DNA of 64,000 nt from Bacteroidota bacterium (GCA_027488835.1 JAIYAW010000002.1:124001-188000), one strand, 5' to 3'; numbered from the stretch's first letter, positions 1 through 64,000 are shown. Translations and numbers: made by a program. The notes: generated by a model not told the origin, from the letters alone.

Positions 1-847
1 AAGGTTTCAAAGGTTCTCTATTCAAAGGATCTACAGCAGTATCCCAGGGTTTTAATGAATCGATATTCATTAATTCAATCCTGCGTTTTTGAATCGCTTT
101 TAACAACGGAACCACATGCTCTTCAACAGATTGATGGAACTTCTTGCAATCTTCTGTGGTGTAATCAAACCTACCCAATGATGAAAACATATAATCGCGG
201 AAATTTGCAAATCCTGCATTTACCGCAACTTGATGTCTTTTCGCTACCATTTTGTCAAATAAATCTTCAAGTTTTTGAGAATCCATTTGACGGCGTTCAT
301 TCATCAGTTTCCATGCTTTTTCTCTCAATTCCCTGTCTGTTTCCATCAACAAATTGGAAGCTTTTTGCATGGTAATGGTTTCTTCATTCCACTGAATTGT
401 CATTGCCCCTTGAATCGCAGAATATTCTTGTGCCAGTGTGTTTAATTCTGCTTGTAGAGGGATATTTTCTACTCTGAATAAGTCAATTGCACTTTGTAAC
501 GACCTAAAATAAATGAAATAGGCTTGATCGCTTTCTTTTTCTGATTTGAAAGGACAATCGATTATTTTATGATTCAGCTTATCTTCAAAAGGAGCAAGTT
601 TTGGTTGAATTTCTTGCACAAATTGTAAATAAGCATTTTCATGTTCCTCATTTTGTGTATCGCAAGTCATGTTGATATAACGCCATGCCATATCTTCAGA
701 CAAAAAACTCTCTAAATCACTCACATCCATCAAAAATTGATCAAAATCAACAATTGAGTGAATAGGGCGATCTAATAATAATTGGAATAGGGATTCAACA
801 TCCTCTGGTTTTTGGATGCTGAAATTTTTAGGAATGAATTGCGACAT
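1..847 (-). CDS. Oligoendopeptidase F-like M3 metallopeptidase, N-terminal part (partial)
   Basis: This frame runs open from an ATG at 847 to the left edge of the window, giving about 282 N-terminal residues. I translated it directly from the minus strand. It begins MSQFIPKNFSIQKPEDVESL and its last visible part contains SLKPWDTAVDPLN, a stretch typical of the middle of M3-family oligoendopeptidases, where a conserved LxPWD precedes the catalytic domain. The family has about 560-600 residues and a zinc-binding HExxH motif in the C-terminal half, so the active site would lie outside this window. The gene starts 15 nt after the stop of the DUF5606 gene and is probably co-transcribed with it. 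Such enzymes are cytoplasmic and cut short peptides. The family assignment is fairly secure; the exact substrate is not. Confidence 0.8.
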   Translation of the reverse strand, partial: MSQFIPKNFSIQKPEDVESLFQLLLDRPIHSIVDFDQFLMDVSDLESFLSEDMAWRYINMTCDTQNEEHENAYLQFVQEIQPKLAPFEDKLNHKIIDCPFKSEKESDQAYFIYFRSLQSAIDLFRVENIPLQAELNTLAQEYSAIQGAMTIQWNEETITMQKASNLLMETDRELREKAWKLMNERRQMDSQKLEDLFDKMVAKRHQVAVNAGFANFRDYMFSSLGRFDYTTEDCKKFHQSVEEHVVPLLKAIQKRRIELMNIDSLKPWDTAVDPLNREPLKP

Positions 848-862
848 AAAAAATGGCAGGAA

Positions 863-1414
863 TTAGCTACCCATTTTACGTGGTGTAGTTGCTTTTACCT
901 TCACTCCAGAAGATGTTTTTGTAGGAGTTTTTGTTTTTGGCGCTGCAGTTACTTTTGGTTTTTCAGTAGATTTTGCTTTTACCTCTTTGGTTTCAGTACC
1001 GGTCTCTTCAGTTTCTTCAATATTGTCTAATGTATCAAAGTTCAAAGTAGCTTTTAGCATGGTGTACCAAACGAAAAGTTTTTTCATATCGGAAGGATAT
1101 ACTTTTTCGCGATCGTAATTCGGCAATACTTTTGACATAAAAGCGCGAACTTCATCGGCCTCAGATTTAGACGTTGGAATAACAGCTCCTTCATCTTCAA
1201 GCTTTTTAATGGTTTTCAATGCTTCTGCAAGGCGAACTTCGCCTTCTTCAGTGAAGATTGAAATATCGGCCAATACGCTTACGCGTTGACGTGCATTCGT
1301 CCCAAATTTTTTATTATCGGTAAGTGATTCTAATATTAACCCTGATTTATTTTGTCCAACTACTTTGTGCAACCCAGGCATTCCAGTTACAGAAACAACG
1401 TCTTTTAATTCCAT
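863..1414 (-). CDS. DUF5606 family protein
   Basis: The product has about 183 residues starting MELKDVVSVTGMPGLHK. An in-frame TTG nine bases upstream (1423) would add three residues, but MELK is the usual start in relatives. The first ~130 residues match my memory of DUF5606, a Bacteroidota-restricted family with an N-terminal module of the form GxPGLxK(L/V)VGQ. The last ~50 residues are a low-complexity tail of Lys, Thr, Pro and Ala, probably disordered and basic. The function is unknown. The next gene downstream is the M3 peptidase, 15 nt away. A near-consensus -7 box (GAAATTTG, 1421-1428 on the minus strand) lies just upstream of the start. Confidence 0.75.
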   Translation of the reverse strand: MELKDVVSVTGMPGLHKVVGQNKSGLILESLTDNKKFGTNARQRVSVLADISIFTEEGEVRLAEALKTIKKLEDEGAVIPTSKSEADEVRAFMSKVLPNYDREKVYPSDMKKLFVWYTMLKATLNFDTLDNIEETEETGTETKEVKAKSTEKPKVTAAPKTKTPTKTSSGVKVKATTPRKMGS

Positions 1415-1517
1415 ATAGGGCAAATTTCAGTAAATGCAGATAAAATACCAAGTTTTTAACGGCGATTTGCAATATAAATAAAAAATAAAGGCTTTAATAT
1501 TTGCAAAAACTGCAAAA

Positions 1518-1859
1518 TTAGCTGTAAATAAGTCTGTTTTTGACTTTTTGAAATTCCCTCAAAACAACAGCTTTTGCCATGTTTAACGGGGTACTTCCAC
1601 CTAAATTCTGTACAAATTTATATTGTTTTTCGGTTAAATCTACCCGATAAACAATTTTCATCCATTTTGAATGATTTTCTTGTTGAAGATTTGCAATTAT
1701 GGATTCCAATTCAGGTAGGAGTGATTCAAGTTTCAAATAAGGCGCATTTGAAAATTCAAAACCCACCATTCCAAAATCTTTTTCAATTTGTGAAATTACT
1801 TCTTGAATTACCTTTAATTCTGGTTCCTGAAAAACCAAGTATGCTTCCTGATCGGTCAT
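1518..1859 (-). CDS. Conserved hypothetical protein, 113 aa
   Basis: A 113-residue protein begins at an ATG two bases after the stop of the symporter gene, so the two are almost certainly co-transcribed. It has no signal peptide or membrane segment. The composition (many Glu, Gln and Lys, with predicted helices around residues 10-60 and 75-105) suggests a small soluble helical protein. I do not recognise the family. The tight coupling to the transporter makes it a real gene, but does not reveal a role. Confidence 0.65.
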   Translation of the reverse strand: MTDQEAYLVFQEPELKVIQEVISQIEKDFGMVGFEFSNAPYLKLESLLPELESIIANLQQENHSKWMKIVYRVDLTEKQYKFVQNLGGSTPLNMAKAVVLREFQKVKNRLIYS

Positions 1860-1861
1860 GA

Positions 1862-3121
1862 TTAACTTTCTAAATTTTCTTCGCCCAATTCACCTTCCCA
1901 TTTGCTTACTGCACTTGTTGCGAGTGCATTTCCAAGTACATTGGTCATGGAACGACCCATATCGCAGAAATGGTCAATTGGAAGAATTAAGGCAATTCCT
2001 TCTGCCGGAATATGAAACATAGAACATGTAGCAGCCACAACAACCAATGAGGCTCTCGGCACTCCTGCAATACCCTTGCTGGTAAGCATCAATACCAATA
2101 ACAAGGTTAATTGGGTGCCTAAATCAAGGGGTATGTTGTAAGCTTGTGCAATGAAAATACTGGCAAATGTCATGTACATCATACTTCCATCTAGGTTAAA
2201 TGAATATCCTAACGGCAAGATGAAACTTACAATGTTCTTTTTGCAACCAAAATTCTCTAGTTCTTCAGTTAATTTTGGAAAAACGGCCTCTGAACTGGTG
2301 GTTGAAAACGCAACCAGCATTGGATTTTTGATTCTGTTAAGCAGCGAAAATAAACGTTGTTTTAAAATGATAAATCCTACTGTTAATAACACCAACCAAA
2401 GCAAACCAATTCCTGCATAAAACGAAAGCATGTATTTTCCGTAAACAACCAATATTCCAAGTCCTTTGGTACAAATGATGGCCGTAATTCCCCCAAAAAC
2501 ACCAAACGGAGCAAAATTCATTACATAGTTTACCATTTTGAGAATCACTTTTGAAATTTTGTCGAAAACACCAATTAAACTTTCTGCAGATTTGCCCAAA
2601 GAAGCCAAAGCAATTCCAAAAAATATGGAGAATACAACAATTTGCAATATTTCATTTTCGGCCATTGCCTGAAAAATGCTTTTAGGAAAAACATGTTCAA
2701 TGAAATTGGTGAGTGAAAAACTCTCCGTCTTTTTTACAATTTCTTCGGTTGTACTCGCATTCGTTGTTAACTCGCTTAAATTCAATGATTTTCCTGGTTC
2801 GAAATAATTTACCAAAACCAACCCCAAAAGCAATGAAACCAAAGAAGCGGTTAAAAACCACAGCATACTTTTTCCGCCAACGCGGCCTATTGCTTGTAAA
2901 TTTCCCATTTTGGCTATGCCAACGATTAACGTTGTTACAACCAAAGGAGCAATAATCATTTGGACCAAACGCAAGAAAATATTTGTAAGTTGTTTGAAAT
3001 ACAAAGCGTATTCTGCATTCACTTCCTTTGGAAGATTCATATACATGATTTGTCCTACCAAAGTACCAATAATCATGGCAATAAGGATGTAAATGGTCAG
3101 TTTTGAACTGGTATTTTTCAT
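1862..3121 (-). CDS. Dicarboxylate/amino acid:cation symporter (SLC1/DAACS family)
   Basis: The 419-residue membrane protein carries the family's hallmarks: the serine-rich reentrant hairpin as STTSSEA (about residues 273-279), the NMDGT-type cation site as NLDGS (309-313), and a C-terminal DxxxxMGRSMTNVLGN stretch that binds substrate and ion. There are eight or so hydrophobic segments, starting with residues 8-28. Proteins of this family (GltP, GltT, DctA) import glutamate, aspartate or C4-dicarboxylates with H+ or Na+ across the inner membrane. The substrate cannot be read from the sequence. It is transcribed divergently from the heptose epimerase gene. A Bacteroidota -7 box (TACTTTTG) lies 12 nt upstream of the ATG, and a small unknown gene follows in the same operon. 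Confidence 0.9.
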   Translation of the reverse strand: MKNTSSKLTIYILIAMIIGTLVGQIMYMNLPKEVNAEYALYFKQLTNIFLRLVQMIIAPLVVTTLIVGIAKMGNLQAIGRVGGKSMLWFLTASLVSLLLGLVLVNYFEPGKSLNLSELTTNASTTEEIVKKTESFSLTNFIEHVFPKSIFQAMAENEILQIVVFSIFFGIALASLGKSAESLIGVFDKISKVILKMVNYVMNFAPFGVFGGITAIICTKGLGILVVYGKYMLSFYAGIGLLWLVLLTVGFIILKQRLFSLLNRIKNPMLVAFSTTSSEAVFPKLTEELENFGCKKNIVSFILPLGYSFNLDGSMMYMTFASIFIAQAYNIPLDLGTQLTLLLVLMLTSKGIAGVPRASLVVVAATCSMFHIPAEGIALILPIDHFCDMGRSMTNVLGNALATSAVSKWEGELGEENLES

Positions 3122-3132
3122 AAGTTACATTA

Positions 3133-3140
3133 CAAAAGTA
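3133..3140 (-). promoter_or_regulatory. Candidate -7 element for the symporter gene
   Basis: On the minus strand this reads TACTTTTG, a full match to the Bacteroidota -7 consensus TAnnTTTG. The ATG at 3121 follows 12 nt after its last G, so the leader would be only a few bases long. No clear -33 TTTG is seen. Confidence 0.5.
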
Positions 3141-3181
3141 ATGGATAATTGCAAATGAGCGAGAATTCAGTTCGATTGTCT

Positions 3182-3189
3182 TATTTTTG
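3182..3189 (+). promoter_or_regulatory. Candidate -7 element of the heptose epimerase gene; leaderless start
   Basis: The box TATTTTTG matches TAnnTTTG, and its last G is exactly 5 nt before the ATG at 3194. Transcription from it would begin at or next to the start codon, so the mRNA is predicted to be leaderless. This is why I prefer 3194 over the in-frame TTG at 3149. Confidence 0.6.
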
Positions 3190-3193
3190 CTTA

Positions 3194-4159
3194 ATGATTA
3201 TTGTTACTGGAGCATTGGGATTTATAGGTTCTGCCTTATTGGGTGAATTGGAGTCTAGGGGCTATGGTGAACTTGTGGCAGTAGATAATTTTAATGACGA
3301 TAATAAATTTTCAAACCTTGAAGGAAAAAAAATCAAGGAGAGAATAGATAGATCTGTTTTTTGTGATTGGTTGAGCGTCAATGCTTCCAAAGTTCAATTC
3401 GTATTTCATATTGGGGCTAGAACAAGAACCAATGAATTTGATTGGAACGTATTGAATGAATTGAACGTACATTATTCCAAACAACTATGGCAAATCTGTT
3501 CTCAGGAATCCATTCCACTCATTTATGCCTCTTCAGCTGCTACCTACGGCAATGGGGAAAATGGGTTTTCAGATGACCCTACAAATATTAGGCAGTTGAA
3601 ACCAATGAATCCATACGGCGAAAGCAAACAGATTTTCGATTTATGGATGATGCAGCAAGAAAGTACACCCCCATTTTGGGCGGGTTTTAAGTTTTTTAAT
3701 GTATTTGGTCCTAACGAATATCACAAAGGCAGAATGGCAAGTGTTGTTTTCCATGCGTTTAATCAGATCAAGGAAAAAGGCAGTGTAAATTTATTCAGAA
3801 GCTATAATGCTGATTATGCGGATGGTGAACAGCGCCGTGATTTTGTATATATAAAAGATGTTTTGAACGTGCTGATTTATCACATGGAAACACGCAAAAA
3901 ATCAGGACTTTATAATTTAGGGAGCGGAAAATCTCATACTTTTTTAGAACTTGCAAATGGAGTGTTCAAAGCGCTCAATTTGCAATCAAGTTTGAATTAT
4001 ATCGATATGCCCGAAGATATCAGAGATAACTATCAATATTTCACGCAGGCTGATGATGCCAGATTAATTGAATCAGGCTATTCGGAAGGATTTACTCCTT
4101 TTGAAGATGCAATTTCTGATTATGTGAGAAACTACCTAGTTCCGCATAAATTTATTTAA
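3194..4159 (+). CDS. rfaD: ADP-L-glycero-D-manno-heptose 6-epimerase
   Basis: The 321-residue protein is a short-chain dehydrogenase-type epimerase. Residues 1-16 (MIIVTGALGFIGSALL) form the GxxGxxG NAD(P)-binding turn. SSAATYG (113-119) and YGESK (141-145) supply the catalytic Ser, Tyr and Lys, and RRDFVYIKDV is the HldD signature near residue 215. The enzyme converts ADP-D-glycero- to ADP-L-glycero-beta-D-manno-heptose for the LPS inner core, in the cytoplasm. The ATG at 3194 is chosen because it begins the Rossmann strand and sits 5 nt after a -7 box. The sensor kinase gene follows one base after the stop, so the two share a transcript, although no functional link is obvious. Confidence 0.93.
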   Translation: MIIVTGALGFIGSALLGELESRGYGELVAVDNFNDDNKFSNLEGKKIKERIDRSVFCDWLSVNASKVQFVFHIGARTRTNEFDWNVLNELNVHYSKQLWQICSQESIPLIYASSAATYGNGENGFSDDPTNIRQLKPMNPYGESKQIFDLWMMQQESTPPFWAGFKFFNVFGPNEYHKGRMASVVFHAFNQIKEKGSVNLFRSYNADYADGEQRRDFVYIKDVLNVLIYHMETRKKSGLYNLGSGKSHTFLELANGVFKALNLQSSLNYIDMPEDIRDNYQYFTQADDARLIESGYSEGFTPFEDAISDYVRNYLVPHKFI

Positions 4160-4160
4160 G

Positions 4161-7100
4161 ATGTTGAAATCGCCGGGAAAATTATTGTTGCTTGTTGGCT
4201 TATTTATTGTAGGGCTGGCGCAATATTTTTCGGATCAACAATTGGATAAACAAGAAAGCTTTGCATTAAATAAAGTAAAGAAATCAGTTGAAAATGAAAT
4301 CATTGCAATTGATAAAATCGTTTATAATCTTGAATCGTTTAAACTTACCAATAGAAATATAGATTCAGTTGCAAATAGTTTAAAATTAAATGGAATTGAC
4401 TTTTTTGAATTTCACCAAAATACGCCAATCTTTTGGACGAATGATTTGTTTCAAATTATTCCTCAAAATACAAATTCTTTCGAAATAGTTAAGCAAGGGT
4501 CTTTGTGTTTGGCCAAATGGAATTTAGTCCACAAAGGCGGAATTAGAATTTTCGTTTACAATATTTTTCCAGATCAAGGATTGAAAATCAATCCTGATTC
4601 ATTGTTTGAAAAACAATCCTCTATATATCAAATAGTAAAACTTGACGGTCAATATGAATCCACGAAAATTAATGGTAAAAAACAAGTAAGTTTTAAGTTC
4701 AAAGGTGTTAAATATGCAATTTCAACGGTTCAATTTTCACCAAGTTTGTTATTTGCCTATTTGTATATTTTCGGACTGTGTTTGATAAGTATTGGAATAA
4801 TAATTATTCAAGGAAATTCAAACAAACCCATATTGAAATGGATCAATTGGACCATGTGGTTTGGTGTTGTGAATTTGTTTGTGGCCGATATTAACTTCAC
4901 TAATTTAAAACAATTAAAATTATTCTCATCTCAATTATTTTATATCAACCCAATTTTTCAAAGTTTGGGAGTAATTGCGAGTTATGCGGTTCTTTTATTT
5001 TGGCTGGCTTCACTTATTCTAGCTCAAATTAAACCAAAATTAAAATCAGCTGATTTGAAGTCTGCTTATTTCCTCAATGTTCCAATTATTCTCGTGGCTT
5101 TAACCATTCTTCAAGTTATTTTTGTTTTAGCCAGTAAAATGGTAAGCGATACCGAAATACATTTTGATTTTTTTGAAATATTGCTCGTAACAAGATACAC
5201 AACAATAAGTATTGGAGTTTTGGTATTGCTATTTCTTACATTCTTCACACTGCTCAACGAAATTGCCGATAATTTGTTCAGTGTTGAATCTAATCATCGT
5301 TTAATGATGATTGTTGCCTCATTTGCTCCATTGCTCGCCTTCGGGTATTTCAATGTGCCTCAATTGCCGTTTTATTTATGGTTATCTTTTGGAATTATTT
5401 GGTTTGTATTCAGAAAACAATCCCGTAATCGGTTTGATTATACCAGATTGCTATTGCAAATTTTACTGCCTTGTATTTCTTTAAGTGTTATTTTAAATAC
5501 CAAACTTAGAGAAAAAGAGCAGGAACAAAGGAAATATATAGCCTCTAAATTGCTTATAAAGGCTGACAAAACAATAAAAAATCATTTATATGAATCTGAA
5601 TCTCAGTTGATGAATGACAAAGGTATTGTTGATTATTACACCTGTAAAGACGTTTCAAAAGAAGCATTTGAAAATAGATTAAAGGTATTGTATTTTGACA
5701 GGAAATATGATAATTATCAGCTTTCTATTTTTGACTTTAATGGGAAGGGTCAGGCTTATAGAATTGAAAACACCATCGATTTTGGAACATTAAACGCGAT
5801 TTATTTCTCCGATTTGTGTATTCAAGTAACCAATCGATTCTTTTTGATTAACGAACGCCGGTTGAGAGGAAGTTACTTGGGTAAATTCAATGTGGTTTTT
5901 GATGGAAAATTACAGGGAAGTTACTTTGTGTTATTAACTCCTAAGTTTGGAAATAACCAAGGTAGATTGTCTGATGTTATTCAAAAAAACGCCACAGAGA
6001 ATTTATTTAGACGTTACGATTATTCCTACGCAATTTTTAATCGCAATAAATTGAATAGACATTTAGGTCATTACGATTATCCCGCAATCAATCAATTTGG
6101 AGTAAATACCAGATTCACAAACGCAAATGGGTATAGCCATTATGTTCAAAAAGATGAGTATAATAACATTGTTGTAATAACGAAGAAGGATCAATCTTTA
6201 TTGATTTCAGCCATTCAATTTACCTTGCTTTCTTTGGTTGGCTTTTTAGTGATTCTATTGTATCTGGTTTTTGTTTACATTCAACAAAGAGGAATAAATT
6301 ATTTTTCTAAATTGAAATGGATGAAGAAAATTAAGTTCAATTTCAATCAATCATCTTCTATAATTTCAACAGAAAGTTGGTACTTAAGCCGCCGATTACA
6401 ACTTTACATTACTTGGTTGGTATTTGCCATTTTTGTTATTGTGATTTTTGTAACAATCAATTATTTTATTGAAAACAATATTGATCGACAAAAGAATTAT
6501 CTGTTAAATAAGGCCAATAATATTGCCAACAAAATAAGTGGTGAACTTAACTTAGATGCCTTACAAAACAAATATGAAGTGGGCTTAGTATACGATTTGG
6601 CTGTCTATTATGAAACAGATATCAATGTCTATGATCAATATGGGAAACTCATAGTTTCTACCAATCCCAGATTGTTTACGGAAAAATTTACCAGCGATTT
6701 AATGAATCCTGCTGTTTTTAAACGATTTAAATCTAAGAATATTTCTTCATCGGTAGTATCGGAAAAAATTGCCGACTTGAATTATATTTCCGCTTATACA
6801 ACATTAATTGACAATGATTTGGAAGTGAGGGGCTACGTGAATTTGCCGTATTTCTCGAATAGGGAAGACTTATTTAGAGAAATCTCTCAATATACCGTAA
6901 CCATTATTAATTTATTCGTACTCATTTTTGCTTTAGCCATTATTCTCACCTATTACGTGGCACAGCGACTATCCAAACCGCTCATATTAATTAAAAATCA
7001 GATTTCTCAAATGAAAATTGGTGAGAAGAATTTACCTATCGATTGGGAAAGAAATGATGAAATTGGATTGTTGGTCAAGGAATATAATACGATGCTCAGT

Positions 7101-7808
7101 GCACTTGATTCTAGTTTGGATAAATTGGCCGACAGTGAACGTCAAGGAGCTTGGAGGGAAATGGCAAAACAAGTAGCCCATGAAATAAAAAATCCACTTA
7201 CGCCCATGCGTTTGTCATTGCAGCATTTGGAGTACTCCATCAACCGCGGTGATGACAACATTGAAGAAAAAGTGAAGAAAACCATTGCCCTGTTAATTCG
7301 TCAAATAGACTCTTTGAGTGCCATGGCTGAGGAGTTTAGCTCGTTTGCAAAAATGCCAGAACCGATTTTTGAGAAGATTGATTTAAAATTAATTTTGGGG
7401 GATGCAATAATGTTGATGGAAAAAGAGATGGGACAGCCAATCACATTTAATAGTACCGCTGAAATCATTCCTATTTTGGCAGATCCACATCAGTTGGGAC
7501 GGATATTTAATAACATCTTCAAAAATGCCATTCAAGCCATTCCTGAAGATAGGGTAGGACAAGTTTTGGTGAATGTTGAAATGCAGAAAAAATGGGTTAA
7601 AATTCTCATTTCCGACAATGGAAAGGGAATTCCACCAGAACTATCAGAAAAAATCTTTAGTCCTAACTTTAGTACCAAAAATAGTGGCATGGGACTTGGT
7701 TTGGCTATCACCAAGAAAATTATTGAACAATTCGGTGGCAATATTCATTTCAAATCGGAACTCAACGTAGGCACCGTTTTTGAAATCAATTTCCCGCTTG
7801 ATTTGTAA
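4161..7808 (+). CDS. Large membrane sensor histidine kinase, NtrY-like
   Basis: The 1215-residue protein has an unusually long sensor part. After an N-terminal anchor (about 7-22) and a first extracytoplasmic stretch come roughly seven or eight membrane segments (about 195-440). A second extracytoplasmic region (about 450-680) follows, then segments near 685-707, 745-770 and 908-930, a HAMP linker (about 935-985), HisKA and HATPase. The phospho-acceptor is H1007 in VAHEIKNP. The N box is NIFKNAIQAI, the G1 box SDNGKGIP and the G2 box GMGLGLAI near the C-terminus. There is no receiver domain and no response-regulator gene beside it, so it is an orphan kinase here. It starts one base after the epimerase stop. 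The kinase core is certain; the signal and partner are unknown. Confidence 0.9.
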   Translation: MLKSPGKLLLLVGLFIVGLAQYFSDQQLDKQESFALNKVKKSVENEIIAIDKIVYNLESFKLTNRNIDSVANSLKLNGIDFFEFHQNTPIFWTNDLFQIIPQNTNSFEIVKQGSLCLAKWNLVHKGGIRIFVYNIFPDQGLKINPDSLFEKQSSIYQIVKLDGQYESTKINGKKQVSFKFKGVKYAISTVQFSPSLLFAYLYIFGLCLISIGIIIIQGNSNKPILKWINWTMWFGVVNLFVADINFTNLKQLKLFSSQLFYINPIFQSLGVIASYAVLLFWLASLILAQIKPKLKSADLKSAYFLNVPIILVALTILQVIFVLASKMVSDTEIHFDFFEILLVTRYTTISIGVLVLLFLTFFTLLNEIADNLFSVESNHRLMMIVASFAPLLAFGYFNVPQLPFYLWLSFGIIWFVFRKQSRNRFDYTRLLLQILLPCISLSVILNTKLREKEQEQRKYIASKLLIKADKTIKNHLYESESQLMNDKGIVDYYTCKDVSKEAFENRLKVLYFDRKYDNYQLSIFDFNGKGQAYRIENTIDFGTLNAIYFSDLCIQVTNRFFLINERRLRGSYLGKFNVVFDGKLQGSYFVLLTPKFGNNQGRLSDVIQKNATENLFRRYDYSYAIFNRNKLNRHLGHYDYPAINQFGVNTRFTNANGYSHYVQKDEYNNIVVITKKDQSLLISAIQFTLLSLVGFLVILLYLVFVYIQQRGINYFSKLKWMKKIKFNFNQSSSIISTESWYLSRRLQLYITWLVFAIFVIVIFVTINYFIENNIDRQKNYLLNKANNIANKISGELNLDALQNKYEVGLVYDLAVYYETDINVYDQYGKLIVSTNPRLFTEKFTSDLMNPAVFKRFKSKNISSSVVSEKIADLNYISAYTTLIDNDLEVRGYVNLPYFSNREDLFREISQYTVTIINLFVLIFALAIILTYYVAQRLSKPLILIKNQISQMKIGEKNLPIDWERNDEIGLLVKEYNTMLSALDSSLDKLADSERQGAWREMAKQVAHEIKNPLTPMRLSLQHLEYSINRGDDNIEEKVKKTIALLIRQIDSLSAMAEEFSSFAKMPEPIFEKIDLKLILGDAIMLMEKEMGQPITFNSTAEIIPILADPHQLGRIFNNIFKNAIQAIPEDRVGQVLVNVEMQKKWVKILISDNGKGIPPELSEKIFSPNFSTKNSGMGLGLAITKKIIEQFGGNIHFKSELNVGTVFEINFPLDL

Positions 7809-7838
7809 GATTAAATGATAACCTAGAAGTGATAAGCA

Positions 7839-8744
7839 TTAAATATTCTGGTTTTTTATCTTCTCAAACCCAGCCCGTTTCAAGGGGCTTTTTCCAAAAG
7901 TTTCGTTAAAATTTTCACTGGTAAGTTGCTGCCATTCTTCTTTTTTCCAATCAGCCCATTCACCTGATTCAAAACGAGGTTCGGTAGTGGGTGAGGAAAA
8001 TCGGTTCCAAGGACAAACATCTTGGCAAATATCGCAGCCAAATAACCAGTTGTTCAAATTCGATTTCTCATTGGCTGTTAGTTCCGTTCGTTTTTCAATG
8101 GTTAAATACGAAATACACGCGTTCGAATCAATGACTTTATCGGTAACGATGGCATTGGTGGGACAAGCATCTATACAGGCTGTGCAATTGCCACAGTGAT
8201 CGGTGGTGGGAGCGTCTGATTCAATTTCCAATGAACAAATAATCTCTGCCAAAAAGAAAAAACTACCCACTCCCTTGCGAATCAACAAACTGTGTTTGCC
8301 AATCCAACCTAAGCCCGATTTCTCAGCCCATTGTCGCTCCATTACAGGTGCCGAATCAACAAAAACACGTCCTGCTAAATTAGGAACAAGAGATTTAATG
8401 AATTCAAACAAAACAAATGCTTGATCTTTAACCACCTTATGGTAGTCCTCTCCATGTGCATATTTTGCTACCTGAGGGGCATTTATATTTTGTATTTTTT
8501 GAGGGAAGTAGTTGTAAGCCAAGCTAATTACAGTTTTTGAACCTTCAACTAACAGAGTTGGATCTAAGCGCTTTTCAAAATGGTTTTCCATGTACTGCAT
8601 TTCTGCATGGTATCCATTTTTTAACCAATCAGTTAATCGCGATTCTTCTTCACTCAGTTTTTCAGCTTTTGCAAATCCTACAGCCAAAAAGCCGAGTTCC
8701 TCGGCTTTTTGTTGAATACGTTTTTTAAGTGAATGTCCCTCCAT
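7839..8744 (-). CDS. queG: Epoxyqueuosine reductase QueG
   Basis: The 301-residue iron-sulfur protein carries two [4Fe-4S] motifs: CGNCTACIDACP (Cys184, 187, 190, 194) and CDICQDVCP (Cys237, 240, 244), with Cys210 as a likely further ligand. D130 lies in FVDSAPVMERQ, the conserved cobalamin-site segment of the family. QueG performs the last step of queuosine synthesis, reducing epoxyqueuosine at tRNA position 34 with a cobamide cofactor. That is relevant because this genome also has a riboswitch-controlled B12 uptake locus at 22-26 kb. The gene is the last of the ligA-dapA-ruvB operon, 18 nt after ruvB. It converges with the sensor kinase gene, leaving about 30 bp between the stops. Confidence 0.94.
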   Translation of the reverse strand: MEGHSLKKRIQQKAEELGFLAVGFAKAEKLSEEESRLTDWLKNGYHAEMQYMENHFEKRLDPTLLVEGSKTVISLAYNYFPQKIQNINAPQVAKYAHGEDYHKVVKDQAFVLFEFIKSLVPNLAGRVFVDSAPVMERQWAEKSGLGWIGKHSLLIRKGVGSFFFLAEIICSLEIESDAPTTDHCGNCTACIDACPTNAIVTDKVIDSNACISYLTIEKRTELTANEKSNLNNWLFGCDICQDVCPWNRFSSPTTEPRFESGEWADWKKEEWQQLTSENFNETFGKSPLKRAGFEKIKNQNI

Positions 8745-8762
8745 AACAAAGTAGGGATATTT

Positions 8763-9788
8763 TTAAAACAAAGTGTTTCCACCTGGTTTGTGCGAAATTC
8801 TCCCCAAATGACTGTAGGCCAAATGGGTAGCTTCACGACCTCTAGCGGTGCGCTGAATATATCCCTCCTGAATCAAGAAAGGCTCGTAAACCTCTTCAAT
8901 AGTGCCTGAATCTTCTCCAACGGCCGTAGCAATGGTGCCCAAGCCAACTGGGCCTCCTTTGAACTTATCAATAATGGTAGTAAGTATTTTATTGTCCATT
9001 TCATCCAAACCATTTGCATCTACATTCAAGGCCTGTAAGGCAAACTGAGCAATATCAAGGGTAATGGTACCGTTTCCTTTGATTTGGGCAAAATCGCGGG
9101 TTCTGCGCAACAAAGCATTGGCAATACGCGGCGTTCCACGACTTCTTCTCGCTATTTCAAAAGATGCGCTGTCTTCGATAGGGGTATTTAAAATACTAGA
9201 ACTACGCTGTACAATGGTGGTTAAAACTTCGGCGGTGTAGTATTCCAATCGACAATTGATACCAAAACGGGCCCTTAATGGAGCTGTTAACAATCCACTT
9301 CGGGTGGTTGCACCAACCAAAGTAAATGGCTGCAAAGAAATTTGAACACTTCTTGCATTTGGTCCGGTATCAATCATGATGTCAATGCGATAATCCTCCA
9401 TTGCAGAATATAAATACTCTTCAATGACAGGACTTAATCGGTGAATTTCATCAATGAAAAGCACATCGCCTTTTTGCAAATTGGTGAGCAAGCCAGCCAA
9501 ATCTCCTGGTTTTTCCAAAACAGGACCACTGGTAATTTTCATAGAACTCCCCATGGCATTGGCAACAATGTGACTCAAAGTTGTTTTACCCAAACCCGGA
9601 GGACCATGAAGTAAAATATGGTCTAGGGCTTCTTCTCTTAAACGGGCAGCTTCAACAAAGACTTTTAGGTTGTCTAAAATTTTTTCTTGCCCTGTAAAAT
9701 CGTCAAAACTCGCTGGTCTCAATACCTTTTCAAGGTCTTTATCGACATTGCTTAAATTGTCGTTTGAGGAATTGAGAATGGGATTCAT
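8763..9788 (-). CDS. ruvB: Holliday junction branch-migration ATPase RuvB
   Basis: The 341-residue AAA+ protein shows [12 protein letters not shown] near its N-terminus, Walker [10 protein letters not shown] (62-70), Walker B FIDEIH (111-116), sensor 1 near GATTR, and the C-terminal winged-helix end GFIQRTxRGR-like (here [13 protein letters not shown]). Length and order are those of canonical RuvB. The hexamer drives branch migration at recombination intermediates together with RuvA. ruvA and ruvC are not in this window. The gene lies two bases after dapA and 18 nt before queG, in a run of five minus-strand genes with overlaps or minimal spacing. Confidence 0.97.
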
Positions 9789-9790
9789 GA

Positions 9791-10659
9791 TTATAAAGAA
9801 TTTGCCAATCTACGAAGGTTGGCTTCAACGGTTGCGTTCACCGGCCATAGCGGTTGGCGAACCGCAGCGCCACACAAACCTTTTTCGTTTAGCATGGTTT
9901 TGATTCCTGAAGGACTTCCATCGGCAAAAATGGCAATGGCTGACTCCATGGTTTGGTAGTGCAACGATTTTGCTTCGTTCCACTGTCCCTCAAGACAAGC
10001 CTTCACCATTCCAGAAAACTGAACGGGAAAAGCGTGGTTGATCACAGATATCACCCCCGACGCACCGCAAACCATCATCGGCAAGGTTAGAGAATCATCT
10101 CCGCTAATTACCAAGAAATCAGCTGGTTTTTTGGCAATGATTTGCATCACTTGTTCAATGTTTCCAGATGCTTCTTTGGTGGCAACCACTTGCGGCAACT
10201 CAGCCAAACGCAATTGCGTTTCGGCGGTCATATTCATTCCTGTTCTGCCAGGAACATTGTAAATAATTATTGGCAAAGGAGTTACTTCACACAATGATTT
10301 GTAGTGCTGGTAAATGCCTTCTTGGTTTGGTTTGTTATAGTAAGGGCTCACCGATAAAATGGCACAAAAGCCAGACACATCGGTAGTTTGCATAAGGTGG
10401 CACACTTCGGCAGTGTTGTTACCACCAATACCCAAAACCAAAGGCAAACGACCTGCATTTGCCGTTTTAATGCATTCAATTACTGCAGTTTTTTCGTCAG
10501 ATGATAATGTTGCGCTTTCGCCCGTAGTTCCAAGAACCACCAAATAGTTTGTACCTCCGGCAATTTGTTGTTCAACAACGCGTGCAAGTGCATCAAAATC
10601 AATGCTGTAATCGTCTTTGAATGGAGTAATAAGTGCAACTCCGGTGCCTATAAGTTCTT

Positions 10660-10663
<4 letters not shown>
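9791..10663 (-). CDS. dapA: 4-hydroxy-tetrahydrodipicolinate synthase
   Basis: The 290-residue enzyme has the DapA signature [11 protein letters not shown] (about 44-54), the YNVPGRTG motif with Tyr136, and the Schiff-base lysine K163 in ATKEASGN. It condenses pyruvate with aspartate semialdehyde, the first committed step to diaminopimelate and lysine. The start overlaps the stop of the upstream DUF6913-like gene by four bases and ruvB begins two bases downstream, so translation is probably coupled along the operon. No lysine riboswitch or other leader is present, because the gene sits inside the operon. Confidence 0.95.
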
Positions 10664-13211
<2,548 letters not shown>

Positions 13212-13342
13212 TCAACGAAACTACAAAAAATAATTTGGTGGGAGTGAATGAGAAATATTGATTTTGCTTTGAGTTATTCACAATTGAAAGGTTTTATTAA
13301 ACAATTGAAAATTTATTGACAGAATAATATGTTTTTTGAAAC

Positions 13343-13849
13343 ATGGAATCTCAAAAAATCGCCCCAAACAGAGTGGTTAGTTTAAGCTATTCTCTGGCGT
13401 TGACAAATGGACAAATTGCCGATGAAGCAACCTCTACTGAACCATTGGTATTTATTCATGGCATTGGTCAAACCTTACCAGAATTTGACGCACGTATAGA
13501 AGGACTAAGCGTAGGCGAAGGATTTTCGTTCACATTAACTCCTGAGCAAGGATACGGCGAAATGGATCCTCGTTGGGTTGTTGAAATGGATAAATCTATT
13601 TTTGAGGGACCTGAAGTTCCTGCTGATATTCTTCAGTTGGGTGCAATGTTACCAATGCAAGACCAAGATGGCAATCCAATGGATGGCAAATTGGTTGAAA
13701 TTGGTTATGAAACGGTAAAATTGGATTTCAATCATCCTTTGGCTGGCGAATCATTGCATTTCACCGGAAAAGTTGAATCTGTTCGTGAAGCAACTGCCGA
13801 TGAACTAGACCACGGCCATGTTCATGGTCCAGGTGGGCATAATCATTAA
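13343..13849 (+). CDS. FKBP-type peptidyl-prolyl isomerase, SlyD-like
   Basis: The 168-residue protein begins with an FKBP strand (VVSLSYSLALTNGQIAD). PLVFIHGIGQTLPEFDARIEGL is the typical SlyD active-site segment, and a flap insertion follows. It ends in a short histidine-rich tail (HGHVHGPGGHNH) that could bind nickel or other metal. SlyD proteins are cytoplasmic prolyl isomerases and chaperones, some acting as metallochaperones. It stands alone, with an intrinsic terminator about 170 bp downstream after a repeat cluster. The upstream sequence has GTTTTTTG ending 5 nt before the ATG, the spacing seen at leaderless starts elsewhere here, but with two mismatches to the -7 consensus. Confidence 0.88.
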   Translation: MESQKIAPNRVVSLSYSLALTNGQIADEATSTEPLVFIHGIGQTLPEFDARIEGLSVGEGFSFTLTPEQGYGEMDPRWVVEMDKSIFEGPEVPADILQLGAMLPMQDQDGNPMDGKLVEIGYETVKLDFNHPLAGESLHFTGKVESVREATADELDHGHVHGPGGHNH

Positions 13850-13857
13850 AAGCACTT

Positions 13858-13980
13858 CGTGCGTTTAGACGAACTACGTTCGTTTAGGGCGTTTATAAAA
13901 GTTTAGACTTTAACTCATCGTTTCTTACCCTGGAATAAGTTGACACAAAGACTCAACCTTTATAAACTTTTATAAAGTCC
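13858..13980. repeat. Intergenic TTTATAAA-type repeat cluster (copy 1)
   Basis: Downstream of slyD, GTTTATAAAAG (from 13891) and CCTTTATAAACTTTTATAAAG (starting 13957) face each other and could form a long imperfect hairpin. The segment ACTCAACCTTTATAAAC also occurs almost unchanged near 15270. No open frame of note is present. Confidence 0.65.
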
Positions 13981-14011
13981 TTCTATCTCAATAAGCTTTT
14001 GAGTATAAAGC

Positions 14012-14047
14012 AAAAAAATGGCCAACTTTAGATTGGCCATTTTTTTA
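14012..14047. terminator. Bidirectional intrinsic terminator
   Basis: AATGGCCAA and TTGGCCATT form a perfect 9-bp stem around a 7-nt loop (14017-14041), flanked by an A-run on the left and a T-run on the right. It sits between the convergent slyD-like gene and the lipoprotein gene, so it can serve both. Confidence 0.9.
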
Positions 14048-14070
14048 TTTTTATAATAGTTTATTGTGAT

Positions 14071-14673
14071 TTATAGAACTAACGCTAAAAGTATAAAAAA
14101 CGCAGCGACATCAATAACTCCCAATATTAATCCTGCAATTGCCAATCCTTTTAGATTTTTATTTATACCAATTGCTCCAAAAACAATACCAAGAATTCCA
14201 AATAATATTCCTAAAAAGAATATACCCACAAATGAACATGCGATTGCTGTAATTCCCCAAGCTGCAGTATCACTTCCTCCGCCTGAAGATGTAACTTTTT
14301 TCTTCGGAAATAAGTTTGAGGCTTTCCAAGTTGATGGTTTTTTGATAGATATTTCAGAAGTTGTAATGGTTTTTTTATTGCCCAATTTTTGGATTTGTGC
14401 TTTACCCGAAGCAACAATGGGTTTTACTTCTGGTGATAAATTTGATTCGTTTTTTGCAATCACCTCATTCACAGTGATTGTTTCTTCTGATGCGTTTACA
14501 CTGTTTTTTGTTACAGTTGCAGTTTTTGCTGTTGAATTAGGTGTTTGAAAACCTTTGTTTTTTTCCATTCCCCAGCCACCACCAAAGGCAGTATATTTGG
14601 TTTGTGTGCTACAACCCGCAAATAAAATTGCCGTTGCTAAAATTCCCGTGAATAAGTAGTTGATTTTTTTCAT
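14071..14673 (-). CDS. Lipoprotein with C-terminal DUF4190-like membrane segment pair
   Basis: The 200-residue protein starts with a lipoprotein signal peptide (lipobox LFAG-C21). A Ser/Thr/Lys-rich linker (about 30-125) follows, and a C-terminal hydrophobic hairpin (about 133-200, WGITAIACSFVGIFF and LAIAGLILGVIDVAAF) resembles DUF4190. A lipid anchor plus two C-terminal membrane helices suggests an inner-membrane protein with a periplasmic linker. The function is unknown. A -7 box TAGTTTTG (14697-14704, minus strand) lies 24 nt upstream. It is divergent from the XRE regulator gene, which might control it. Confidence 0.75.
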   Translation of the reverse strand: MKKINYLFTGILATAILFAGCSTQTKYTAFGGGWGMEKNKGFQTPNSTAKTATVTKNSVNASEETITVNEVIAKNESNLSPEVKPIVASGKAQIQKLGNKKTITTSEISIKKPSTWKASNLFPKKKVTSSGGGSDTAAWGITAIACSFVGIFFLGILFGILGIVFGAIGINKNLKGLAIAGLILGVIDVAAFFILLALVL

Positions 14674-14696
14674 AGTTTTATAAATATATGTTTGTG

Positions 14697-14704
14697 CAAA
14701 ACTA
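14697..14704 (-). promoter_or_regulatory. Candidate -7 element for the lipoprotein gene
   Basis: On the minus strand TAGTTTTG matches TAnnTTTG. It faces the divergent box at 14789-14796, so the two promoters share a short intergenic region in which the XRE regulator could act on both. Confidence 0.45.
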
Positions 14705-14788
14705 TGATTTACTAATACTTATGTTTACTATTGTATTGTTTAATATATTATTGTAATTGATTTTTTATCACTATTAATGATAAAATGT

Positions 14789-14796
14789 TAAATTTG
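14789..14796 (+). promoter_or_regulatory. Candidate -7 element for the XRE regulator gene
   Basis: TAAATTTG matches TAnnTTTG, 24 nt before the ATG at 14820. The stretch just upstream (ATCACTATTAATGATAAA) contains an imperfect ATCA/TGAT inverted repeat that could be an operator. Confidence 0.45.
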
Positions 14797-14819
14797 TTAT
14801 TCAATAATTGAATCTAACT

Positions 14820-15191
14820 ATGAATACCTCACTTAAAATAAAGAAATACAGAGAATTGAAAAACTACACCCAAGAATACATGGCTGAAAAATTAGATATT
14901 TCTCAAAATACGTATTCTAAAATTGAAAATGGAGGAATTAAACTTACCGTAGATAGATTGAAACAGATTTCAGATATTCTAGAAACTCCTGTTGAGGAAC
15001 TGATAAATGCAGAAAATCAAGTTTTTAATTTTCATAACTCCAACATTGAGAAATTTTATGGGTACATTGAAAGTCTTCATGAAGACAATAAAGAGCTCAC
15101 AATGACAACCATAAAAATATTAAACGATCAATTGACATACCTTCAAAAGGAAAATGAACGATTGTTAACTTTAGTAGAAAAAAATAAATAA
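14820..15191 (+). CDS. XRE/Cro-type HTH transcriptional regulator
   Basis: The 123-residue protein has an N-terminal lambda-repressor-like HTH (about 3-60: LKIKKYRELKNYTQEYMAEK, then SQNTYSKIENG). A C-terminal helical segment (about 75-123) with a heptad-like pattern (LHEDNKEL, LTYLQKENERLLTLVEK) is likely a coiled-coil dimer interface. An in-frame TTG at 14808 would add four residues; I prefer the ATG. It resembles small Bacteroidota regulators that control neighbouring genes. The divergent lipoprotein gene is the obvious candidate target, though that is inference. Confidence 0.85.
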   Translation: MNTSLKIKKYRELKNYTQEYMAEKLDISQNTYSKIENGGIKLTVDRLKQISDILETPVEELINAENQVFNFHNSNIEKFYGYIESLHEDNKELTMTTIKILNDQLTYLQKENERLLTLVEKNK

Positions 15192-15330
15192 TAACTGTTG
15201 ACGGCTATCGCCTGTTGACAGCTTCGCTAGTTTACGCTTCGCTGGTTTATACTTTGTAAATACTGTGAAACTCAACTTTTATAAACGCTTATAAACCTTC
15301 ATAAACCCTTATAAACCTTAGCATTCCCAA
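15192..15330. repeat. TTTATAAAC tandem 10-mer cluster (copy 2), left of dnaE2-like gene
   Basis: From about 15279 to 15320 a 10-nt unit (TTATAAACCY) is repeated four times with small changes. To its left, GCTTCGCTRGTTTA occurs twice in tandem (15223-15252). The order relative to copy 3 at 18461 is inverted, so the repeats flank the polymerase gene facing each other. Confidence 0.75.
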
Positions 15331-18300
15331 CTATACCCTCGGATCTATAAATACCCCTAACTTCTCCATCTTACTGACCTCAATGTTGTAAACGCCGAAG
15401 TCTACCGTGATTTGGCCCCAAATGCGATAAACGCCTCTTCCCTTAAATGGGTAACGTGAAACAATTTGTGGAAAATGGATGCTGTCGAAAAAGTAGCCAT
15501 CCCGATCTATCCACGTGCCAAAATTCATTTCCTTGCCACCAATGGTACGCGTTGGTTTCACCGTAACCAAATATCCCTCAATAAAAATAGACTTGTTGAG
15601 CATCCTTTTAAAATGTTTTGCCCTCACTTCGGAATTGGGAATGTCTTGCGGTGCCACAAGGTCAAACGGACTGCACAGCGAAAACCCAAGGAATTCGCGT
15701 TGGTCAATGGCAATTTCTACCCAAGAATCTTCTAGCGGAGGAAGGGTATACGATTTGGGTTGCTCTTCAAATAGTTTGGTAGATACCATGGTCGTCTTTT
15801 TTTGTCCGTAGTAAGCATGAGCTTCCCACAAAAGGGCTTTGCGCGATTGTCCGGTAAACCGAAACGCCCCAATTTGAATGAGCAGTTTCAATTGTTCGAG
15901 TCCGGGTTCTACGCGTTCTTTAAAGTCGAATAAACTGTCGAAAGGCTTCTCGCGTTGTGCAATGAATAACTTCTCAGCGCATTTTTGTTCCAAACTTTGA
16001 ATCAATCCAAATCCCAACCAAATATTTTTGCCTTCAATTCGGGTCAAAAACCTGCTGTGATTTACGCAGGGTGCCTCCACGTTTCCGCCACACATTCTTG
16101 CGGCATGTACATAGAACTCAGTTCTATAAAATCCCCCAAAATTATTAATGACAGCCACATAAAATTCCAATGGATAATAGGCCTTCAAATGTAAACTCTG
16201 ATAACTTTCAACGGCGTAACTGGCACTATGTCCTTTTGCAAAGCTATAACCGGCAAAACTTTCAATTTGTTTCCATACTTCTTCAATGAGTTGGCGGGGA
16301 TGTCCCTTTTCTTGTGCCTTTTCATAAAATTGCTCTTGTACCTTCACGAATTCGGCCTTGCTTCTGAATTTCCCACTCATGCCTCTTCTGAGCACATCGC
16401 TTTCCGATAGTCCGAGTCCTGCAAAAATATGCGCCACCCGAATCACGTCTTCTTGATACACCATAATGCCATACGTTTCGGGCATAATTTCATGCAAAAC
16501 AGGATGGGCTTCTTTGCGCTTTTCTTCGTGAATATGCCGCTCAATAAAAGTACGCATCATGCCACTTCTGGCAACGCCAGGCCGAATGACACTGCTAGCC
16601 GCAACCAAGGTTAAATAATCTTTGCACTTGAGTTTTGTAAGCAATTGCCGCATGGCAGGACTTTCCACATAAAAGCAACCCATGGTATGTCCTGTTTCAA
16701 TGATTTTTGCAATTTTAGGATCGTTTTTGAACGTTTGAATTTGGTGTGCATCCACATCAATTCCTTGGTTTTCTTTGATATAAATTACGGCGTCTTTGAT
16801 GTGTCCAAGGCCACGTTGGCTTAAGATATCGTATTTTGCTAAGCCCAAATCTTCTGCTTCTAGCATGCTAAATTGCACGGTTGGAAATCCTTTGGGAGGC
16901 ATTTCTAACGCAGAATAATGGTACATGCTTTTCTCTGAAATGATAATTCCCCCAACATGAATACTTCTATAGTTTGGCAGGTTGTGAATTTTCTGTGCAT
17001 GCCTTAACAATTCGGTGTAGAGCGATTCTTTTTCTTCGGGAGGGATTTCTCCGGTGAGTGCTGTTTTGGGTTTCCAATCGCGGTTTCGCTGACCTATACC
17101 AGGCGTACTATAAATGGAGTCGCTGTTGGTGGAATATTCCTCAAAGTTTGCATTGCCATAATAGGTAGGACGTTCAAGCAAACTGTCGATTTCGGCTTTG
17201 GGCAATCCATACACCTTTCCAAGTTCTCTAACCACTGCATTGCTTTGGAAAGTGTTGTAAGTACCCACCAACGCCGCATGGTCTTTGCCGTATTTGTTTA
17301 TGATATAACCAGTTACCTCGTCGCGGTCTTGCCACGAAAAATCAAGATCAAAATCGGGCGGGCTACTTCTAAACGGGTTGATAAATCGTTCGAAGTATAG
17401 ATCCAAATCAATGGGATCAACATCGGTGATATTCAGGCAGTAAGCCACCATGCTATTGGCGCCGCTCCCTCGTCCTACATGGAAAAATCCCTTTTCTTGT
17501 GCAAACCTGCAAATGTCCCAGTTAATCAAAAAGTAGGGCGTAAATCCCAGTTCATAAATGAGTTTCATTTCTTTTTCAAGCCTCACTGTGGTGTCGTACG
17601 TATAATTTGGGTAGCGGTATTTGAGTCCCTCAAAAGCCAACTCCCGCAGCATTCTATAATCTTTGTCGGGATCTCCGGTAAACGATTTTTTATTTTGGGG
17701 GACAGAAAATTCGAATTGCCAGTGGTTGTGTTGAAGGAGTTCATTGGCGTTTTGCAGGAGAATGGGGGTGTCTTTGAATTCATTTAAAAGGCTAACAATG
17801 GGGGTAAATAAATCGGATTTGAAAGCTGTTTGATGCGGTTTTAATTTGGTGATCAAACAATTTTGGTCAATGCAACGCAGAAGGGTATGGGTATGCAAAT
17901 CGTCGATATTTCGGAGGGTGGCTCTTTGATATGCTAACAAACGTGTGTTGGCATTTTTCCACGGAGACGACCTTAGTTTTCGTAAATCTGGTTGCGAAAC
18001 CCCAATGTAGGCGTGCTGTGGAATATCTTTCGGTCTAAGTCCCTCCACCTTAAAAAACGGATAAATACAATCTACGTCGTTTAATTTGGGTGCAAGAATC
18101 GGGAAGGGTTGGTGTTGCAAGAGGTATTCCGATAAAAAAGCGTTGATACTGGCAAATCCGCTGTGCGATTTAGAAATGAGGAGGTAGAGAATTTCATTTT
18201 GATTTCGAACTTCCACGCCAAGCAGGGGAATGATATTGGGATGTTTTTGTGCTTCATGCATAAAATTACAGGCTCCACTCACATTGTTGATGTCGGCCAA

Positions 18301-18417
18301 TAGGATGGTAAAGGGGCTTTTGAGGGATTCTGCTTGTGTTACTGCCCAACGAACAATGTCTTCGGGACTCACTAGTCCGTACCGTAAACTAAAGTAAGAA
18401 TGTGCATGGTAAATCAT
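15331..18417 (-). CDS. DNA polymerase III alpha-subunit paralogue (DnaE2/ImuC-like)
   Basis: The 1028-residue C-family polymerase has an N-terminal PHP domain (HAHSYFSLRYG, residues 4-14), the catalytic aspartates in PPDFDLDFSW (about 353-360), the fingers region with VGRGSGANS, a tandem HhH-like part and a short C-terminal OB-like part. It lacks the long tau-binding tail of replicative DnaE (about 1150-1450 residues in this phylum), so it fits the shorter error-prone or mutasome type. The usual partners imuA and imuB are not adjacent. It is a single-gene unit flanked on both sides by inverted TTTATAAAC repeat clusters. No LexA-type box is evident upstream. DnaE2-like is inferred from length; the polymerase family is certain. 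Confidence 0.88.
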   Translation of the reverse strand: MIYHAHSYFSLRYGLVSPEDIVRWAVTQAESLKSPFTILLADINNVSGACNFMHEAQKHPNIIPLLGVEVRNQNEILYLLISKSHSGFASINAFLSEYLLQHQPFPILAPKLNDVDCIYPFFKVEGLRPKDIPQHAYIGVSQPDLRKLRSSPWKNANTRLLAYQRATLRNIDDLHTHTLLRCIDQNCLITKLKPHQTAFKSDLFTPIVSLLNEFKDTPILLQNANELLQHNHWQFEFSVPQNKKSFTGDPDKDYRMLRELAFEGLKYRYPNYTYDTTVRLEKEMKLIYELGFTPYFLINWDICRFAQEKGFFHVGRGSGANSMVAYCLNITDVDPIDLDLYFERFINPFRSSPPDFDLDFSWQDRDEVTGYIINKYGKDHAALVGTYNTFQSNAVVRELGKVYGLPKAEIDSLLERPTYYGNANFEEYSTNSDSIYSTPGIGQRNRDWKPKTALTGEIPPEEKESLYTELLRHAQKIHNLPNYRSIHVGGIIISEKSMYHYSALEMPPKGFPTVQFSMLEAEDLGLAKYDILSQRGLGHIKDAVIYIKENQGIDVDAHQIQTFKNDPKIAKIIETGHTMGCFYVESPAMRQLLTKLKCKDYLTLVAASSVIRPGVARSGMMRTFIERHIHEEKRKEAHPVLHEIMPETYGIMVYQEDVIRVAHIFAGLGLSESDVLRRGMSGKFRSKAEFVKVQEQFYEKAQEKGHPRQLIEEVWKQIESFAGYSFAKGHSASYAVESYQSLHLKAYYPLEFYVAVINNFGGFYRTEFYVHAARMCGGNVEAPCVNHSRFLTRIEGKNIWLGFGLIQSLEQKCAEKLFIAQREKPFDSLFDFKERVEPGLEQLKLLIQIGAFRFTGQSRKALLWEAHAYYGQKKTTMVSTKLFEEQPKSYTLPPLEDSWVEIAIDQREFLGFSLCSPFDLVAPQDIPNSEVRAKHFKRMLNKSIFIEGYLVTVKPTRTIGGKEMNFGTWIDRDGYFFDSIHFPQIVSRYPFKGRGVYRIWGQITVDFGVYNIEVSKMEKLGVFIDPRV

Positions 18418-18460
18418 TTTGTTAAAAATATTGACAATTAATTGGCAACAATATAAGCAA

Positions 18461-18537
18461 AAAGGTTTATAAAGGTTTATAAAAGTTTATGAAAGTTTAG
18501 GGGGATTGGTTTTTAAGGTTTATAAAAGTTTTTAGTA
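18461..18537. repeat. AGGTTTATAA tandem 10-mer cluster (copy 3), right of dnaE2-like gene
   Basis: AAAGGTTTAT occurs twice in tandem at 18461-18480 and is followed by AAAAGTTTAT and GAAAGTTTAG, keeping a 10-nt period. A further GGTTTATAAAAG lies at about 18518-18529. It is the reverse complement of the unit at 15279-15320. The rest of 18418-18709 holds no open frame that I can support. Confidence 0.75.
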
Positions 18538-18685
18538 GGGGTTGTAAAAAAATACGAGAAGTTTTGTAAAAGATTTAGAGGTTTATTTATACAAACTGTG
18601 GCCATTAAATCAAATGCTTACAATGGCTTAAGGAATTTCATTAAATAAATAAAGAAATGACTTGCGGAAGGGTGGGTTTGTGGTG

Positions 18686-18693
18686 TAACTTTG
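18686..18693 (+). promoter_or_regulatory. Candidate -7 element for the 56-aa and DCC genes
   Basis: TAACTTTG matches TAnnTTTG, 17 nt before the ATG at 18710, and supports transcription of the small gene together with the DCC protein gene. Confidence 0.5.
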
Positions 18694-18709
18694 TTAATAT
18701 CACAAAACG

Positions 18710-18880
18710 ATGCAAGAAAAACCAAAGTTAGAACGGCAGTATCTCAATGATTTCCATAAGAAGAGTAGTGAGGCATCAATGAAGGTGGTGGAGCAATTGT
18801 CGAAGCGTGCTTACACTTGGGAAGAAATGTATGAACAAACAAAACGCAAAACCAAAGGCAAGATCGGCAGAAGATCATGA
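18710..18880 (+). CDS. Small basic protein, 56 aa, overlapping the DCC gene
   Basis: I read this frame directly; it is too short for most ORF filters. It starts MQEKPKLERQYLNDFHKKSS and ends KTKGKIGRRS, with many Lys and Arg and a likely single helix. The stop codon overlaps the start of the following DCC-family gene in an ATGA arrangement, and a -7 box lies 17 nt upstream of its ATG. Together these argue for a real gene in a two-gene operon. The family and function are not recognised. Confidence 0.6.
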   Translation: MQEKPKLERQYLNDFHKKSSEASMKVVEQLSKRAYTWEEMYEQTKRKTKGKIGRRS

Positions 18881-19227
18881 AAACCGTATACTTCGATGGC
18901 GTTTGTAACCTTTGTAATGGCTGGGTGCGGTTTTTAACACGGCACGACAAACAAAAGAAACTTGAATATGCTTCTTTACAATCGGAGCAGGCAAAAAAGG
19001 TTTTTCAAAATCATCCAGAACTACTAAATCTTAATACCATTGTTTTTGATAACAACGGACGGTTCTACACGCAATCTGATGCAGTTCTCCTCATTTTTAA
19101 AGAGTTGGGATGGCCTTATTCTTGGGTTTATGTATTGAAAATTATTCCCAAATTCATTAGAAATAAAGTGTATTCCTGGGTTGCCAAAAACCGATATAGG
19201 TGGTTTGGGACGTGTGAACTTAATTAG
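18877..19227 (+). CDS. DCC-family thiol-disulfide oxidoreductase (DUF393)
   Basis: The 116-residue protein starts with the family hallmark VYFDGVCNLCNGWV, placing a CxxC pair at Cys10 and Cys13. A thioredoxin-like fold follows with YASLQSEQAK and the characteristic YTQSDAVLLI segment (about 65-75). DCC proteins are predicted thiol-disulfide oxidoreductases of unknown partner. The start overlaps the 56-codon gene by four bases. Its stop overlaps the stop of the convergent adaptor-protein gene by eight bases, so no terminator separates them. Confidence 0.88.
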   Translation: MKTVYFDGVCNLCNGWVRFLTRHDKQKKLEYASLQSEQAKKVFQNHPELLNLNTIVFDNNGRFYTQSDAVLLIFKELGWPYSWVYVLKIIPKFIRNKVYSWVAKNRYRWFGTCELN

Positions 19228-20503
19228 CCTTCTTCTTCTTAACCTTATCCCCATCATTCAGGGTTTTGGCAATGGCCATTGATGGTTCAGATATTACTTC
19301 CTCGCCTTCTTTTAGTCCCTCAATAACTTCAAAGTAATCAATGTCTTGAACGCCCGTTTTGATTTTTACAGCCTTCGAAATGCCATTGTTGAATAAGAAT
19401 ACCCAAGTAACGATTTCTGTTTCTTTTTTAACAGTAATATTTTCATCTTTTTGAACCACAGGATTTCTCGTGGTTAACGCCGAAATTGGTATCGACAACA
19501 CATTCTCTTTGGTGCTCGATTTGATATCTACCGATGCCGTCATTCCAGGGAAAAAGGGTTGGGGTTGACGTTTGCTAATTAAATCGTGGTAGCTGCTTGC
19601 CAATAACCGAACTTTTACCGTGTAATTGGTAACTTGTTCATTCATGTTAGTGGCTACATTGAATTTTGCTGAATTCGCAATTTCTGTCACTATTCCTTTG
19701 AAAACACGGTCCTGATATGCATCAACTTTGATGTTGGCACTATCGCCACGATGTACCCTTACAATGTCGTTTTCATTGATATTCACTTGAACTTCCATGC
19801 TGTTCAAGTTGCTAATGCGCATAATCTCTGTACCAGCCATTTGAGCCGTTCCCACAACACGTTCGCCTTTTTCGCTATTCAACTGGGTAACAATACCAGA
19901 AACTGGTGCATAAATGCTTGTTCTTCCCAAGTTTTTACTACCCTCATCAACTCTTGCCATCAAACTTTTTACATTGTATTGGGCCGACAAAATTGTTTTG
20001 GCAGCAATGGTAAAATCTGCTTGTGCATTTTCAAATTGCAACCTTGCATTCTCCCAATCTTGATCGCTAATCACCTTTTGCTCATGTAATTTTTGTTGGC
20101 GTTTTAAGTTCAATTCAGCCTGCGTCAAAGCCATTTTTGCCTTAATTTGCTGTGCTTCACTTCCTGCCAAACTTGCTTTCGCATTGTCGAGGTTTGCCTT
20201 TAATTGACTCATTGTTGTTTGATACAACTCTGGGTTAATACGCAATAACAATTGTCCTTTGGTTACACTATCGCCTTCTTTTACAAGCATTTCGGTAATT
20301 TCACCGCTCACATCAGGACTAATTTTCAATTCAAATTCAGGTTGAATTTTACCAGTAACACTCACTACTTCTGTGATGGTACGCTTTACTACTTTATAGG
20401 TGCTAACTTCGGTAGCTTGATTGCTTTTGTTGCAGGCTCTTACAATAAATATGATTGCAATAAGCAATCCAATGCTTAACCAAATGATTCTTTTCTTGTT
20501 CAT
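19220..20503 (-). CDS. Periplasmic adaptor (membrane fusion) protein, RND/MacA-type
   Basis: The 427-residue protein has an N-terminal membrane anchor (about 5-24), a split lipoyl/biotinyl domain (PDVSGEITEMLVKEGDSVTKGQ near 63-84, and SIYAPVSGIVTQLN near 199-212) around a long coiled-coil hairpin (about 95-190), then beta-barrel and membrane-proximal domains. It links an inner-membrane exporter to a TolC channel. The TolC-type gene starts upstream and its stop is two bases from this start, so they are co-transcribed. No inner-membrane pump gene is adjacent; the partner must be encoded elsewhere. The C-terminus is lysine-rich. Confidence 0.88.
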   Translation of the reverse strand: MNKKRIIWLSIGLLIAIIFIVRACNKSNQATEVSTYKVVKRTITEVVSVTGKIQPEFELKISPDVSGEITEMLVKEGDSVTKGQLLLRINPELYQTTMSQLKANLDNAKASLAGSEAQQIKAKMALTQAELNLKRQQKLHEQKVISDQDWENARLQFENAQADFTIAAKTILSAQYNVKSLMARVDEGSKNLGRTSIYAPVSGIVTQLNSEKGERVVGTAQMAGTEIMRISNLNSMEVQVNINENDIVRVHRGDSANIKVDAYQDRVFKGIVTEIANSAKFNVATNMNEQVTNYTVKVRLLASSYHDLISKRQPQPFFPGMTASVDIKSSTKENVLSIPISALTTRNPVVQKDENITVKKETEIVTWVFLFNNGISKAVKIKTGVQDIDYFEVIEGLKEGEEVISEPSMAIAKTLNDGDKVKKKKAN

Positions 20504-20505
20504 TT

Positions 20506-21963
20506 TTATTTGCTTGATAAATTGGTGATTTGGTTATTGATTAAAAAATCTAAAACCAGTTGACGGAAAATATATTCGTAATTCGATGAAATCAAATTCA
20601 TATAGGCATTGATTTCGGTATTCTGAGCACTTTGAATTTCAAACTGTGATGCTTGTCCATTCTGAAAACGAATTTGCACAAACTCTAAATTCTTCTTTTG
20701 GGCCTTGTGGGTTTCCTCTAAAGCCAAATATTTTGCCAAACTATTGGTGTAATTGATGTATGCCGATGTAACGTCGTTCTTTAGATTTTGAACACTTTTA
20801 TTGAGGGAAATTTCATTTCTCAAAATAGACAATGTTGCTTGGCTAATTTGGGTATGGGTTTGCAATTTTCCGTATATCGGCACCGACATGGTGGCCCCAA
20901 AACTTTGTCCGAAGTTGTCTTTAATTTGATTCCCAAATGCAATTGTTTTGGTTGTGTAATTTAGTGATGGAGCCTCAACTATTTCCAATGTACTTTTCAC
21001 ATAGCCAATGGGTTGGGTTCCGGTAATTGAATATCCTGTCACCGTTTTTGCATTCCCAGAATAAACGGTATTCAAGTTTCCTCCAATGGTTAAAGAGGGT
21101 AGCAATGCACCTTTTGCCGATTTGAGTGCAAATTCTGATGCGTTTAATCTGAACTTTGCTGCTTTGATGTCGGGGCGGTGATTCATTGCGCTGTCAATTA
21201 ATTCATTCAGCGAATATTTTTCATTTTTATTTTGAGGGACAGCAGGTATTGCATCTGATATTTCAACAGGAACATCGGTGTTTATCATGAGCAAATTTTT
21301 CAATGTATTGATTGCTGAATTATACCCATTTTCTGCTTGCGTACAATTCGAAACATTGTTTAAATGTTGCGCTTTTGCCGACCACAATGCACCTTCGTTT
21401 GCGGCACCCGCGGTTAATAGTTTTTGAATGCGATCTAATTCGTTCTTACTACTTTGAACCGTTGCTGCTACTGCTTTTTGTTGTTCACGGCTTTGTAAGC
21501 ATTGCAAATATGCCAATGACACGTTTAAGCAAATGGTTTGTTTCACTTGCAATAAATCTTGCTCTGTTGCAAGTTTGTTGTATTTGAATTGGTTAATTGC
21601 GTTTCGAAGTTGTCCGCCAGCAAACAATACCCAGTTACCTTGAACTTGAAAATTGTTACTTCCAATGGTGGTTTGCACATATTGGTTGGTAAATCGGTCA
21701 ATACTTCTACCACTTTGGTAGTATTGACCGGCAGTTCCGTTGATATCTGGACCTAAGTTCAATTTGCTTTGTTGCAAATCATAATCTGCCGATGTGTTTG
21801 CAATTGCCGAAAGTTGAATGTCCAAATTGTTGCTCAAGGCTATTTGAATACACTTTTCTAATGTTAACTTTTCAACATTTGATTCTTGGGTTTTTGGAAG
21901 TGAGCTTTGGGCTAGTGAAACTGCCGAAAATCCCCCAAGAAAAAGAAAATATAACCACCGCAT
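20506..21963 (-). CDS. TolC-family outer-membrane efflux protein
   Basis: The 485-residue protein has a signal peptide (first 19 residues, ending LAQ). Two TolC-like repeats follow, recognisable by LTLEKCIQIALSNNLDIQLS (about 31-50) and, in the second half, YSLNELIDSAMNHRPDIKAA. Long helical stretches rich in Gln, Asn and Ala form the periplasmic tunnel. It is the first gene of the operon with the adaptor protein. The -7 box TACCTTTG ends exactly 5 nt before the ATG, so the message is predicted to be leaderless. The divergent gene set to the right is the cobalamin-riboswitch operon, but nothing links the two functionally. Confidence 0.9.
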   Translation of the reverse strand: MRWLYFLFLGGFSAVSLAQSSLPKTQESNVEKLTLEKCIQIALSNNLDIQLSAIANTSADYDLQQSKLNLGPDINGTAGQYYQSGRSIDRFTNQYVQTTIGSNNFQVQGNWVLFAGGQLRNAINQFKYNKLATEQDLLQVKQTICLNVSLAYLQCLQSREQQKAVAATVQSSKNELDRIQKLLTAGAANEGALWSAKAQHLNNVSNCTQAENGYNSAINTLKNLLMINTDVPVEISDAIPAVPQNKNEKYSLNELIDSAMNHRPDIKAAKFRLNASEFALKSAKGALLPSLTIGGNLNTVYSGNAKTVTGYSITGTQPIGYVKSTLEIVEAPSLNYTTKTIAFGNQIKDNFGQSFGATMSVPIYGKLQTHTQISQATLSILRNEISLNKSVQNLKNDVTSAYINYTNSLAKYLALEETHKAQKKNLEFVQIRFQNGQASQFEIQSAQNTEINAYMNLISSNYEYIFRQLVLDFLINNQITNLSSK

Positions 21964-21967
21964 TTCA

Positions 21968-21975
21968 CAAAGGTA
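21968..21975 (-). promoter_or_regulatory. Candidate -7 element of the TolC-family gene; leaderless start
   Basis: On the minus strand TACCTTTG matches TAnnTTTG, and its last G lies 5 nt before the ATG at 21963, the same spacing as at 3194, 46964, 52471 and 62507. Confidence 0.6.
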
Positions 21976-22086
21976 AGGTCTTGTTTTGAGGTTTTTGTAT
22001 ATTGTCGATAGACCTCAATTCGTATCGATGAACACATTTTGTTGAAAACTTAGCGGGGTTATAATTCCACAAAAGAAAAATGAAAT

Positions 22087-22094
22087 TATATTTG
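22087..22094 (+). promoter_or_regulatory. Candidate -7 element for the cobalamin riboswitch transcript
   Basis: TATATTTG matches TAnnTTTG. The riboswitch aptamer begins about 10 nt downstream, as expected if transcription starts close to 22100. Confidence 0.55.
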
Positions 22095-22103
22095 TATCGG
22101 TGT

Positions 22104-22290
22104 TTAGGTTTTCGAAAGATAATGGCTTATCCGGAGAAATGAAAAGGGAACATCGGTGTAAGACCGAGACTGTACCCGCAGCTGTAACCCCCATCCTTTA
22201 AGGATGTAATTTTAGGTTTCTATGCCACTGTGTAAACGGGAAGGCGCCTAGAATGGGGAAGTCAGAAGACCTGCCTATTGCATCACAATT
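22104..22290 (+). ncRNA. Cobalamin (B12) riboswitch
   Basis: The core landmarks are all visible: GAAAAGGGAAcatcGGTGTAAGACCGAG, then ACCCGCAGCTGTAA (about 22173-22187), later GCCACTG and a B12-box-like GAAGTCAGAAGACCTGCC (22258-22275). These are the conserved parts of the adenosylcobalamin-type aptamer. It precedes a BtuB-like receptor, DUF4465 and BtuG-like genes. By analogy, binding of cobalamin should reduce their expression. Two short hairpins follow (22295-22314 and 22322-22341); the second contains the first possible ATG and could form the expression platform. The 21964-22339 interval is otherwise non-coding. Confidence 0.93.
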
Positions 22291-22294
22291 TACT

Positions 22295-22341
22295 CGCTTT
22301 CGGGACTAAAAGCGCGGTGATATATTGCTTTAGGGCAATAT
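22295..22341 (+). promoter_or_regulatory. Putative riboswitch expression-platform hairpins
   Basis: CGCTTT/AAAGCG forms a small stem (22295-22314). ATATTGC/GCAATAT forms a perfect 7-bp stem with loop TTTAGG (22322-22341). The second stem covers the first two bases of an ATG at 22340 and has no following T-run, so translational rather than transcriptional control is the better guess. Confidence 0.45.
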
Positions 22342-24223
22342 GCTCCTGTTATATTCCTGTTTGCGGTATTTTATTATGTTGTTAAACCTAGGATATATCG
22401 CTTTGCTATCATGCAGCTACGGAGATACATTGCAAAATGTTCCCGTTGACACTGTATATATCCATGCCCAACGCATTGAATTAAGTCAAATTGGTAGGGT
22501 AAAACTCGATATTAATTCTTCGAGTTCACCGCAATCGATGCAAAATAGCTTGCTCAATTCGGCGGTGTTCTTAAAACAATACGGTGTTTCTGGTTCCTCA
22601 ACTATTTCTCGGCGTGGTGCTGATCCTGCCCAAACTCAAGTTCTATGGAATGGGTTGCCCGTAAATAATCCGATGCACGGATTAACGGATTTTAACAATA
22701 TTTCTTCGTTCGGCCTTCAAGAGGTTTTTATTATTGAGGGAGGGAATTCAGCCTTGTTCGGAAGTGGAAGTGTGGGCGGTACAATTTTCCTTCGAAATAA
22801 AATCAAGTTTAACCAAGGGGTTTCCGCTCAATATGTTTCGCAATATGGTCAATTTCAGAATTATGCAAACGGAGTCAATTTTGCCATTTCTAAAAAACAC
22901 CATTATTTGCAGTTAACCGCCTCAAGTATTGATAATTCCAATAAGTTTTCTTTTTTTGATAAAGTTGAAGGGATTGACAGAACTGCTGCAAATTCATTCT
23001 TAAAGCAACAACTATACAGAGCCGTTTACGGATATAAAAAATTGGCTCATGAATTAAAGGTGGTTGTTGAGAACAATTCTGGGAATAGGGGATTGGGTAC
23101 TCAAATTGGGTCTTCTCAATTTTTAGGAATTCAAAAAGACAATAATTTTAGATCTGTAATGGAATATCAATACAGTTCTAATGATCTTCAAAGTGTGATG
23201 AGATTGGGATATGTTCGCGACATCATCAAATATTATTCAGATGGAATTCACGGTGATTCCAGTGTGGCACATACCCCATATTTTCAAGCGGAATTTTACA
23301 AAACATGGAAAGGAGTGCGATGGTTGTTTGGTATGGATGCCCAACAAATCAATGCGTATTCAATAAACTATAAAGCGCTCAATGCGAACAGGTATTATTC
23401 GGCATCTTTTGTTTCGGGCACCTTTAAAATATTGAAATCAGACATTACTGTAAACTCGAGATTTGAACATTTCGAAAAAATACCAACGGCTGGTATTTCT
23501 ATGGTAACCCCTTTGAAAACTTTTGCAAAGCTTAAATTTAATTTACATACGAGTTTCAGACGTCCAACCTTAAACGATCTATTTTGGAACACAAATGCCA
23601 CAAAATTGGCAATTCCAGAGAAGGGATGGGGGGCAGAAATTGGCATACTAAAAGAATTGAATTTAACAAAACAACAATATTCTGTTGAAATCACAGCCTA
23701 TTACAGAGAATTGAACAATCCCATTATTTGGGTTCCAAACGGAGCTTCTTGGATTGCAACCAATTTTTATAGCGGCAAGTATTTGGGTGCCCAAATGCAA
23801 TCTAAATATTCGTTTAACTTATCTGAAACTAAGGTTAAAGTCTTTGCAATTGCGGATTGGGTAAGAACCCAAATTAAAAATAGCAACGAATCTGTTGCTC
23901 AACATCAAATTTTTATTCCTGATTTTATGGGCAATTTAGGATTTTCGCATATTGTGAAAAAAGCATCTTGGGGATTTGATCTGCAACATGTTGGAAATAG
24001 ATACATTCAAACGGATAACCAGCAATGGTTGGCTGGGTATAGACTTGTGAATGCGCAACTGGGATTAAATCAAGTTCATTTACATACAAATAAAAATCAT
24101 TCGGAAGTAAGAATGAATGTTTTATTGGAATGTAGGAACCTATTCAATGTGATTTATCAAAGTATGCCAAATAGGGTAATGCCAGGTAGAACTTTCTGGT
24201 TATCAATAGCCATTAATATTTAA
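22340..24223 (+). CDS. btuB: TonB-dependent receptor, BtuB-like cobalamin transporter
   Basis: The 627-residue outer-membrane protein has an N-terminal hydrophobic signal, a plug domain with SRRGADPAQTQVLWNGLPV (about residues 90-108) and IIEGGNSALFGSGSVGGTI (about 132-150), and a 22-strand barrel ending in RTFWLSIAIN. Both plug motifs are standard for BtuB/FhuA-type receptors. The upstream cobalamin riboswitch and the downstream BtuG-like gene support B12 as substrate. The start is uncertain: ATG at 22340 lies inside a hairpin, while an in-frame ATG at 22376 (MLLNLGYIALL) gives a more ordinary signal peptide. The DUF4465 gene follows after four bases. Confidence 0.9.
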   Translation: MLLLYSCLRYFIMLLNLGYIALLSCSYGDTLQNVPVDTVYIHAQRIELSQIGRVKLDINSSSSPQSMQNSLLNSAVFLKQYGVSGSSTISRRGADPAQTQVLWNGLPVNNPMHGLTDFNNISSFGLQEVFIIEGGNSALFGSGSVGGTIFLRNKIKFNQGVSAQYVSQYGQFQNYANGVNFAISKKHHYLQLTASSIDNSNKFSFFDKVEGIDRTAANSFLKQQLYRAVYGYKKLAHELKVVVENNSGNRGLGTQIGSSQFLGIQKDNNFRSVMEYQYSSNDLQSVMRLGYVRDIIKYYSDGIHGDSSVAHTPYFQAEFYKTWKGVRWLFGMDAQQINAYSINYKALNANRYYSASFVSGTFKILKSDITVNSRFEHFEKIPTAGISMVTPLKTFAKLKFNLHTSFRRPTLNDLFWNTNATKLAIPEKGWGAEIGILKELNLTKQQYSVEITAYYRELNNPIIWVPNGASWIATNFYSGKYLGAQMQSKYSFNLSETKVKVFAIADWVRTQIKNSNESVAQHQIFIPDFMGNLGFSHIVKKASWGFDLQHVGNRYIQTDNQQWLAGYRLVNAQLGLNQVHLHTNKNHSEVRMNVLLECRNLFNVIYQSMPNRVMPGRTFWLSIAINI

Positions 24224-24227
24224 AATT

Positions 24228-25241
24228 ATGAAAAAAAATATACTATTATCTGTACTTTTTCTCACATCTATGTGCTTAAATGCACAGATTTTGAAAACTG
24301 AAACTTTTGAGGGACTTACCTCTGTGATTGATTCCGGACAAGTTTTAAACGGCAAAAGCGCTATTAAAAATTATGAATCTAATTTCGCATCATTTCAATT
24401 TGGTTGGGATACTTCTTTTGGGGGATATTGGGCTAAGAATTGGGCTGCTTCTAGGGTAATTTACAACAGAGTAGAGGCGAGTGATTACGCGAAACACCTT
24501 TATGCCGCAAAACCTGGATATGGCTGCGAGTCGGCCGATTACGATTTTGCCTCTCACTCCGCAAGTAAAAATGTATTTTTGGTAGGTCAAAACAACAGTG
24601 GCTTTAAATTGATGACGCCAATAGATGGCAGTTTGCAAGTAGTTCAACTAAGAATTAGCAATTCAACATACGCCTACAACTCAATGAAATTGGGAGATTT
24701 TGTAGGAAAGAAATTTTCAGCCGCAGACAAAGATAGCTTTGTGCTCATTATCACGGGTTTTTCAAATGAAGTAAAGCAATTTTCTAAAAGGGTATACTTG
24801 GCAGATTATCGTTTTGCCGATACCAACAAAAATTTCATGTTAGACACTTGGCAAATAGTTAAATTTAATCAAAATGAAACTGCCGATAGTTTGTTGTTTA
24901 CATTGGAAAGTTCAGACAATGGTCAATTTGGAATGAACACACCTGCCTTTTTTGTGATGGACAATGTTACTGTGTCTGAGTTTACAGGTTCTGTAAATAA
25001 GATTGCAACGCAAGTGGTAAGATCTTATCCAAATCCTGCAATACATTCAATTCAGTTTGAAATTCCTTCAGCCCAAACAAATGTGATGATATATCAATCA
25101 AACGGTGTTTTATGTAAACAAACTCAAATACAATCGAATTTTGATGCCGTAAATATTGATGATTTGTCGGTAGGTTTGTATGTTGTAAAAATGCAGAACG
25201 CATTAGGACAAACATTTAACACCAAGTTTATCAAGCAATAA
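24228..25241 (+). CDS. DUF4465 protein with type IX secretion sorting domain
   Basis: The 337-residue protein has a signal peptide (first 19 residues, ending LNA). A DUF4465-like domain follows (about 22-255), with the conserved WAASRVIY-type and YGCESADYDFASHS segments and the FFVMDNVTV end. The C-terminal T9SS type A sorting domain (about 265-337) begins SYPNPA, continues with GLYVVKMQN and ends FIKQ. The protein is therefore predicted to cross the outer membrane by the type IX system and stay on the surface or be released. DUF4465 genes recur in Bacteroidota B12 loci, and its place between btuB and the BtuG-like gene, under a cobalamin riboswitch, suggests cobamide capture. Direct B12 binding is inference. 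Confidence 0.85.
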   Translation: MKKNILLSVLFLTSMCLNAQILKTETFEGLTSVIDSGQVLNGKSAIKNYESNFASFQFGWDTSFGGYWAKNWAASRVIYNRVEASDYAKHLYAAKPGYGCESADYDFASHSASKNVFLVGQNNSGFKLMTPIDGSLQVVQLRISNSTYAYNSMKLGDFVGKKFSAADKDSFVLIITGFSNEVKQFSKRVYLADYRFADTNKNFMLDTWQIVKFNQNETADSLLFTLESSDNGQFGMNTPAFFVMDNVTVSEFTGSVNKIATQVVRSYPNPAIHSIQFEIPSAQTNVMIYQSNGVLCKQTQIQSNFDAVNIDDLSVGLYVVKMQNALGQTFNTKFIKQ

Positions 25242-26275
25242 TGCATAAATTTCGGGCATTATTCGCATGTATATTCAGTGTTTGGTTCACGTCTTGTATT
25301 ACGGAGCCAAAGCAAATTCCAAATGTACCAATTGTAAATACAACCAACAGGGTTGGTATATTGTGCGAAGGAAATTACATGTGGGGAAATGCCCGTTTTG
25401 ATGTTTACAGTGTTGACTCGAATAAATTGTATCCCAATGTATTTGAGTCGGAAAACAAAAAGCCAATAGGAGATGTATTGCAAAGTGGATACTTCGACGG
25501 CAGCAGTATATGGCTTACGGTCAATAATAGTGGAAAAATAGTAAAATTAAACCCAAGTACGTATAAACAAGTGAATTCGCGGGGCTCACTGCGTTCCCCC
25601 CGCTACCTTTTGCCAGCCGGAAAGTATATTTTCTGCTCCGATATTCAGGCAAATGCAATATCTATTCTCGATTCTACGTCCCTCCAAACCATTAAAGAAA
25701 TAGGTGTTTTTCCCAAACAAACTTCTTCGAGATACGGATGGACGGAACAGATGATTCTATGGCAAAACAAAGTCACAGTTGCCTGTTATGACGGTAAAAT
25801 CCTCATGATTCACCCACTTACCCTCGATACCATGCAAATTGCAGCCGATTCTGGTTCTCAAAATATGGTTGTGGATGTCCGGAACAGATTGTGGGTCATG
25901 GCATCAGTGAATGGAAAATCTTCTTTGTCTTGCTACGGTGAAAATTTGAAATTAGAAAAGAAGATCAATTTCCCTCAAAATTATGGATTAAGTAGGTTGG
26001 CAATTTCTCCTGAGAAGGATCAACTCTATTTTATAGGACAAAATCAGGTTCAATCTATTTCAATTGAATCAACGCTATATTCTGATAGAATCACGGTTTT
26101 TGATAAAGCCAAAAATTGTTATGGAATGGCAATAGATCCACGCAACGGTTGGCTTTATGTTGCCGATGCCCAAGATTATGTAAGCAATGGAACGGTGTAC
26201 GTGGTGAATCGAAATGGCAAAATAATCAATACCCTAACAACGGGGGTAATTCCCACCAATTTCATTTTCTTTTAG
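25241..26275 (+). CDS. BtuG-like surface beta-propeller lipoprotein (DUF5074/YncE-like)
   Basis: The 344-residue protein has a lipoprotein signal peptide (lipobox FTS-C19) and a seven-bladed propeller-like repeat. Blades are visible as repeated S-x-W-L-T-V-N-N, ILDSTSLQTIKEIG, LWVMASVNG and GMAIDPRNGWLYVADAQDY. The last, followed by NGTVYVVNRNGK and ending TNFIFF, is typical of BtuG and DUF5074 proteins. In gut Bacteroides, BtuG binds cobalamin with very high affinity and caps BtuB. The same role is likely here, given the riboswitch and the adjacent btuB. The start codon overlaps the DUF4465 stop by one base. The next gene has its own promoter. Confidence 0.85.
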   Translation: MHKFRALFACIFSVWFTSCITEPKQIPNVPIVNTTNRVGILCEGNYMWGNARFDVYSVDSNKLYPNVFESENKKPIGDVLQSGYFDGSSIWLTVNNSGKIVKLNPSTYKQVNSRGSLRSPRYLLPAGKYIFCSDIQANAISILDSTSLQTIKEIGVFPKQTSSRYGWTEQMILWQNKVTVACYDGKILMIHPLTLDTMQIAADSGSQNMVVDVRNRLWVMASVNGKSSLSCYGENLKLEKKINFPQNYGLSRLAISPEKDQLYFIGQNQVQSISIESTLYSDRITVFDKAKNCYGMAIDPRNGWLYVADAQDYVSNGTVYVVNRNGKIINTLTTGVIPTNFIFF

Positions 26276-26286
26276 GCAAAAGATGG

Positions 26287-26294
26287 TATCTTTG
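26287..26294 (+). promoter_or_regulatory. Candidate -7 element for the lptG-like gene
   Basis: TATCTTTG matches TAnnTTTG. Its last G is 8 nt before the ATG at 26302, giving a leader of about three bases. This supports separate transcription from the B12 operon and the choice of start. Confidence 0.55.
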
Positions 26295-26301
26295 CACTTT
26301 A

Positions 26302-27792
26302 ATGAACTTTCCTTTTAAACTAAAAAAGATAGACGTTTTGGTATTGCGGTCGTTTATTGGCCCTTTCTTGGTGACGTTTGTATTGAGTCTTTTTTTGTTT
26401 TTAATGCAATTCCTTTGGAAGTACATCAACGAATTGGTTGGTAAAGGAATTCCAGCAACTGTAATGTTGAAATTGATATTTTTATCATTGGCCGATTTGG
26501 TGCCAATGGCATTGCCCTTGACAATTATGGTTGCAGGACTCATGACATTCGGAAATTTATCTGAAAGTTTTGAATTGGTTGCAATGAAAGGAAATGGAAT
26601 TTCCTTGATGCGGATTTTACGACCAACTTTTATTTTTATGGCTGTTCTGATGTTCCTTAACTTTTTGTTTTTGAACTATGTAATACCCAAAGCAAACCTG
26701 GAGTTTAAGGCGATGCTGATGGACATGCGGTCGAAAAAACCTGCATTCAACATTGATCCGGGTCAGTTTTATCAGCAAATTGATGGCGTTTCTATTCGAA
26801 TCGGAGAAAAAGATAAAAACAATGAAGATGTAAAAGATGTGCTTATTTACGAGTGCAAAAAAGACGATAGCAAGCAATTGAATGTAATACGCGCCGAACG
26901 AGGGAAAATGGTTATGTCAGACGACAAGCGCAGTTTAAGTTTTACCTTGTATAATGGAACACGTTGGGAAGAAATGACAAACAATCCTGAATACAACAAA
27001 ACAATGCCATTCAATCAAATGCATTTTGATAAACAACAAATGGTAATTGATTTGTCGAGCTTAGATTTCAACTTTACAGACAGGGAAGCTATGTCGCACG
27101 ATTTCAAATTGTTAAATATTAAACAATTGCAGTTAGAGATTGATACTTTTCACATGAAAATGAAAAATTTAACGGCTGAAAATTCACGTTATTGTAGTCG
27201 ATATATACATTATCCGAAGTTATTTCCGCAAATGGAAAGACCTAGATTGATTGATAAAAAAACGAATTTCTTAAGTTTGAAAGATACCAATATCATTGAT
27301 CATTTTCATAAAACAAGCCAAGCCGTAATTAGGGCTTTGGCAATAACACAAGCTAGAGGATTGAAAGGTACTTTGGATGGATATAGTTCTAATCAAATAT
27401 TTTTAACGCAAGACATTGCTTTGTATAGAACGGAATACCATAGAAAATTCTCTTATTCGTTTTTGATTTTCATGTTGTTCCTTATTTCTGCACCATTGGG
27501 TGCAATTATTAAAAAAGGTGGAATTGGACTTCCGTTGGTAATCAGTGTAATCTTATTTGTTCTGTTTTACGCCGTAAATTTAACAGGAGAAAAAATGGGT
27601 AAAGAGTTGGTGTTGCCAGTTTGGGCGGGAATGTGGATGAGTTCTTTGTTTTTATTCCCAATTGGTATGCTCATTACCTATAAGGCAATCCGCGACAGGG
27701 CGGTTTTTGATTTTACATTCTTGAAAGTGTTTTTAAAATACATTTTCCAATTTGCAGCTTCAAATTTGAAGCGTAAAAATGTGGAAGCATGA
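26302..27792 (+). CDS. LptF/LptG-family lipopolysaccharide export permease
   Basis: The 496-residue protein starts MNFPFKLKKIDVLVLRSFIG; a longer in-frame extension upstream overlaps the BtuG-like gene and is rejected. Three N-terminal membrane segments (about 18-40, 60-85, 105-125, the last in FLNFLFLNYVIPKANLEF) are followed by a long periplasmic jellyroll part (about 140-390) and three C-terminal segments (about 395-465). This is the YjgP/YjgQ layout. LptF and LptG pull LPS from the inner membrane with the LptB ATPase. It lies in an operon with a glycosyltransferase (four-base ATGA overlap) and an MsbA-like exporter, consistent with envelope glycolipid traffic. Whether it is F or G cannot be said. 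Confidence 0.88.
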   Translation: MNFPFKLKKIDVLVLRSFIGPFLVTFVLSLFLFLMQFLWKYINELVGKGIPATVMLKLIFLSLADLVPMALPLTIMVAGLMTFGNLSESFELVAMKGNGISLMRILRPTFIFMAVLMFLNFLFLNYVIPKANLEFKAMLMDMRSKKPAFNIDPGQFYQQIDGVSIRIGEKDKNNEDVKDVLIYECKKDDSKQLNVIRAERGKMVMSDDKRSLSFTLYNGTRWEEMTNNPEYNKTMPFNQMHFDKQQMVIDLSSLDFNFTDREAMSHDFKLLNIKQLQLEIDTFHMKMKNLTAENSRYCSRYIHYPKLFPQMERPRLIDKKTNFLSLKDTNIIDHFHKTSQAVIRALAITQARGLKGTLDGYSSNQIFLTQDIALYRTEYHRKFSYSFLIFMLFLISAPLGAIIKKGGIGLPLVISVILFVLFYAVNLTGEKMGKELVLPVWAGMWMSSLFLFPIGMLITYKAIRDRAVFDFTFLKVFLKYIFQFAASNLKRKNVEA

Positions 27793-28985
27793 AAATTCTA
27801 GTTGTTGGAAACCGATTTCCTTGGCCTTTGCACGATGGTGGTGCAATTGCAACATTTCAAATGTTAAAAGCAATGGCTTTTGAGGGACATGAGGTTAGCT
27901 ATTTCTCTTTGAATACCCAAAAGCACTTTGTAAACGAAAAAACATTGTTGGAGCGTTTTTCGTTTTGTAAATATTATCCGTTTCAAATTAATACCAATAT
28001 AACCCCTTGGAAGGCATTTTTAAATTTGCTATCAAACAGGAGTTTTCACTTGCGGCGTTACGAAAATACATTTGCCAATGAACAATTAAGCAGTTTGTTG
28101 AACAAGGAACAGTTTGATTTGGTTCAAATTGAGGGACTTTACTCGGCTGGATTTTTAAGTACCTTGAGAAAGAATTACGCGGGACATATTTCATACAGGG
28201 CGCATAATGTTGAAAGTCAGATTTGGGAAAGATTGGCAAATGAAACATCAAATTTTTTGAAGAAAATTTATTTGACTATTCAAGCCAAAAGACTCAAACG
28301 CGAAGAAGTTGCCTTTTTAAAAAGTGTTGATTCAATTGTCGCTATCGCTCCGAGTGATTTAAATAAATTTAACGAACTTATAATTAAATCGACGCATTTA
28401 TACCTGCCGGGTTTGAATTTGGGATTAGAGGTTAACCTTGAATTACAACCATTTAAATTGTTTCATATTGGCAGCATGGAATGGATGGCCAATGTTCAAG
28501 GCGTTGAATGGTTTTTACAAAAGGTTTGGCCAATCGTCAAATCTGCATATCCGCAATTAGAATTCCATCTAGCCGGCAAAGGATTAAAAGACAATGATTC
28601 AAGATTTTTTCAAAGTGGAGTTTTTAACCATGGTGAAGTAGAAAATGCGCAGTCATTTATGTTGACGCATGGCATTTGTATTGTGCCCGTAGTTGCTGGA
28701 AGTGGAATTAGAATGAAATTGATTGAGGCAATGAGCTTGGGAATACCTTGTGTAACAACAGAAATTGGAGTACAGGGAATTGATGTTGAAAATAATATCC
28801 ATGTTAAAATCGCCAATTCGCCCATAGAATTCGCCAATTCAATGATTACAATGATTCAACAATGGCACGAAACCATCAAAATGGGTACACGTGGCAAAAA
28901 GTATATGATTGAACATCATAATTTGCAAAAGAATACCCGCGAATTATTGTCGTTTTATTCAAAAATGATAGGAAAAAGAGATTAG
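27789..28985 (+). CDS. Glycosyltransferase family 4 protein
   Basis: The 398-residue GT-B enzyme starts MKILVVGNRFPWPLHDGGAI, the typical glycine-rich N-terminal acceptor-side loop. In the C-terminal half it has GSMEWMANVQGVEWFL and the nucleotide-sugar site VVAGSGIRMKLIEAMSLGIP (about 300-319), with the conserved glutamate before AMS. It probably transfers a sugar onto a cell-surface glycan or lipid precursor. The start overlaps the permease stop by four bases, and the ABC exporter gene begins at the next base after its stop. Donor and acceptor are unknown. Confidence 0.87.
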   Translation: MKILVVGNRFPWPLHDGGAIATFQMLKAMAFEGHEVSYFSLNTQKHFVNEKTLLERFSFCKYYPFQINTNITPWKAFLNLLSNRSFHLRRYENTFANEQLSSLLNKEQFDLVQIEGLYSAGFLSTLRKNYAGHISYRAHNVESQIWERLANETSNFLKKIYLTIQAKRLKREEVAFLKSVDSIVAIAPSDLNKFNELIIKSTHLYLPGLNLGLEVNLELQPFKLFHIGSMEWMANVQGVEWFLQKVWPIVKSAYPQLEFHLAGKGLKDNDSRFFQSGVFNHGEVENAQSFMLTHGICIVPVVAGSGIRMKLIEAMSLGIPCVTTEIGVQGIDVENNIHVKIANSPIEFANSMITMIQQWHETIKMGTRGKKYMIEHHNLQKNTRELLSFYSKMIGKRD

Positions 28986-30734
28986 ATGAAAAGGTTATGG
29001 TTATATCTAAAACCCCAAGGAAAATTGGTGTTTTGGGCTTTGTTTTTGGCTACGATGAGCCAAGTTTTCAGTTTGTTAGATCCATGGGTGGGTAGGAATT
29101 TGTTTGATAGATATTTAACCAAATTTCATTTATACAATGAACATGATTATATCTGGGGTGTAATGACATGGTTGTCCATTGGTATTGGCGTAGCCATGGT
29201 GAGTCGTATATCGAAAAACTTACAAGATTATTTTGTCAATGTGGCCATTCAAAAGGCAGGAGCAAAAATATTTACAGATGGAATCAAACATACCCTTGAT
29301 TTGCCGTTTGCTACTTTTGAAGATCACAGAAGCGGCGAAACTTTGAATATATTACAGAAGGTGAGAACCGATTCTGAAAGGGTAATTACCCTAACAGTGA
29401 ATTTGTTATTCACTTCAATTGTGGGTGTTATTTTCGTTTTTATTGCATCTTTTTCTGTGCATTGGTTAATTGCTCCAGTATTTTTAGCTGCAATGGCAAT
29501 TGTTGGAATTAGTAGTTCCATGTTAAGCAAGCAGATTAAAGTTATTCAAAAAGAAATCATGCAAGAAACTTCCGTATTGGCTGGTACCACCACCGAGAGT
29601 TTGCGCAATATTGAATTGGTGAAGAGTTTGGGATTGGTTGTGCAAGAAATGCAACGTATCAGTTCAAATACGCTTAAAATATTAGGATTAGAGTTAAAGA
29701 AAGTTAAAAAAGTAAGAACTTTAGGATTTGTACAAGGCACAACGGTAAATTTAATGCGCAACTTATTGTTGCTGTTTTTGTCATGGATGGTTTTTACCCA
29801 AAGAATTACGCCGGGAATGTATATTCAGTTTTTATTTTATACTTTTTTTATATTCAATCCTTTGCAAGAATTGGGAACGTTTATTCAGGCATGGAGAGAA
29901 GCAGAAGTATCCCTCAATAAATTTGATCAACTACTAAAGACACCAAGTGAAATTATCCCTGAAAACGCCAAGCATATTGGAAATATCGACAAAATTTCAT
30001 TCAACCATGTTTCATTTAGACACCAAACTGCAAACAGAAATGCATTAACTGATGTAAGTTTTGAGCTTAACAAAGGACAAACAATTGCTTTTGTTGGACC
30101 TTCCGGTAGTGGTAAAAGCACACTGGTTAAAATGTTGGTGGGTTTGTACTTGCCAAATGAGGGTGAGGTTAAGTTCAATGATTTTGAAGTGAACGAAATT
30201 AATAGAAATGAAATTCGCACGCAATTGGGATTGGTTTCTCAAGAATCGCAACTGTTTTCAGGTAGTATCAAAGAGAATTTAACTTTTGTTTGTCCCTCAG
30301 CAACTGAAGAGGAGATGTTGGAGGCCTTGTCGAAGGCAGCAACAAGCTCATTAATGAGCAGGGCTGAAAAAGGATTGGATACCCAAATAGGAGAGGGCGG
30401 AATTAAGGTTTCTGGTGGGGAAAAACAGCGATTGTCCATAGCGAGGGCATTGTTGCGGAAGCCCAATTTATTAATCTTTGATGAAGCAACATCTGCGTTG
30501 GATTCAATTACGGAGCAAGAAATTACAAAAACCTTAAAAGATATTTCTGGTCAAAAAAACAGAATTAACGTAATGATAGCACATCGATTAAGTACAATTA
30601 TGCACGCAGATTGTATATTTGTGTTGGAGAAAGGGAAAATTATTGAAAATGGCACACATGAAGAGTTAATTGAATTCAAAGGTTTGTATAATGCAATGTG
30701 GCGACAACAAATTGGAGAAAATATCGATAATTAA
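28986..30734 (+). CDS. ABC exporter, MsbA-like half-transporter
   Basis: The 582-residue protein fuses a six-helix transmembrane domain (about 1-310) to a nucleotide-binding domain with Walker A GPSGSGKST (about 371-379), a Q-loop in LGLVSQESQLF, the signature VSGGEKQRLSIA (about 475-486), Walker B LLIFDEATSALD and the H-loop AHRLST. Homodimers of this type flip lipids or export drugs. The lptG-like and glycosyltransferase genes upstream favour a lipid or glycolipid substrate, but multidrug export is possible. It begins immediately after the glycosyltransferase stop. Confidence 0.9.
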   Translation: MKRLWLYLKPQGKLVFWALFLATMSQVFSLLDPWVGRNLFDRYLTKFHLYNEHDYIWGVMTWLSIGIGVAMVSRISKNLQDYFVNVAIQKAGAKIFTDGIKHTLDLPFATFEDHRSGETLNILQKVRTDSERVITLTVNLLFTSIVGVIFVFIASFSVHWLIAPVFLAAMAIVGISSSMLSKQIKVIQKEIMQETSVLAGTTTESLRNIELVKSLGLVVQEMQRISSNTLKILGLELKKVKKVRTLGFVQGTTVNLMRNLLLLFLSWMVFTQRITPGMYIQFLFYTFFIFNPLQELGTFIQAWREAEVSLNKFDQLLKTPSEIIPENAKHIGNIDKISFNHVSFRHQTANRNALTDVSFELNKGQTIAFVGPSGSGKSTLVKMLVGLYLPNEGEVKFNDFEVNEINRNEIRTQLGLVSQESQLFSGSIKENLTFVCPSATEEEMLEALSKAATSSLMSRAEKGLDTQIGEGGIKVSGGEKQRLSIARALLRKPNLLIFDEATSALDSITEQEITKTLKDISGQKNRINVMIAHRLSTIMHADCIFVLEKGKIIENGTHEELIEFKGLYNAMWRQQIGENIDN

Positions 30735-30739
30735 CTTTG
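30732..30739 (+). promoter_or_regulatory. Candidate -7 element for the secreted 145-aa protein gene
   Basis: TAACTTTG, right behind the stop of the ABC exporter gene, matches TAnnTTTG and would give a leader of about 37 nt for the gene at 30781. Confidence 0.5.
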
Positions 30740-30780
30740 GCATGCAATTTGATATTACAAAATAAATTAAACACATAAAT

Positions 30781-31218
30781 ATGAAAAAAAATATATTTTT
30801 AGTTGCAATCATGGCTTTTGTTGGAATGGCCAATGCACAAATGGTAAAACCAACTGAGTTGGTATCTAATTATGCTAGTTACGATGGTAAAAACATTGCA
30901 GTTTCAAATTTTACAGGAACTGTAATTACAAAACCGAATACAAAAAATGTAAATGAGCCAGCATCGAATTCACTAGGAGCAATTACCGGCAATATTGCAA
31001 GTAGTGTACCTAAAACTCCATTTTGTAAAACTTTAAAGGGGTTCAAAATTGTTGAATTTACAGCAACGGGTTCTCAAAATTGTGGTTGTTTTTATATTCC
31101 ATCAAACATGGTTACCAAATTTCAAGACATCAAAAAATCAGGTGCAAAAATGATGGTTCGTGTTTCTATTGATTCTAAATCAAAAGTGAATAAAATTACA
31201 GGACTTGATTCTCAATAA
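30781..31218 (+). CDS. Secreted hypothetical protein, 145 aa
   Basis: The protein has a clear signal peptide (MKKNIFLVAIMAFVGMANAQ) and a mature part of about 125 residues. Its single pair of Cys residues sits near the middle as CGCF, with another Cys at FCKTLKGF. The mature part begins with a strand-rich stretch (NYASYDGKNIAVSNFTGTVI) that could be a small OB-like or beta fold. I recognise no family. It has its own promoter and a downstream terminator, so it is probably monocistronic. Confidence 0.65.
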   Translation: MKKNIFLVAIMAFVGMANAQMVKPTELVSNYASYDGKNIAVSNFTGTVITKPNTKNVNEPASNSLGAITGNIASSVPKTPFCKTLKGFKIVEFTATGSQNCGCFYIPSNMVTKFQDIKKSGAKMMVRVSIDSKSKVNKITGLDSQ

Positions 31219-31250
31219 ATAGATTAGTATTTTGTTATGTATAGTTATAG

Positions 31251-31278
31251 ATAATGCGGCTTAGGTCGCATTATTTGT
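31251..31278. terminator. Terminator between secreted protein and GNAT genes
   Basis: ATAATGCG (31251-31258) pairs with CGCATTAT (31267-31274), followed by TTGTTT. The stem overlaps the stop codon of the convergent GNAT gene at 31271, so it can serve both directions. Confidence 0.7.
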
Positions 31279-31693
31279 TTAATTTCATTTTAAAATGGGG
31301 GATGTTGGCTTCAAAAAACCTTTCTCCAAACTGCTCAAAACCTAGTTTTTCATAAAAACCAACAGCATGTTCTTGGGCATGCAAATAAATAACTTTGTGA
31401 GTGGGCATTATTTTTTCTAAACAATTTTTTACCAGTGCAGCACCTATTTTTTTACCTCTATAACTTTCTAATACTGCAAATCGTTCAAGTTTAATTCCAT
31501 TTTCAGTTTGCCTAATTCTGCACGTTCCGGCCTTTATTCCTTGGTATTGGGCAAGAAAATGTCTGCAACTTTTTTCATGTTCGTCGTACTCTTCTTCGGG
31601 CGCGCAGTTTTGACCAATCACAAAAACGATGCGCCTAATTTCAAAGGCGGCAGCCATTTCTTCGGGAGTTTGTATTTCAAATATCTGAATCAT
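31271..31693 (-). CDS. GNAT family N-acetyltransferase
   Basis: The 140-residue protein has the GNAT fold order: an N-terminal FEIRRIVFVIGQ helix region, then RIRQTENGIKLERFAVLESYRGKKIGAALV, which carries the acetyl-CoA pyrophosphate loop RGKKIGAAL (motif A, about 80-90). The C-terminal strand AVGFYEKLGFEQFGERFFE is typical of ElaA-like members. The substrate is unknown. An in-frame TTG one codon upstream is ignored in favour of the ATG at 31693. It is divergent from the aldolase gene. Confidence 0.85.
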   Translation of the reverse strand: MIQIFEIQTPEEMAAAFEIRRIVFVIGQNCAPEEEYDEHEKSCRHFLAQYQGIKAGTCRIRQTENGIKLERFAVLESYRGKKIGAALVKNCLEKIMPTHKVIYLHAQEHAVGFYEKLGFEQFGERFFEANIPHFKMKLNK

Positions 31694-31706
31694 CAATAAA
31701 AATGGT

Positions 31707-31714
31707 TATTTTTG
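31707..31714 (+). promoter_or_regulatory. Candidate -7 element for the aldolase gene
   Basis: TATTTTTG matches TAnnTTTG, 30 nt before the ATG at 31744; the leader is AT-rich without a Shine-Dalgarno sequence. Confidence 0.5.
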
Positions 31715-31743
31715 CTTCAAATTAACAACAAAATTATTATAAA

Positions 31744-32802
31744 ATGGCTCAATCAAATGTTCAATCTTTATTAGGAGATCAGGCAGAATACCTGTTGAAT
31801 CACACCTGTAACACAATTTCTAAAGAAACCATTCATTTACCTGGATCAGATTTCGTAGACAGAGTTTTTGCTCAAACAAACCGCAGTACACAAGTTTTGA
31901 AAAGCTTGCAACACCTTTATGGTAATGGTAGATTGGCAAATACAGGGTATTTAAGTATTTTACCAGTAGATCAAGGAATTGAACATAGTGCGGGTGCTTC
32001 TTTTGCACCAAATCCAGCGTATTTTGATCCAGAGAATATCATAAAATTGGCTATTGAAGGTGGATGTAACGCAGTTGCATCAACATACGGTGTGTTGGCT
32101 ATGAATTCTAGAAAATATGCCCACAAAATCCCATTTATTGTAAAAATCAACCATAACGAATTCCTCTCTTATCCCAATAAATTTGATCAAATTATGTTTG
32201 GTTCAATTAAAGAGGCTTGGAACTTAGGAGCAACAGCTGTTGGTGCAACCATCTATTTTGGAAGTCCTGAAAGTGCACGTCAAATTGTTGAAGTTGCAAA
32301 AGCATTTGAAATGGCTCACGAGTTAGGTATGTCCACCATTTTGTGGTGCTACACCCGTAACAACGGTTTCAAAGTTGATGGTGTTGATTATCATGCAAGC
32401 GCGGATTTAACTGGTCAAGCAAATCATTTGGGAGTTACCATCCAAGCCGATATTATCAAACAAAAATTGCCTACCAACAATGGTGGTTATTTGGTTACAA
32501 AACATGGCAAAACACATCCTAAGGTATATTCTGAATTAACTACCGATCACCCAATTGATTTAACGCGTTACCAAGTTGCTAATTGCTACATGGGTAGAGC
32601 TGGTTTGATTAATAGTGGTGGAGAGAGTAAAGGACAAGGCGATATTGAAGAAGCAGTAACAACAGCAGTTGTTAACAAAAGAGCGGGTGGTACTGGTTTG
32701 ATCTTGGGTCGTAAAGCTTTTCAAAAACCTTTGAATGATGGAATTCACTTGTTGAATTCAGTTCAAGACATATACTTAGACAATAGCATTACTATTGCCT
32801 AA
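31744..32802 (+). CDS. fbaB: Class I fructose-bisphosphate aldolase (DhnA/FbaB type)
   Basis: The 352-residue protein belongs to the archaeal-type class I aldolases. It shows [19 protein letters not shown] (about 77-95), [14 protein letters not shown], an [13 protein letters not shown] strand and a C-terminal [13 protein letters not shown] phosphate-binding end. These enzymes use a Schiff-base lysine and cleave or form fructose 1,6-bisphosphate in glycolysis and gluconeogenesis. The gene has its own promoter and is followed after about 30 bp by accD. The family is clear; the lysine position was not pinned down by alignment. Confidence 0.9.
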
Positions 32803-32832
32803 ACTATAATTTAATTTTAAAACTAGTAAACT

Positions 32833-33735
32833 TTGGCAAACACTGACTTTGAAGAAGAATTCGGATTAGAAAGTTCTGAATCAAAATGGTTTAAAAGAAC
32901 CATCTCTGGTATTTTAACAAAAACCAAAGATAAAAAACCAACTCCCGATGGGCTTTGGGAAAAGTGTATCCGTTGTAAAGATGTTCACCCAACCAAAGAT
33001 TGGATGAATAATCTATATGTTTGTCCTTCTTGTAGTTATCACGATCGTATTGGTTCAAAAGAGTATTTTGAGATATTATTTGACGATCATAAATTTACTG
33101 AACTTGACGCCAATTTAACGAGCGGTGATCCGCTGAATTTTGTTGATTCAGCACCCTACTTAGATCGTATTGTTGTAGCTCAGAAAAAAACATCTCTGAA
33201 AGATGCGGTTAGAACGGCATATGGCAGTATTGATGGACATGGATTGGTTGTGGCTTGTATGGATTTTAATTTTATTGGGGGATCAATGGGGTCTGTTGTG
33301 GGTGAAAAGATTGCAAGGGCAATTGATCACGCTATCAAAACAAAAACGCCTTTTCTGATGATTTCAAAATCGGGTGGAGCTAGAATGATGGAAGCAGCTT
33401 TTTCTTTGATGCAAATGGCCAAAACTAGCGCAAAATTGGCCTTGTTGAATAAAGCAGGTGTGCCTTATATTTCATTAATGACAAATCCAACAACCGGTGG
33501 AGTTACTGCTTCTTTCGCAATGTTGGGAGATTTCAATATTGCAGAGCCAGAGGCGCTTATTGGGTTTGCAGGTCCAAGGGTTATCAAAGAAACAATTGGT
33601 AGAGATTTGCCGAAAGGATTTCAAAGTAGTGAATTCTTGGTAGAGCATGGATTTTTAGATTTTATAGTAAAACGCACAGAATTAAGAGAAAAATTGTCAA
33701 CTTTGTTGTCAATTATTTGGTCAAAAAACAACTAA
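32833..33735 (+). CDS. accD: Acetyl-CoA carboxylase carboxyltransferase subunit beta
   Basis: The 300-residue protein has the N-terminal zinc ribbon (Cys45, 48, 64, 67 in CIRC and CPSC), preceded by [13 protein letters not shown]. The crotonase-like carboxyltransferase domain follows, including [19 protein letters not shown] and [16 protein letters not shown], which form the oxyanion holes. With AccA it transfers the carboxyl group to acetyl-CoA to make malonyl-CoA for fatty acid synthesis. No ATG exists near the expected start; the frame opens with TTG (32833-32835), giving [11 protein letters not shown]. This is a probable non-ATG start. accA is not in the window. Confidence 0.95.
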
Positions 33736-33753
33736 CAAAAAGATAAATTGAAT

Positions 33754-34134
33754 ATGAATTTTCCAGAAAATTTAAAATATACCAAAGACCACGAGTGGAT
33801 TTTGGTAGAAGGAAACAGTGCAACTGTTGGAATTACAGATTTCGCACAAGGTGAATTGGGTGATATCGTTTTTATCGATATTACCACAGAAGGTGAAACG
33901 TTAGATGCGCACGCTATGTTTGGTAGTGTTGAAGCAGTTAAAACGGTAAGTGAATTATTTATGCCTGTTAGTGGCGAAATTTCAGAAGTGAACACTGGTT
34001 TAGAAAATAGCCCAGAAGCGGTTAACTCTGATCCTTATGGTGACGGTTGGATGGTAAAAATCAATTTATCTAATCCTTCTGAAATCGATGGCTTAATGAG
34101 TGCCGACGAATACAAAGCCTTAATTGGTGCTTAA
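33754..34134 (+). CDS. gcvH: Glycine cleavage system H protein
   Basis: The 126-residue protein starts [20 protein letters not shown] and carries the lipoylation site K63 in [12 protein letters not shown], with the conserved [11 protein letters not shown] and [13 protein letters not shown] after it. GcvH shuttles the aminomethyl group between the P, T and L proteins of glycine decarboxylase; in some bacteria it also supplies lipoyl groups. A TTG six bases upstream is ignored. It lies 18 nt after accD and 15 nt before the VanZ-like gene, likely one transcript. The other gcv genes are not here. Confidence 0.96.
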
Positions 34135-34149
34135 TTCGGAAGAAACTAA

Positions 34150-34542
34150 ATGTTTAAAAAACAAAGTATAATCCCCGCAGTTCTGTGGGGATTTTTTATT
34201 TTATACCTTACCATAAAGCCGAAAAGTGCCAATGACTTTCATTCGCCTATATGGTTGAAAGATTTCCATCCCGATAAAATTGCACATTTTGGCTTTTGGG
34301 CGTTGTGGTACGCGATTTATCATTTAACATATTTAAAACAATTTCAAATTTCTACGCAAACAAAGGTCAAGAGTAAACAACAACGGATATTTATCGTTAT
34401 TGCAATTCTTTTTGGTGCAACAATAGAAATATTGCAATTTACATTAAAATGGGGTAGGAGTGCCGATTGGCTAGATCTAATTGCTGATAGCTCAGGCGTA
34501 TTTTCTGCTTTTCTGTATTTTAAATGGAGGAATAAAGGATAA
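34150..34542 (+). CDS. VanZ-like family membrane protein
   Basis: The 130-residue protein has four membrane segments (about 8-24, 45-62, 80-98, 105-122). It shows the VanZ-like features DKIAHFGFWALWYAI near residue 38 and a second-half EILQFTLKWGRSADWLDLIADSSG, with the conserved Glu, Gly-Arg and Asp-x-x-Asp. VanZ-like proteins are small inner-membrane proteins of unclear role; one member is linked to teicoplanin resistance, which is not implied here. It follows gcvH closely and is ended by a strong terminator shared with the tRNA-Cys gene. Confidence 0.85.
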   Translation: MFKKQSIIPAVLWGFFILYLTIKPKSANDFHSPIWLKDFHPDKIAHFGFWALWYAIYHLTYLKQFQISTQTKVKSKQQRIFIVIAILFGATIEILQFTLKWGRSADWLDLIADSSGVFSAFLYFKWRNKG

Positions 34543-34543
34543 C

Positions 34544-34574
34544 AAAAAAAACGCCCCGAAGAAGGCGTTTTTTT
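34544..34574. terminator. Bidirectional intrinsic terminator
   Basis: AAAAAAAACGCC and GGCGTTTTTTT flank the loop CCGAAGAA. The stem has long A and T tracts on the two sides, fitting termination of the VanZ-like gene on the plus strand and of tRNA-Cys on the minus strand. Confidence 0.88.
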
Positions 34575-34581
34575 GAAATTG

Positions 34582-34652
34582 AGGTCGGAAGCGGATTCGA
34601 ACCGCTGTAAAGGGTTTTGCAGACCCGTGCCTAGCCGCTCGGCCATCCGACC
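34582..34652 (-). tRNA. tRNA-Cys (anticodon GCA)
   Basis: On the minus strand the acceptor stem GGTCGGA pairs with TCCGACC. The D-arm contains AGCGGCTAGGC, the anticodon loop is TCTGCAAAA with anticodon GCA, and the T-arm is GCGGTTCGAATCCGC. The discriminator base is U, as required for cysteine tRNAs. The length is 71 nt, and the 3' CCA is not encoded. Confidence 0.96.
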
Positions 34653-34729
34653 TTTTAAGGGCTGCAAATATACACGTTTAAATTTGTTTTGGCAAATAAA
34701 TCGAACAAAAATAATTGCAATAAACCTTA

Positions 34730-35407
34730 TTATTTGCTTATTATTTCACCATCAGCCATTTCAATGATGCGGTCTGTTTTTGCTGCAAAATCAGGATCGT
34801 GTGTAACAATTAACAACGATGTATTAAATTCATTGGTGAGTTGTTTGAAAATATCAAATACCAATAGCGCATTCTTTGAATCCAAATTCCCTGTAGGTTC
34901 ATCACCCATGATGATACTTGGATTGTTAATGAGCGCCCTTGCAATAGCCACACGCTGCTTTTGTCCCCCAGAAATTCGAGAAGCCATTTTCAATGCTTGA
35001 TCCGCTATATCCAATAACTTTAGTTTTTCAATGGCGTTATGCTCAATTTCTTCTCTCGTTTTTCTGCCTAATTTCAAAGCCGGCATCATTACATTTTCTA
35101 AAACTGAAAATTCAGGTAACAAATAATGAAACTGAAAAACAAAGCCAATATGTTCGTTTCGAATAACTGCCAATTGATTAGGAGTTAATCCACTCAATCG
35201 TTCGTTGTTCAAAAATATTTCACCCGTGTAGTCAGTGTCCATCGTGCTTAATATGTACAATAAAGTACTTTTACCACAGCCAGATTTACCCATAATTGAA
35301 ACGAATTCTCCTTTTTCCATTTCAAGTGAAATATTTTTAAGCACTTGAATATCCACCGGATCGTGGAAATGCTTATTTACGTTGCTAACTTTTATGAGTG
35401 GATTCAT
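34730..35407 (-). CDS. ABC transporter ATP-binding protein, LolD/MacB type
   Basis: The 225-residue ATPase has Walker A GKSGCGKST (40-48), the Q-loop in FVFQFHYLLPEFS, the signature ISGGQKQRVAIARAL, Walker B IIMGDEPTGNLDSKN and the switch VTHD. The sequence QFHYLLPEFSVLENV is typical of the LolD/MacB branch. It works with the FtsX-type permease and the lipoprotein adaptor encoded just upstream on the same strand (gaps of 1 bp), a type VII mechanotransmission ABC set. The substrate (lipoprotein, peptide or drug) cannot be decided. Confidence 0.9.
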   Translation of the reverse strand: MNPLIKVSNVNKHFHDPVDIQVLKNISLEMEKGEFVSIMGKSGCGKSTLLYILSTMDTDYTGEIFLNNERLSGLTPNQLAVIRNEHIGFVFQFHYLLPEFSVLENVMMPALKLGRKTREEIEHNAIEKLKLLDIADQALKMASRISGGQKQRVAIARALINNPSIIMGDEPTGNLDSKNALLVFDIFKQLTNEFNTSLLIVTHDPDFAAKTDRIIEMADGEIISK

Positions 35408-35408
35408 A

Positions 35409-36668
35409 TTATTGTCCTCTTAAAATTTCAACCGGATCAATTTTACTTGCCTTTCGAGCGGGTAAAAATCCTGCAAAAAAAGTGGTAATCAATGCGAAAA
35501 TTGCCCCGATTACATAATATAAACCATCGAAATTAACCGGAAAAGTTTTTACGGTAGGTATTGCCTGTGTTTCAAAAGGAGAAATGCTAATTAAATATGA
35601 AACACCCAATCCGAGTAATAAACCCAAACTTCCTCCAACAATACCAATTAAAAGTGCTTCATAAATAAAAATGCGCATTACATCTCCACCCGAAAATCCT
35701 GTGGCTTTTAAAATGGCTATGTCGTTCATTTTTTCATAAATCATCATATTTAAAATGTTGTAAATGCCAAATCCTGCCACAATCAAAAGGGTAATAGAAA
35801 CAGCATAAGTAATTAAATTTCTGATACTTGTTCCCGTTTCGAATTGTGCATTTGCCGTTTTAATATCTACCGCATTGATATGGTTATTATGCACGATTTC
35901 ATCTGTCATTGGTTTTGCTTTTTCAATATCAAAAAGCTTTACACTGATATCTGTCACATAATTGCTGGTTTCTCCAGCAACTTTTTGAGCTGTTTTAATG
36001 TTGGTATAACTTTGAAGTTTGTCAATGTCAGCCAACCCACTTTGAAAAAAACCAACAATCTTCAACCTAACTGTGCCACCCGATGGGGTAACCATAGGAA
36101 CATAATCTCCTTTTTTTAAGGAAAGTTTTTGTGCTATTCCTATTCCTAAAATTACACCATTGTCGTTGCTTTTTAATTCTAAGGGACTCCCGTTTACAAT
36201 ATATTGTTTAAAATTATACAATCTTGTTTCTTCAATTACATCAATACCAATAAGGTTTCCGTTCAATAAAACGCTGCCAGATTGATAAAATACCCGTGTT
36301 GAAACTTGCGGGGTAACTCCTTTTACCCGTTTGTCTGACTTGAGTGCGTTGATAATCCCTTTGTTGTTTAAAATACTTGCTTGGCTTTTTTTAGGTTTGA
36401 TAGAATGTATGACATTCATGCTGTTTTTATACTGATCTGATAATTCAATAGGTTGCTCCTTGCTTGGTTGAACTTCATTGTAAATTCGAATATGTGGAGT
36501 TCTGTTTAAAATTAATCCATCAAGCAATCCATTGAGCCCTGTCATAAAACTCACCAAAATAATAAATGTCCCAATTCCAAATGTTACACCCAAAGCTGCA
36601 ATTGAAGACTGTTTCTTCCTTGCCCATAAATGGGTTTTGGCAATTTCAAACAAAATAGATTTGGCCAT
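35409..36668 (-). CDS. ABC permease, MacB/LolE (FtsX domain) type
   Basis: The 419-residue protein has one N-terminal membrane helix (about 18-45, GVTFGIGTFIILVSFMTGL), a periplasmic MacB-PCD-like domain (about 50-290) and three C-terminal helices (about 295-320, 340-365, 385-410). It ends GFLPARKASKIDPVEILRGQ, the standard FtsX-family end. It pairs with the ATPase encoded one base downstream and with the adaptor lipoprotein encoded one base upstream. Function: export or extraction from the periplasm or inner membrane towards an outer-membrane channel. Confidence 0.9.
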   Translation of the reverse strand: MAKSILFEIAKTHLWARKKQSSIAALGVTFGIGTFIILVSFMTGLNGLLDGLILNRTPHIRIYNEVQPSKEQPIELSDQYKNSMNVIHSIKPKKSQASILNNKGIINALKSDKRVKGVTPQVSTRVFYQSGSVLLNGNLIGIDVIEETRLYNFKQYIVNGSPLELKSNDNGVILGIGIAQKLSLKKGDYVPMVTPSGGTVRLKIVGFFQSGLADIDKLQSYTNIKTAQKVAGETSNYVTDISVKLFDIEKAKPMTDEIVHNNHINAVDIKTANAQFETGTSIRNLITYAVSITLLIVAGFGIYNILNMMIYEKMNDIAILKATGFSGGDVMRIFIYEALLIGIVGGSLGLLLGLGVSYLISISPFETQAIPTVKTFPVNFDGLYYVIGAIFALITTFFAGFLPARKASKIDPVEILRGQ

Positions 36669-36669
36669 T

Positions 36670-37737
36670 TTAAGGTTTAATTAAAACGGTTTTTTTGTCA
36701 ATTCCTTTTGTAATTTCAATAAAATTGAAATTACGCAATCCTGTTTCAACTTCCAACTTGCCATTTTGGGTAATCACATACTTTTCTTCAACCAAATACG
36801 ATAGGGGAATTACCAATGCATTAATCTTTGTATTTGTAATGATATTCGCTTCGGCAGTTAATCCTGGATAAAGGGTAGGCATTTCTGTATTGAATTTTCC
36901 CTCAATTTTAAAGGATTGAGATTTGGCATCCAATGAAGGATATATTTTTGAAACAGTGGCATCAAATGTCTGTTTATATGCCTCCATCTTAACAATGATT
37001 TTTTGTCCAACTTTGATTTTTGCAATGTCCGACTCATCAATATCCATTTCTATGGTAAATTGTTTGTCGTTTCCAATAACAGCGAATTCTTGAACCGGTG
37101 AAACCATTTCACCAATTTCATAAGGCAACGAATATATTTTACCTTCGATATAACTGGTTATTGTAAAATCTGCGTTGTTTTTTCTCGATATTTCTAAATT
37201 GTTTTTGGCCTGCTCTTTTGTTCTCGATACAATGTGCTTCTGTGAATTGAGCCTCTCACGAATTCCAGCATATGCATTTTTGCTAGTTTCGTATTTCAAT
37301 TTGAACGCATCCAATTGACCCTTGGTGCCAATGTCGTTTTTGAATAATCTCAGTTGTTTGAAATAAGCAATTGAATCAAAAACCAATTGCTTGCTTGCGT
37401 TTTGAGACTGGAAAACAAGTTCCTGTAATTGACTTTCATTGTCGTTTGCAATTTGTAATGCCATTTCGGCATTTTTTAACGATAATGCTGGCGATATGTT
37501 TTCAAGTTGCGCAATGGGTTGACCTGCTTTTACCAAATCTCCTTCAGAAACAAAGTAATTCAATAATTTTCCACCAATACTCACTTTTTGGCTGTATTGT
37601 TGATAGGCTTTGATTTTTGCACTGGCGTATACAGATTCTACAATTTCTTGATTTGAGGGACTTAAGGTTTCTCCTTTTTTCCCGCAACCTAAAGCCAAAA
37701 TTAAGGGATAAAGGAATAATATTAATCTAGGTTTCAT
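36670..37737 (-). CDS. Periplasmic adaptor lipoprotein (HlyD/MacA-like)
   Basis: The 355-residue protein has a lipoprotein signal (lipobox ALG-C18). A half lipoyl domain (KVSIGGKLLNYFVSEGDLVKAGQ) and a coiled-coil hairpin (about 80-185) come next. The second lipoyl half (TITSYIEGKIYSLPYEIGEMV) and a beta-barrel domain follow. It should bridge the permease and a TolC-type channel encoded elsewhere; the TolC-like gene at 20.5-22 kb already has its own adaptor. The permease start is one base after this stop. The -7 region upstream (TTAATTTG, 37744-37751 on the minus strand) has one mismatch. Confidence 0.87.
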   Translation of the reverse strand: MKPRLILFLYPLILALGCGKKGETLSPSNQEIVESVYASAKIKAYQQYSQKVSIGGKLLNYFVSEGDLVKAGQPIAQLENISPALSLKNAEMALQIANDNESQLQELVFQSQNASKQLVFDSIAYFKQLRLFKNDIGTKGQLDAFKLKYETSKNAYAGIRERLNSQKHIVSRTKEQAKNNLEISRKNNADFTITSYIEGKIYSLPYEIGEMVSPVQEFAVIGNDKQFTIEMDIDESDIAKIKVGQKIIVKMEAYKQTFDATVSKIYPSLDAKSQSFKIEGKFNTEMPTLYPGLTAEANIITNTKINALVIPLSYLVEEKYVITQNGKLEVETGLRNFNFIEITKGIDKKTVLIKP

Positions 37738-37773
37738 TTGTTACAAATTAAGCTTGTTTTTCAATCAAGTAAT

Positions 37774-37787
37774 ATGATAAGTATCAT
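37774..37787. promoter_or_regulatory. Palindrome near the amidohydrolase/adaptor junction
   Basis: ATGATA-AG-TATCAT is a perfect 6-2-6 inverted repeat overlapping the amidohydrolase stop codon and upstream of the adaptor promoter region. It could be an operator or a small hairpin. Confidence 0.3.
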
Positions 37788-39505
37788 TTTTGCCAAACTA
37801 GGTCGCCGTTAATATAAGTTTTAACGATTTTAGCCTTTTGAATTTGATTGGGAAGTGCAACAATGATATCGGTGTCTATTTCTATAAAGTCTGCCAATTT
37901 ACCCACTTCTAAACTTCCTTTTCGGCGGTCTTCAAAATTTGCCCTAGCTGCCCAAAGAGTCATACCCAATAGGGCTTGCTGTGCGGTAAGTGCTTGGTTT
38001 GGTAAAAATGCACTTGCCAATTTTCCACCAATGTCTTTTCTTTGAGTAGCAGCGTAAAATGTAGCAAGCGTTGAAATATTTTCAACTGGAAAATCTGTAC
38101 CTAAGGCAATGGATCCAGCTGCATTCAAAAGATTTTTGTAGGCATACGCTCCTGCTATAGGATTGTAAAATTTGGGGTTTTTCTTTAACAGATTAGAATC
38201 TACACAAATTCGTTCCAAAGCCCATGATGCGTCAGATGTTGCATGGGTGGGTTGAATACTTGGAATGATGCTATACGCTTTAAGTGCTTTAAGATCTTTT
38301 GGCGATACTATTTGAGCGTGTTCAATTCTCCATCTGGCATCAACATCTTTCGGAATATACTTTTTGAAACTCTTTATTACCAAACTATTGGCACTATCGC
38401 CAATGGCATGCACGCAAACTTGATAGTTGTTTGAAAGGAGTTGAGAACACCAAAAGTCAAATGAATTCATGTCTAGCAATTGCAAACCGTGGTGCCCGTT
38501 TCGATCGCAGTAGTCGTTTTTCATTAGTGCACCTCTTGATCCTAAGGCTCCGTCTAAATAGAACTTCATACTTCTCACGTTCAACATATTCCCGTCGTAA
38601 AATTCATGATATTTGGTTGCATTTTGAATTGATTTTTCATTGAATTTCATCATTGCATAAATGCGCATTTTCATGATGCCATTTTGTTGCAAACGGTTTA
38701 TATATTCGATTTCAGACATATCCAAGCCTGCTTCATCTAAGGTGGTTAATCCATTCGAGTAACAAGTTTTTAGTTCTTTTGCTACAGCTTGATTTAGAAT
38801 TGATTCATCCAATTGGGGAATTTTATCTTTGATCCAATCCGCTGCGTTATCAATAAATATTCCAGTTGCTTTTCCTTGATTGTCTTTGATAATTTCGCCC
38901 CCGATAATTGTGGTATCTAAATTCAATTTTAGTATTTCAAGTGCTTTAGAGTTTACCCATATAGCATGACCGTCTACTCGACTCAAGCATATTGGTTTCT
39001 TTGGTACATATTTATCTAAGATTGATTTTGAGGGAAATTCTTTCGTTGGCCATAAGTTTTGGTCCCAACCCCGTCCAATGATCCATTCTCTTTTATTTTT
39101 TTTGGCAAACTTTTTTGCCATTTTGCCAACTTTTTCAGGGCTTAAAATATCGTACAAGTTTAGTTCTTTTGTTCCGCGGCAATAAGCCAAAAAGTGACAA
39201 TGGGCGTCAATAAAACCTGGATATAAATAACCCTTGTGATTGACTATAGAAGCTTTGGGATATGCAATTTTTGCATCTGCTAAGTTTCCTGCAAAAATGA
39301 TATTTCCTTGATTAATAGCAAAACTCTGAATTGAATTAAATTGTGTATCAGCAACATAAATCTTTTTTGCCGTATGGATTTCTATATTAGCTTGTGAAAA
39401 TAATGACTGAAATGTTAACAATAATAAATAAATGAACGTGTATATTCGTTTATCTGTAGAATAAACTTTGCGAATGCAAAAGATTTGAGGAAATTTGTTG
39501 AACAT
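37784..39505 (-). CDS. Amidohydrolase family protein, YtcJ-like, with N-terminal membrane signal
   Basis: The 573-residue protein has a hydrophobic N-terminal segment (about 20-38, KRIYTFIYLLLLTFQSLFSQ) that looks like a signal peptide or anchor. The YtcJ/amidohydrolase-3 body follows: DAHCHF with His102 and His104, the carbamylated-lysine region near GALGSRGAL, CVHAIGDSANS, RIEHAQIV and ALGTDFPVE. Family members hydrolyse amides of unknown identity. Export to the periplasm is inferred. It lies upstream of the ABC export set on the same strand, with a gap of 46 bp that includes a perfect ATGATA-AG-TATCAT palindrome, so co-transcription is possible but not certain. Confidence 0.85.
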   Translation of the reverse strand: MFNKFPQIFCIRKVYSTDKRIYTFIYLLLLTFQSLFSQANIEIHTAKKIYVADTQFNSIQSFAINQGNIIFAGNLADAKIAYPKASIVNHKGYLYPGFIDAHCHFLAYCRGTKELNLYDILSPEKVGKMAKKFAKKNKREWIIGRGWDQNLWPTKEFPSKSILDKYVPKKPICLSRVDGHAIWVNSKALEILKLNLDTTIIGGEIIKDNQGKATGIFIDNAADWIKDKIPQLDESILNQAVAKELKTCYSNGLTTLDEAGLDMSEIEYINRLQQNGIMKMRIYAMMKFNEKSIQNATKYHEFYDGNMLNVRSMKFYLDGALGSRGALMKNDYCDRNGHHGLQLLDMNSFDFWCSQLLSNNYQVCVHAIGDSANSLVIKSFKKYIPKDVDARWRIEHAQIVSPKDLKALKAYSIIPSIQPTHATSDASWALERICVDSNLLKKNPKFYNPIAGAYAYKNLLNAAGSIALGTDFPVENISTLATFYAATQRKDIGGKLASAFLPNQALTAQQALLGMTLWAARANFEDRRKGSLEVGKLADFIEIDTDIIVALPNQIQKAKIVKTYINGDLVWQK

Positions 39506-39548
39506 AATATATTTACAAATTTCACATTTTATTTGAAATAACGGACAT

Positions 39549-39995
39549 ATGAAAAAAATAATTTTAGTATTGGTAGTAATCGCAGTTTCTGTAGGTGCAA
39601 TTGGATATTATTTATGGAATAAACCATCTGAATTTGTAAGCGATGGGAAACCTGATTTTCAAATACCATTGATTGAATTGACAAATGATGGCAAAAACTT
39701 GAGCGATTCAATTTTTGGTACAAAATATGTAGGTAAAGCAATACAATTTGATGCAGAAGTTGAAAGTGTAGTTGATAACAAAGGTTCTAAAACGTTCACT
39801 TTGAAAACAAATGACGATGATATGGTTGTAAATGCGGGATTTCATGAAAGTATTTCCAATAAACTTACAAAAATTGTTGCAGGTGATAAAGTGAAATTGC
39901 AATGTGATTGCAGCGGTGTTACCAAACCTGAATCTGAAGATGACTTGCTTTCAGAAATTGAAATAAATTTAACACGTTGTAATTTAATTAAATAA
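39549..39995 (+). CDS. tRNA_anti-like OB-fold protein, membrane anchored
   Basis: The 148-residue protein has an N-terminal signal anchor (about 3-22, IILVLVVIAVSVGAIGYYLW). The OB-fold-like domain (about 50-148) carries the pattern YVGKAIQFDAEVESV, GDKVKLQCDCSG and EIEINLTRCNL, which I recognise as the tRNA_anti-like family found in Bacteroidota. It heads a six-gene operon with YceI, two c-type cytochromes and two DUF5777 barrels, with gaps of 5 bp or less or overlaps. Nucleic-acid binding is unlikely for an exported protein; the role is unknown. Confidence 0.75.
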   Translation: MKKIILVLVVIAVSVGAIGYYLWNKPSEFVSDGKPDFQIPLIELTNDGKNLSDSIFGTKYVGKAIQFDAEVESVVDNKGSKTFTLKTNDDDMVVNAGFHESISNKLTKIVAGDKVKLQCDCSGVTKPESEDDLLSEIEINLTRCNLIK

Positions 39996-40000
39996 ATATA

Positions 40001-40555
40001 ATGAAAAAAAATATCCTATTCTCGCTTTCTGTAATGTTGCTTGGCTTCGCCAACGCGCAAATTTACAGCACTTCAACTGGCACTGTTTCATTTGTAAGCA
40101 AAACTAAATTTGAAGAGTTTTCAGCCTACAATAAACAAACCCAAGCTGCAATTTCAGTTAATAAGGGAACAGTTCAATTCAAATTGCCAATCAATTCTTT
40201 TCAATTTGAAAAAGATTTAATGCAAACGCATTTCCAAGAGAATTACATGGAATCTGCAACTTTCCCAACCAGTATTTTCAAAGGGAAAATTAAAAATTTG
40301 TCGGAGGTTAAATTTACCACTGATGGAACCTACGAAGTTGAGGTGCCTGGTAGTTTAGAAATGCATGGAGTAACCAAAGAAATCGAGGTGAAAGGAAGTA
40401 TAGTTGTCAAAGGAAAGTCAATTACTCTGTTGGCTGATTTTTCAATTGAATGCGCTGATTATGGTATCAAAATACCTAAAAATAATGTAAGTCAGATTTC
40501 GAATACTATCAACATAAAAGTTGATTGCACACTTTCTCCAAAAAAGAAGAAATAA
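40001..40555 (+). CDS. YceI-family lipid-binding-like periplasmic protein
   Basis: The 184-residue protein has a signal peptide (first 20 residues ending ANAQ). The YceI beta-barrel lipocalin-like domain shows the conserved QFEKDLMQTHFQENYMESATFP-type stretch (N/M-x-H-F followed by YPxxxF), GTYEVEVPGSLEMHGVTKEIEV and FSIECADYGIKIP. YceI proteins bind polyisoprenoid or other amphiphiles in the periplasm. It starts five bases after the previous gene and the cytochrome gene starts two bases after its stop. Confidence 0.88.
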   Translation: MKKNILFSLSVMLLGFANAQIYSTSTGTVSFVSKTKFEEFSAYNKQTQAAISVNKGTVQFKLPINSFQFEKDLMQTHFQENYMESATFPTSIFKGKIKNLSEVKFTTDGTYEVEVPGSLEMHGVTKEIEVKGSIVVKGKSITLLADFSIECADYGIKIPKNNVSQISNTINIKVDCTLSPKKKK

Positions 40556-40557
40556 TC

Positions 40558-41214
40558 ATGCGAAAATTTAATGGTGTAATATTTTTTGCACTATTCGGCG
40601 CTTCTCTACTATTTTTTGGGGAATCTTGCAAACATGAGAATCTGCCTTCTGTAAATGCAGATAGTATTTGTTTTGAAAGAGATATTCTCCCAATATTTGT
40701 TTCAAACTGCGCAATGTCTGGTTGTCATGATGCCAATACAAAAGCCGAAGGTTACAATCTTTCAAATTATTCATCAATTATGAAAGACGGAATTAAACCG
40801 GGAAACCCCGCTGATTCTGAAATTTGGGAAGTAATTGATGATGGTTCAATGCCACCTAAAGGTAAATTGACATCGTTACAAAGATCTTATATCAAAACAT
40901 GGATAGCTGCGGGTGCGAAAAATGGAATCAACTGCTTTGTGGATTGTGATTCTAATGTTTTTAGTTACAGTGCAGGTGTTTCTAAAATAATGTCGCAATG
41001 TACCGGGTGTCACTCAGGTACAAATCCTTCTGGGAAAATTGATTTATCGAATGTTGCAGGTGTTAAATCTGTTGCACTTTCAGGAAAGTTAGTGGGCTCA
41101 GTTCAGCAATTGTCTGGATATGTTTCAATGCCACCTTATGGAAGCCCTAAATTAACAAATTGTCAAATTACTCAAATCCAAAAATGGATAAACAATGGCT
41201 GTCAAAACGATTAA
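40558..41214 (+). CDS. Exported di-haem-type c cytochrome with CX4CH and CX2CH sites
   Basis: The 218-residue protein has an N-terminal export signal ending near Cys24 (GES-C, a poor lipobox). Two potential haem c sites follow: CAMSGCH (51-57, spacing CX4CH) and CTGCH (148-152). MPPKG near 98 and MPPYG near 197 could give axial methionines. Each half repeats the same plan (haem site, then a GxI/LxxW...MPP stretch, then a IxxWIxxGxxN end), so it looks like a tandem duplication of one cytochrome module. The next cytochrome gene overlaps it by 20 bases. Electron transfer in the periplasm or at the outer membrane is inferred. Confidence 0.82.
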   Translation: MRKFNGVIFFALFGASLLFFGESCKHENLPSVNADSICFERDILPIFVSNCAMSGCHDANTKAEGYNLSNYSSIMKDGIKPGNPADSEIWEVIDDGSMPPKGKLTSLQRSYIKTWIAAGAKNGINCFVDCDSNVFSYSAGVSKIMSQCTGCHSGTNPSGKIDLSNVAGVKSVALSGKLVGSVQQLSGYVSMPPYGSPKLTNCQITQIQKWINNGCQND

Positions 41215-41560
41215 ATTAAGTTTCTTAGTATTGTTAATAGCGGCATCTATTGAAAGTTGCTATTACGATAAAAAAGAGGATCTTTACACTTCAACGTGCT
41301 CTACCGTGGGGATGACATACACCAAAGATATCGCAGATTTGGTAACAAACTCTTGCGCAGGTTGCCACAGTGGAACTAGCCCATCAGCGGGTATTGCGTT
41401 AAGTACTTATGCAGACGTAAAGGACTGTGTAGTGAACGGCAAATTTATTGGTTCAGTAAAGCAAGACGGTACCGCTTCTGCAATGCCAAAAGGCGGAAAA
41501 TGGAGCTCTTGTAATGTTTCAAAATTAGAAGCGTGGAAAGCAGCAGGTTGTCCTTTATAA
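41195..41560 (+). CDS. Small lipoprotein c-type cytochrome
   Basis: The 121-residue protein has a lipoprotein-like signal (ASIES-C22), one haem site CAGCH (54-58) and a candidate axial Met in SAMPKGG near residue 99. It ends in CNVSKLEAWKAAGCPL, the single-module version of the repeated plan in the neighbouring di-haem protein. It starts inside the 3' end of that gene and its stop TAA shares a base with the ATG of the DUF5777 gene (TAATG), so translation is tightly coupled. It may form a complex with its neighbours at the outer membrane. Confidence 0.8.
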   Translation: MAVKTIKLSFLVLLIAASIESCYYDKKEDLYTSTCSTVGMTYTKDIADLVTNSCAGCHSGTSPSAGIALSTYADVKDCVVNGKFIGSVKQDGTASAMPKGGKWSSCNVSKLEAWKAAGCPL

Positions 41561-42429
41561 TGAAAAATTTATTTTTAATAGGATTTGCTGTATTGTTCAT
41601 GCAAAATGCCAAAGCGCAAGACAGCATTAATACTGTAACACTGCTTGAACTAGGTGAATTTGCACCCGTATTAGATTTGAATGTAAAATCTAAAAGTTTG
41701 CGCATTATTAACGGACATTCCTCTGCTGTATTGCCTAATGGGTCATTCGAAATCAGCATAGCCCATAGATTTGGTCAAGTTTCCACTGGAATTGACAATT
41801 TGTGGGGAGTAGATAATATGAATAGTAATAGAATTGGTTTTGACTATGGCGCAACAAAAAGAATAACATTTGGAGCGGGAAGAAGTAGTTACTACAAAAC
41901 TTTTAATGGATATGTGAAATGTGCCCTGATTGGTGATTATGCTAGCAAGTTTAACTTGACCTACTTAGCCGATATGGCAATCGATGGCAGGGCAACCAGT
42001 GATTGGAATTTAAATCCATTCTATTTTACGCACCGATTCAATTATACGCATCAACTCATTGTATCTTATACCTTTCATCCATATTTACTGGTTGGATTTA
42101 CCCCAACTTTGGTCCATATGAACTTGGTTGACGGAATAAATATGAATAACGATATTCCAGTAATGGGAGGATATGTTCGGTTGGTACTTAACAAACATGC
42201 AAGTTTTACTCTTGAAGCAAATACAATAACTTCTTTTGGAATGGATTTGCCAATTAAATCAAATCCTACTGTAGGATTAGGTTTTGAATTTTTCACTCCT
42301 AAGCATGCATTCCATATTAGTTTAAGTAATTCGAGAATGTTGAATGAACCATATTACATGGTTACGGACCAAGTTCCTAATACGTTTGGTCAATTTTGTT
42401 TGGGATTTAATATTGTAAGAAGATGGTAA
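41560..42429 (+). CDS. DUF5777-type beta-barrel protein, first copy
   Basis: The 289-residue protein (start MKNLFLIGFAVLF, signal peptide to about residue 19, ending AKAQ) is almost entirely alternating beta-strand, with aromatic residues and a C-terminal FCLGFNIVRRW. Such a pattern suggests an outer-membrane barrel. The segment ISIAHRFGQVSTGIDNLWGVDNMNS-like (RFG and NxxG) followed by RIGFDYGATKRITFGAGRS is what I recall as DUF5777. It is followed by a second copy overlapping by seven bases. Beside two cytochromes it could form a porin-cytochrome-like unit; this is inference. An in-frame upstream extension is rejected because it lies inside the cytochrome gene. Confidence 0.78.
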   Translation: MKNLFLIGFAVLFMQNAKAQDSINTVTLLELGEFAPVLDLNVKSKSLRIINGHSSAVLPNGSFEISIAHRFGQVSTGIDNLWGVDNMNSNRIGFDYGATKRITFGAGRSSYYKTFNGYVKCALIGDYASKFNLTYLADMAIDGRATSDWNLNPFYFTHRFNYTHQLIVSYTFHPYLLVGFTPTLVHMNLVDGINMNNDIPVMGGYVRLVLNKHASFTLEANTITSFGMDLPIKSNPTVGLGFEFFTPKHAFHISLSNSRMLNEPYYMVTDQVPNTFGQFCLGFNIVRRW

Positions 42430-43304
42430 GGTTCAATTTAAAATGGATATTAGTGATCGCGCTGAGTTTCGTCTCTTTGAAACTTTCTGCACAAGATGAC
42501 GATTTATTGGGTGATGAACCTGCTATACCAACCGATAATAAAGTGAATTTTGCATTTAAAACCACCAAAGTAATTAACCTTCAAAGTTTGGAATTGTTAG
42601 GACCAGGAGTTTTTGATTTCAAAATGAACCACAGATTTGGAGCTTTAAACGAAGGACCAATAAACGCTTTCGGTTTAGACTTAGCAACCATTCGCTTTGG
42701 TGGAGAATACGGAATCAATAGAAATTTGATGGCTGGTTTTGGAAGAAGTAATGTTTCTGGAAATAAAAATGTGGATGGTTATTTGAAATATCGCGTTTTT
42801 CACCAAACATCAAATAATAAAAAACCATTTTCATTGCTTTTGTTTTATGGAATAGAAAATAAAATTGGGCCGACTTATTCCGATGTGAATGCTTCAAAAA
42901 GATTGACAAGTGTGGCTCAAGTTATTATTGGTAGAAAATTCAATGAAACTTTTAGCGCTCAATTTTCACCAAGCTATGTTTTGGGTTACAATAGTTCCAA
43001 TGCTGCATTCAATCAAGTTGCACTGGGTATGGGCATGAGAATGAAACTTACCATGAGAACTACCTTAAATGCCGAGTGGATACCAATTTTAACAAATAAA
43101 GGATTTGTTAGAAATAGCGCTTCTATAGGATTTGATATTGAAACTGGCGGACACGTTTTCCAAGTGCATTTTACAAATAGCAGTGGCTTAAACGAAGCTC
43201 AATTTATTAGTAACACCCAAGATACTTGGGATACTTACGGAATTCGATTTGGTTTTAACCTTTCAAGGGTATTCACAATTGTAAATCCCTCAAAATTCAA
43301 ATAA
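42423..43304 (+). CDS. DUF5777-type beta-barrel protein, second copy
   Basis: The 293-residue protein has a signal peptide (about residues 1-23, ending LSAQ), a short acidic stretch (DDDLLGDEPA) and then a beta-rich body. That body is clearly homologous to the preceding gene (compare MNHRFGALNEGPINAFGLD and RFGGEYGINRNLMAGFGRS). The end GIRFGFNLSRVFTI fits a barrel's last strand. The start overlaps the previous gene by seven bases. It closes the six-gene operon and is followed by a strong terminator. The function is unknown. Confidence 0.8.
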   Translation: MVRFNLKWILVIALSFVSLKLSAQDDDLLGDEPAIPTDNKVNFAFKTTKVINLQSLELLGPGVFDFKMNHRFGALNEGPINAFGLDLATIRFGGEYGINRNLMAGFGRSNVSGNKNVDGYLKYRVFHQTSNNKKPFSLLLFYGIENKIGPTYSDVNASKRLTSVAQVIIGRKFNETFSAQFSPSYVLGYNSSNAAFNQVALGMGMRMKLTMRTTLNAEWIPILTNKGFVRNSASIGFDIETGGHVFQVHFTNSSGLNEAQFISNTQDTWDTYGIRFGFNLSRVFTIVNPSKFK

Positions 43305-43337
43305 AATCAATTTATAATAATCATCGATTAATATGAT

Positions 43338-43378
43338 AAAAATGTCCTTGGATATATTCAAGGACATTTTCGTTTTTT
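43338..43378. terminator. Intrinsic terminator between convergent operons
   Basis: AATGTCCTTG and CAAGGACATT form a 10-bp stem around an 8-nt loop, followed by TTCGTTTTTT. It ends the cytochrome/DUF5777 operon and lies 10 bp before the stop of the convergent membrane glycosyltransferase gene. Confidence 0.9.
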
Positions 43379-43387
43379 GTGAGACAA

Positions 43388-45319
43388 TTAATTTATTCCG
43401 TATTGGTAAGGATTTCCGTTGAAACGATAAATACAAACGGGGATATTTTTAATCGTCTTATTTGAAGTTTCAATTGTAATTCTCAATTCGCTATTTTGAT
43501 TCCAATTGGGAATATCAGATAGCTTTAAGACATGAAACGCTGCTCCAAATCCAGCTTCCCAGAAATCATTACAATTCGTAAACCTGTAATCAATTTGTTC
43601 TGTTTTATCAGATTTTGAAAATAGAGATGATTCACGATTGATTATGGCTGTTACTATTTTAGCATCCCCCATGAACTCGGTTTTGTCTGTTTTAATTACA
43701 AGAAGATCATTTGGCTGCATATCTTCCTTTGCCAAGTTTTGATTGTTCACAATATACTTGCCAAAATAATCACTCGAAAAAGAATAGGTGTAATTTACGT
43801 TTGTTGAAAGTGATGTTTCATTCGCCAACATAAACGGAAATCCATTTGAGTTTTTGTGAAGCTTAGTTAAAAAATTGGTATCTTTTAATGCAGAAATATT
43901 GAATTTATCTACCTGTCCACCAATGTAATTGGAATGAACCGTTCCATTTTCGAAGTAATAATAGAGCAGGGGACGTAATGCGGGATTGGTTCCGGCATTC
44001 GACATGAACCACAAATCACTTTTACCCTTCATTTTATTGAGGGACACATACAAGTCGTGCCAGTTCCATTCATTTTGAGACATCATCCAAATGTTGTCGG
44101 CAGAATTCAGATTCAGTGATCTGTTTGTATTTGTTTTGTGGTATTCAAATACATCAATAGGACCGTCAATCATAAACGCCGACTTTGTATTGTATTCCTT
44201 ACTAAGTGTTGAAATTTGTGATACGTAAACATCATTTATTTCAACCGAATACCTTTGTTTAATAAAAAAGATTTGGAAAATACTTACGGATGCAAAAATG
44301 CACATAAATGCAATGTAAATGTTTCTTTTAAAGCCATTTAAAAGATTGCCAATTGAAATAATCAATAGTGGAAAAGAAAAGAACAATACATTGTTCTGTA
44401 AAACGGGTTTGAAATTAATAGAATAAATATAACCAATCAACATTGGAATTAACCATAAAATGGATAAAATGAATGTGTACTTCCAAGCAATATTTTTATT
44501 TTTCATGGCATAAAAAACGCCTGTAAAAACAATATACAATATCAATAAAGAAAAGGATTTACTATTGTTAAAAATGTAAATGATGTGATTCAAAAAGAAG
44601 GTTGAGTCGGGTTTACCTAACCAATCTAGACCACCTAATTTTAACTGTGATGTAATGATAGAAATTTGAGGAATAGCCAAAAAGCAAAATATCCAAAAAG
44701 CTTTCATTAAATGTTTCCTTTTTGCGCTTTGAAACAAAAAGACATAAACAAGGAGTGTGAACGCAGTTAATGTTGCAAAATGATGGGTGTAAAATGCGCC
44801 TGCAGTAAAAAAGGCAATTAAAATCCAATTGCTGCGATTTGCAAATTCTTCCTTATTTGAAATATCCAATTGCCAAAGTATTGCGAGGGTGAAAAACTGG
44901 CCAAAAATATAAGGCCTAACCCATAATGATAAATCAACTTCCCACCATAAAACCGACAAACAAAGCATTGCAAAATAGGCGGGTTTTAACCCGAATATTT
45001 TCTTGGTAATAATGAAAGTCAATATCACATTTGCCAAACCGAAGACTGCAGTTATAATTTTTAGTGGCAGGGGATTGGTTGAAATGTGTTTGACCCAAAG
45101 CCAAATCAATGTTTGAATTCCTGCTGGATGTCCATCCCCCAAAATCCCATTTAAAATATGTTGATTCCAATTGGCTGCATTTTGAGCCCTAAAGATGGCG
45201 CTCAATTCATCGCTGTCAAATTGAAAATGATCAATTTTATAAAAGCGTAAAAAAACGGCCAACCCAAAAATCAAAGCAAAGGGTAATGCACGAATACTCT
45301 TTTCTTTGAATGGAATCAT
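43388..45319 (-). CDS. GT39/ArnT-like membrane glycosyltransferase
   Basis: The 643-residue protein has about eleven membrane segments in its first 350 residues. In the first periplasmic loop it has DSDELSAIFRAQNAANWN, where acidic residues correspond to the catalytic DE of dolichyl-phosphate-mannose-type GT-C enzymes, then GDGHPAGIQTLIWLW. A soluble C-terminal part (about 360-643) follows. Such proteins transfer a sugar from a polyprenyl-phosphate donor to a lipid or protein in the periplasm. It starts at the base that ends the upstream gene (1-bp overlap), in an operon with a secreted protein and the fluoride channel. Confidence 0.78.
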   Translation of the reverse strand: MIPFKEKSIRALPFALIFGLAVFLRFYKIDHFQFDSDELSAIFRAQNAANWNQHILNGILGDGHPAGIQTLIWLWVKHISTNPLPLKIITAVFGLANVILTFIITKKIFGLKPAYFAMLCLSVLWWEVDLSLWVRPYIFGQFFTLAILWQLDISNKEEFANRSNWILIAFFTAGAFYTHHFATLTAFTLLVYVFLFQSAKRKHLMKAFWIFCFLAIPQISIITSQLKLGGLDWLGKPDSTFFLNHIIYIFNNSKSFSLLILYIVFTGVFYAMKNKNIAWKYTFILSILWLIPMLIGYIYSINFKPVLQNNVLFFSFPLLIISIGNLLNGFKRNIYIAFMCIFASVSIFQIFFIKQRYSVEINDVYVSQISTLSKEYNTKSAFMIDGPIDVFEYHKTNTNRSLNLNSADNIWMMSQNEWNWHDLYVSLNKMKGKSDLWFMSNAGTNPALRPLLYYYFENGTVHSNYIGGQVDKFNISALKDTNFLTKLHKNSNGFPFMLANETSLSTNVNYTYSFSSDYFGKYIVNNQNLAKEDMQPNDLLVIKTDKTEFMGDAKIVTAIINRESSLFSKSDKTEQIDYRFTNCNDFWEAGFGAAFHVLKLSDIPNWNQNSELRITIETSNKTIKNIPVCIYRFNGNPYQYGIN

Positions 45320-46596
45320 TAGGTTTTTTGCTTATTTTTCTGGGCAGATGGAAACAAAATATTGTTTAGAATAAGCCTGTATCCTGGGCTATTGGGATGT
45401 AAATTCAAATCGGTGGGTTGTTCACCCACCATGTGTTGGTAATCTTCAGGGTCGTGACCACTGTAAAATGTCCAAGTTCCCTTTCCCATGGTTCCATGGA
45501 TATATCTTGCCTCTTTGATTAGGGCATTTTCCCCCATAATAAGCACATCGCTTTTTACAAATTCCTTGTGGAATGCAGTGGTTTGTCCCATAAAGCTTTT
45601 GATAGTTCTCGTGTGGTTCTGACATAGAATACTGGGAATCAAATCCCACTTTGCCGAATAGTCAAACAATGTAAACAAATCGGTTTCTTCGGTGACCCCC
45701 CTTAAAACTGGGTTGGGATTCACATCGATATTGCTGTATTCATAAATATAGGGGTCGTTTTCGAGTAGAAAATTCTTAAATGCAAAGCACTGTGAAAAAT
45801 CTAATTTCTGCTGGGCATTTGGTTCAGAAGGGGTTCCATCGAACATGACTTCGCAGATATCGGTATTTTGTGCGGCAAGTGCAATGTCGTAGGTGTCGGT
45901 TGCACTGCACATTGCAAATAAAAATCCACCACCCAAGCAAAAATCTCTGATTTTTAGTGCAACATACTTTTTGAGTTCACGAACTGAACTAAATCCATGT
46001 TTTTTTGCTGTGGCTTCGCCTTCGGCAACTTCGGCTTGGTACCAAGGGGCATTTGCATAAGATGAAAAGAATTTACCAAATTGGCCCGTAAAATCTTCAT
46101 GGTGAAGGTGAATCCAATCATATTCGGTTAGTTTTCCTGCCATTACTTCATCGTCAAATACAACCGTATAAGGAATTTCGGCATAGGTGAGCACCATGGT
46201 TACTGCATCATCCCAAGGCTGTTTGGTTTTTGGTGAGTATACAGCAATTTTGGGTGCATTGAGTAATTTCACCATATTCATGTTTACGGATGGATCGGCT
46301 ATGGTATTTTCAATGCCATTGGCTTGTGCATTTGAAATAACGTCGAAAGATATTCCTCGGGTTTTACATTCAGTTTCAAGGGATGGGGTATAGGGCGACA
46401 TAAAACTTCCCCCCCTATAATTCAATAACCATGTAACTTCGGTTTTTTGTTTGTCGAGAAGCCAAAAAGCAATACCATAAGATTTCAAATGATTCTTTTG
46501 AGATTCGTCCATGGGAATCAATATTTGATTTGCTTTGGCAATCAAAAAACTTCCCAATAAAGCAATAAAAACTAAGCTATTTTTTGTCCTACCCAT
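45319..46596 (-). CDS. Secreted protein of the family misannotated as asparagine synthetase B
   Basis: The 425-residue protein starts MGRTKNSLVFIALLGSFLIA, a signal peptide cut near residue 20-22, then NQILIPMDESQKNHLKSYG. Homologues in Bacteroidota often carry the database name asparagine synthetase B, but I see no N-terminal catalytic Cys, no glutaminase domain and no SGGxDS pyrophosphatase loop. The body has a flavodoxin- or amidotransferase-like centre (KIAVYSPKTKQPWDDAVTMVL, then YDWIHLHHEDFTGQ and CLGGGFLFAMCSATDTYDIAL), resembling class I glutaminase-like folds. The end has GTWTFYSGHDPEDYQH. Function unknown; a periplasmic or surface location is inferred. The start lies inside the 3' end of crcB (25-bp overlap). 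Confidence 0.72.
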   Translation of the reverse strand: MGRTKNSLVFIALLGSFLIAKANQILIPMDESQKNHLKSYGIAFWLLDKQKTEVTWLLNYRGGSFMSPYTPSLETECKTRGISFDVISNAQANGIENTIADPSVNMNMVKLLNAPKIAVYSPKTKQPWDDAVTMVLTYAEIPYTVVFDDEVMAGKLTEYDWIHLHHEDFTGQFGKFFSSYANAPWYQAEVAEGEATAKKHGFSSVRELKKYVALKIRDFCLGGGFLFAMCSATDTYDIALAAQNTDICEVMFDGTPSEPNAQQKLDFSQCFAFKNFLLENDPYIYEYSNIDVNPNPVLRGVTEETDLFTLFDYSAKWDLIPSILCQNHTRTIKSFMGQTTAFHKEFVKSDVLIMGENALIKEARYIHGTMGKGTWTFYSGHDPEDYQHMVGEQPTDLNLHPNSPGYRLILNNILFPSAQKNKQKT

Positions 46597-46925
46597 ACCA
46601 TAAATACTCCCAAAAATACTGATGCAATTGCATAACCAAACACGAGTCCATATTCTTTCGCATCTAAATAGCGCAGTAGTTCCAATCCAAAACCTGAAAA
46701 GGTGGTAAATCCGCCCAAAATGCCTGTAATCCAAAATGATTTGCTCAAATCTGAATTTAATTTGGTCCATAAAACGCCAATGAAAAAGCAACCCAATAAA
46801 TTAATTGCAAAAGTGCCGTAAGAAAATTGGAGTGGTTGAAATGGTATTATTTTGTTAATTAATCCCCTCAAAGTAGCACCTATGCTGCCTCCAAAAGCAA
46901 TTAGCAAAACGATTTTTAAATTCAT
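46572..46925 (-). CDS. crcB: Fluoride channel CrcB/Fluc
   Basis: The 117-residue protein has four membrane helices and the Fluc signatures GGSIGATLRGLINK (about 11-24), FAINLLGCFFIGVLW (about 39-53) and GGFTTFSGFGLE (about 77-88), the last holding the phenylalanines and the TM3 break that binds Na+. It works as a dual-topology dimer exporting fluoride. ATG at 46925 is preferred over an in-frame ATG at 46943, as it fits the usual N-terminus. No fluoride riboswitch is visible in the 35 bp to the divergent gene. Confidence 0.93.
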   Translation of the reverse strand: MNLKIVLLIAFGGSIGATLRGLINKIIPFQPLQFSYGTFAINLLGCFFIGVLWTKLNSDLSKSFWITGILGGFTTFSGFGLELLRYLDAKEYGLVFGYAIASVFLGVFMVWVGQKIA

Positions 46926-46951
46926 AAAGCGAAAATAAGCCATGCCGTTCG

Positions 46952-46959
46952 TATTTTTG
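46952..46959 (+). promoter_or_regulatory. Candidate -7 element of the flavin reductase gene; leaderless start
   Basis: TATTTTTG matches TAnnTTTG. The second of two consecutive ATGs (46964) begins 5 nt after its last G, whereas the first (46961) would lie at or before the transcription start. Confidence 0.6.
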
Positions 46960-46963
46960 CATG

Positions 46964-47656
46964 ATGCAAGTGGAAATTACAAATATCATTGATGAATCCT
47001 ATCGTGTAAAACGGTTTGAACTGTCAACTCTCGATAATAGCGTAATTGAATTTATTCCTGGTCAGTTTGTTCAGATAATTCATCCATCTATGCCTGAATT
47101 CAATAACACCCGCAGTTATTCGATTTCATCTGAAAATACGGGTTCAAACAAGATTGAATTATGTATTGCTCTGAATGAAAATGGCGTTTTTACCCCTTGG
47201 TTATTCCAACAGGTCATCGGCAGCAAACTTGAAATTTCAGAACCCAAAGGAGCGTTTGTTTTAAAGGAAGAGCATTTGAAATTTCCTTTGATATTTGTTT
47301 GCACAGGAACCGGAATTGCTCCTTTTAGAAGTATGATTCATAGCGCATTAACGTTGGGAACTCAAGATGTGTTTTTGGTGTTCGGTAATCGTAAATTGAA
47401 CGATATATTATATGTGCAAGAATGGGAATCTTTAATGATTCAAAATTCACACTTTCATTTTATTCCGGTGTTAAGCCAAGAATTAGAATTCAAGAATTCC
47501 GGTTACGTACATGAATTTTATTCAAATATTTTGAGGGAAATAGGAGAGGCAAGAATCTTTGTTTGTGGTTGGAAAGACATGTGTGCTGAAACGCGTAACC
47601 GATTGAAAGAAATGGGGTATAACCGCAGTCAATATTTCTTTGAACAATACGATTGA
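46964..47656 (+). CDS. Ferredoxin/flavodoxin-NADP reductase-like FAD oxidoreductase
   Basis: The 230-residue protein has the ferredoxin-NADP reductase fold: an FAD-binding barrel with RSYSIS (about 50-55) and EPKGAFVL, then the NAD(P) domain with the CTGTGIAPFRSM loop (about 109-120), a LVFGNRK strand and VCGWKDMCAETRNRL at the C-terminal end. No 2Fe-2S domain is attached. It could reduce ferredoxin, flavin or an oxygenase. The start at 46964 is chosen from the -7 box spacing; 46961 would add one Met. It is divergent from crcB. Confidence 0.88.
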   Translation: MQVEITNIIDESYRVKRFELSTLDNSVIEFIPGQFVQIIHPSMPEFNNTRSYSISSENTGSNKIELCIALNENGVFTPWLFQQVIGSKLEISEPKGAFVLKEEHLKFPLIFVCTGTGIAPFRSMIHSALTLGTQDVFLVFGNRKLNDILYVQEWESLMIQNSHFHFIPVLSQELEFKNSGYVHEFYSNILREIGEARIFVCGWKDMCAETRNRLKEMGYNRSQYFFEQYD

Positions 47657-47713
47657 TTCAAATTTTGACTGAATAATGAGTTTTATTCCATAAACATTTG
47701 TAAAAAACGCAAA

Positions 47714-47721
47714 TAATTTTG
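47714..47721 (+). promoter_or_regulatory. Candidate -7 element for rho, long leader
   Basis: TAATTTTG matches TAnnTTTG and would leave a leader of about 125 nt before the rho ATG, unusually long for this window. The 47657-47854 interval contains no open frame I can support, and a rho leader of this size could be a site of autoregulation. Confidence 0.4.
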
Positions 47722-47854
47722 TTGTAAGTGAATTATCAGTTATTATTGCAGTCGAATTGAGGAGCAATAAGGTTAATCTTTACGCTTTTTACCTTTCTAC
47801 AGGTATTAACAAATTCAAAAACATATAAAATTATTTTTTTCGTTATCACAAGAT

Positions 47855-49696
47855 ATGGCAAATACACCGGATCTCGGTAAAATGAGTGTAGCAGAGCTGC
47901 GTACAATGGCTACTGCATTGGAAGTTCAAGGAACTGAAAAGTTAAAAAAACCTGAAATCATTGCTGCAATTGAAAAAATTGCAAACCAATCTGAATCTAA
48001 TTCTTTAATTGCTGAAGCAAAGACGATAGTTTCTGAAGACAATATTGTAAAACGCAAACGTGTTCCAGTAAAAAGCGAATTGGCATCCAATGAAACTGTA
48101 ATTGAAAATAACGCAGAAAAACTTGAAACGCCAATATCTGAAATAGTTGAAACTTCAGTTGCCAATACAACTACAGTTGAATCAAACGACCGCGATAAAC
48201 GCAATTTTAGAGAACGCAAAAACAAAGGATTTAAAAATGGCCCAACAGAGAGCAAAGAACAGGAAAGCATTGCACCTGTTTCTAGCTTGCCAGTGCCAGA
48301 AAATCAGAGTGAAGTTCATAGAAACAACAATCCAAGAACCAATCAAACGCCTAATCCGCGCCTGAGCAATAATCCCAATCACCCAAGTCACCCAAATCAT
48401 CCCCGCAACCCGAATAACAGAAATAATGCAAATCAAAATGCAAAAGTTTCTTATGAGGGAAATTCTGAAGTATCTCCAGAAACGAATTTCAATGTCAATC
48501 CCGACCACGTAGATCGCCAAAAACCACAAGAAACTGAAGACGAAAAACGCAAACGCGAAATTTTGGCTCAGTTGATGGAAATGGATGGCATCGTTGTAAC
48601 ACAAGGTGTTTTGGAAACAGTGCCGGATGGATATGGTTTTTTAAGATCTCCCGACTATAACTATATGGCATCTCCAGATGATGTGTACGTTCCAGGATAT
48701 TTGATAAAGCAAAATGGTTTGAAGGTGGGAGATACCATTCGTGGTAGCATTCGTCCCCCAAAAGACAATGAAAAATACTTTTGTTTGGTAAAAATTGAAT
48801 CTGTAAATGGAAAAACACCTGAAGAAGTAAGAGATAGGGTTGCATTTGAACATTTAACACCTTTATTTCCTGATGAAAAATTGAATTTATGCGACAATCC
48901 TAAAAACTATCCAAACAGAATTATCGATATGGTTTCTCCAATTGGTAAAGGTCAACGTGGATTGATTGTGGCACAGCCTAAAACAGGTAAAACTTGGTTA
49001 TTGAAAGGCATTGCAAACGCAATTGCTGCCAATCACCCAGAAGTGTATATGATTATTTTGCTTATCGATGAACGTCCTGAAGAGGTTACAGACATGGCAA
49101 GAAGTGTAAGGGCAGAGGTTGTAGCAAGTACATTTGATGAGCCGGCCGACAAGCATGTGAAATTGTCGAACATGGTTTTAGAAAAGGCAAAACGATTGGT
49201 AGAATGTGGCCATGATGTGGTTATCTTGTTAGATTCAATTACCCGTTTGGCAAGGGCTTACAATACTGTTCAACCTGCATCTGGTAAAATATTGTCGGGT
49301 GGTGTAGACGCAAATGCATTACACAAACCAAAAAGATTCTTTGGTGCTGCCAGAAATATTGAAAACGGTGGTTCACTAACAATTATTGCGACAGCTTTAA
49401 CCGATACGGGTTCAAAAATGGATGAAGTAATTTTCGAAGAATTTAAAGGTACAGGAAATATGGAATTGCAGTTAGACCGTAAATTGTCGAACAAGCGAAT
49501 ATTCCCGGCAATTGATATTTTGGCATCGAGCACCAGACGAGAAGACTTATTAATTGACAAAGTTTCATTGCAAAGAATGTGGGTATTGAGAAATCATTTA
49601 TCAGACATGAATGCAGAAGAAGCAATGAATACATTCCTAAAATACATGCACAATACCAAAGACAACACAGAATTCTTGGTGAGTATGAATGGATAA
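47855..49696 (+). CDS. rho: Transcription termination factor Rho with long N-terminal extension
   Basis: The 613-residue protein is about 190 residues longer than E. coli Rho. Residues 1-45 form the N-terminal Rho_N helix bundle ([20 protein letters not shown]). About 45-225 is a disordered, Asn/Pro/His-rich insertion (for example [20 protein letters not shown]). The RNA-binding cold-shock-like domain follows ([20 protein letters not shown], about 248-267). The ATPase core has the P-loop [11 protein letters not shown] (about 373-383), Walker [17 protein letters not shown], the Q-loop and the R-loop [12 protein letters not shown]. It unwinds RNA to end transcription. It is monocistronic. The extension matches what is known in Bacteroides, where Rho has an intrinsically disordered insert. 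Confidence 0.96.
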
Positions 49697-49837
49697 ATTG
49701 GTAATTATTGACTTTTTTATTCCAATTCTTTAAAATTCGTTTTCCTATTTTAATGTTAAAACATTGTATTTCTTTATTTTAAAATGCATTGCACTAAAAA
49801 AAATACTCTTTGAAAAAATGTGAATAAACCAAAATAC

Positions 49838-49845
49838 TACGTTTG
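49838..49845 (+). promoter_or_regulatory. Candidate -7 element for the acidic 105-aa protein gene
   Basis: TACGTTTG matches TAnnTTTG and gives a leader of about 30 nt. The longer in-frame extension upstream of 49882 would place codons inside this promoter. Confidence 0.5.
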
Positions 49846-49881
49846 GTTTGGATTGTTAAATTTACAATCGAATTTAAGTAT

Positions 49882-50199
49882 ATGGATAAACTAAAAGTTG
49901 TTACGGATTATGCTAAATTAACCCCTGAGTTATTGGAGTTATTTAACGAAACATACCCCCATGGAATTGCAGGGAAAACTATCCGTTTCCCAAATTCAAA
50001 AGGCGAAATTGTAACCGCAGTGAGATTGGAAACAGAGGAGAGAATTTATTTAGTGAAGTTAAGTGCTAAAGCAAAAGAAATCCTTACGGAAGATGATTTA
50101 GACGCAATGATTCGACCTCTTGGAAAAGATGCCGAAGCCGAAGAATCGGAAGAAGAACCCGAAGAGGATGCTCCCAAAGATGAACCTGAAGAAGATTAA
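49882..50199 (+). CDS. Small acidic-tailed conserved protein, 105 aa
   Basis: The protein begins MDKLKVVTDYAKLTPELLEL. It has a compact N-terminal domain (about 1-78), with AGKTIRFPNSKGEIVTAVRLETEERIYLV-type strands and LSAKAKEILTEDDLDAMI, and a strongly acidic tail (from about residue 80: EAEESEEEPEEDAPKDEPEED-like). It has no signal or membrane segment. It resembles small Bacteroidota proteins seen near rho or elsewhere, but I do not recognise a named family. It has its own promoter and is followed by a hairpin-like palindrome. Confidence 0.7.
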   Translation: MDKLKVVTDYAKLTPELLELFNETYPHGIAGKTIRFPNSKGEIVTAVRLETEERIYLVKLSAKAKEILTEDDLDAMIRPLGKDAEAEESEEEPEEDAPKDEPEED

Positions 50200-50213
50200 T
50201 CTTTCTTTGGTAA

Positions 50214-50232
50214 TTGGATAATAATTATCCAA
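50214..50232. promoter_or_regulatory. 8-3-8 perfect inverted repeat before the SDR gene
   Basis: TTGGATAA and TTATCCAA flank TAA. The right arm overlaps the near-consensus -7 box CAACTTTG (50230-50237) of the SDR gene. It may be an operator, or a small hairpin ending the acidic-protein transcript; no T-run follows. Confidence 0.45.
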
Positions 50233-50241
50233 CTTTGTGGC

Positions 50242-50949
50242 ATGTCTAAACCAGTTGCAGTTATTACAGGAGCTTCCAGAGGAATAGGTCGTTCAATTGC
50301 AATTAAATTTGCAGCAAACGGATTTAATTTATTTATTGGAGGAACCAACCCTAACACATTAATAGAATTACAAAGTGAACTTCAGCATGAATATCAGTGT
50401 GAGTGTTCTTATTTTGCCGCTGATTTGTCTGTTGAAAGTCAGTGCCAGTTATTTGTTGATTCAATAATAAGTCAATATACAAAAATTGATGTTTTGGTAA
50501 ACAATGCTGGCGTTTTCTTAGGTGGCAAAATGATGGAAGAAGATCCTACACAGTTGGCAAAAATGATGAATACCAATTTGTTTTCTGCTTATTGGGTTAC
50601 TAGGTTATTATGGAATTCATTTGCTGAAAACGCAAGGTCACATGTATTTAACATGTGCAGCATTGCGAGTTTTATAGCTTATGCCGCTGGTGGTAGTTAT
50701 TCAATATCAAAATTTGCGTTGCTTGGGTTTTCAAAGAGTTTAAGGCTTGAGGGACGTGACAAAGGAATAAGGGTGACTTCGATTATGCCGGGAGCCACGT
50801 TAACAGATTCTTGGGCTGGTGTAGACTTGCCTGAGAGTAGGTTTATGAAACCGATGGATGTAGCAGATGCTTTGTTTGCTGCTTGGTCAATCAATCAAAC
50901 TACGGCAATGGAAGACGTTATATTGAGGCCAATATTGGGCGATATTTAA
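50242..50949 (+). CDS. Short-chain dehydrogenase/reductase
   Basis: The 235-residue classical SDR has the NAD(P) motif TGASRGIG (9-16), a middle NNAG (87-90), and the catalytic Ser140, Tyr153 and Lys157 in YSISK. RTS-type PGATLTDSW follows near residue 175. The basic residue in TGASRG suggests NADPH. The substrate is unknown. The start lies 5 nt after a -7-like box (CAACTTTG), the same spacing as the leaderless genes here, and a perfect inverted repeat overlaps the promoter. Confidence 0.88.
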   Translation: MSKPVAVITGASRGIGRSIAIKFAANGFNLFIGGTNPNTLIELQSELQHEYQCECSYFAADLSVESQCQLFVDSIISQYTKIDVLVNNAGVFLGGKMMEEDPTQLAKMMNTNLFSAYWVTRLLWNSFAENARSHVFNMCSIASFIAYAAGGSYSISKFALLGFSKSLRLEGRDKGIRVTSIMPGATLTDSWAGVDLPESRFMKPMDVADALFAAWSINQTTAMEDVILRPILGDI

Positions 50950-51017
50950 CCGCGAAAATTGCGTAAAATATGACAAAAAGTTACACAATTAGGCAATGGT
51001 TTTTTGTTCAGAATCGT

Positions 51018-51025
51018 TATATTTG
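51018..51025 (+). promoter_or_regulatory. Candidate -7 element for the T9SS cargo gene
   Basis: TATATTTG matches TAnnTTTG, with a leader of about 25-30 nt to the ATG at 51056. Confidence 0.5.
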
Positions 51026-51055
51026 CGTATTAAAACATTCAAAAAACATATAGAA

Positions 51056-52387
51056 ATGAAAAAATTACTATTTTTAGGTTTCACGGTGTTGGCGGCGATG
51101 TCTGCAAATGCACAAAATTTGAGACAACCTATCGTAAGAGATCAAGGAATTCGCGCAATTACCCCTGCTCGTGCTAAATCAGCTAAAATTAGCCGTCGTG
51201 CCGGAACATCTGAACTTTACAACTACGTTGATGCATACACAAATTCTACTTCTAACCAAAGTAAAAATACTTTATTTTGGATTGCACCAGATAGTAACGC
51301 ATGTGTAGTATACCCAACAGGCGGAAAATCAAATGTCAACTTCCATGGTTTAGGTGGTTCTTTTGATCCTAAAGATTCAACATTCATAGATGCTCCTAAC
51401 ACACTTTTAACTAAATTTAATCCTTATCATGTGGATACTATTAGATTCGTTAAAGCATACAGAAGAAATGTAGATCAAGTTGACGTGAACGGTTCTTTGG
51501 TAGATGTGGTAGATACATTATTTGTTCAATACTATGATGCATCAGGAATGAACATCACTGCATACAACTATCAATCAGATCCGTTAAAGAAAGCGTATTG
51601 GTATGGCGTTCCAAAAGGTTCAACTTTTGTGCCTTTCAAAGCCACTAACAAATCTGCTTTAAAAACTGACACGATTTTATTGACTGCTGCTGACCGTGAT
51701 TCGTTTAACATTACAGACCAAACATACTTTCCAAGAGTAATTACTTTGACTCCAGACTTTAATTCTTTATCAACCAACGGTACTGCATTGACTAGTAATG
51801 TTGTTGCATATTCAATTAATTTCAAACCAATGATTCCTGCCCAATTGAACGATACAATTATGGATTGGACAAATGCAAATTTCACCAAGAAAACCAACGG
51901 TTTTGGTATTTCTTTGGCATATTTTGACAAAATTCCTCATGATAACTTGAATACCCCTTACAGAATTAACAACACCTTTTGGACATACTCTGAGTTATTA
52001 CCAGGTAAAGTTGTAAGTATTTGGCAAGGTTATGTTCCAACAACAATCTACCCAACAGGTTACATGATGAACGCGGACATCCATATTACTTGCGATAACT
52101 TATCTACCAAAGAATTGATGAACTCAAACATTGGTTTGGCTGTTTATCCTAACCCATCTACTTCTAATAACAACGCAACTGCAGTTGTTAACTTGAAGTC
52201 AGCGTCAATGGTGAGCGCTAAGGTTTACGATATGAACGGTCGTGTGGTATTGGCTACATCGGCTCAAACTATGAATGCTGGTTTGAATGAATTGCCTTTG
52301 GCTACTAGCAACTTATCAACTGGTATTTACACGGTAACTATCGAAACTGCTGCTGGTACCAAATCTTCTAAATTTATTGTTAAGTAA
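51056..52387 (+). CDS. Secreted protein with T9SS type A sorting domain
   Basis: The 443-residue protein has a signal peptide (MKKLLFLGFTVLAAMSANAQ). A strand-rich body of unknown fold follows (about 21-360, with SSRRxxTSELYNYVDAY-like and a repeated Thr/Asn-rich pattern). The C-terminal sorting domain (about 370-443) shows LAVYPNPST, VYDMNGRVVL, NLSTGIYTVTIE and the end SSKFIVK. It should cross the outer membrane by the type IX system and be attached or released. An in-frame upstream extension lies in the promoter and is rejected. Codon choice is richer in GC-ending codons than neighbours, which suggests high expression. The ending hairpin terminator is strong. Confidence 0.85.
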   Translation: MKKLLFLGFTVLAAMSANAQNLRQPIVRDQGIRAITPARAKSAKISRRAGTSELYNYVDAYTNSTSNQSKNTLFWIAPDSNACVVYPTGGKSNVNFHGLGGSFDPKDSTFIDAPNTLLTKFNPYHVDTIRFVKAYRRNVDQVDVNGSLVDVVDTLFVQYYDASGMNITAYNYQSDPLKKAYWYGVPKGSTFVPFKATNKSALKTDTILLTAADRDSFNITDQTYFPRVITLTPDFNSLSTNGTALTSNVVAYSINFKPMIPAQLNDTIMDWTNANFTKKTNGFGISLAYFDKIPHDNLNTPYRINNTFWTYSELLPGKVVSIWQGYVPTTIYPTGYMMNADIHITCDNLSTKELMNSNIGLAVYPNPSTSNNNATAVVNLKSASMVSAKVYDMNGRVVLATSAQTMNAGLNELPLATSNLSTGIYTVTIETAAGTKSSKFIVK

Positions 52388-52410
52388 GGTTATTTAACTT
52401 CACTGTATAC

Positions 52411-52446
52411 TAAAAAGGACTTCCTATTGGAAGTCCTTTTTTTTGT
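52411..52446 (+). terminator. Intrinsic terminator of the T9SS cargo gene
   Basis: AAGGACTTCC and GGAAGTCCTT form a perfect 10-bp stem with loop TATT, followed by an uninterrupted T-run. Confidence 0.95.
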
Positions 52447-52458
52447 AATTGCTTCATG

Positions 52459-52466
52459 TAACTTTG
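52459..52466 (+). promoter_or_regulatory. Candidate -7 element of the DUF5723 gene; leaderless start
   Basis: TAACTTTG matches TAnnTTTG, and its last G is 5 nt before the ATG at 52471. The preceding terminator ends about 12 nt upstream. Confidence 0.6.
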
Positions 52467-52470
52467 CTCT

Positions 52471-53925
52471 ATGAAAAAACTTGTTTTAGGAGCTTTGTTG
52501 TTATTCAATGTAAAATCCGTTTTGAGTCAAACGTTTTTTGGATTGCAAAACAGCAACTATGCAGGGGTTCATTCAGCATATACAAATCCCGCGTCTTTGG
52601 CCAATATGCCATATAAACGCTATGCTAATTTTTCATCAATTGGCTTTAACATCAATAATAATTACTTAAGGTTTGAAACGCCATTTACCTTTGGTGAACT
52701 TATTACCAATAAAGTTGATCCACAATATAAAAATAGTTCTGGCAATATCAATTGGCAATCAAATTGGATTAAGGAAAGTCAGTCTAATGAAAATATGTGG
52801 GCCAATATCGAACTGGAATACAGAGGTCCTTCTTTTGCAACGCGCTATGGTGAAAATTTGGTTTGGGCAACTTCAACGCGAACCAGGAATTTTGTAAATA
52901 TTTCAAATGTTGATCCTGAAATAGTAGGCTGGGCCAAATCATTATTAGATTCAGGGTCTAATTATCAAATATTAGATGCAATCAATCATACATTCGATTT
53001 AAGAGCAAACTCGTTTCAGGAAGTGTCTGCCTCGCTTTCATATTGCTTTGTGAATAACCGCGATATGCGATTTAGCATGGGAACAACCGGGAAATTGCTA
53101 TTGGGTTTAGGTAGTTTTAATATTCACAATAATGGGGCAAAGCTTCAGGCATATGGACATGATTCAATTCGTTTGAATTCGTCTGATATTAAAGTAACGT
53201 ATACCAATTTTGACTTTTTAAGTCAAATCTTAAAAGGAGTAATTTTTGGAAGTATGCCCAATTTGAATAAAATTTCTGGCTTTGGGTATGGACTTGATGT
53301 AGGATTTGCAATTGAAGTTGGAGAAAACGATGTCCTTCAAAATAAAACAAGAAAACTGCATGCCAAAAATTACAAATGGAAAATTGCGGGAGCGGTTTTA
53401 GATTTGGGACATATCAGTTATCCTTCAAAAACCACCGGATATTCAATAGCTACATCAACTCCAGTAACCTTAAATATGCAGGATCCAGCATTTTTGTACG
53501 CCGTGACCCAAGGTTCGTCTGGTGTGTTTAATTATGTAACTGAATTTGCAAAGCAAAAAGGTATATATAAAACAATTGAAGAAGATGCTGTGATTGATTT
53601 GCCTACCACCATACAATTACAAACAGATTTTCAGCTAATTAAATACTTCAACATTGCCGCGCATTGGCAACAAAGATTGGCATCTGTTCAACAAAATATA
53701 ATTTTAGGGAATAGCAGTTTGGTTGTTGTTCCTAGAATTGAAACAAAATGGTTTGAAATTTCCACCCCAATTTCAATTTACGACAATTACAGTCAGTTTG
53801 GGTTCGGTGCATTTTTACGCGTGGGACCTGTTTTTGTTGGAACTGACAACATGCTTAAGTCGCTAAATACAAATTCACACACGGGTATGAATATGTATTT
53901 TGGTATTAGTTCGGTATTGCCTTAA
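52471..53925 (+). CDS. DUF5723-like outer-membrane protein
   Basis: The 484-residue protein has a signal peptide (first 20 residues, ending VLSQ) and the opening NSNYAGVHSAYTNPASLANMP, which I associate with DUF5723 and related PorV/FadL-like barrels (the NPA motif near residue 40). The rest alternates beta-strands with aromatic girdles and ends MYFGISSVLP. An outer-membrane barrel is likely. Some relatives sit near T9SS genes, but no such gene is adjacent here apart from the preceding T9SS cargo. The start is supported by the promoter spacing. Confidence 0.78.
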   Translation: MKKLVLGALLLFNVKSVLSQTFFGLQNSNYAGVHSAYTNPASLANMPYKRYANFSSIGFNINNNYLRFETPFTFGELITNKVDPQYKNSSGNINWQSNWIKESQSNENMWANIELEYRGPSFATRYGENLVWATSTRTRNFVNISNVDPEIVGWAKSLLDSGSNYQILDAINHTFDLRANSFQEVSASLSYCFVNNRDMRFSMGTTGKLLLGLGSFNIHNNGAKLQAYGHDSIRLNSSDIKVTYTNFDFLSQILKGVIFGSMPNLNKISGFGYGLDVGFAIEVGENDVLQNKTRKLHAKNYKWKIAGAVLDLGHISYPSKTTGYSIATSTPVTLNMQDPAFLYAVTQGSSGVFNYVTEFAKQKGIYKTIEEDAVIDLPTTIQLQTDFQLIKYFNIAAHWQQRLASVQQNIILGNSSLVVVPRIETKWFEISTPISIYDNYSQFGFGAFLRVGPVFVGTDNMLKSLNTNSHTGMNMYFGISSVLP

Positions 53926-54267
53926 TTAGTCAATTACTTCAACGTCAACAAAATCGGCTTCGTTGTTGTTTATTTTGTTTGGACTTGTGCTGTTAGTTGA
54001 TTGAAAGTTGGAGGATACTTTGTTCATGAATCTGTAAACGAAAATGATTCCCAATAAGTTTATTGACGCAAAAAATATCCAGATATAGGTAACGGTATCA
54101 ATCCAAGATTTGTCTTTAAACAGCCATATGAAAAATCCGGTATACAATTGCCTAATTATCCATTTCTTAAACTTGGCAATTTGAATCTGTTTGATATTTT
54201 TGGCTGTGTTTTGTCCATCATTTGGATTGTTTCCAAATGACCCAGATGAATATTTAAATTGAAACAT
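53926..54267 (-). CDS. Small membrane protein downstream of murA
   Basis: The 113-residue protein has a polar N-terminus (about 1-35, Asn/Gln/Lys-rich) and one or two membrane segments (about 42-52, TGFFIWLF, and 58-80, TVTYIWIFFASINLLGIIFVY). A Ser/Asn-rich tail ends in acidic EADFVDVEVID. The start is three bases after the murA stop, so it belongs to the DUF4290-murA operon. I do not recognise the family. Confidence 0.6.
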   Translation of the reverse strand: MFQFKYSSGSFGNNPNDGQNTAKNIKQIQIAKFKKWIIRQLYTGFFIWLFKDKSWIDTVTYIWIFFASINLLGIIFVYRFMNKVSSNFQSTNSTSPNKINNNEADFVDVEVID

Positions 54268-54270
54268 TAC

Positions 54271-55578
54271 TTAATCAATTCTCGTAATTCTGGCGCCCAA
54301 AGCATTCAAACGTTCTTCAATTCGTTCGTAGCCTCTGTCAATTTGTTCAATGTTTCGGATAGTACTTTTTCCTTTGGCACTCATAGCAGCGATTAAAAGT
54401 GCTACACCTGCTCTAATATCGGGAGATGACATTGTGATGCCTTTGAGTTTAGTTCTTCTATCCAAACCGATGACTGTTGCACGATGAGGGTCGCAAAGTA
54501 TGATTTGGGCACCCATATCAATCAAATTGTCTACAAAGAACAATCGGCTTTCAAACATTTTTTGATGGATAAGAACTGTTCCTCGGGCTTGTGTAGCCGT
54601 AACCAAAGCAATTGAAATAAGGTCTGGGGTAAAGCCTGGCCAAATTTGATCAGAAATGGTTAAAATAGATCCATCAATGAAACTATCTATTTCATAGTGC
54701 TCATTTTCAGGAATATAAATATCATCGCCTCTTATTTCTAATTTGATGCCCAAACGTTCAAAGGTTTTGGGAATGATTCCCAACATATCTACCCTACAAT
54801 TTTTCAAGGTGATTTCACTTTGGGTGATTGCAGCCATTCCAATGAATGAACCTATTTCGATCATGTCTGGCAAACATCTGTGATCGCAACCGTTCATGGA
54901 TGTAACACCTTGAATAATAAGTTTGTTAGAGCCAATCCCATCAATATTAGCACCCATGGCATTGAGCATGGTACATAATTGTTGAAGATAAGGTTCACAG
55001 GCCGCATTGTATATGGTTGTTTCTCCTTCGGCGAGAACGGCAGCCATTAAAATGTTTGCTGTTCCTGTTACAGAGGCTTCGTCCAAATGCATAAAGCAAC
55101 CTTTCAGTTTTTCTGATTGAACCCTGTAAAAAGATTGTTCAGCAATATATTCAAACTTGGCACCTAGGTTAATGAATCCCTCAAAATGTGTGTCCAAACG
55201 TCTGCGGCCAATTTTATCGCCGCCGGGACTTGGAATATACCCTTTGCCAAAGCGAGCGAGGAGAGGGCCAACAATCATGATTGAGCCGCGCAATGCAGCA
55301 CCTTGCTTTTTGAATTCGGCGCTGTCTAGGAATTCTAAATTTACTTTGTCTGCTTTGAAGGAGAATTTACCTCTTTCCATGCGATTGGTTTTTACCCCTA
55401 AATTTTGAAGAAGTTCTATCAATTTTAGAACATCTCTAATTTCAGGAATGTTATCAATAATTACTTCCTCTGAAGTAAGTAATACAGCACAAATTACTTG
55501 TAAAGCTTCGTTTTTAGCTCCTTGAGGAATAATTTCCCCTTTTAATTTGTGACCACCTTCAATTTCAAATACTGCCAT
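54271..55578 (-). CDS. murA: UDP-N-acetylglucosamine 1-carboxyvinyltransferase with Asp in place of the active-site Cys
   Basis: The 435-residue enzyme shows K22-N23 in GAKNEALQ, RGSIMIVGPLLARFGKG (about 97-113), D-x-R-A-G (IRAGVALLIAA) and an RIEERLNALGARI end. It attaches enolpyruvate to UDP-GlcNAc, the first committed step of peptidoglycan synthesis. In most MurA the loop reads GGCxIG with the Cys (115 in E. coli) that fosfomycin alkylates; here residues 119-124 are GGDKIG, with D121. Known Cys-to-Asp MurA variants remain active and resist fosfomycin. It starts five bases after the DUF4290 stop. Confidence 0.95.
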   Translation of the reverse strand: MAVFEIEGGHKLKGEIIPQGAKNEALQVICAVLLTSEEVIIDNIPEIRDVLKLIELLQNLGVKTNRMERGKFSFKADKVNLEFLDSAEFKKQGAALRGSIMIVGPLLARFGKGYIPSPGGDKIGRRRLDTHFEGFINLGAKFEYIAEQSFYRVQSEKLKGCFMHLDEASVTGTANILMAAVLAEGETTIYNAACEPYLQQLCTMLNAMGANIDGIGSNKLIIQGVTSMNGCDHRCLPDMIEIGSFIGMAAITQSEITLKNCRVDMLGIIPKTFERLGIKLEIRGDDIYIPENEHYEIDSFIDGSILTISDQIWPGFTPDLISIALVTATQARGTVLIHQKMFESRLFFVDNLIDMGAQIILCDPHRATVIGLDRRTKLKGITMSSPDIRAGVALLIAAMSAKGKSTIRNIEQIDRGYERIEERLNALGARITRID

Positions 55579-55583
55579 GAATT

Positions 55584-56270
55584 TTAAAATCTACGGTAAT
55601 TTTTACCGCGGGTTTGATTTTTCTTATTGTTGTTACTGTTGTTGTTTTTATTGCGATTAAATCCTCCGGTATTGTTATTGTTTTTGAAGAATTTTTTAGG
55701 TTGGAAATTACTCGCATCCACGGATACCGTAATTTCAGAACCTTCAAGTTGCAATTGACCTTTTGATAATATTTTCAAATGTTCGGCAATGACTTCATTA
55801 CTCAGGTTTTCATTGTTCCAAATTTTACAGCTGTTGTACATGAATGAAGCAATTAAGTTTACCATTTCTTGACGCAATTCAGGTTCTTGCATTTCAGAAA
55901 CTTTGTCAACCATCATTTGAAGGTTTCGGCCATAGAATCTAAAGCGAATATTTGTTGTTGGATAACCTATCGTTTCAGGTTTTTTTGATTTTACCTCCGG
56001 TGTTGGAATTGGGTAAGGAGAATCAACATCCAACTGGTATTGACCAATTTGGAAAATATGTCCCCACAAAATTTCTTTGTAGTTCGCTTGAAGTTTAATC
56101 TCAGGATTTAAAGCAGCCATGATATTCACCAAGTTGTGAACCCACTGTGTGCGTTTGTCTTTGTCGGCAATTGATTGAATATGTGCTACATATTCTTGAA
56201 TATGGCGGCCATATTCTGCAATTCTCAAATGGTCTCTTTGAGTATTATAATCACTTTGAAGGATTGTCAT
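55584..56270 (-). CDS. DUF4290 family protein
   Basis: The 228-residue protein begins MTILQSDYNTQRDHLRIAEYGRHIQ, a stretch I recognise from DUF4290, a Bacteroidota family that commonly precedes murA. The main domain (about 1-180) is helical, with YGRHIQEYV, WGHIFQIG, RFRFYGRN and MYNSCKIWN. The C-terminal tail (about 190-228) is Asn/Lys-rich and probably disordered and basic, and could bind nucleic acid or membrane. The operon order DUF4290, murA, small membrane protein suggests a link to cell-wall growth. Confidence 0.85.
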   Translation of the reverse strand: MTILQSDYNTQRDHLRIAEYGRHIQEYVAHIQSIADKDKRTQWVHNLVNIMAALNPEIKLQANYKEILWGHIFQIGQYQLDVDSPYPIPTPEVKSKKPETIGYPTTNIRFRFYGRNLQMMVDKVSEMQEPELRQEMVNLIASFMYNSCKIWNNENLSNEVIAEHLKILSKGQLQLEGSEITVSVDASNFQPKKFFKNNNNTGGFNRNKNNNSNNNKKNQTRGKNYRRF

Positions 56271-56357
56271 TTTTGCAGTTGCAAATTAAGTATTGATTTG
56301 TGTAAAATTATAAAACTTTTAGATACTTCAAATGTTCATTTTAAAGATAAATCTAAT

Positions 56358-56984
56358 ATGAAAGCAAAGATAATAGAAAATTACATTTTGCATTACAATA
56401 GAAATGGGAAAATGCCTGTAAGTGTATTTGCGTTTTGCGAAACAATGGAAATGCATGAATCTGATTTTTACAATGAATTTGCAGATTTCAATTCACTTGA
56501 ATCGCAGGTTTTAAGTCAAATTTGGTCGGATTCACTTCAAAAATTACAAGGGCAAGAATATTATGAGGAATGTTCTAACAATGAAAAATTACTTTCTGCG
56601 GTATATGCTTTTGTTGAAAATCTGAAAAATTACAGAAGCTATTTGCTTTTGAAATACAAAGATTGGAGCAATCCACTTGATCAGATGTCCTCAATGAACG
56701 GATTTAAGAAATCATTTTTTAGTTATCTAGAATCCTTGGAATTTGAGAATAAAGGGATAGGAATTCAACAAGTGGACAATTTACTTGAAAAAGGAATGTA
56801 CCACGCGTTGTTTACCAATTTGTCCTTTGTTTTTCATTTTTGGTTGAAAGATACAAGTCAAGGGTTTGAGAAAACGGATGCATGCATTGAAAAATCATTT
56901 GCTTTAAGTTTTCAATTGATTGCCAATAACTCATTATCTACTGCTTTTGATTTTGGAAAGTTTTTGTTTTCTAACTTCAAATGA
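56358..56984 (+). CDS. TetR-like regulator paired with the AarF/UbiB kinase gene
   Basis: The 208-residue protein starts MKAKIIENYILHYNRNGKMP, has a helix-turn-helix-like N-terminus (about 3-50, VSVFAFCETMEMHESDFYNEF) and a long helical C-terminal domain (about 60-208). This is the TetR layout, though the HTH is divergent, so DNA binding is not certain. The stop overlaps the start of the AarF-like gene by four bases (ATGA), an arrangement I recall for this pair in Bacteroidota, which suggests functional coupling. A longer frame upstream runs into the DUF4290 promoter and is rejected. Confidence 0.7.
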   Translation: MKAKIIENYILHYNRNGKMPVSVFAFCETMEMHESDFYNEFADFNSLESQVLSQIWSDSLQKLQGQEYYEECSNNEKLLSAVYAFVENLKNYRSYLLLKYKDWSNPLDQMSSMNGFKKSFFSYLESLEFENKGIGIQQVDNLLEKGMYHALFTNLSFVFHFWLKDTSQGFEKTDACIEKSFALSFQLIANNSLSTAFDFGKFLFSNFK

Positions 56985-58312
56985 AAACCCAAGATAAAAT
57001 ACCCAGCAGTAAATTCGAAAGAGCTGTAAAACTGGTTGGTACAGGTGCTAAAATTGGAGGTAATTACCTAAAGTATTATGCCAAAAAGAGCATAACTGGT
57101 GATTCAGATAAAAAAGATCTGCACGAGTCGAACGCTGAAGATATCTATGATTCTTTAAGCAATTTAAAGGGTAGTGCGCTAAAAGTTGCTCAAATGTTGA
57201 GTATGGATAAAAATATCCTTCCAAGGGCTTACACTGAAAAGTTTGCACTTTCACAATATTCTGCTCCACCAATGTCGCCGCCTCTCGTCATTAAAGCTTT
57301 TACAAATGCAATTGGTAAATCTCCTTTTGATGTATTTGATGAATTTCAAGCAAAATCTTTGGCTGCCGCTTCAATTGGTCAGGTTCATTTGGCAAAAAAA
57401 GATGGTCACCAATACGCTGTAAAAATTCAATATCCAGGCGTTTCAGATTCTATCAAAAGCGATTTAAAAATGGTTAAACCCATTGCAAACGCTATGTTTG
57501 GTTTGTCTGAAAAAGAAATGAAAAAGTACTTTCAAGAAGTAGAGGATAAACTTATTGAAGAAACGAATTACCATTTGGAATTAACACGAGGTACTGAAAT
57601 TGCCGAATCATGTGCACACATTGAAAATGTAGTTTTTCCAAAATATTACAAAGAACTGAGTGCCGAAAAGGTTTTGGTAATGGATTATTTAGAAGGTCTT
57701 CATTTGAAGGAATATTTGCAAACCAATCCAACCCAAGAAGAAAAAAACAAACTTGCTCAGGCTTTGTGGGATTTCTACGAATATCAATTGCATACGTTAA
57801 AATCAATTCATGCAGATCCGCATCCTGGAAACTTTTTGTTTACAGCAGAAGGGAAAGTAGGGGTTATAGATTTTGGTTGCATTAAAGTTGTGCCAGATGA
57901 TTTTTATTTCAGTTATTTTCCTTTGTTGCTCACAGAGGTTCAAGAAAATCCTGAGTTAATTGCAAAATTAATGAAGGAAATTGAAATCATTTTCCCTGGA
58001 GATAGTCAAAATATCATTGATGAATTGACGGATGCATTTGTTAAAATGACCAATCTTTTAAGTACGCCATTTAAATCAGAAAAGTTCCATTTTACCTATG
58101 AATATTTGGATGAAATTTATGCGATTGGCGACGAGATTTATCAAATTCCAGAGGTGAAAAAACCAACACAACCAAGAGGAAGTAAACATGCGCTTTATGT
58201 GAATCGTACTTATTTTGGAATTTATAGTATAATGGCAGATTTGAATGCCGAAATTCTAACGAAACCAAGTCATTGGAAAAATGCCTTATTAAAGCATCAC
58301 AACTTGTTGTGA
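56981..58312 (+). CDS. AarF/ABC1/UbiB-family atypical kinase
   Basis: The 443-residue protein has the family's KxGQ-type element as LSNLKGSALKVAQMLSM (about 60-76). The Ala-rich loop follows in place of a P-loop (AAASIGQVHLAKKDGHQYAVKIQYPGV, about 127-153). HADPHPGNFLF (about 279-289) and VIDFG provide the catalytic Asp residues. UbiB/ADCK relatives support quinone biosynthesis or lipid handling. The gene is translationally coupled to the TetR-like gene upstream. Its last codons and stop lie in a perfect 16-bp hairpin (58288-58321) that can terminate transcription. Confidence 0.9.
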   Translation: MKTQDKIPSSKFERAVKLVGTGAKIGGNYLKYYAKKSITGDSDKKDLHESNAEDIYDSLSNLKGSALKVAQMLSMDKNILPRAYTEKFALSQYSAPPMSPPLVIKAFTNAIGKSPFDVFDEFQAKSLAAASIGQVHLAKKDGHQYAVKIQYPGVSDSIKSDLKMVKPIANAMFGLSEKEMKKYFQEVEDKLIEETNYHLELTRGTEIAESCAHIENVVFPKYYKELSAEKVLVMDYLEGLHLKEYLQTNPTQEEKNKLAQALWDFYEYQLHTLKSIHADPHPGNFLFTAEGKVGVIDFGCIKVVPDDFYFSYFPLLLTEVQENPELIAKLMKEIEIIFPGDSQNIIDELTDAFVKMTNLLSTPFKSEKFHFTYEYLDEIYAIGDEIYQIPEVKKPTQPRGSKHALYVNRTYFGIYSIMADLNAEILTKPSHWKNALLKHHNLL

Positions 58313-58321
58313 TGCTTTAAT
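58288..58321. terminator. Perfect hairpin containing the aarF-like stop codon
   Basis: ATTAAAGCATCACAAC and its exact complement flank a TT loop: a 16-bp stem that includes the last five codons and the TGA of the kinase gene. It stands between convergent genes; T-rich sequence follows (TATTTCTTT). Confidence 0.8.
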
Positions 58322-58334
58322 ATTTCTTTGTGAG

Positions 58335-60587
58335 TTATATTTTTACGTCCAAAGTAAATAATATAGCTCTACCATCCGATGGCATCACTCCGGGTCCCGG
58401 ATAACCGCTCGCTCTTCGTGTAAAGTACTTAGCGTTGGTTAAATTATTCACTGTGATTTTTATGGAAATGTCTTTTTTAACATTCACTTTTAAATTTAAA
58501 TCGCAAATTGAATATTCAGGAATGATTCCGTTTTGGGCGTTTGCGGAGATCCCAACTGTATTTAAAGCGTCATTAAACGTTTGACCTACATAGCTGTATT
58601 GAAATCCAATATTGAATAATTCTTGACTCGTTTTATCATTCAAATAGGCAAAATTAACCCCAGTCCTGACAATATTTCTCGGCGCATTTTCTATCAAGTT
58701 ATTATTGATATTTTTAGATTCATTCAAACCAGCTGAATTTTTAACCGTCACATTAAAATCTTGATAACGTGCATCGTTAAATGAATATGAAACAAATACT
58801 GGCATTTTAAATTTCTTTTTGAGGGACGTATGCGCCATTGCATCAATTTCAATTAATGCTTCTATTCCAGCAGTAAAGCTATTTCCAACGTTTGTTTTTA
58901 GGGTATAGGATTTATTATTCGCGTCGTACAAGGAAATTCTACCCGCTCGGTTATTATACTGTAAGCCAAAAATACTTGCATCCAAATAAAACCACTTTCC
59001 AATAATACCTCTAATTCCAATGTCTGAATTAATTCCTGACGCATCTTTTAAATTGGCATCAATTATTTCTGTGCCGGGAACAGCTTGCATGTCTGAAAAC
59101 AGAATAGGTCTGTAAGCTTGATTGATATTTCCATAAATCTCTAATCCATTGTTTAGATGATATTCAAGTCCAAAACCCCCAATAATAAAATTTCTAATTT
59201 GGGCTGGAGCAACAATATTGATTGCTGTACCATCTGAATTAAATCCTGTTCTACCCGAAGCCACTGAATGGATATTTTCGTAACGAATACCTGGAATTAG
59301 CAATAGCTTTTTGGAAACTCGAAAAACTTGTTCAAGAAAAACGCTATAATTTTTAGTATCGAATTTAAATTCTCCTGGGAAAACCCAATCTGAAGTAAAA
59401 TTATTATCGGTTCCTGTGCTGCCAATTCCTTTTTGAAAGCGCTCGGTAAAACTTGTGAAATATCGAATACCAGTTGTAATTGTTTGTTTTTGATTGCCAA
59501 TGTAATAGTTGAGCAAATAACTTGCCTCAATGCCTCGGTTATGATATTTGTCTATGGCTAGTTCTCTCGGAGCATATTGAAGTGTTTTTGATTGGATCGT
59601 GTCAGGGATATCAATTGCTTTGGTAAAACCAACGCTTTTGCGATCTGCGTCCATTCCAAACGCCATAATTTGTAGCGTTTGATTACTATTTATTTTCCAA
59701 TTGAATTTTATGTTTCCAGTAAGCCACGGAGTAGAAAACCAATTTCTGTTGCGGTTACTTTTGGTAATGTCACCATTCATATCCGCGTCTGTTAAACCTC
59801 CTGGTTGCTGGCTTAGCATGTTGTAATTGGTTAAATCAAATGCGATATCTGTGTTCTTCGAAAATTGATATCCTCCAGAAAAATAGAGCGTTTGCGTATT
59901 GTAAGCACTGTTTTTTCGAAATCCTTCTGCAGATCGTTTATCGTAAAATGCGTAATAATAGAAGTTGTTTTTTCTTCCACTTACCGCCAAAAAATTGTTA
60001 TACAAGCCGAAGCTACCTATGGTTTGTGCTGTTTGAATGGTAATAGGTTTTGTTTCAGATTTGCCATCGCGCATAACATAATTGATCATACCTCCAAATT
60101 GAGGTCCAAATTGCAATGCTCCTGCACCTTTGATGATGTGTATGCGCTGAATTGCTTGCATTGGCGGGTTATAATAGGCTTCAGGATAACCATATGGATC
60201 AGCAGCAATGTCAGCACCATTTTGACGAATGTTAAATTCCCAGCTTCTATTCGGGCTTAAACCGCGGGTTGAAATTCCAATTTGAATGCCAGATCCATCG
60301 CTTTCCCAAATATGCATTCCAGGAACTTTTGCTAAAATTTGACGCATATTGTTGTTCACCACTATGGTATTTAAATTGTCGAGAATAATAATTGCATTTT
60401 TTTTCCCGGCATTGATTTTAGTACCTATGATTTCTGGCGATGGCAAAACATCTCTTTTGCTTTGTTGACCAACCAACGATATTTCTTCTAAATATTCAAA
60501 GTGATTTTTTGATGTGTCATTTAAAGACTGGCCATTCACATTTCCAATAATTCCACAAAGTCCAAAAATGATAATATTCTTCAGCAT
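58335..60587 (-). CDS. TonB-dependent receptor, FecA-like
   Basis: The 750-residue protein has a signal peptide (MLKNIIIFGLCGIIGNVNGQ). A short N-terminal stretch leads into the plug (NMRQILAKVPGMHIWESDGSG-like region about 83-103, with IGISTRGLSPNRSWEFNIRQNG and GAGALQFGPQFGGMINYVMR). A large barrel ends AILFTLDVKI. The sequence GISTRGLSPNRS with PYGYPEAYYNPP is typical of FecA-type (ferric dicitrate) receptors. An upstream ATG at 60617 is rejected because it lies in the operator region. Two TTAGA/TCTAA inverted repeats overlap the promoter, fitting iron or other metal repression. Substrate unproven. Confidence 0.88.
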   Translation of the reverse strand: MLKNIIIFGLCGIIGNVNGQSLNDTSKNHFEYLEEISLVGQQSKRDVLPSPEIIGTKINAGKKNAIIILDNLNTIVVNNNMRQILAKVPGMHIWESDGSGIQIGISTRGLSPNRSWEFNIRQNGADIAADPYGYPEAYYNPPMQAIQRIHIIKGAGALQFGPQFGGMINYVMRDGKSETKPITIQTAQTIGSFGLYNNFLAVSGRKNNFYYYAFYDKRSAEGFRKNSAYNTQTLYFSGGYQFSKNTDIAFDLTNYNMLSQQPGGLTDADMNGDITKSNRNRNWFSTPWLTGNIKFNWKINSNQTLQIMAFGMDADRKSVGFTKAIDIPDTIQSKTLQYAPRELAIDKYHNRGIEASYLLNYYIGNQKQTITTGIRYFTSFTERFQKGIGSTGTDNNFTSDWVFPGEFKFDTKNYSVFLEQVFRVSKKLLLIPGIRYENIHSVASGRTGFNSDGTAINIVAPAQIRNFIIGGFGLEYHLNNGLEIYGNINQAYRPILFSDMQAVPGTEIIDANLKDASGINSDIGIRGIIGKWFYLDASIFGLQYNNRAGRISLYDANNKSYTLKTNVGNSFTAGIEALIEIDAMAHTSLKKKFKMPVFVSYSFNDARYQDFNVTVKNSAGLNESKNINNNLIENAPRNIVRTGVNFAYLNDKTSQELFNIGFQYSYVGQTFNDALNTVGISANAQNGIIPEYSICDLNLKVNVKKDISIKITVNNLTNAKYFTRRASGYPGPGVMPSDGRAILFTLDVKI

Positions 60588-60592
60588 TTTAT

Positions 60593-60607
60593 TTAGATTA
60601 ATTCTAA
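60593..60607. promoter_or_regulatory. Operator-like inverted repeat 1 (TTAGA-TTAAT-TCTAA)
   Basis: TTAGA and TCTAA flank a 5-nt centre in the leader of the FecA-like receptor gene. The arm sequence is the same as in the second repeat at 60619-60635. Confidence 0.5.
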
Positions 60608-60614
60608 TTAAGTG

Positions 60615-60622
60615 CAAATCTA
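60615..60622 (-). promoter_or_regulatory. Candidate -7 element of the FecA-like gene
   Basis: On the minus strand TAGATTTG matches TAnnTTTG, 28 nt before the ATG at 60587. It overlaps the left arm of operator 2 and lies between the two inverted repeats, as expected for repression. Confidence 0.55.
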
Positions 60623-60635
60623 AATTTTATTTAGA
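60619..60635. promoter_or_regulatory. Operator-like inverted repeat 2 (TCTAAA-TTTTA-TTTAGA)
   Basis: A perfect 6-5-6 inverted repeat overlapping the -7 element of the FecA-like gene. Sites of the form TTTAGA/TCTAAA are plausible for a Fur- or DtxR-type regulator in this phylum. Confidence 0.55.
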
Positions 60636-60650
60636 ATAATTACAAATAAA

Positions 60651-61817
60651 TTAATATTTTCTTTCTTTCCAAATGGTTTTTGCCGGCAAGAGAAAGAAAA
60701 TTGCTGTACCAATGGTAATTAAAAACATGTAGAACTCATATAAAATATGCTTGAATATCGTTTGTCTTGTCTGCCCTAACAAGGTATAAATTTTATTAAT
60801 TTGTATGGTTTGTACGCTGAATTTGAGAAGCCAAAAAATCAAACCCAATTGAATGTTAATTACCAATAAAATGGGCATAACAAAATAAAACAAACCATAG
60901 ATTCCAAATAACAGCCACCAATACCAGGGCAATTCTTTACCGCCGCTGAGCCATCGTTTGCGCTGATGTAATAGGGGTAAAAATCCTTCAATCTTATCAG
61001 AAAAAGCCAAAACTTCCGGACTCATTACATTGTTCCATTTCCAGCCTTTCTTGCAAATTTCTGAATACAGTTTATAGTCTTCAGTAATGGAAAATTTGAT
61101 TTTTCCATAGCCTCCGATTTCCCAATAGGCTTCTTTTTTTATAATCATGTTATTGCCAACTGCAGTTGCAGGAATTCCTGAAAATGAAATAAGATTCAAT
61201 AAGCCCATGAAATATGCCCAATCTATTTCTTGAAGCCAGCCCCAAATTCCATCGCTTTTCACCATTGTGGTTCCACTTGCCACACCCATATCAGAAGACA
61301 AACTACCTAATAATCCCAATGCCCAATTCGGATTCACTTCCACATCGGCATCGGTAATTAAATAGTAATTGCCCGTTGCAAATTTATCGAGTTGCGCCAT
61401 TGCACGGGCTTTGGCTTTCAATCCAGAGTCATCATCTACAATGTCAACCAATTGTATTTGTGCTTTTTTTTCGTTATATTCAATTGTCTCAGATGTGAAA
61501 GAATTAATAAATGCCAACACCAAATCCTTCGTTTTGTCGGTGCTTTGGTCATTCCCAACGAGAATTTGAATTTTTTCTTGGGGGTATTTCAATTTTACCA
61601 GAGATGTTAAACATTGTACAATGTTTTTTTCTTCATTTCGGCAGGCTACCCAAATGCTGATTTCGGGTAAATCATTAGAAATTACTTTCCATTGGTTATT
61701 TTCACCCACGTAATTTTTGTAGTGAGAATAAACTTGGTATCTAAACAATGAAAGTGTTTGCCAAATTTGAACCAACAAATACAGTGAAACCAATACAATG
61801 AGAATGTATAAAATCAT
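60651..61817 (-). CDS. Membrane glycosyltransferase family 2
   Basis: The 388-residue protein has an N-terminal membrane helix (about 2-20). The GT-A catalytic domain follows (EISIWVACRNEEKNIVQCL about 48-66, the DxD site as ITDADVEVN about 154-162, the second Asp in SITEDYKLY, and the QxxRW-type HQRKRWLSGG about 285-294), then three C-terminal helices. Processive or single GT2 enzymes of this layout make polysaccharide or glycolipid. It overlaps the stop/start of the NodB-type deacetylase gene by one base. A deacetylase plus a GT2 hints at an amino-sugar polymer or capsule, but no export genes are near. Confidence 0.87.
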   Translation of the reverse strand: MILYILIVLVSLYLLVQIWQTLSLFRYQVYSHYKNYVGENNQWKVISNDLPEISIWVACRNEEKNIVQCLTSLVKLKYPQEKIQILVGNDQSTDKTKDLVLAFINSFTSETIEYNEKKAQIQLVDIVDDDSGLKAKARAMAQLDKFATGNYYLITDADVEVNPNWALGLLGSLSSDMGVASGTTMVKSDGIWGWLQEIDWAYFMGLLNLISFSGIPATAVGNNMIIKKEAYWEIGGYGKIKFSITEDYKLYSEICKKGWKWNNVMSPEVLAFSDKIEGFLPLLHQRKRWLSGGKELPWYWWLLFGIYGLFYFVMPILLVINIQLGLIFWLLKFSVQTIQINKIYTLLGQTRQTIFKHILYEFYMFLITIGTAIFFLLPAKTIWKERKY

Positions 61818-62485
61818 TAGGTTATGGGTTTGAAATGGAATCCTCTCGCTAACATATTGTTAATGTATTTCGGTAAAATTTGATTCAGTTGTGCTTGGGC
61901 TTTTAAACTGTCATGGAATACGATAATACTGCCATTCCTCGTTCTTTTGGAAATCTTTCTTAGGCTATCTGCACAATTAAGAGTTCTGTCGTAATCATAA
62001 GTCAAAATATCCCACATTATAATTTTATATCCCATATCAATAATTGCCTTGCCTTGCTTTTTTGTAATCCTGCCATAAGGCGGTCGAAATAATTTGCAAT
62101 TGTTGTGATTCAATAATTGAATTTGGCATTTTTCAACGTTATCAATGTATTTGTCAATGGGGGATGTCCAACCTTTCAAATGATTATACGTGTGATTGCC
62201 AATTGAATGTCCCTCAGAAACAATACGCTCCATTACTTCCGGAAACTTATTTGCGTTTTCACCTACAGAAAAGAAAGTTGCTTTGATATTGTTTTTGCTT
62301 AAAATATCGAGCACTTCATTCGTTACAATATCATTTGGTCCATCGTCAAAAGTCAAATAAACTGACTTATCGTTTTTAGCCATTCGCCAATGATAACGGT
62401 GAAAAAAACTTTGGATAAAGGATGGAATCCTGTAATAATGCATAGAAGGAACAAAAATGATGGATTTTTTTGAGGATTGCATCAT
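61817..62485 (-). CDS. Polysaccharide deacetylase (NodB/CE4 domain)
   Basis: The 222-residue product has the CE4 motifs in order: TFDDGPND (motif 1, with the metal-site Asp), SIGNHTYNHLKGW (motif 2, the two metal His), RPPYGR (motif 3), DILTYDYDRT (motif 4 region) and IIVFHDS (motif 5). Such enzymes remove acetyl from GlcNAc in peptidoglycan or chitin-like polymers. The start is uncertain: I use the ATG at 62485, because the longer frame (ATG at 62515) overlaps the divergent kmo start. A hydrophobic N-terminal anchor is weak. The GT2 gene follows with a 1-bp overlap. Confidence 0.85.
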   Translation of the reverse strand: MMQSSKKSIIFVPSMHYYRIPSFIQSFFHRYHWRMAKNDKSVYLTFDDGPNDIVTNEVLDILSKNNIKATFFSVGENANKFPEVMERIVSEGHSIGNHTYNHLKGWTSPIDKYIDNVEKCQIQLLNHNNCKLFRPPYGRITKKQGKAIIDMGYKIIMWDILTYDYDRTLNCADSLRKISKRTRNGSIIVFHDSLKAQAQLNQILPKYINNMLARGFHFKPIT

Positions 62486-62494
62486 TCGATGCCT

Positions 62495-62502
62495 TAAATT
62501 TG
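62495..62502 (+). promoter_or_regulatory. Candidate -7 element of the kmo gene; leaderless start
   Basis: TAAATTTG matches TAnnTTTG, and its last G is 5 nt before the ATG at 62507. Confidence 0.6.
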
Positions 62503-62506
62503 CAAT

Positions 62507-63838
62507 ATGTCTCAAAAGATAACTTTGGTTGGCGGCGGTTTAGCTGGTAGTTTAATGTCAATTTACTTGGCTAAGAAAGGGTATGATGTTCACTTGTATG
62601 AAAGACGTGGCGACATGCGCCTTGGCCAGTATCAAGGGGGCAGGAGTATCAATTTGGCCTTATCTACCAGGGGAATTAATGCTTTAAGTAAAGTTGGGTT
62701 GGTAAACGATATCTTGAATATATCCATTCCAATGAAAGGCAGAATGATGCATAGCGTTGCGGGCGATTTGGCTTATCAAGCTTATGGAAGAGAAGATCAA
62801 ATGATTTATTCTGTATCTAGAGGACAGTTGAATATTAAATTATTGCAATTGGCAGATCAATATCCGAATATTCATATGTATTTCGACCACAAATGTACCA
62901 ATGCCAATTTAGAAACCAACGAAACCACTTTTGTAAATGCAGCCGGAGAAATTGTAAAGGACAAAGCAGATGTTATTCTATCTACCGATGGTGCATTTTC
63001 CGCGGTTAGAGATGCAATGATTCGTTATCCCCGTTATAACTTTTCTCAAACTTATGAAGATTACGGATACAAGGAATTAGAAATTGTACCTGGAGCAAAT
63101 GGTGGATTTCAAATGGATGTAAATAGTTTACATATTTGGCCGCGCAGCAGCTTCTTAATGATTGCATTGCCCAACCCAGGTGGAAACTTTACTTGTACTT
63201 TATTCATGCCCTTTGAAGGCGAAGTGAGTCTTGAAAAACTCAATACAAAAGAGGCGGTAATGTCGTTTTTTGAAACATATTTTCCTGATGTATTGTCGTT
63301 GATGCCTAATTTGGTTGATGATTTCTTAAATAATCCAACAGGAAACTTGACAACCATGCGTTGTTATCCTTGGGTTAAAAATAATGTTGCTTTAATGGGC
63401 GATAGCGCGCACGCGATAGTGCCTTTTTATGGACAAGGAATGAATTGTTCATTCGAAGATTGTGTAGTATTAGACCAATGCATAGATGAGTTTAATGGAG
63501 ATTGGACAAAGATTTTGGATGCCTATCAAAAATCGAGAAAACCCAATGCCGATGCAATTGCCAGTTTGGCTTTGCAAAACTTTATAGAAATGAGGGATTT
63601 GGTTGGATCTCCTGAATTCTTACACAAAAAGCATGTAGAACACGACTTGGTGGTTTTATATCCAGATAAATTTAAGAGCCAATACGAAAGAACCACCTTT
63701 TCAAATGACAATTATTTAGATGCACTCAATTGGGGAGCAAAAAATGACGCGTTGTTGGAACATATCATTTCTGAAAAGTTAGAAGATAAAGTAAATGATG
63801 CTCAATTTATGGAGCAATTATTTGCAAAAATGTTTTAA
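62507..63838 (+). CDS. kmo: Kynurenine 3-monooxygenase
   Basis: The 443-residue flavoprotein has the FAD dinucleotide site VGGGLAGSL (8-16) with the second-strand acid in VHLYERRGD, then the KMO-specific GRSINLALSTRGINAL (about 46-61). YSVSRGQLN, GDSAHAIVPFYGQGMNCSFED (about 298-318) and a C-terminal region with NYLDALNWG follow. KMO hydroxylates L-kynurenine to 3-hydroxykynurenine, a step of tryptophan breakdown or de novo NAD synthesis. No other kynurenine-pathway gene is in the window, and the gene appears monocistronic with a leaderless-type promoter. Confidence 0.95.
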   Translation: MSQKITLVGGGLAGSLMSIYLAKKGYDVHLYERRGDMRLGQYQGGRSINLALSTRGINALSKVGLVNDILNISIPMKGRMMHSVAGDLAYQAYGREDQMIYSVSRGQLNIKLLQLADQYPNIHMYFDHKCTNANLETNETTFVNAAGEIVKDKADVILSTDGAFSAVRDAMIRYPRYNFSQTYEDYGYKELEIVPGANGGFQMDVNSLHIWPRSSFLMIALPNPGGNFTCTLFMPFEGEVSLEKLNTKEAVMSFFETYFPDVLSLMPNLVDDFLNNPTGNLTTMRCYPWVKNNVALMGDSAHAIVPFYGQGMNCSFEDCVVLDQCIDEFNGDWTKILDAYQKSRKPNADAIASLALQNFIEMRDLVGSPEFLHKKHVEHDLVVLYPDKFKSQYERTTFSNDNYLDALNWGAKNDALLEHIISEKLEDKVNDAQFMEQLFAKMF

Positions 63839-63841
63839 CAA

Positions 63842-64000
63842 TTATTTTTTCTCAGCTTTTTTATTGACTTCAACAATACTGTCAATAAAATCAGGATTAT
63901 AATTGGTTTTATACTGTTTCTTCTGCGTATACTTTTTACCAGTTTTTTGGTGATATTCTTTATTGGGTTTTAAAATTGCAAAATATGCCCAAAGAGCAAT
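63842..64000 (-). CDS. C-terminal end of an unknown protein (partial)
   Basis: The minus-strand frame is open from the right edge to a TAA at 63842-63844, giving 52 residues that start IALWAYFAILKPNKEYH and end VNKKAEKK. It has a hydrophobic start (LWAYFAIL) that may be a membrane end, then a Lys/Tyr/Gln-rich tail. It converges with kmo with only a few bases between the stops. The gene continues outside the window and is not identified. Confidence 0.5.
   Translation of the reverse strand: MALWAYFAILKPNKEYHQKTGKKYTQKKQYKTNYNPDFIDSIVEVNKKAEKK

Follow-up and report, generated by a model that had tools for sequence, protein, structure and literature searches.

Some YceI proteins bind isoprenoid lipids, including ubiquinone-8 (PMC8981238; PMC9113575), and relatives in the family bind other ligands too, antibiotics among them (PMC9113575). 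Linkage or fusion of yceI-type genes to cytochrome b561 genes is known from Proteobacteria, where the yceI-type genes guard against lipid peroxyl radicals and mutants build up peroxidised lipids (PMC9113575). In this BcnA/LcoA system (yceI of Escherichia coli and the adjoining cytochrome gene), an envelope YceI protein is genetically tied to a cytochrome, and quinone-based periplasmic redox chemistry has been proposed. A second precedent is Cbp2D of Cellvibrio, in which a ubiquinone-8-type YceI domain is fused with two cytochromes c (PMC8981238). In the Cbp2D/Cbp2E system, a quinone-binding domain of the YceI type (X158) is coupled to small cytochromes c, including the cytochrome c domains of Cbp2D itself, and electrons are delivered outside the cell for the reduction of LPMO. 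Exported cytochromes and an outer-membrane barrel are encoded in one operon in the porin-cytochrome conduits (MtrCAB/PCC). Here we describe an operon of a Bacteroidota bacterium that shares features with each of these systems, found in a stretch of 64,000 nucleotides (the window).

The operon consists of six plus-strand genes (39549–43304) tied by overlaps or gaps of no more than 5 bp, and all six ORFs given in the original prediction were confirmed. The first gene (39549–39995) encodes a 148-aa protein with a hydrophobic N-terminal anchor and a tRNA_anti-like (OB-fold) domain (OB); this label is a suggestion only, because the score against PF12869 (20.9 bits, E 2.7e-4) is under the Pfam gathering score of 23.5. 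The second gene (40001–40555) encodes a 184-aa YceI-family protein with a signal peptide (PF04264, E 1.4e-16; 61.7 bits against the Pfam cut-off of 23.7), and the YceI family profile matched the solved YceI proteins 1y0g, 5ixg, and others. These are followed by genes for a two-domain di-haem cytochrome c lipoprotein (40558–41214; PF07635 [PSCyt1], 6.7e-11; PF13442 [Cytochrome_CBB3], 1.1e-7), which starts at ATG 40558 with an alternative reading from TTG 40525, and for a mono-haem cytochrome c lipoprotein (41195–41560) with invariant haem-site columns and a CBB3 match (0.0026) below the cut-off. The last two genes encode predicted beta-barrels of the DUF5777 family (PF19089), namely a diverged copy 1 (41560–42429; E 4.1e-51, 174 bits) and copy 2 (42423–43304; E 5.8e-68, 229 bits), both far over the Pfam gathering score of 23.1. 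The two copies are ca. 24% identical and are the only DUF5777 sites in the 2.49 Mb genome; further members of the genus and of the family share the tandem pair.

The intergenic distances, counted in gene order from gene ends to ATG starts, are +5, +2, −20, −1, and −7 bp, and both flanks of the operon are occupied by minus-strand genes. An intrinsic-terminator-like hairpin of 14 pairs followed by a T run (43339–43370, plus strand) marks the 3′ end of the operon. It is the sole terminator-like site of the region and lies after the last gene, though one site against 3.0 expected from shuffles is not above expectation. Phage families gave no match.

To describe the genomic neighbourhood of DUF5777, contigs of named bacteria were scanned with a DUF5777 alignment, the best 80 loci were taken with up to 10 kb per side, and four annotated plasmid loci were added. 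The proteins of these 84 loci and of the window were clustered blind, without prior labels. Profiles derived from the clusters next served to label all loci as well as 40 further regions, some of them from families that belong to other classes of the phylum. Since the 80 scanned loci are those that match the query best, they are biased to its relatives, and the phylum sample is the safer guide. The only frequent neighbours of DUF5777 in the 84 loci were YceI (68 loci), the mono-haem cytochrome (64), OB (53), and the di-haem cytochrome (50); the next commonest were a two-component pair, found in 14 and 13 loci. In the scanned loci, each partner accounted for 7–9% of genes at up to five genes from DUF5777 and for 0–2% farther away. 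In 20 of 28 loci of the phylum-wide sample, DUF5777 was accompanied by YceI plus a gene for a cytochrome or a Rieske protein, and a Rieske protein joins or replaces the cytochrome genes in Emticicia-type and some other loci. Of the 123 loci, 91 had at least three families of the module lying contiguously, with many variants of the order, and DUF5777 had no contiguous partner in 15. The contiguous same-strand arrangements numbered 41 distinct ones, 32 of them with at least three families. Adjacent module genes were separated by a median gap of 7 bp (239 of 344 gaps were no longer than 20 bp).

This gene arrangement is far from chance. Pairwise distances of the partners correlated with those of DUF5777 (r 0.62–0.78; shuffled maxima 0.12–0.21), a correlation owed partly to common species history. 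Because the genes occur in many orders, also beyond the class, the module is not passive synteny, and membership that is kept while the order changes argues more strongly for a shared function than conserved synteny would by itself. The module genes are co-inherited and recurrently co-operonic, and the expected conservation of the cluster beyond close relatives was found in the form of a module that recurs outside the class with varying order. DUF5777 was present in 98 of the 247 sampled genomes of the phylum; the module is widespread in a large share of Bacteroidota. In the literature searched, which left most subscription journals outside, no paper mentioned DUF5777, and the literature on YceI and Bacteroidetes, searched within the same limits, held nothing on this cluster. 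The five-part combination appears to be undescribed in that literature, while each family is already known. The original prediction of a conserved, apparently uncharacterised multi-protein envelope system can be retained, with c-type cytochromes, YceI, and predicted barrels as recurrent partners.

In the di-haem protein, the first haem motif is CX4CH (CAMSGCH) and the second is CXXCH, and Met-Pro follows each. The mono-haem protein and the second domain of the di-haem protein are homologous (38% identity, E 4.3e-13), and the genome yielded no other homologue of the di-haem protein; since the match is to this domain, the two cytochromes share ancestry. The earlier assignment of both proteins as c-type cytochromes stands, whereas the CX4CH motif and the mutual homology had been overlooked. 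CX4CH followed by CX2CH was found in 48 of 50 members of the di-haem family, and the mono-haem family (70 members) has CX2CH in 53 and CX4CH in 15. Met-Pro was found 20–110 residues downstream of all 232 haem motifs, as in His/Met cytochromes c; this is the range where the distal ligand is expected. In the alignment of the mono-haem family, C, C-H, P, W, and G are invariant and M nearly so, and the Cys, His, and Met columns of the di-haem family are invariant or nearly so. On these residues, the operon cytochromes are predicted to be c-type, with a haem-attachment motif and a conserved distal ligand. The potential of His/Met haems is usually positive, in contrast to that of the bis-His haems in metal-reducing conduits. 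Cytochrome c assembly genes and a haem-copper oxidase are present in the genome. Foldseek gave no match for the AlphaFold2 model of the di-haem protein (pLDDT 86), an apo small-cytochrome model built from 27 sequences and therefore a poor test. Genes flagged as possible cytochromes by motif only in three other loci (L044, L080, and L088) lie in long or reverse-strand ORFs, and these flags are probably due to chance.

To obtain a structural model of DUF5777, AlphaFold2 was run on copy 2 of the window with 68 sequences, leaving out the plasmid loci. The model has 12 long strands (pLDDT 91.6, pTM 0.84), in agreement with the original prediction that DUF5777 is an outer-membrane beta-barrel. The best structural neighbours were KdgM, FapF, and NanC (VIA Z 17–18), with KdgM at Z 18.1 and an rmsd of 2.0 over 169 residues. 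DUF5777 is predicted to share the fold of these 12-stranded channels but has no detectable sequence similarity to them, and a sequence search of solved structures gave no match. To our knowledge, KdgM, NanC, and FapF have no cytochrome partners. Judged from the alternation of hydrophobicity, the conserved residues R71, R91, R108, D118, K122, K172, R206, D238, and E240 are on the lumen side, and the lumen is predicted to be lined by conserved charged residues. Such a predicted lumen does not fit the passage of quinones through the barrel. A FadL-like hydrophobic channel for quinones was rejected on this ground, and FadL relatives also scored under KdgM and NanC.

Bacteroidetes surface lipoproteins carry acidic export signals after the lipidated cysteine (PMC5080379). 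The mono-haem lipoprotein of the window has an acidic N-terminus (C-Y-Y-D-K-K-E-D), which resembles this signal without matching exactly any published consensus. At least two acidic residues at positions +2 to +7 were found in 84% of the mono-haem lipoproteins, compared with 22% of the other lipoproteins of the same loci. No such enrichment is seen in the di-haem family, whose window member has the N-terminus C-K-H-E. In five loci (L046, L079, L091, L094, and L102), a lipoprotein combines a di-haem-type N-terminus, a long repeat-like stretch, and a terminal cytochrome-like domain; SprB repeats were identified in the stretch of L094, and the haem motif of the L046 stalk protein is CX5CH. Proteins with a T9SS tail were also found, namely a choice-of-anchor V protein with CX4CH (L043), a Temptin-like protein with CXXCH (L156), and a DOMON protein (L118). 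Taken with the Rieske proteins, the repeat-stalk lipoproteins, T9SS-tailed proteins, and acidic N-termini speak for redox reactions at the outer membrane or outside it, suggesting that some module parts are placed at the cell surface.

We consider the best explanation to be that the operon encodes an outer-membrane redox relay, recurrent across Bacteroidota, that combines a YceI lipid carrier with His/Met cytochrome lipoproteins, and we give this reading about an even chance of being correct. A relay with a quinone-like lipid borne by YceI is favoured because of the BcnA/LcoA and Cbp2D precedents. By homology, YceI would bind an isoprenoid lipid, probably a quinone, and act as periplasmic carrier of the lipid or of its electrons. 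Bacteroidota usually use menaquinone as their quinone, and quinone handling by the YceI protein of the operon is plausible. Judging from their N-termini and domain architecture, the cytochrome lipoproteins would sit on the outer membrane, some of them facing outward, and single electrons would pass through their high-potential His/Met haems. In the weakest step of this scheme, the barrel would be a partner rather than the sheath of a wire, serving either as the channel of a small charged substrate or as the place at which the lipoproteins dock or cross. In its most probable use, the relay would, in a quinol-linked reaction, reduce an oxidant located at the outer membrane, such as lipid peroxyl radicals or a surface enzyme; alternatively, electrons may flow in reverse, from a donor to the aerobic chain. 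If the relay exists, the phylum would have a dedicated route by which electrons or reducing lipids reach the outer membrane, and one branch of the YceI proteins, which are widespread yet poorly understood, would gain a testable role. A more specific version without a multihaem wire, in which a YceI lipocalin shuttles quinol through the periplasm to His/Met lipoproteins docked at the 12-stranded DUF5777 barrel and electrons reach the surface, is unlikely as a whole; in some species, the electrons would be presented on the SprB-repeat stalks or to T9SS-secreted haem proteins.

The redox relay proposed here would differ from both precedents. The cytochrome of BcnA/LcoA is an inner-membrane b561, whereas the operon and its relatives encode c-type lipoproteins or Rieske proteins; no b561 (LcoA) partner was found in the window operon. 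The operon adds an outer-membrane barrel and an OB-fold anchor, and the YceI proteins of the two systems are distant. Cbp2D is a single secreted fusion that carries a carbohydrate-binding module, with no barrel, and no carbohydrate-binding domain was found in the operon.

A narrower form of the redox relay is an antioxidant module, the counterpart of BcnA/LcoA, in which YceI-bound quinol would quench lipid peroxyl radicals of the outer membrane and be re-reduced or discharged by the cytochromes or Rieske proteins. The Proteobacterial linkage of YceI with b561 and the peroxidised lipids of the mutants (PMC9113575) speak for it. In the phylum sample of 247 genomes, all 11 without a haem-copper oxidase match also lack DUF5777, as expected if the module serves oxygen-exposed cells, but this link is weak and phylogenetically confounded, the oxidase being near-universal and most exceptions coming from one family. 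The class-level sample contained too few oxidase-less genomes to be informative. Moreover, b561, aldehyde reductase, and peroxidase are absent among the frequent neighbours in the 84 loci, and the partners with stalks or T9SS tails hint at a function outside the membrane. With these points weighed, an antioxidant role appears possible, if rather improbable.

Quite unlikely, in our judgement, is extracellular electron transfer of a kind unlike MtrCAB, in which surface single-haem proteins would trade electrons with a donor or acceptor outside the cell, for instance iron, and the electrons would cross the membrane at the DUF5777 barrel by some route. The outward-facing architectures and the barrel in the same operon are consistent with this, as is a weak match of the di-haem profile, which also weakly matched cytochrome c6, to the Fe(II) oxidase FoxE (E 4e-6). 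However, the FoxE match covers only one cytochrome domain, in a protein from another phylum with a different operon context. In addition, the dimensions of a 12-stranded barrel leave no room for a cytochrome domain, and proteins with one or two haems each could hardly bridge the membrane.

We regard with equal doubt a role in nutrient uptake, with DUF5777 as a channel specific to some small charged solute, YceI unrelated to quinones, and cytochromes that alter the oxidation state of the solute (for example iron or copper) before or during uptake. The conserved charged residues of the predicted lumen would suit such a channel, and KdgM and NanC, which are channels for acidic sugars, are among the nearest folds, but likeness among 12-stranded barrels is generic. 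A TonB-dependent receptor, a binding protein, and an inner-membrane transporter are all absent among the frequent neighbours in the 84 loci.

That the operon encodes an ordinary MtrCAB/PCC-type conduit, as the adjoining genes for exported cytochromes and a barrel might suggest, can practically be dismissed, since the barrel is 12-stranded and belongs to DUF5777 rather than MtrB/PioB and the operon encodes no multihaem cytochrome, with one and two haem motifs instead. The genome has no match to the MtrB/PioB barrel (PF11854). The analogy with porin-cytochrome conduits drawn in the original prediction was not borne out by the 12 strands, the KdgM/NanC-like proportions, and the one to two haems with a conserved Met; it fails structurally because a 12-stranded barrel is too narrow to sheathe a cytochrome. 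In MtrCAB/PCC, a large barrel surrounds a multihaem wire, whereas a narrow 12-stranded barrel is predicted here alongside one- and two-haem His/Met lipoproteins.

The two tandem DUF5777 copies of the window, copy 1 (41560-42429) and copy 2 (42423-43304), share only ~24% identity, and the ETGGHVFQ motif, which is conserved elsewhere in DUF5777, has been lost from copy 1. This low identity, together with the motif loss, suggests a lineage-specific division of labour between the two predicted barrels.

Among the DUF5777 loci from other genomes and plasmids, lipoproteins with a C-terminal cytochrome c-like domain were encoded at L046:5496-7079, L079:613-2160, L091:6845-8887, L094:5936-7969, and L102:1050-2603. 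Their N-termini, of the CKHE, CRHE, or CQH type, resemble those typical of the di-haem cytochrome family, and their middle regions are long and repeat-like; of these proteins, only that of L094 had SprB repeats confirmed by Pfam. The haem motif of the L046 protein is CX5CH. These lipoproteins look like a haem domain carried by a surface stalk. Downstream of the DUF5777, cytochrome, and YceI genes at another locus (L118:7712-8995) are genes for a protein with ankyrin repeats and for a DOMON-domain protein bearing a T9SS sorting tail.

Gene clustering around 84 DUF5777 loci showed that a sensor histidine kinase of the propeller type, with Reg_prop, Y_Y_Y, and His_kinase domains, recurs near the module at 14 loci and a LytTR response regulator at 13. 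The YceI-adjacent pair is possibly a dedicated regulator of the module. In L049, L054, L080, L088, L110, and L112, a second YceI gene is directly followed by the kinase and regulator genes.

In L132 (5969-10649), 4Fe-4S ferredoxin-type and NrfD genes, along with another cytochrome c gene, lie downstream of a di-haem gene and DUF5777, which places these module genes next to a quinone-interacting complex. Plasmid pEMTOL02 of Emticicia oligotrophica (L033:1-9988) also carries the module, indicating that extrachromosomal DNA can carry it; cytochrome c3-family, NAD(P)-binding, and CcsA genes are its neighbours there.
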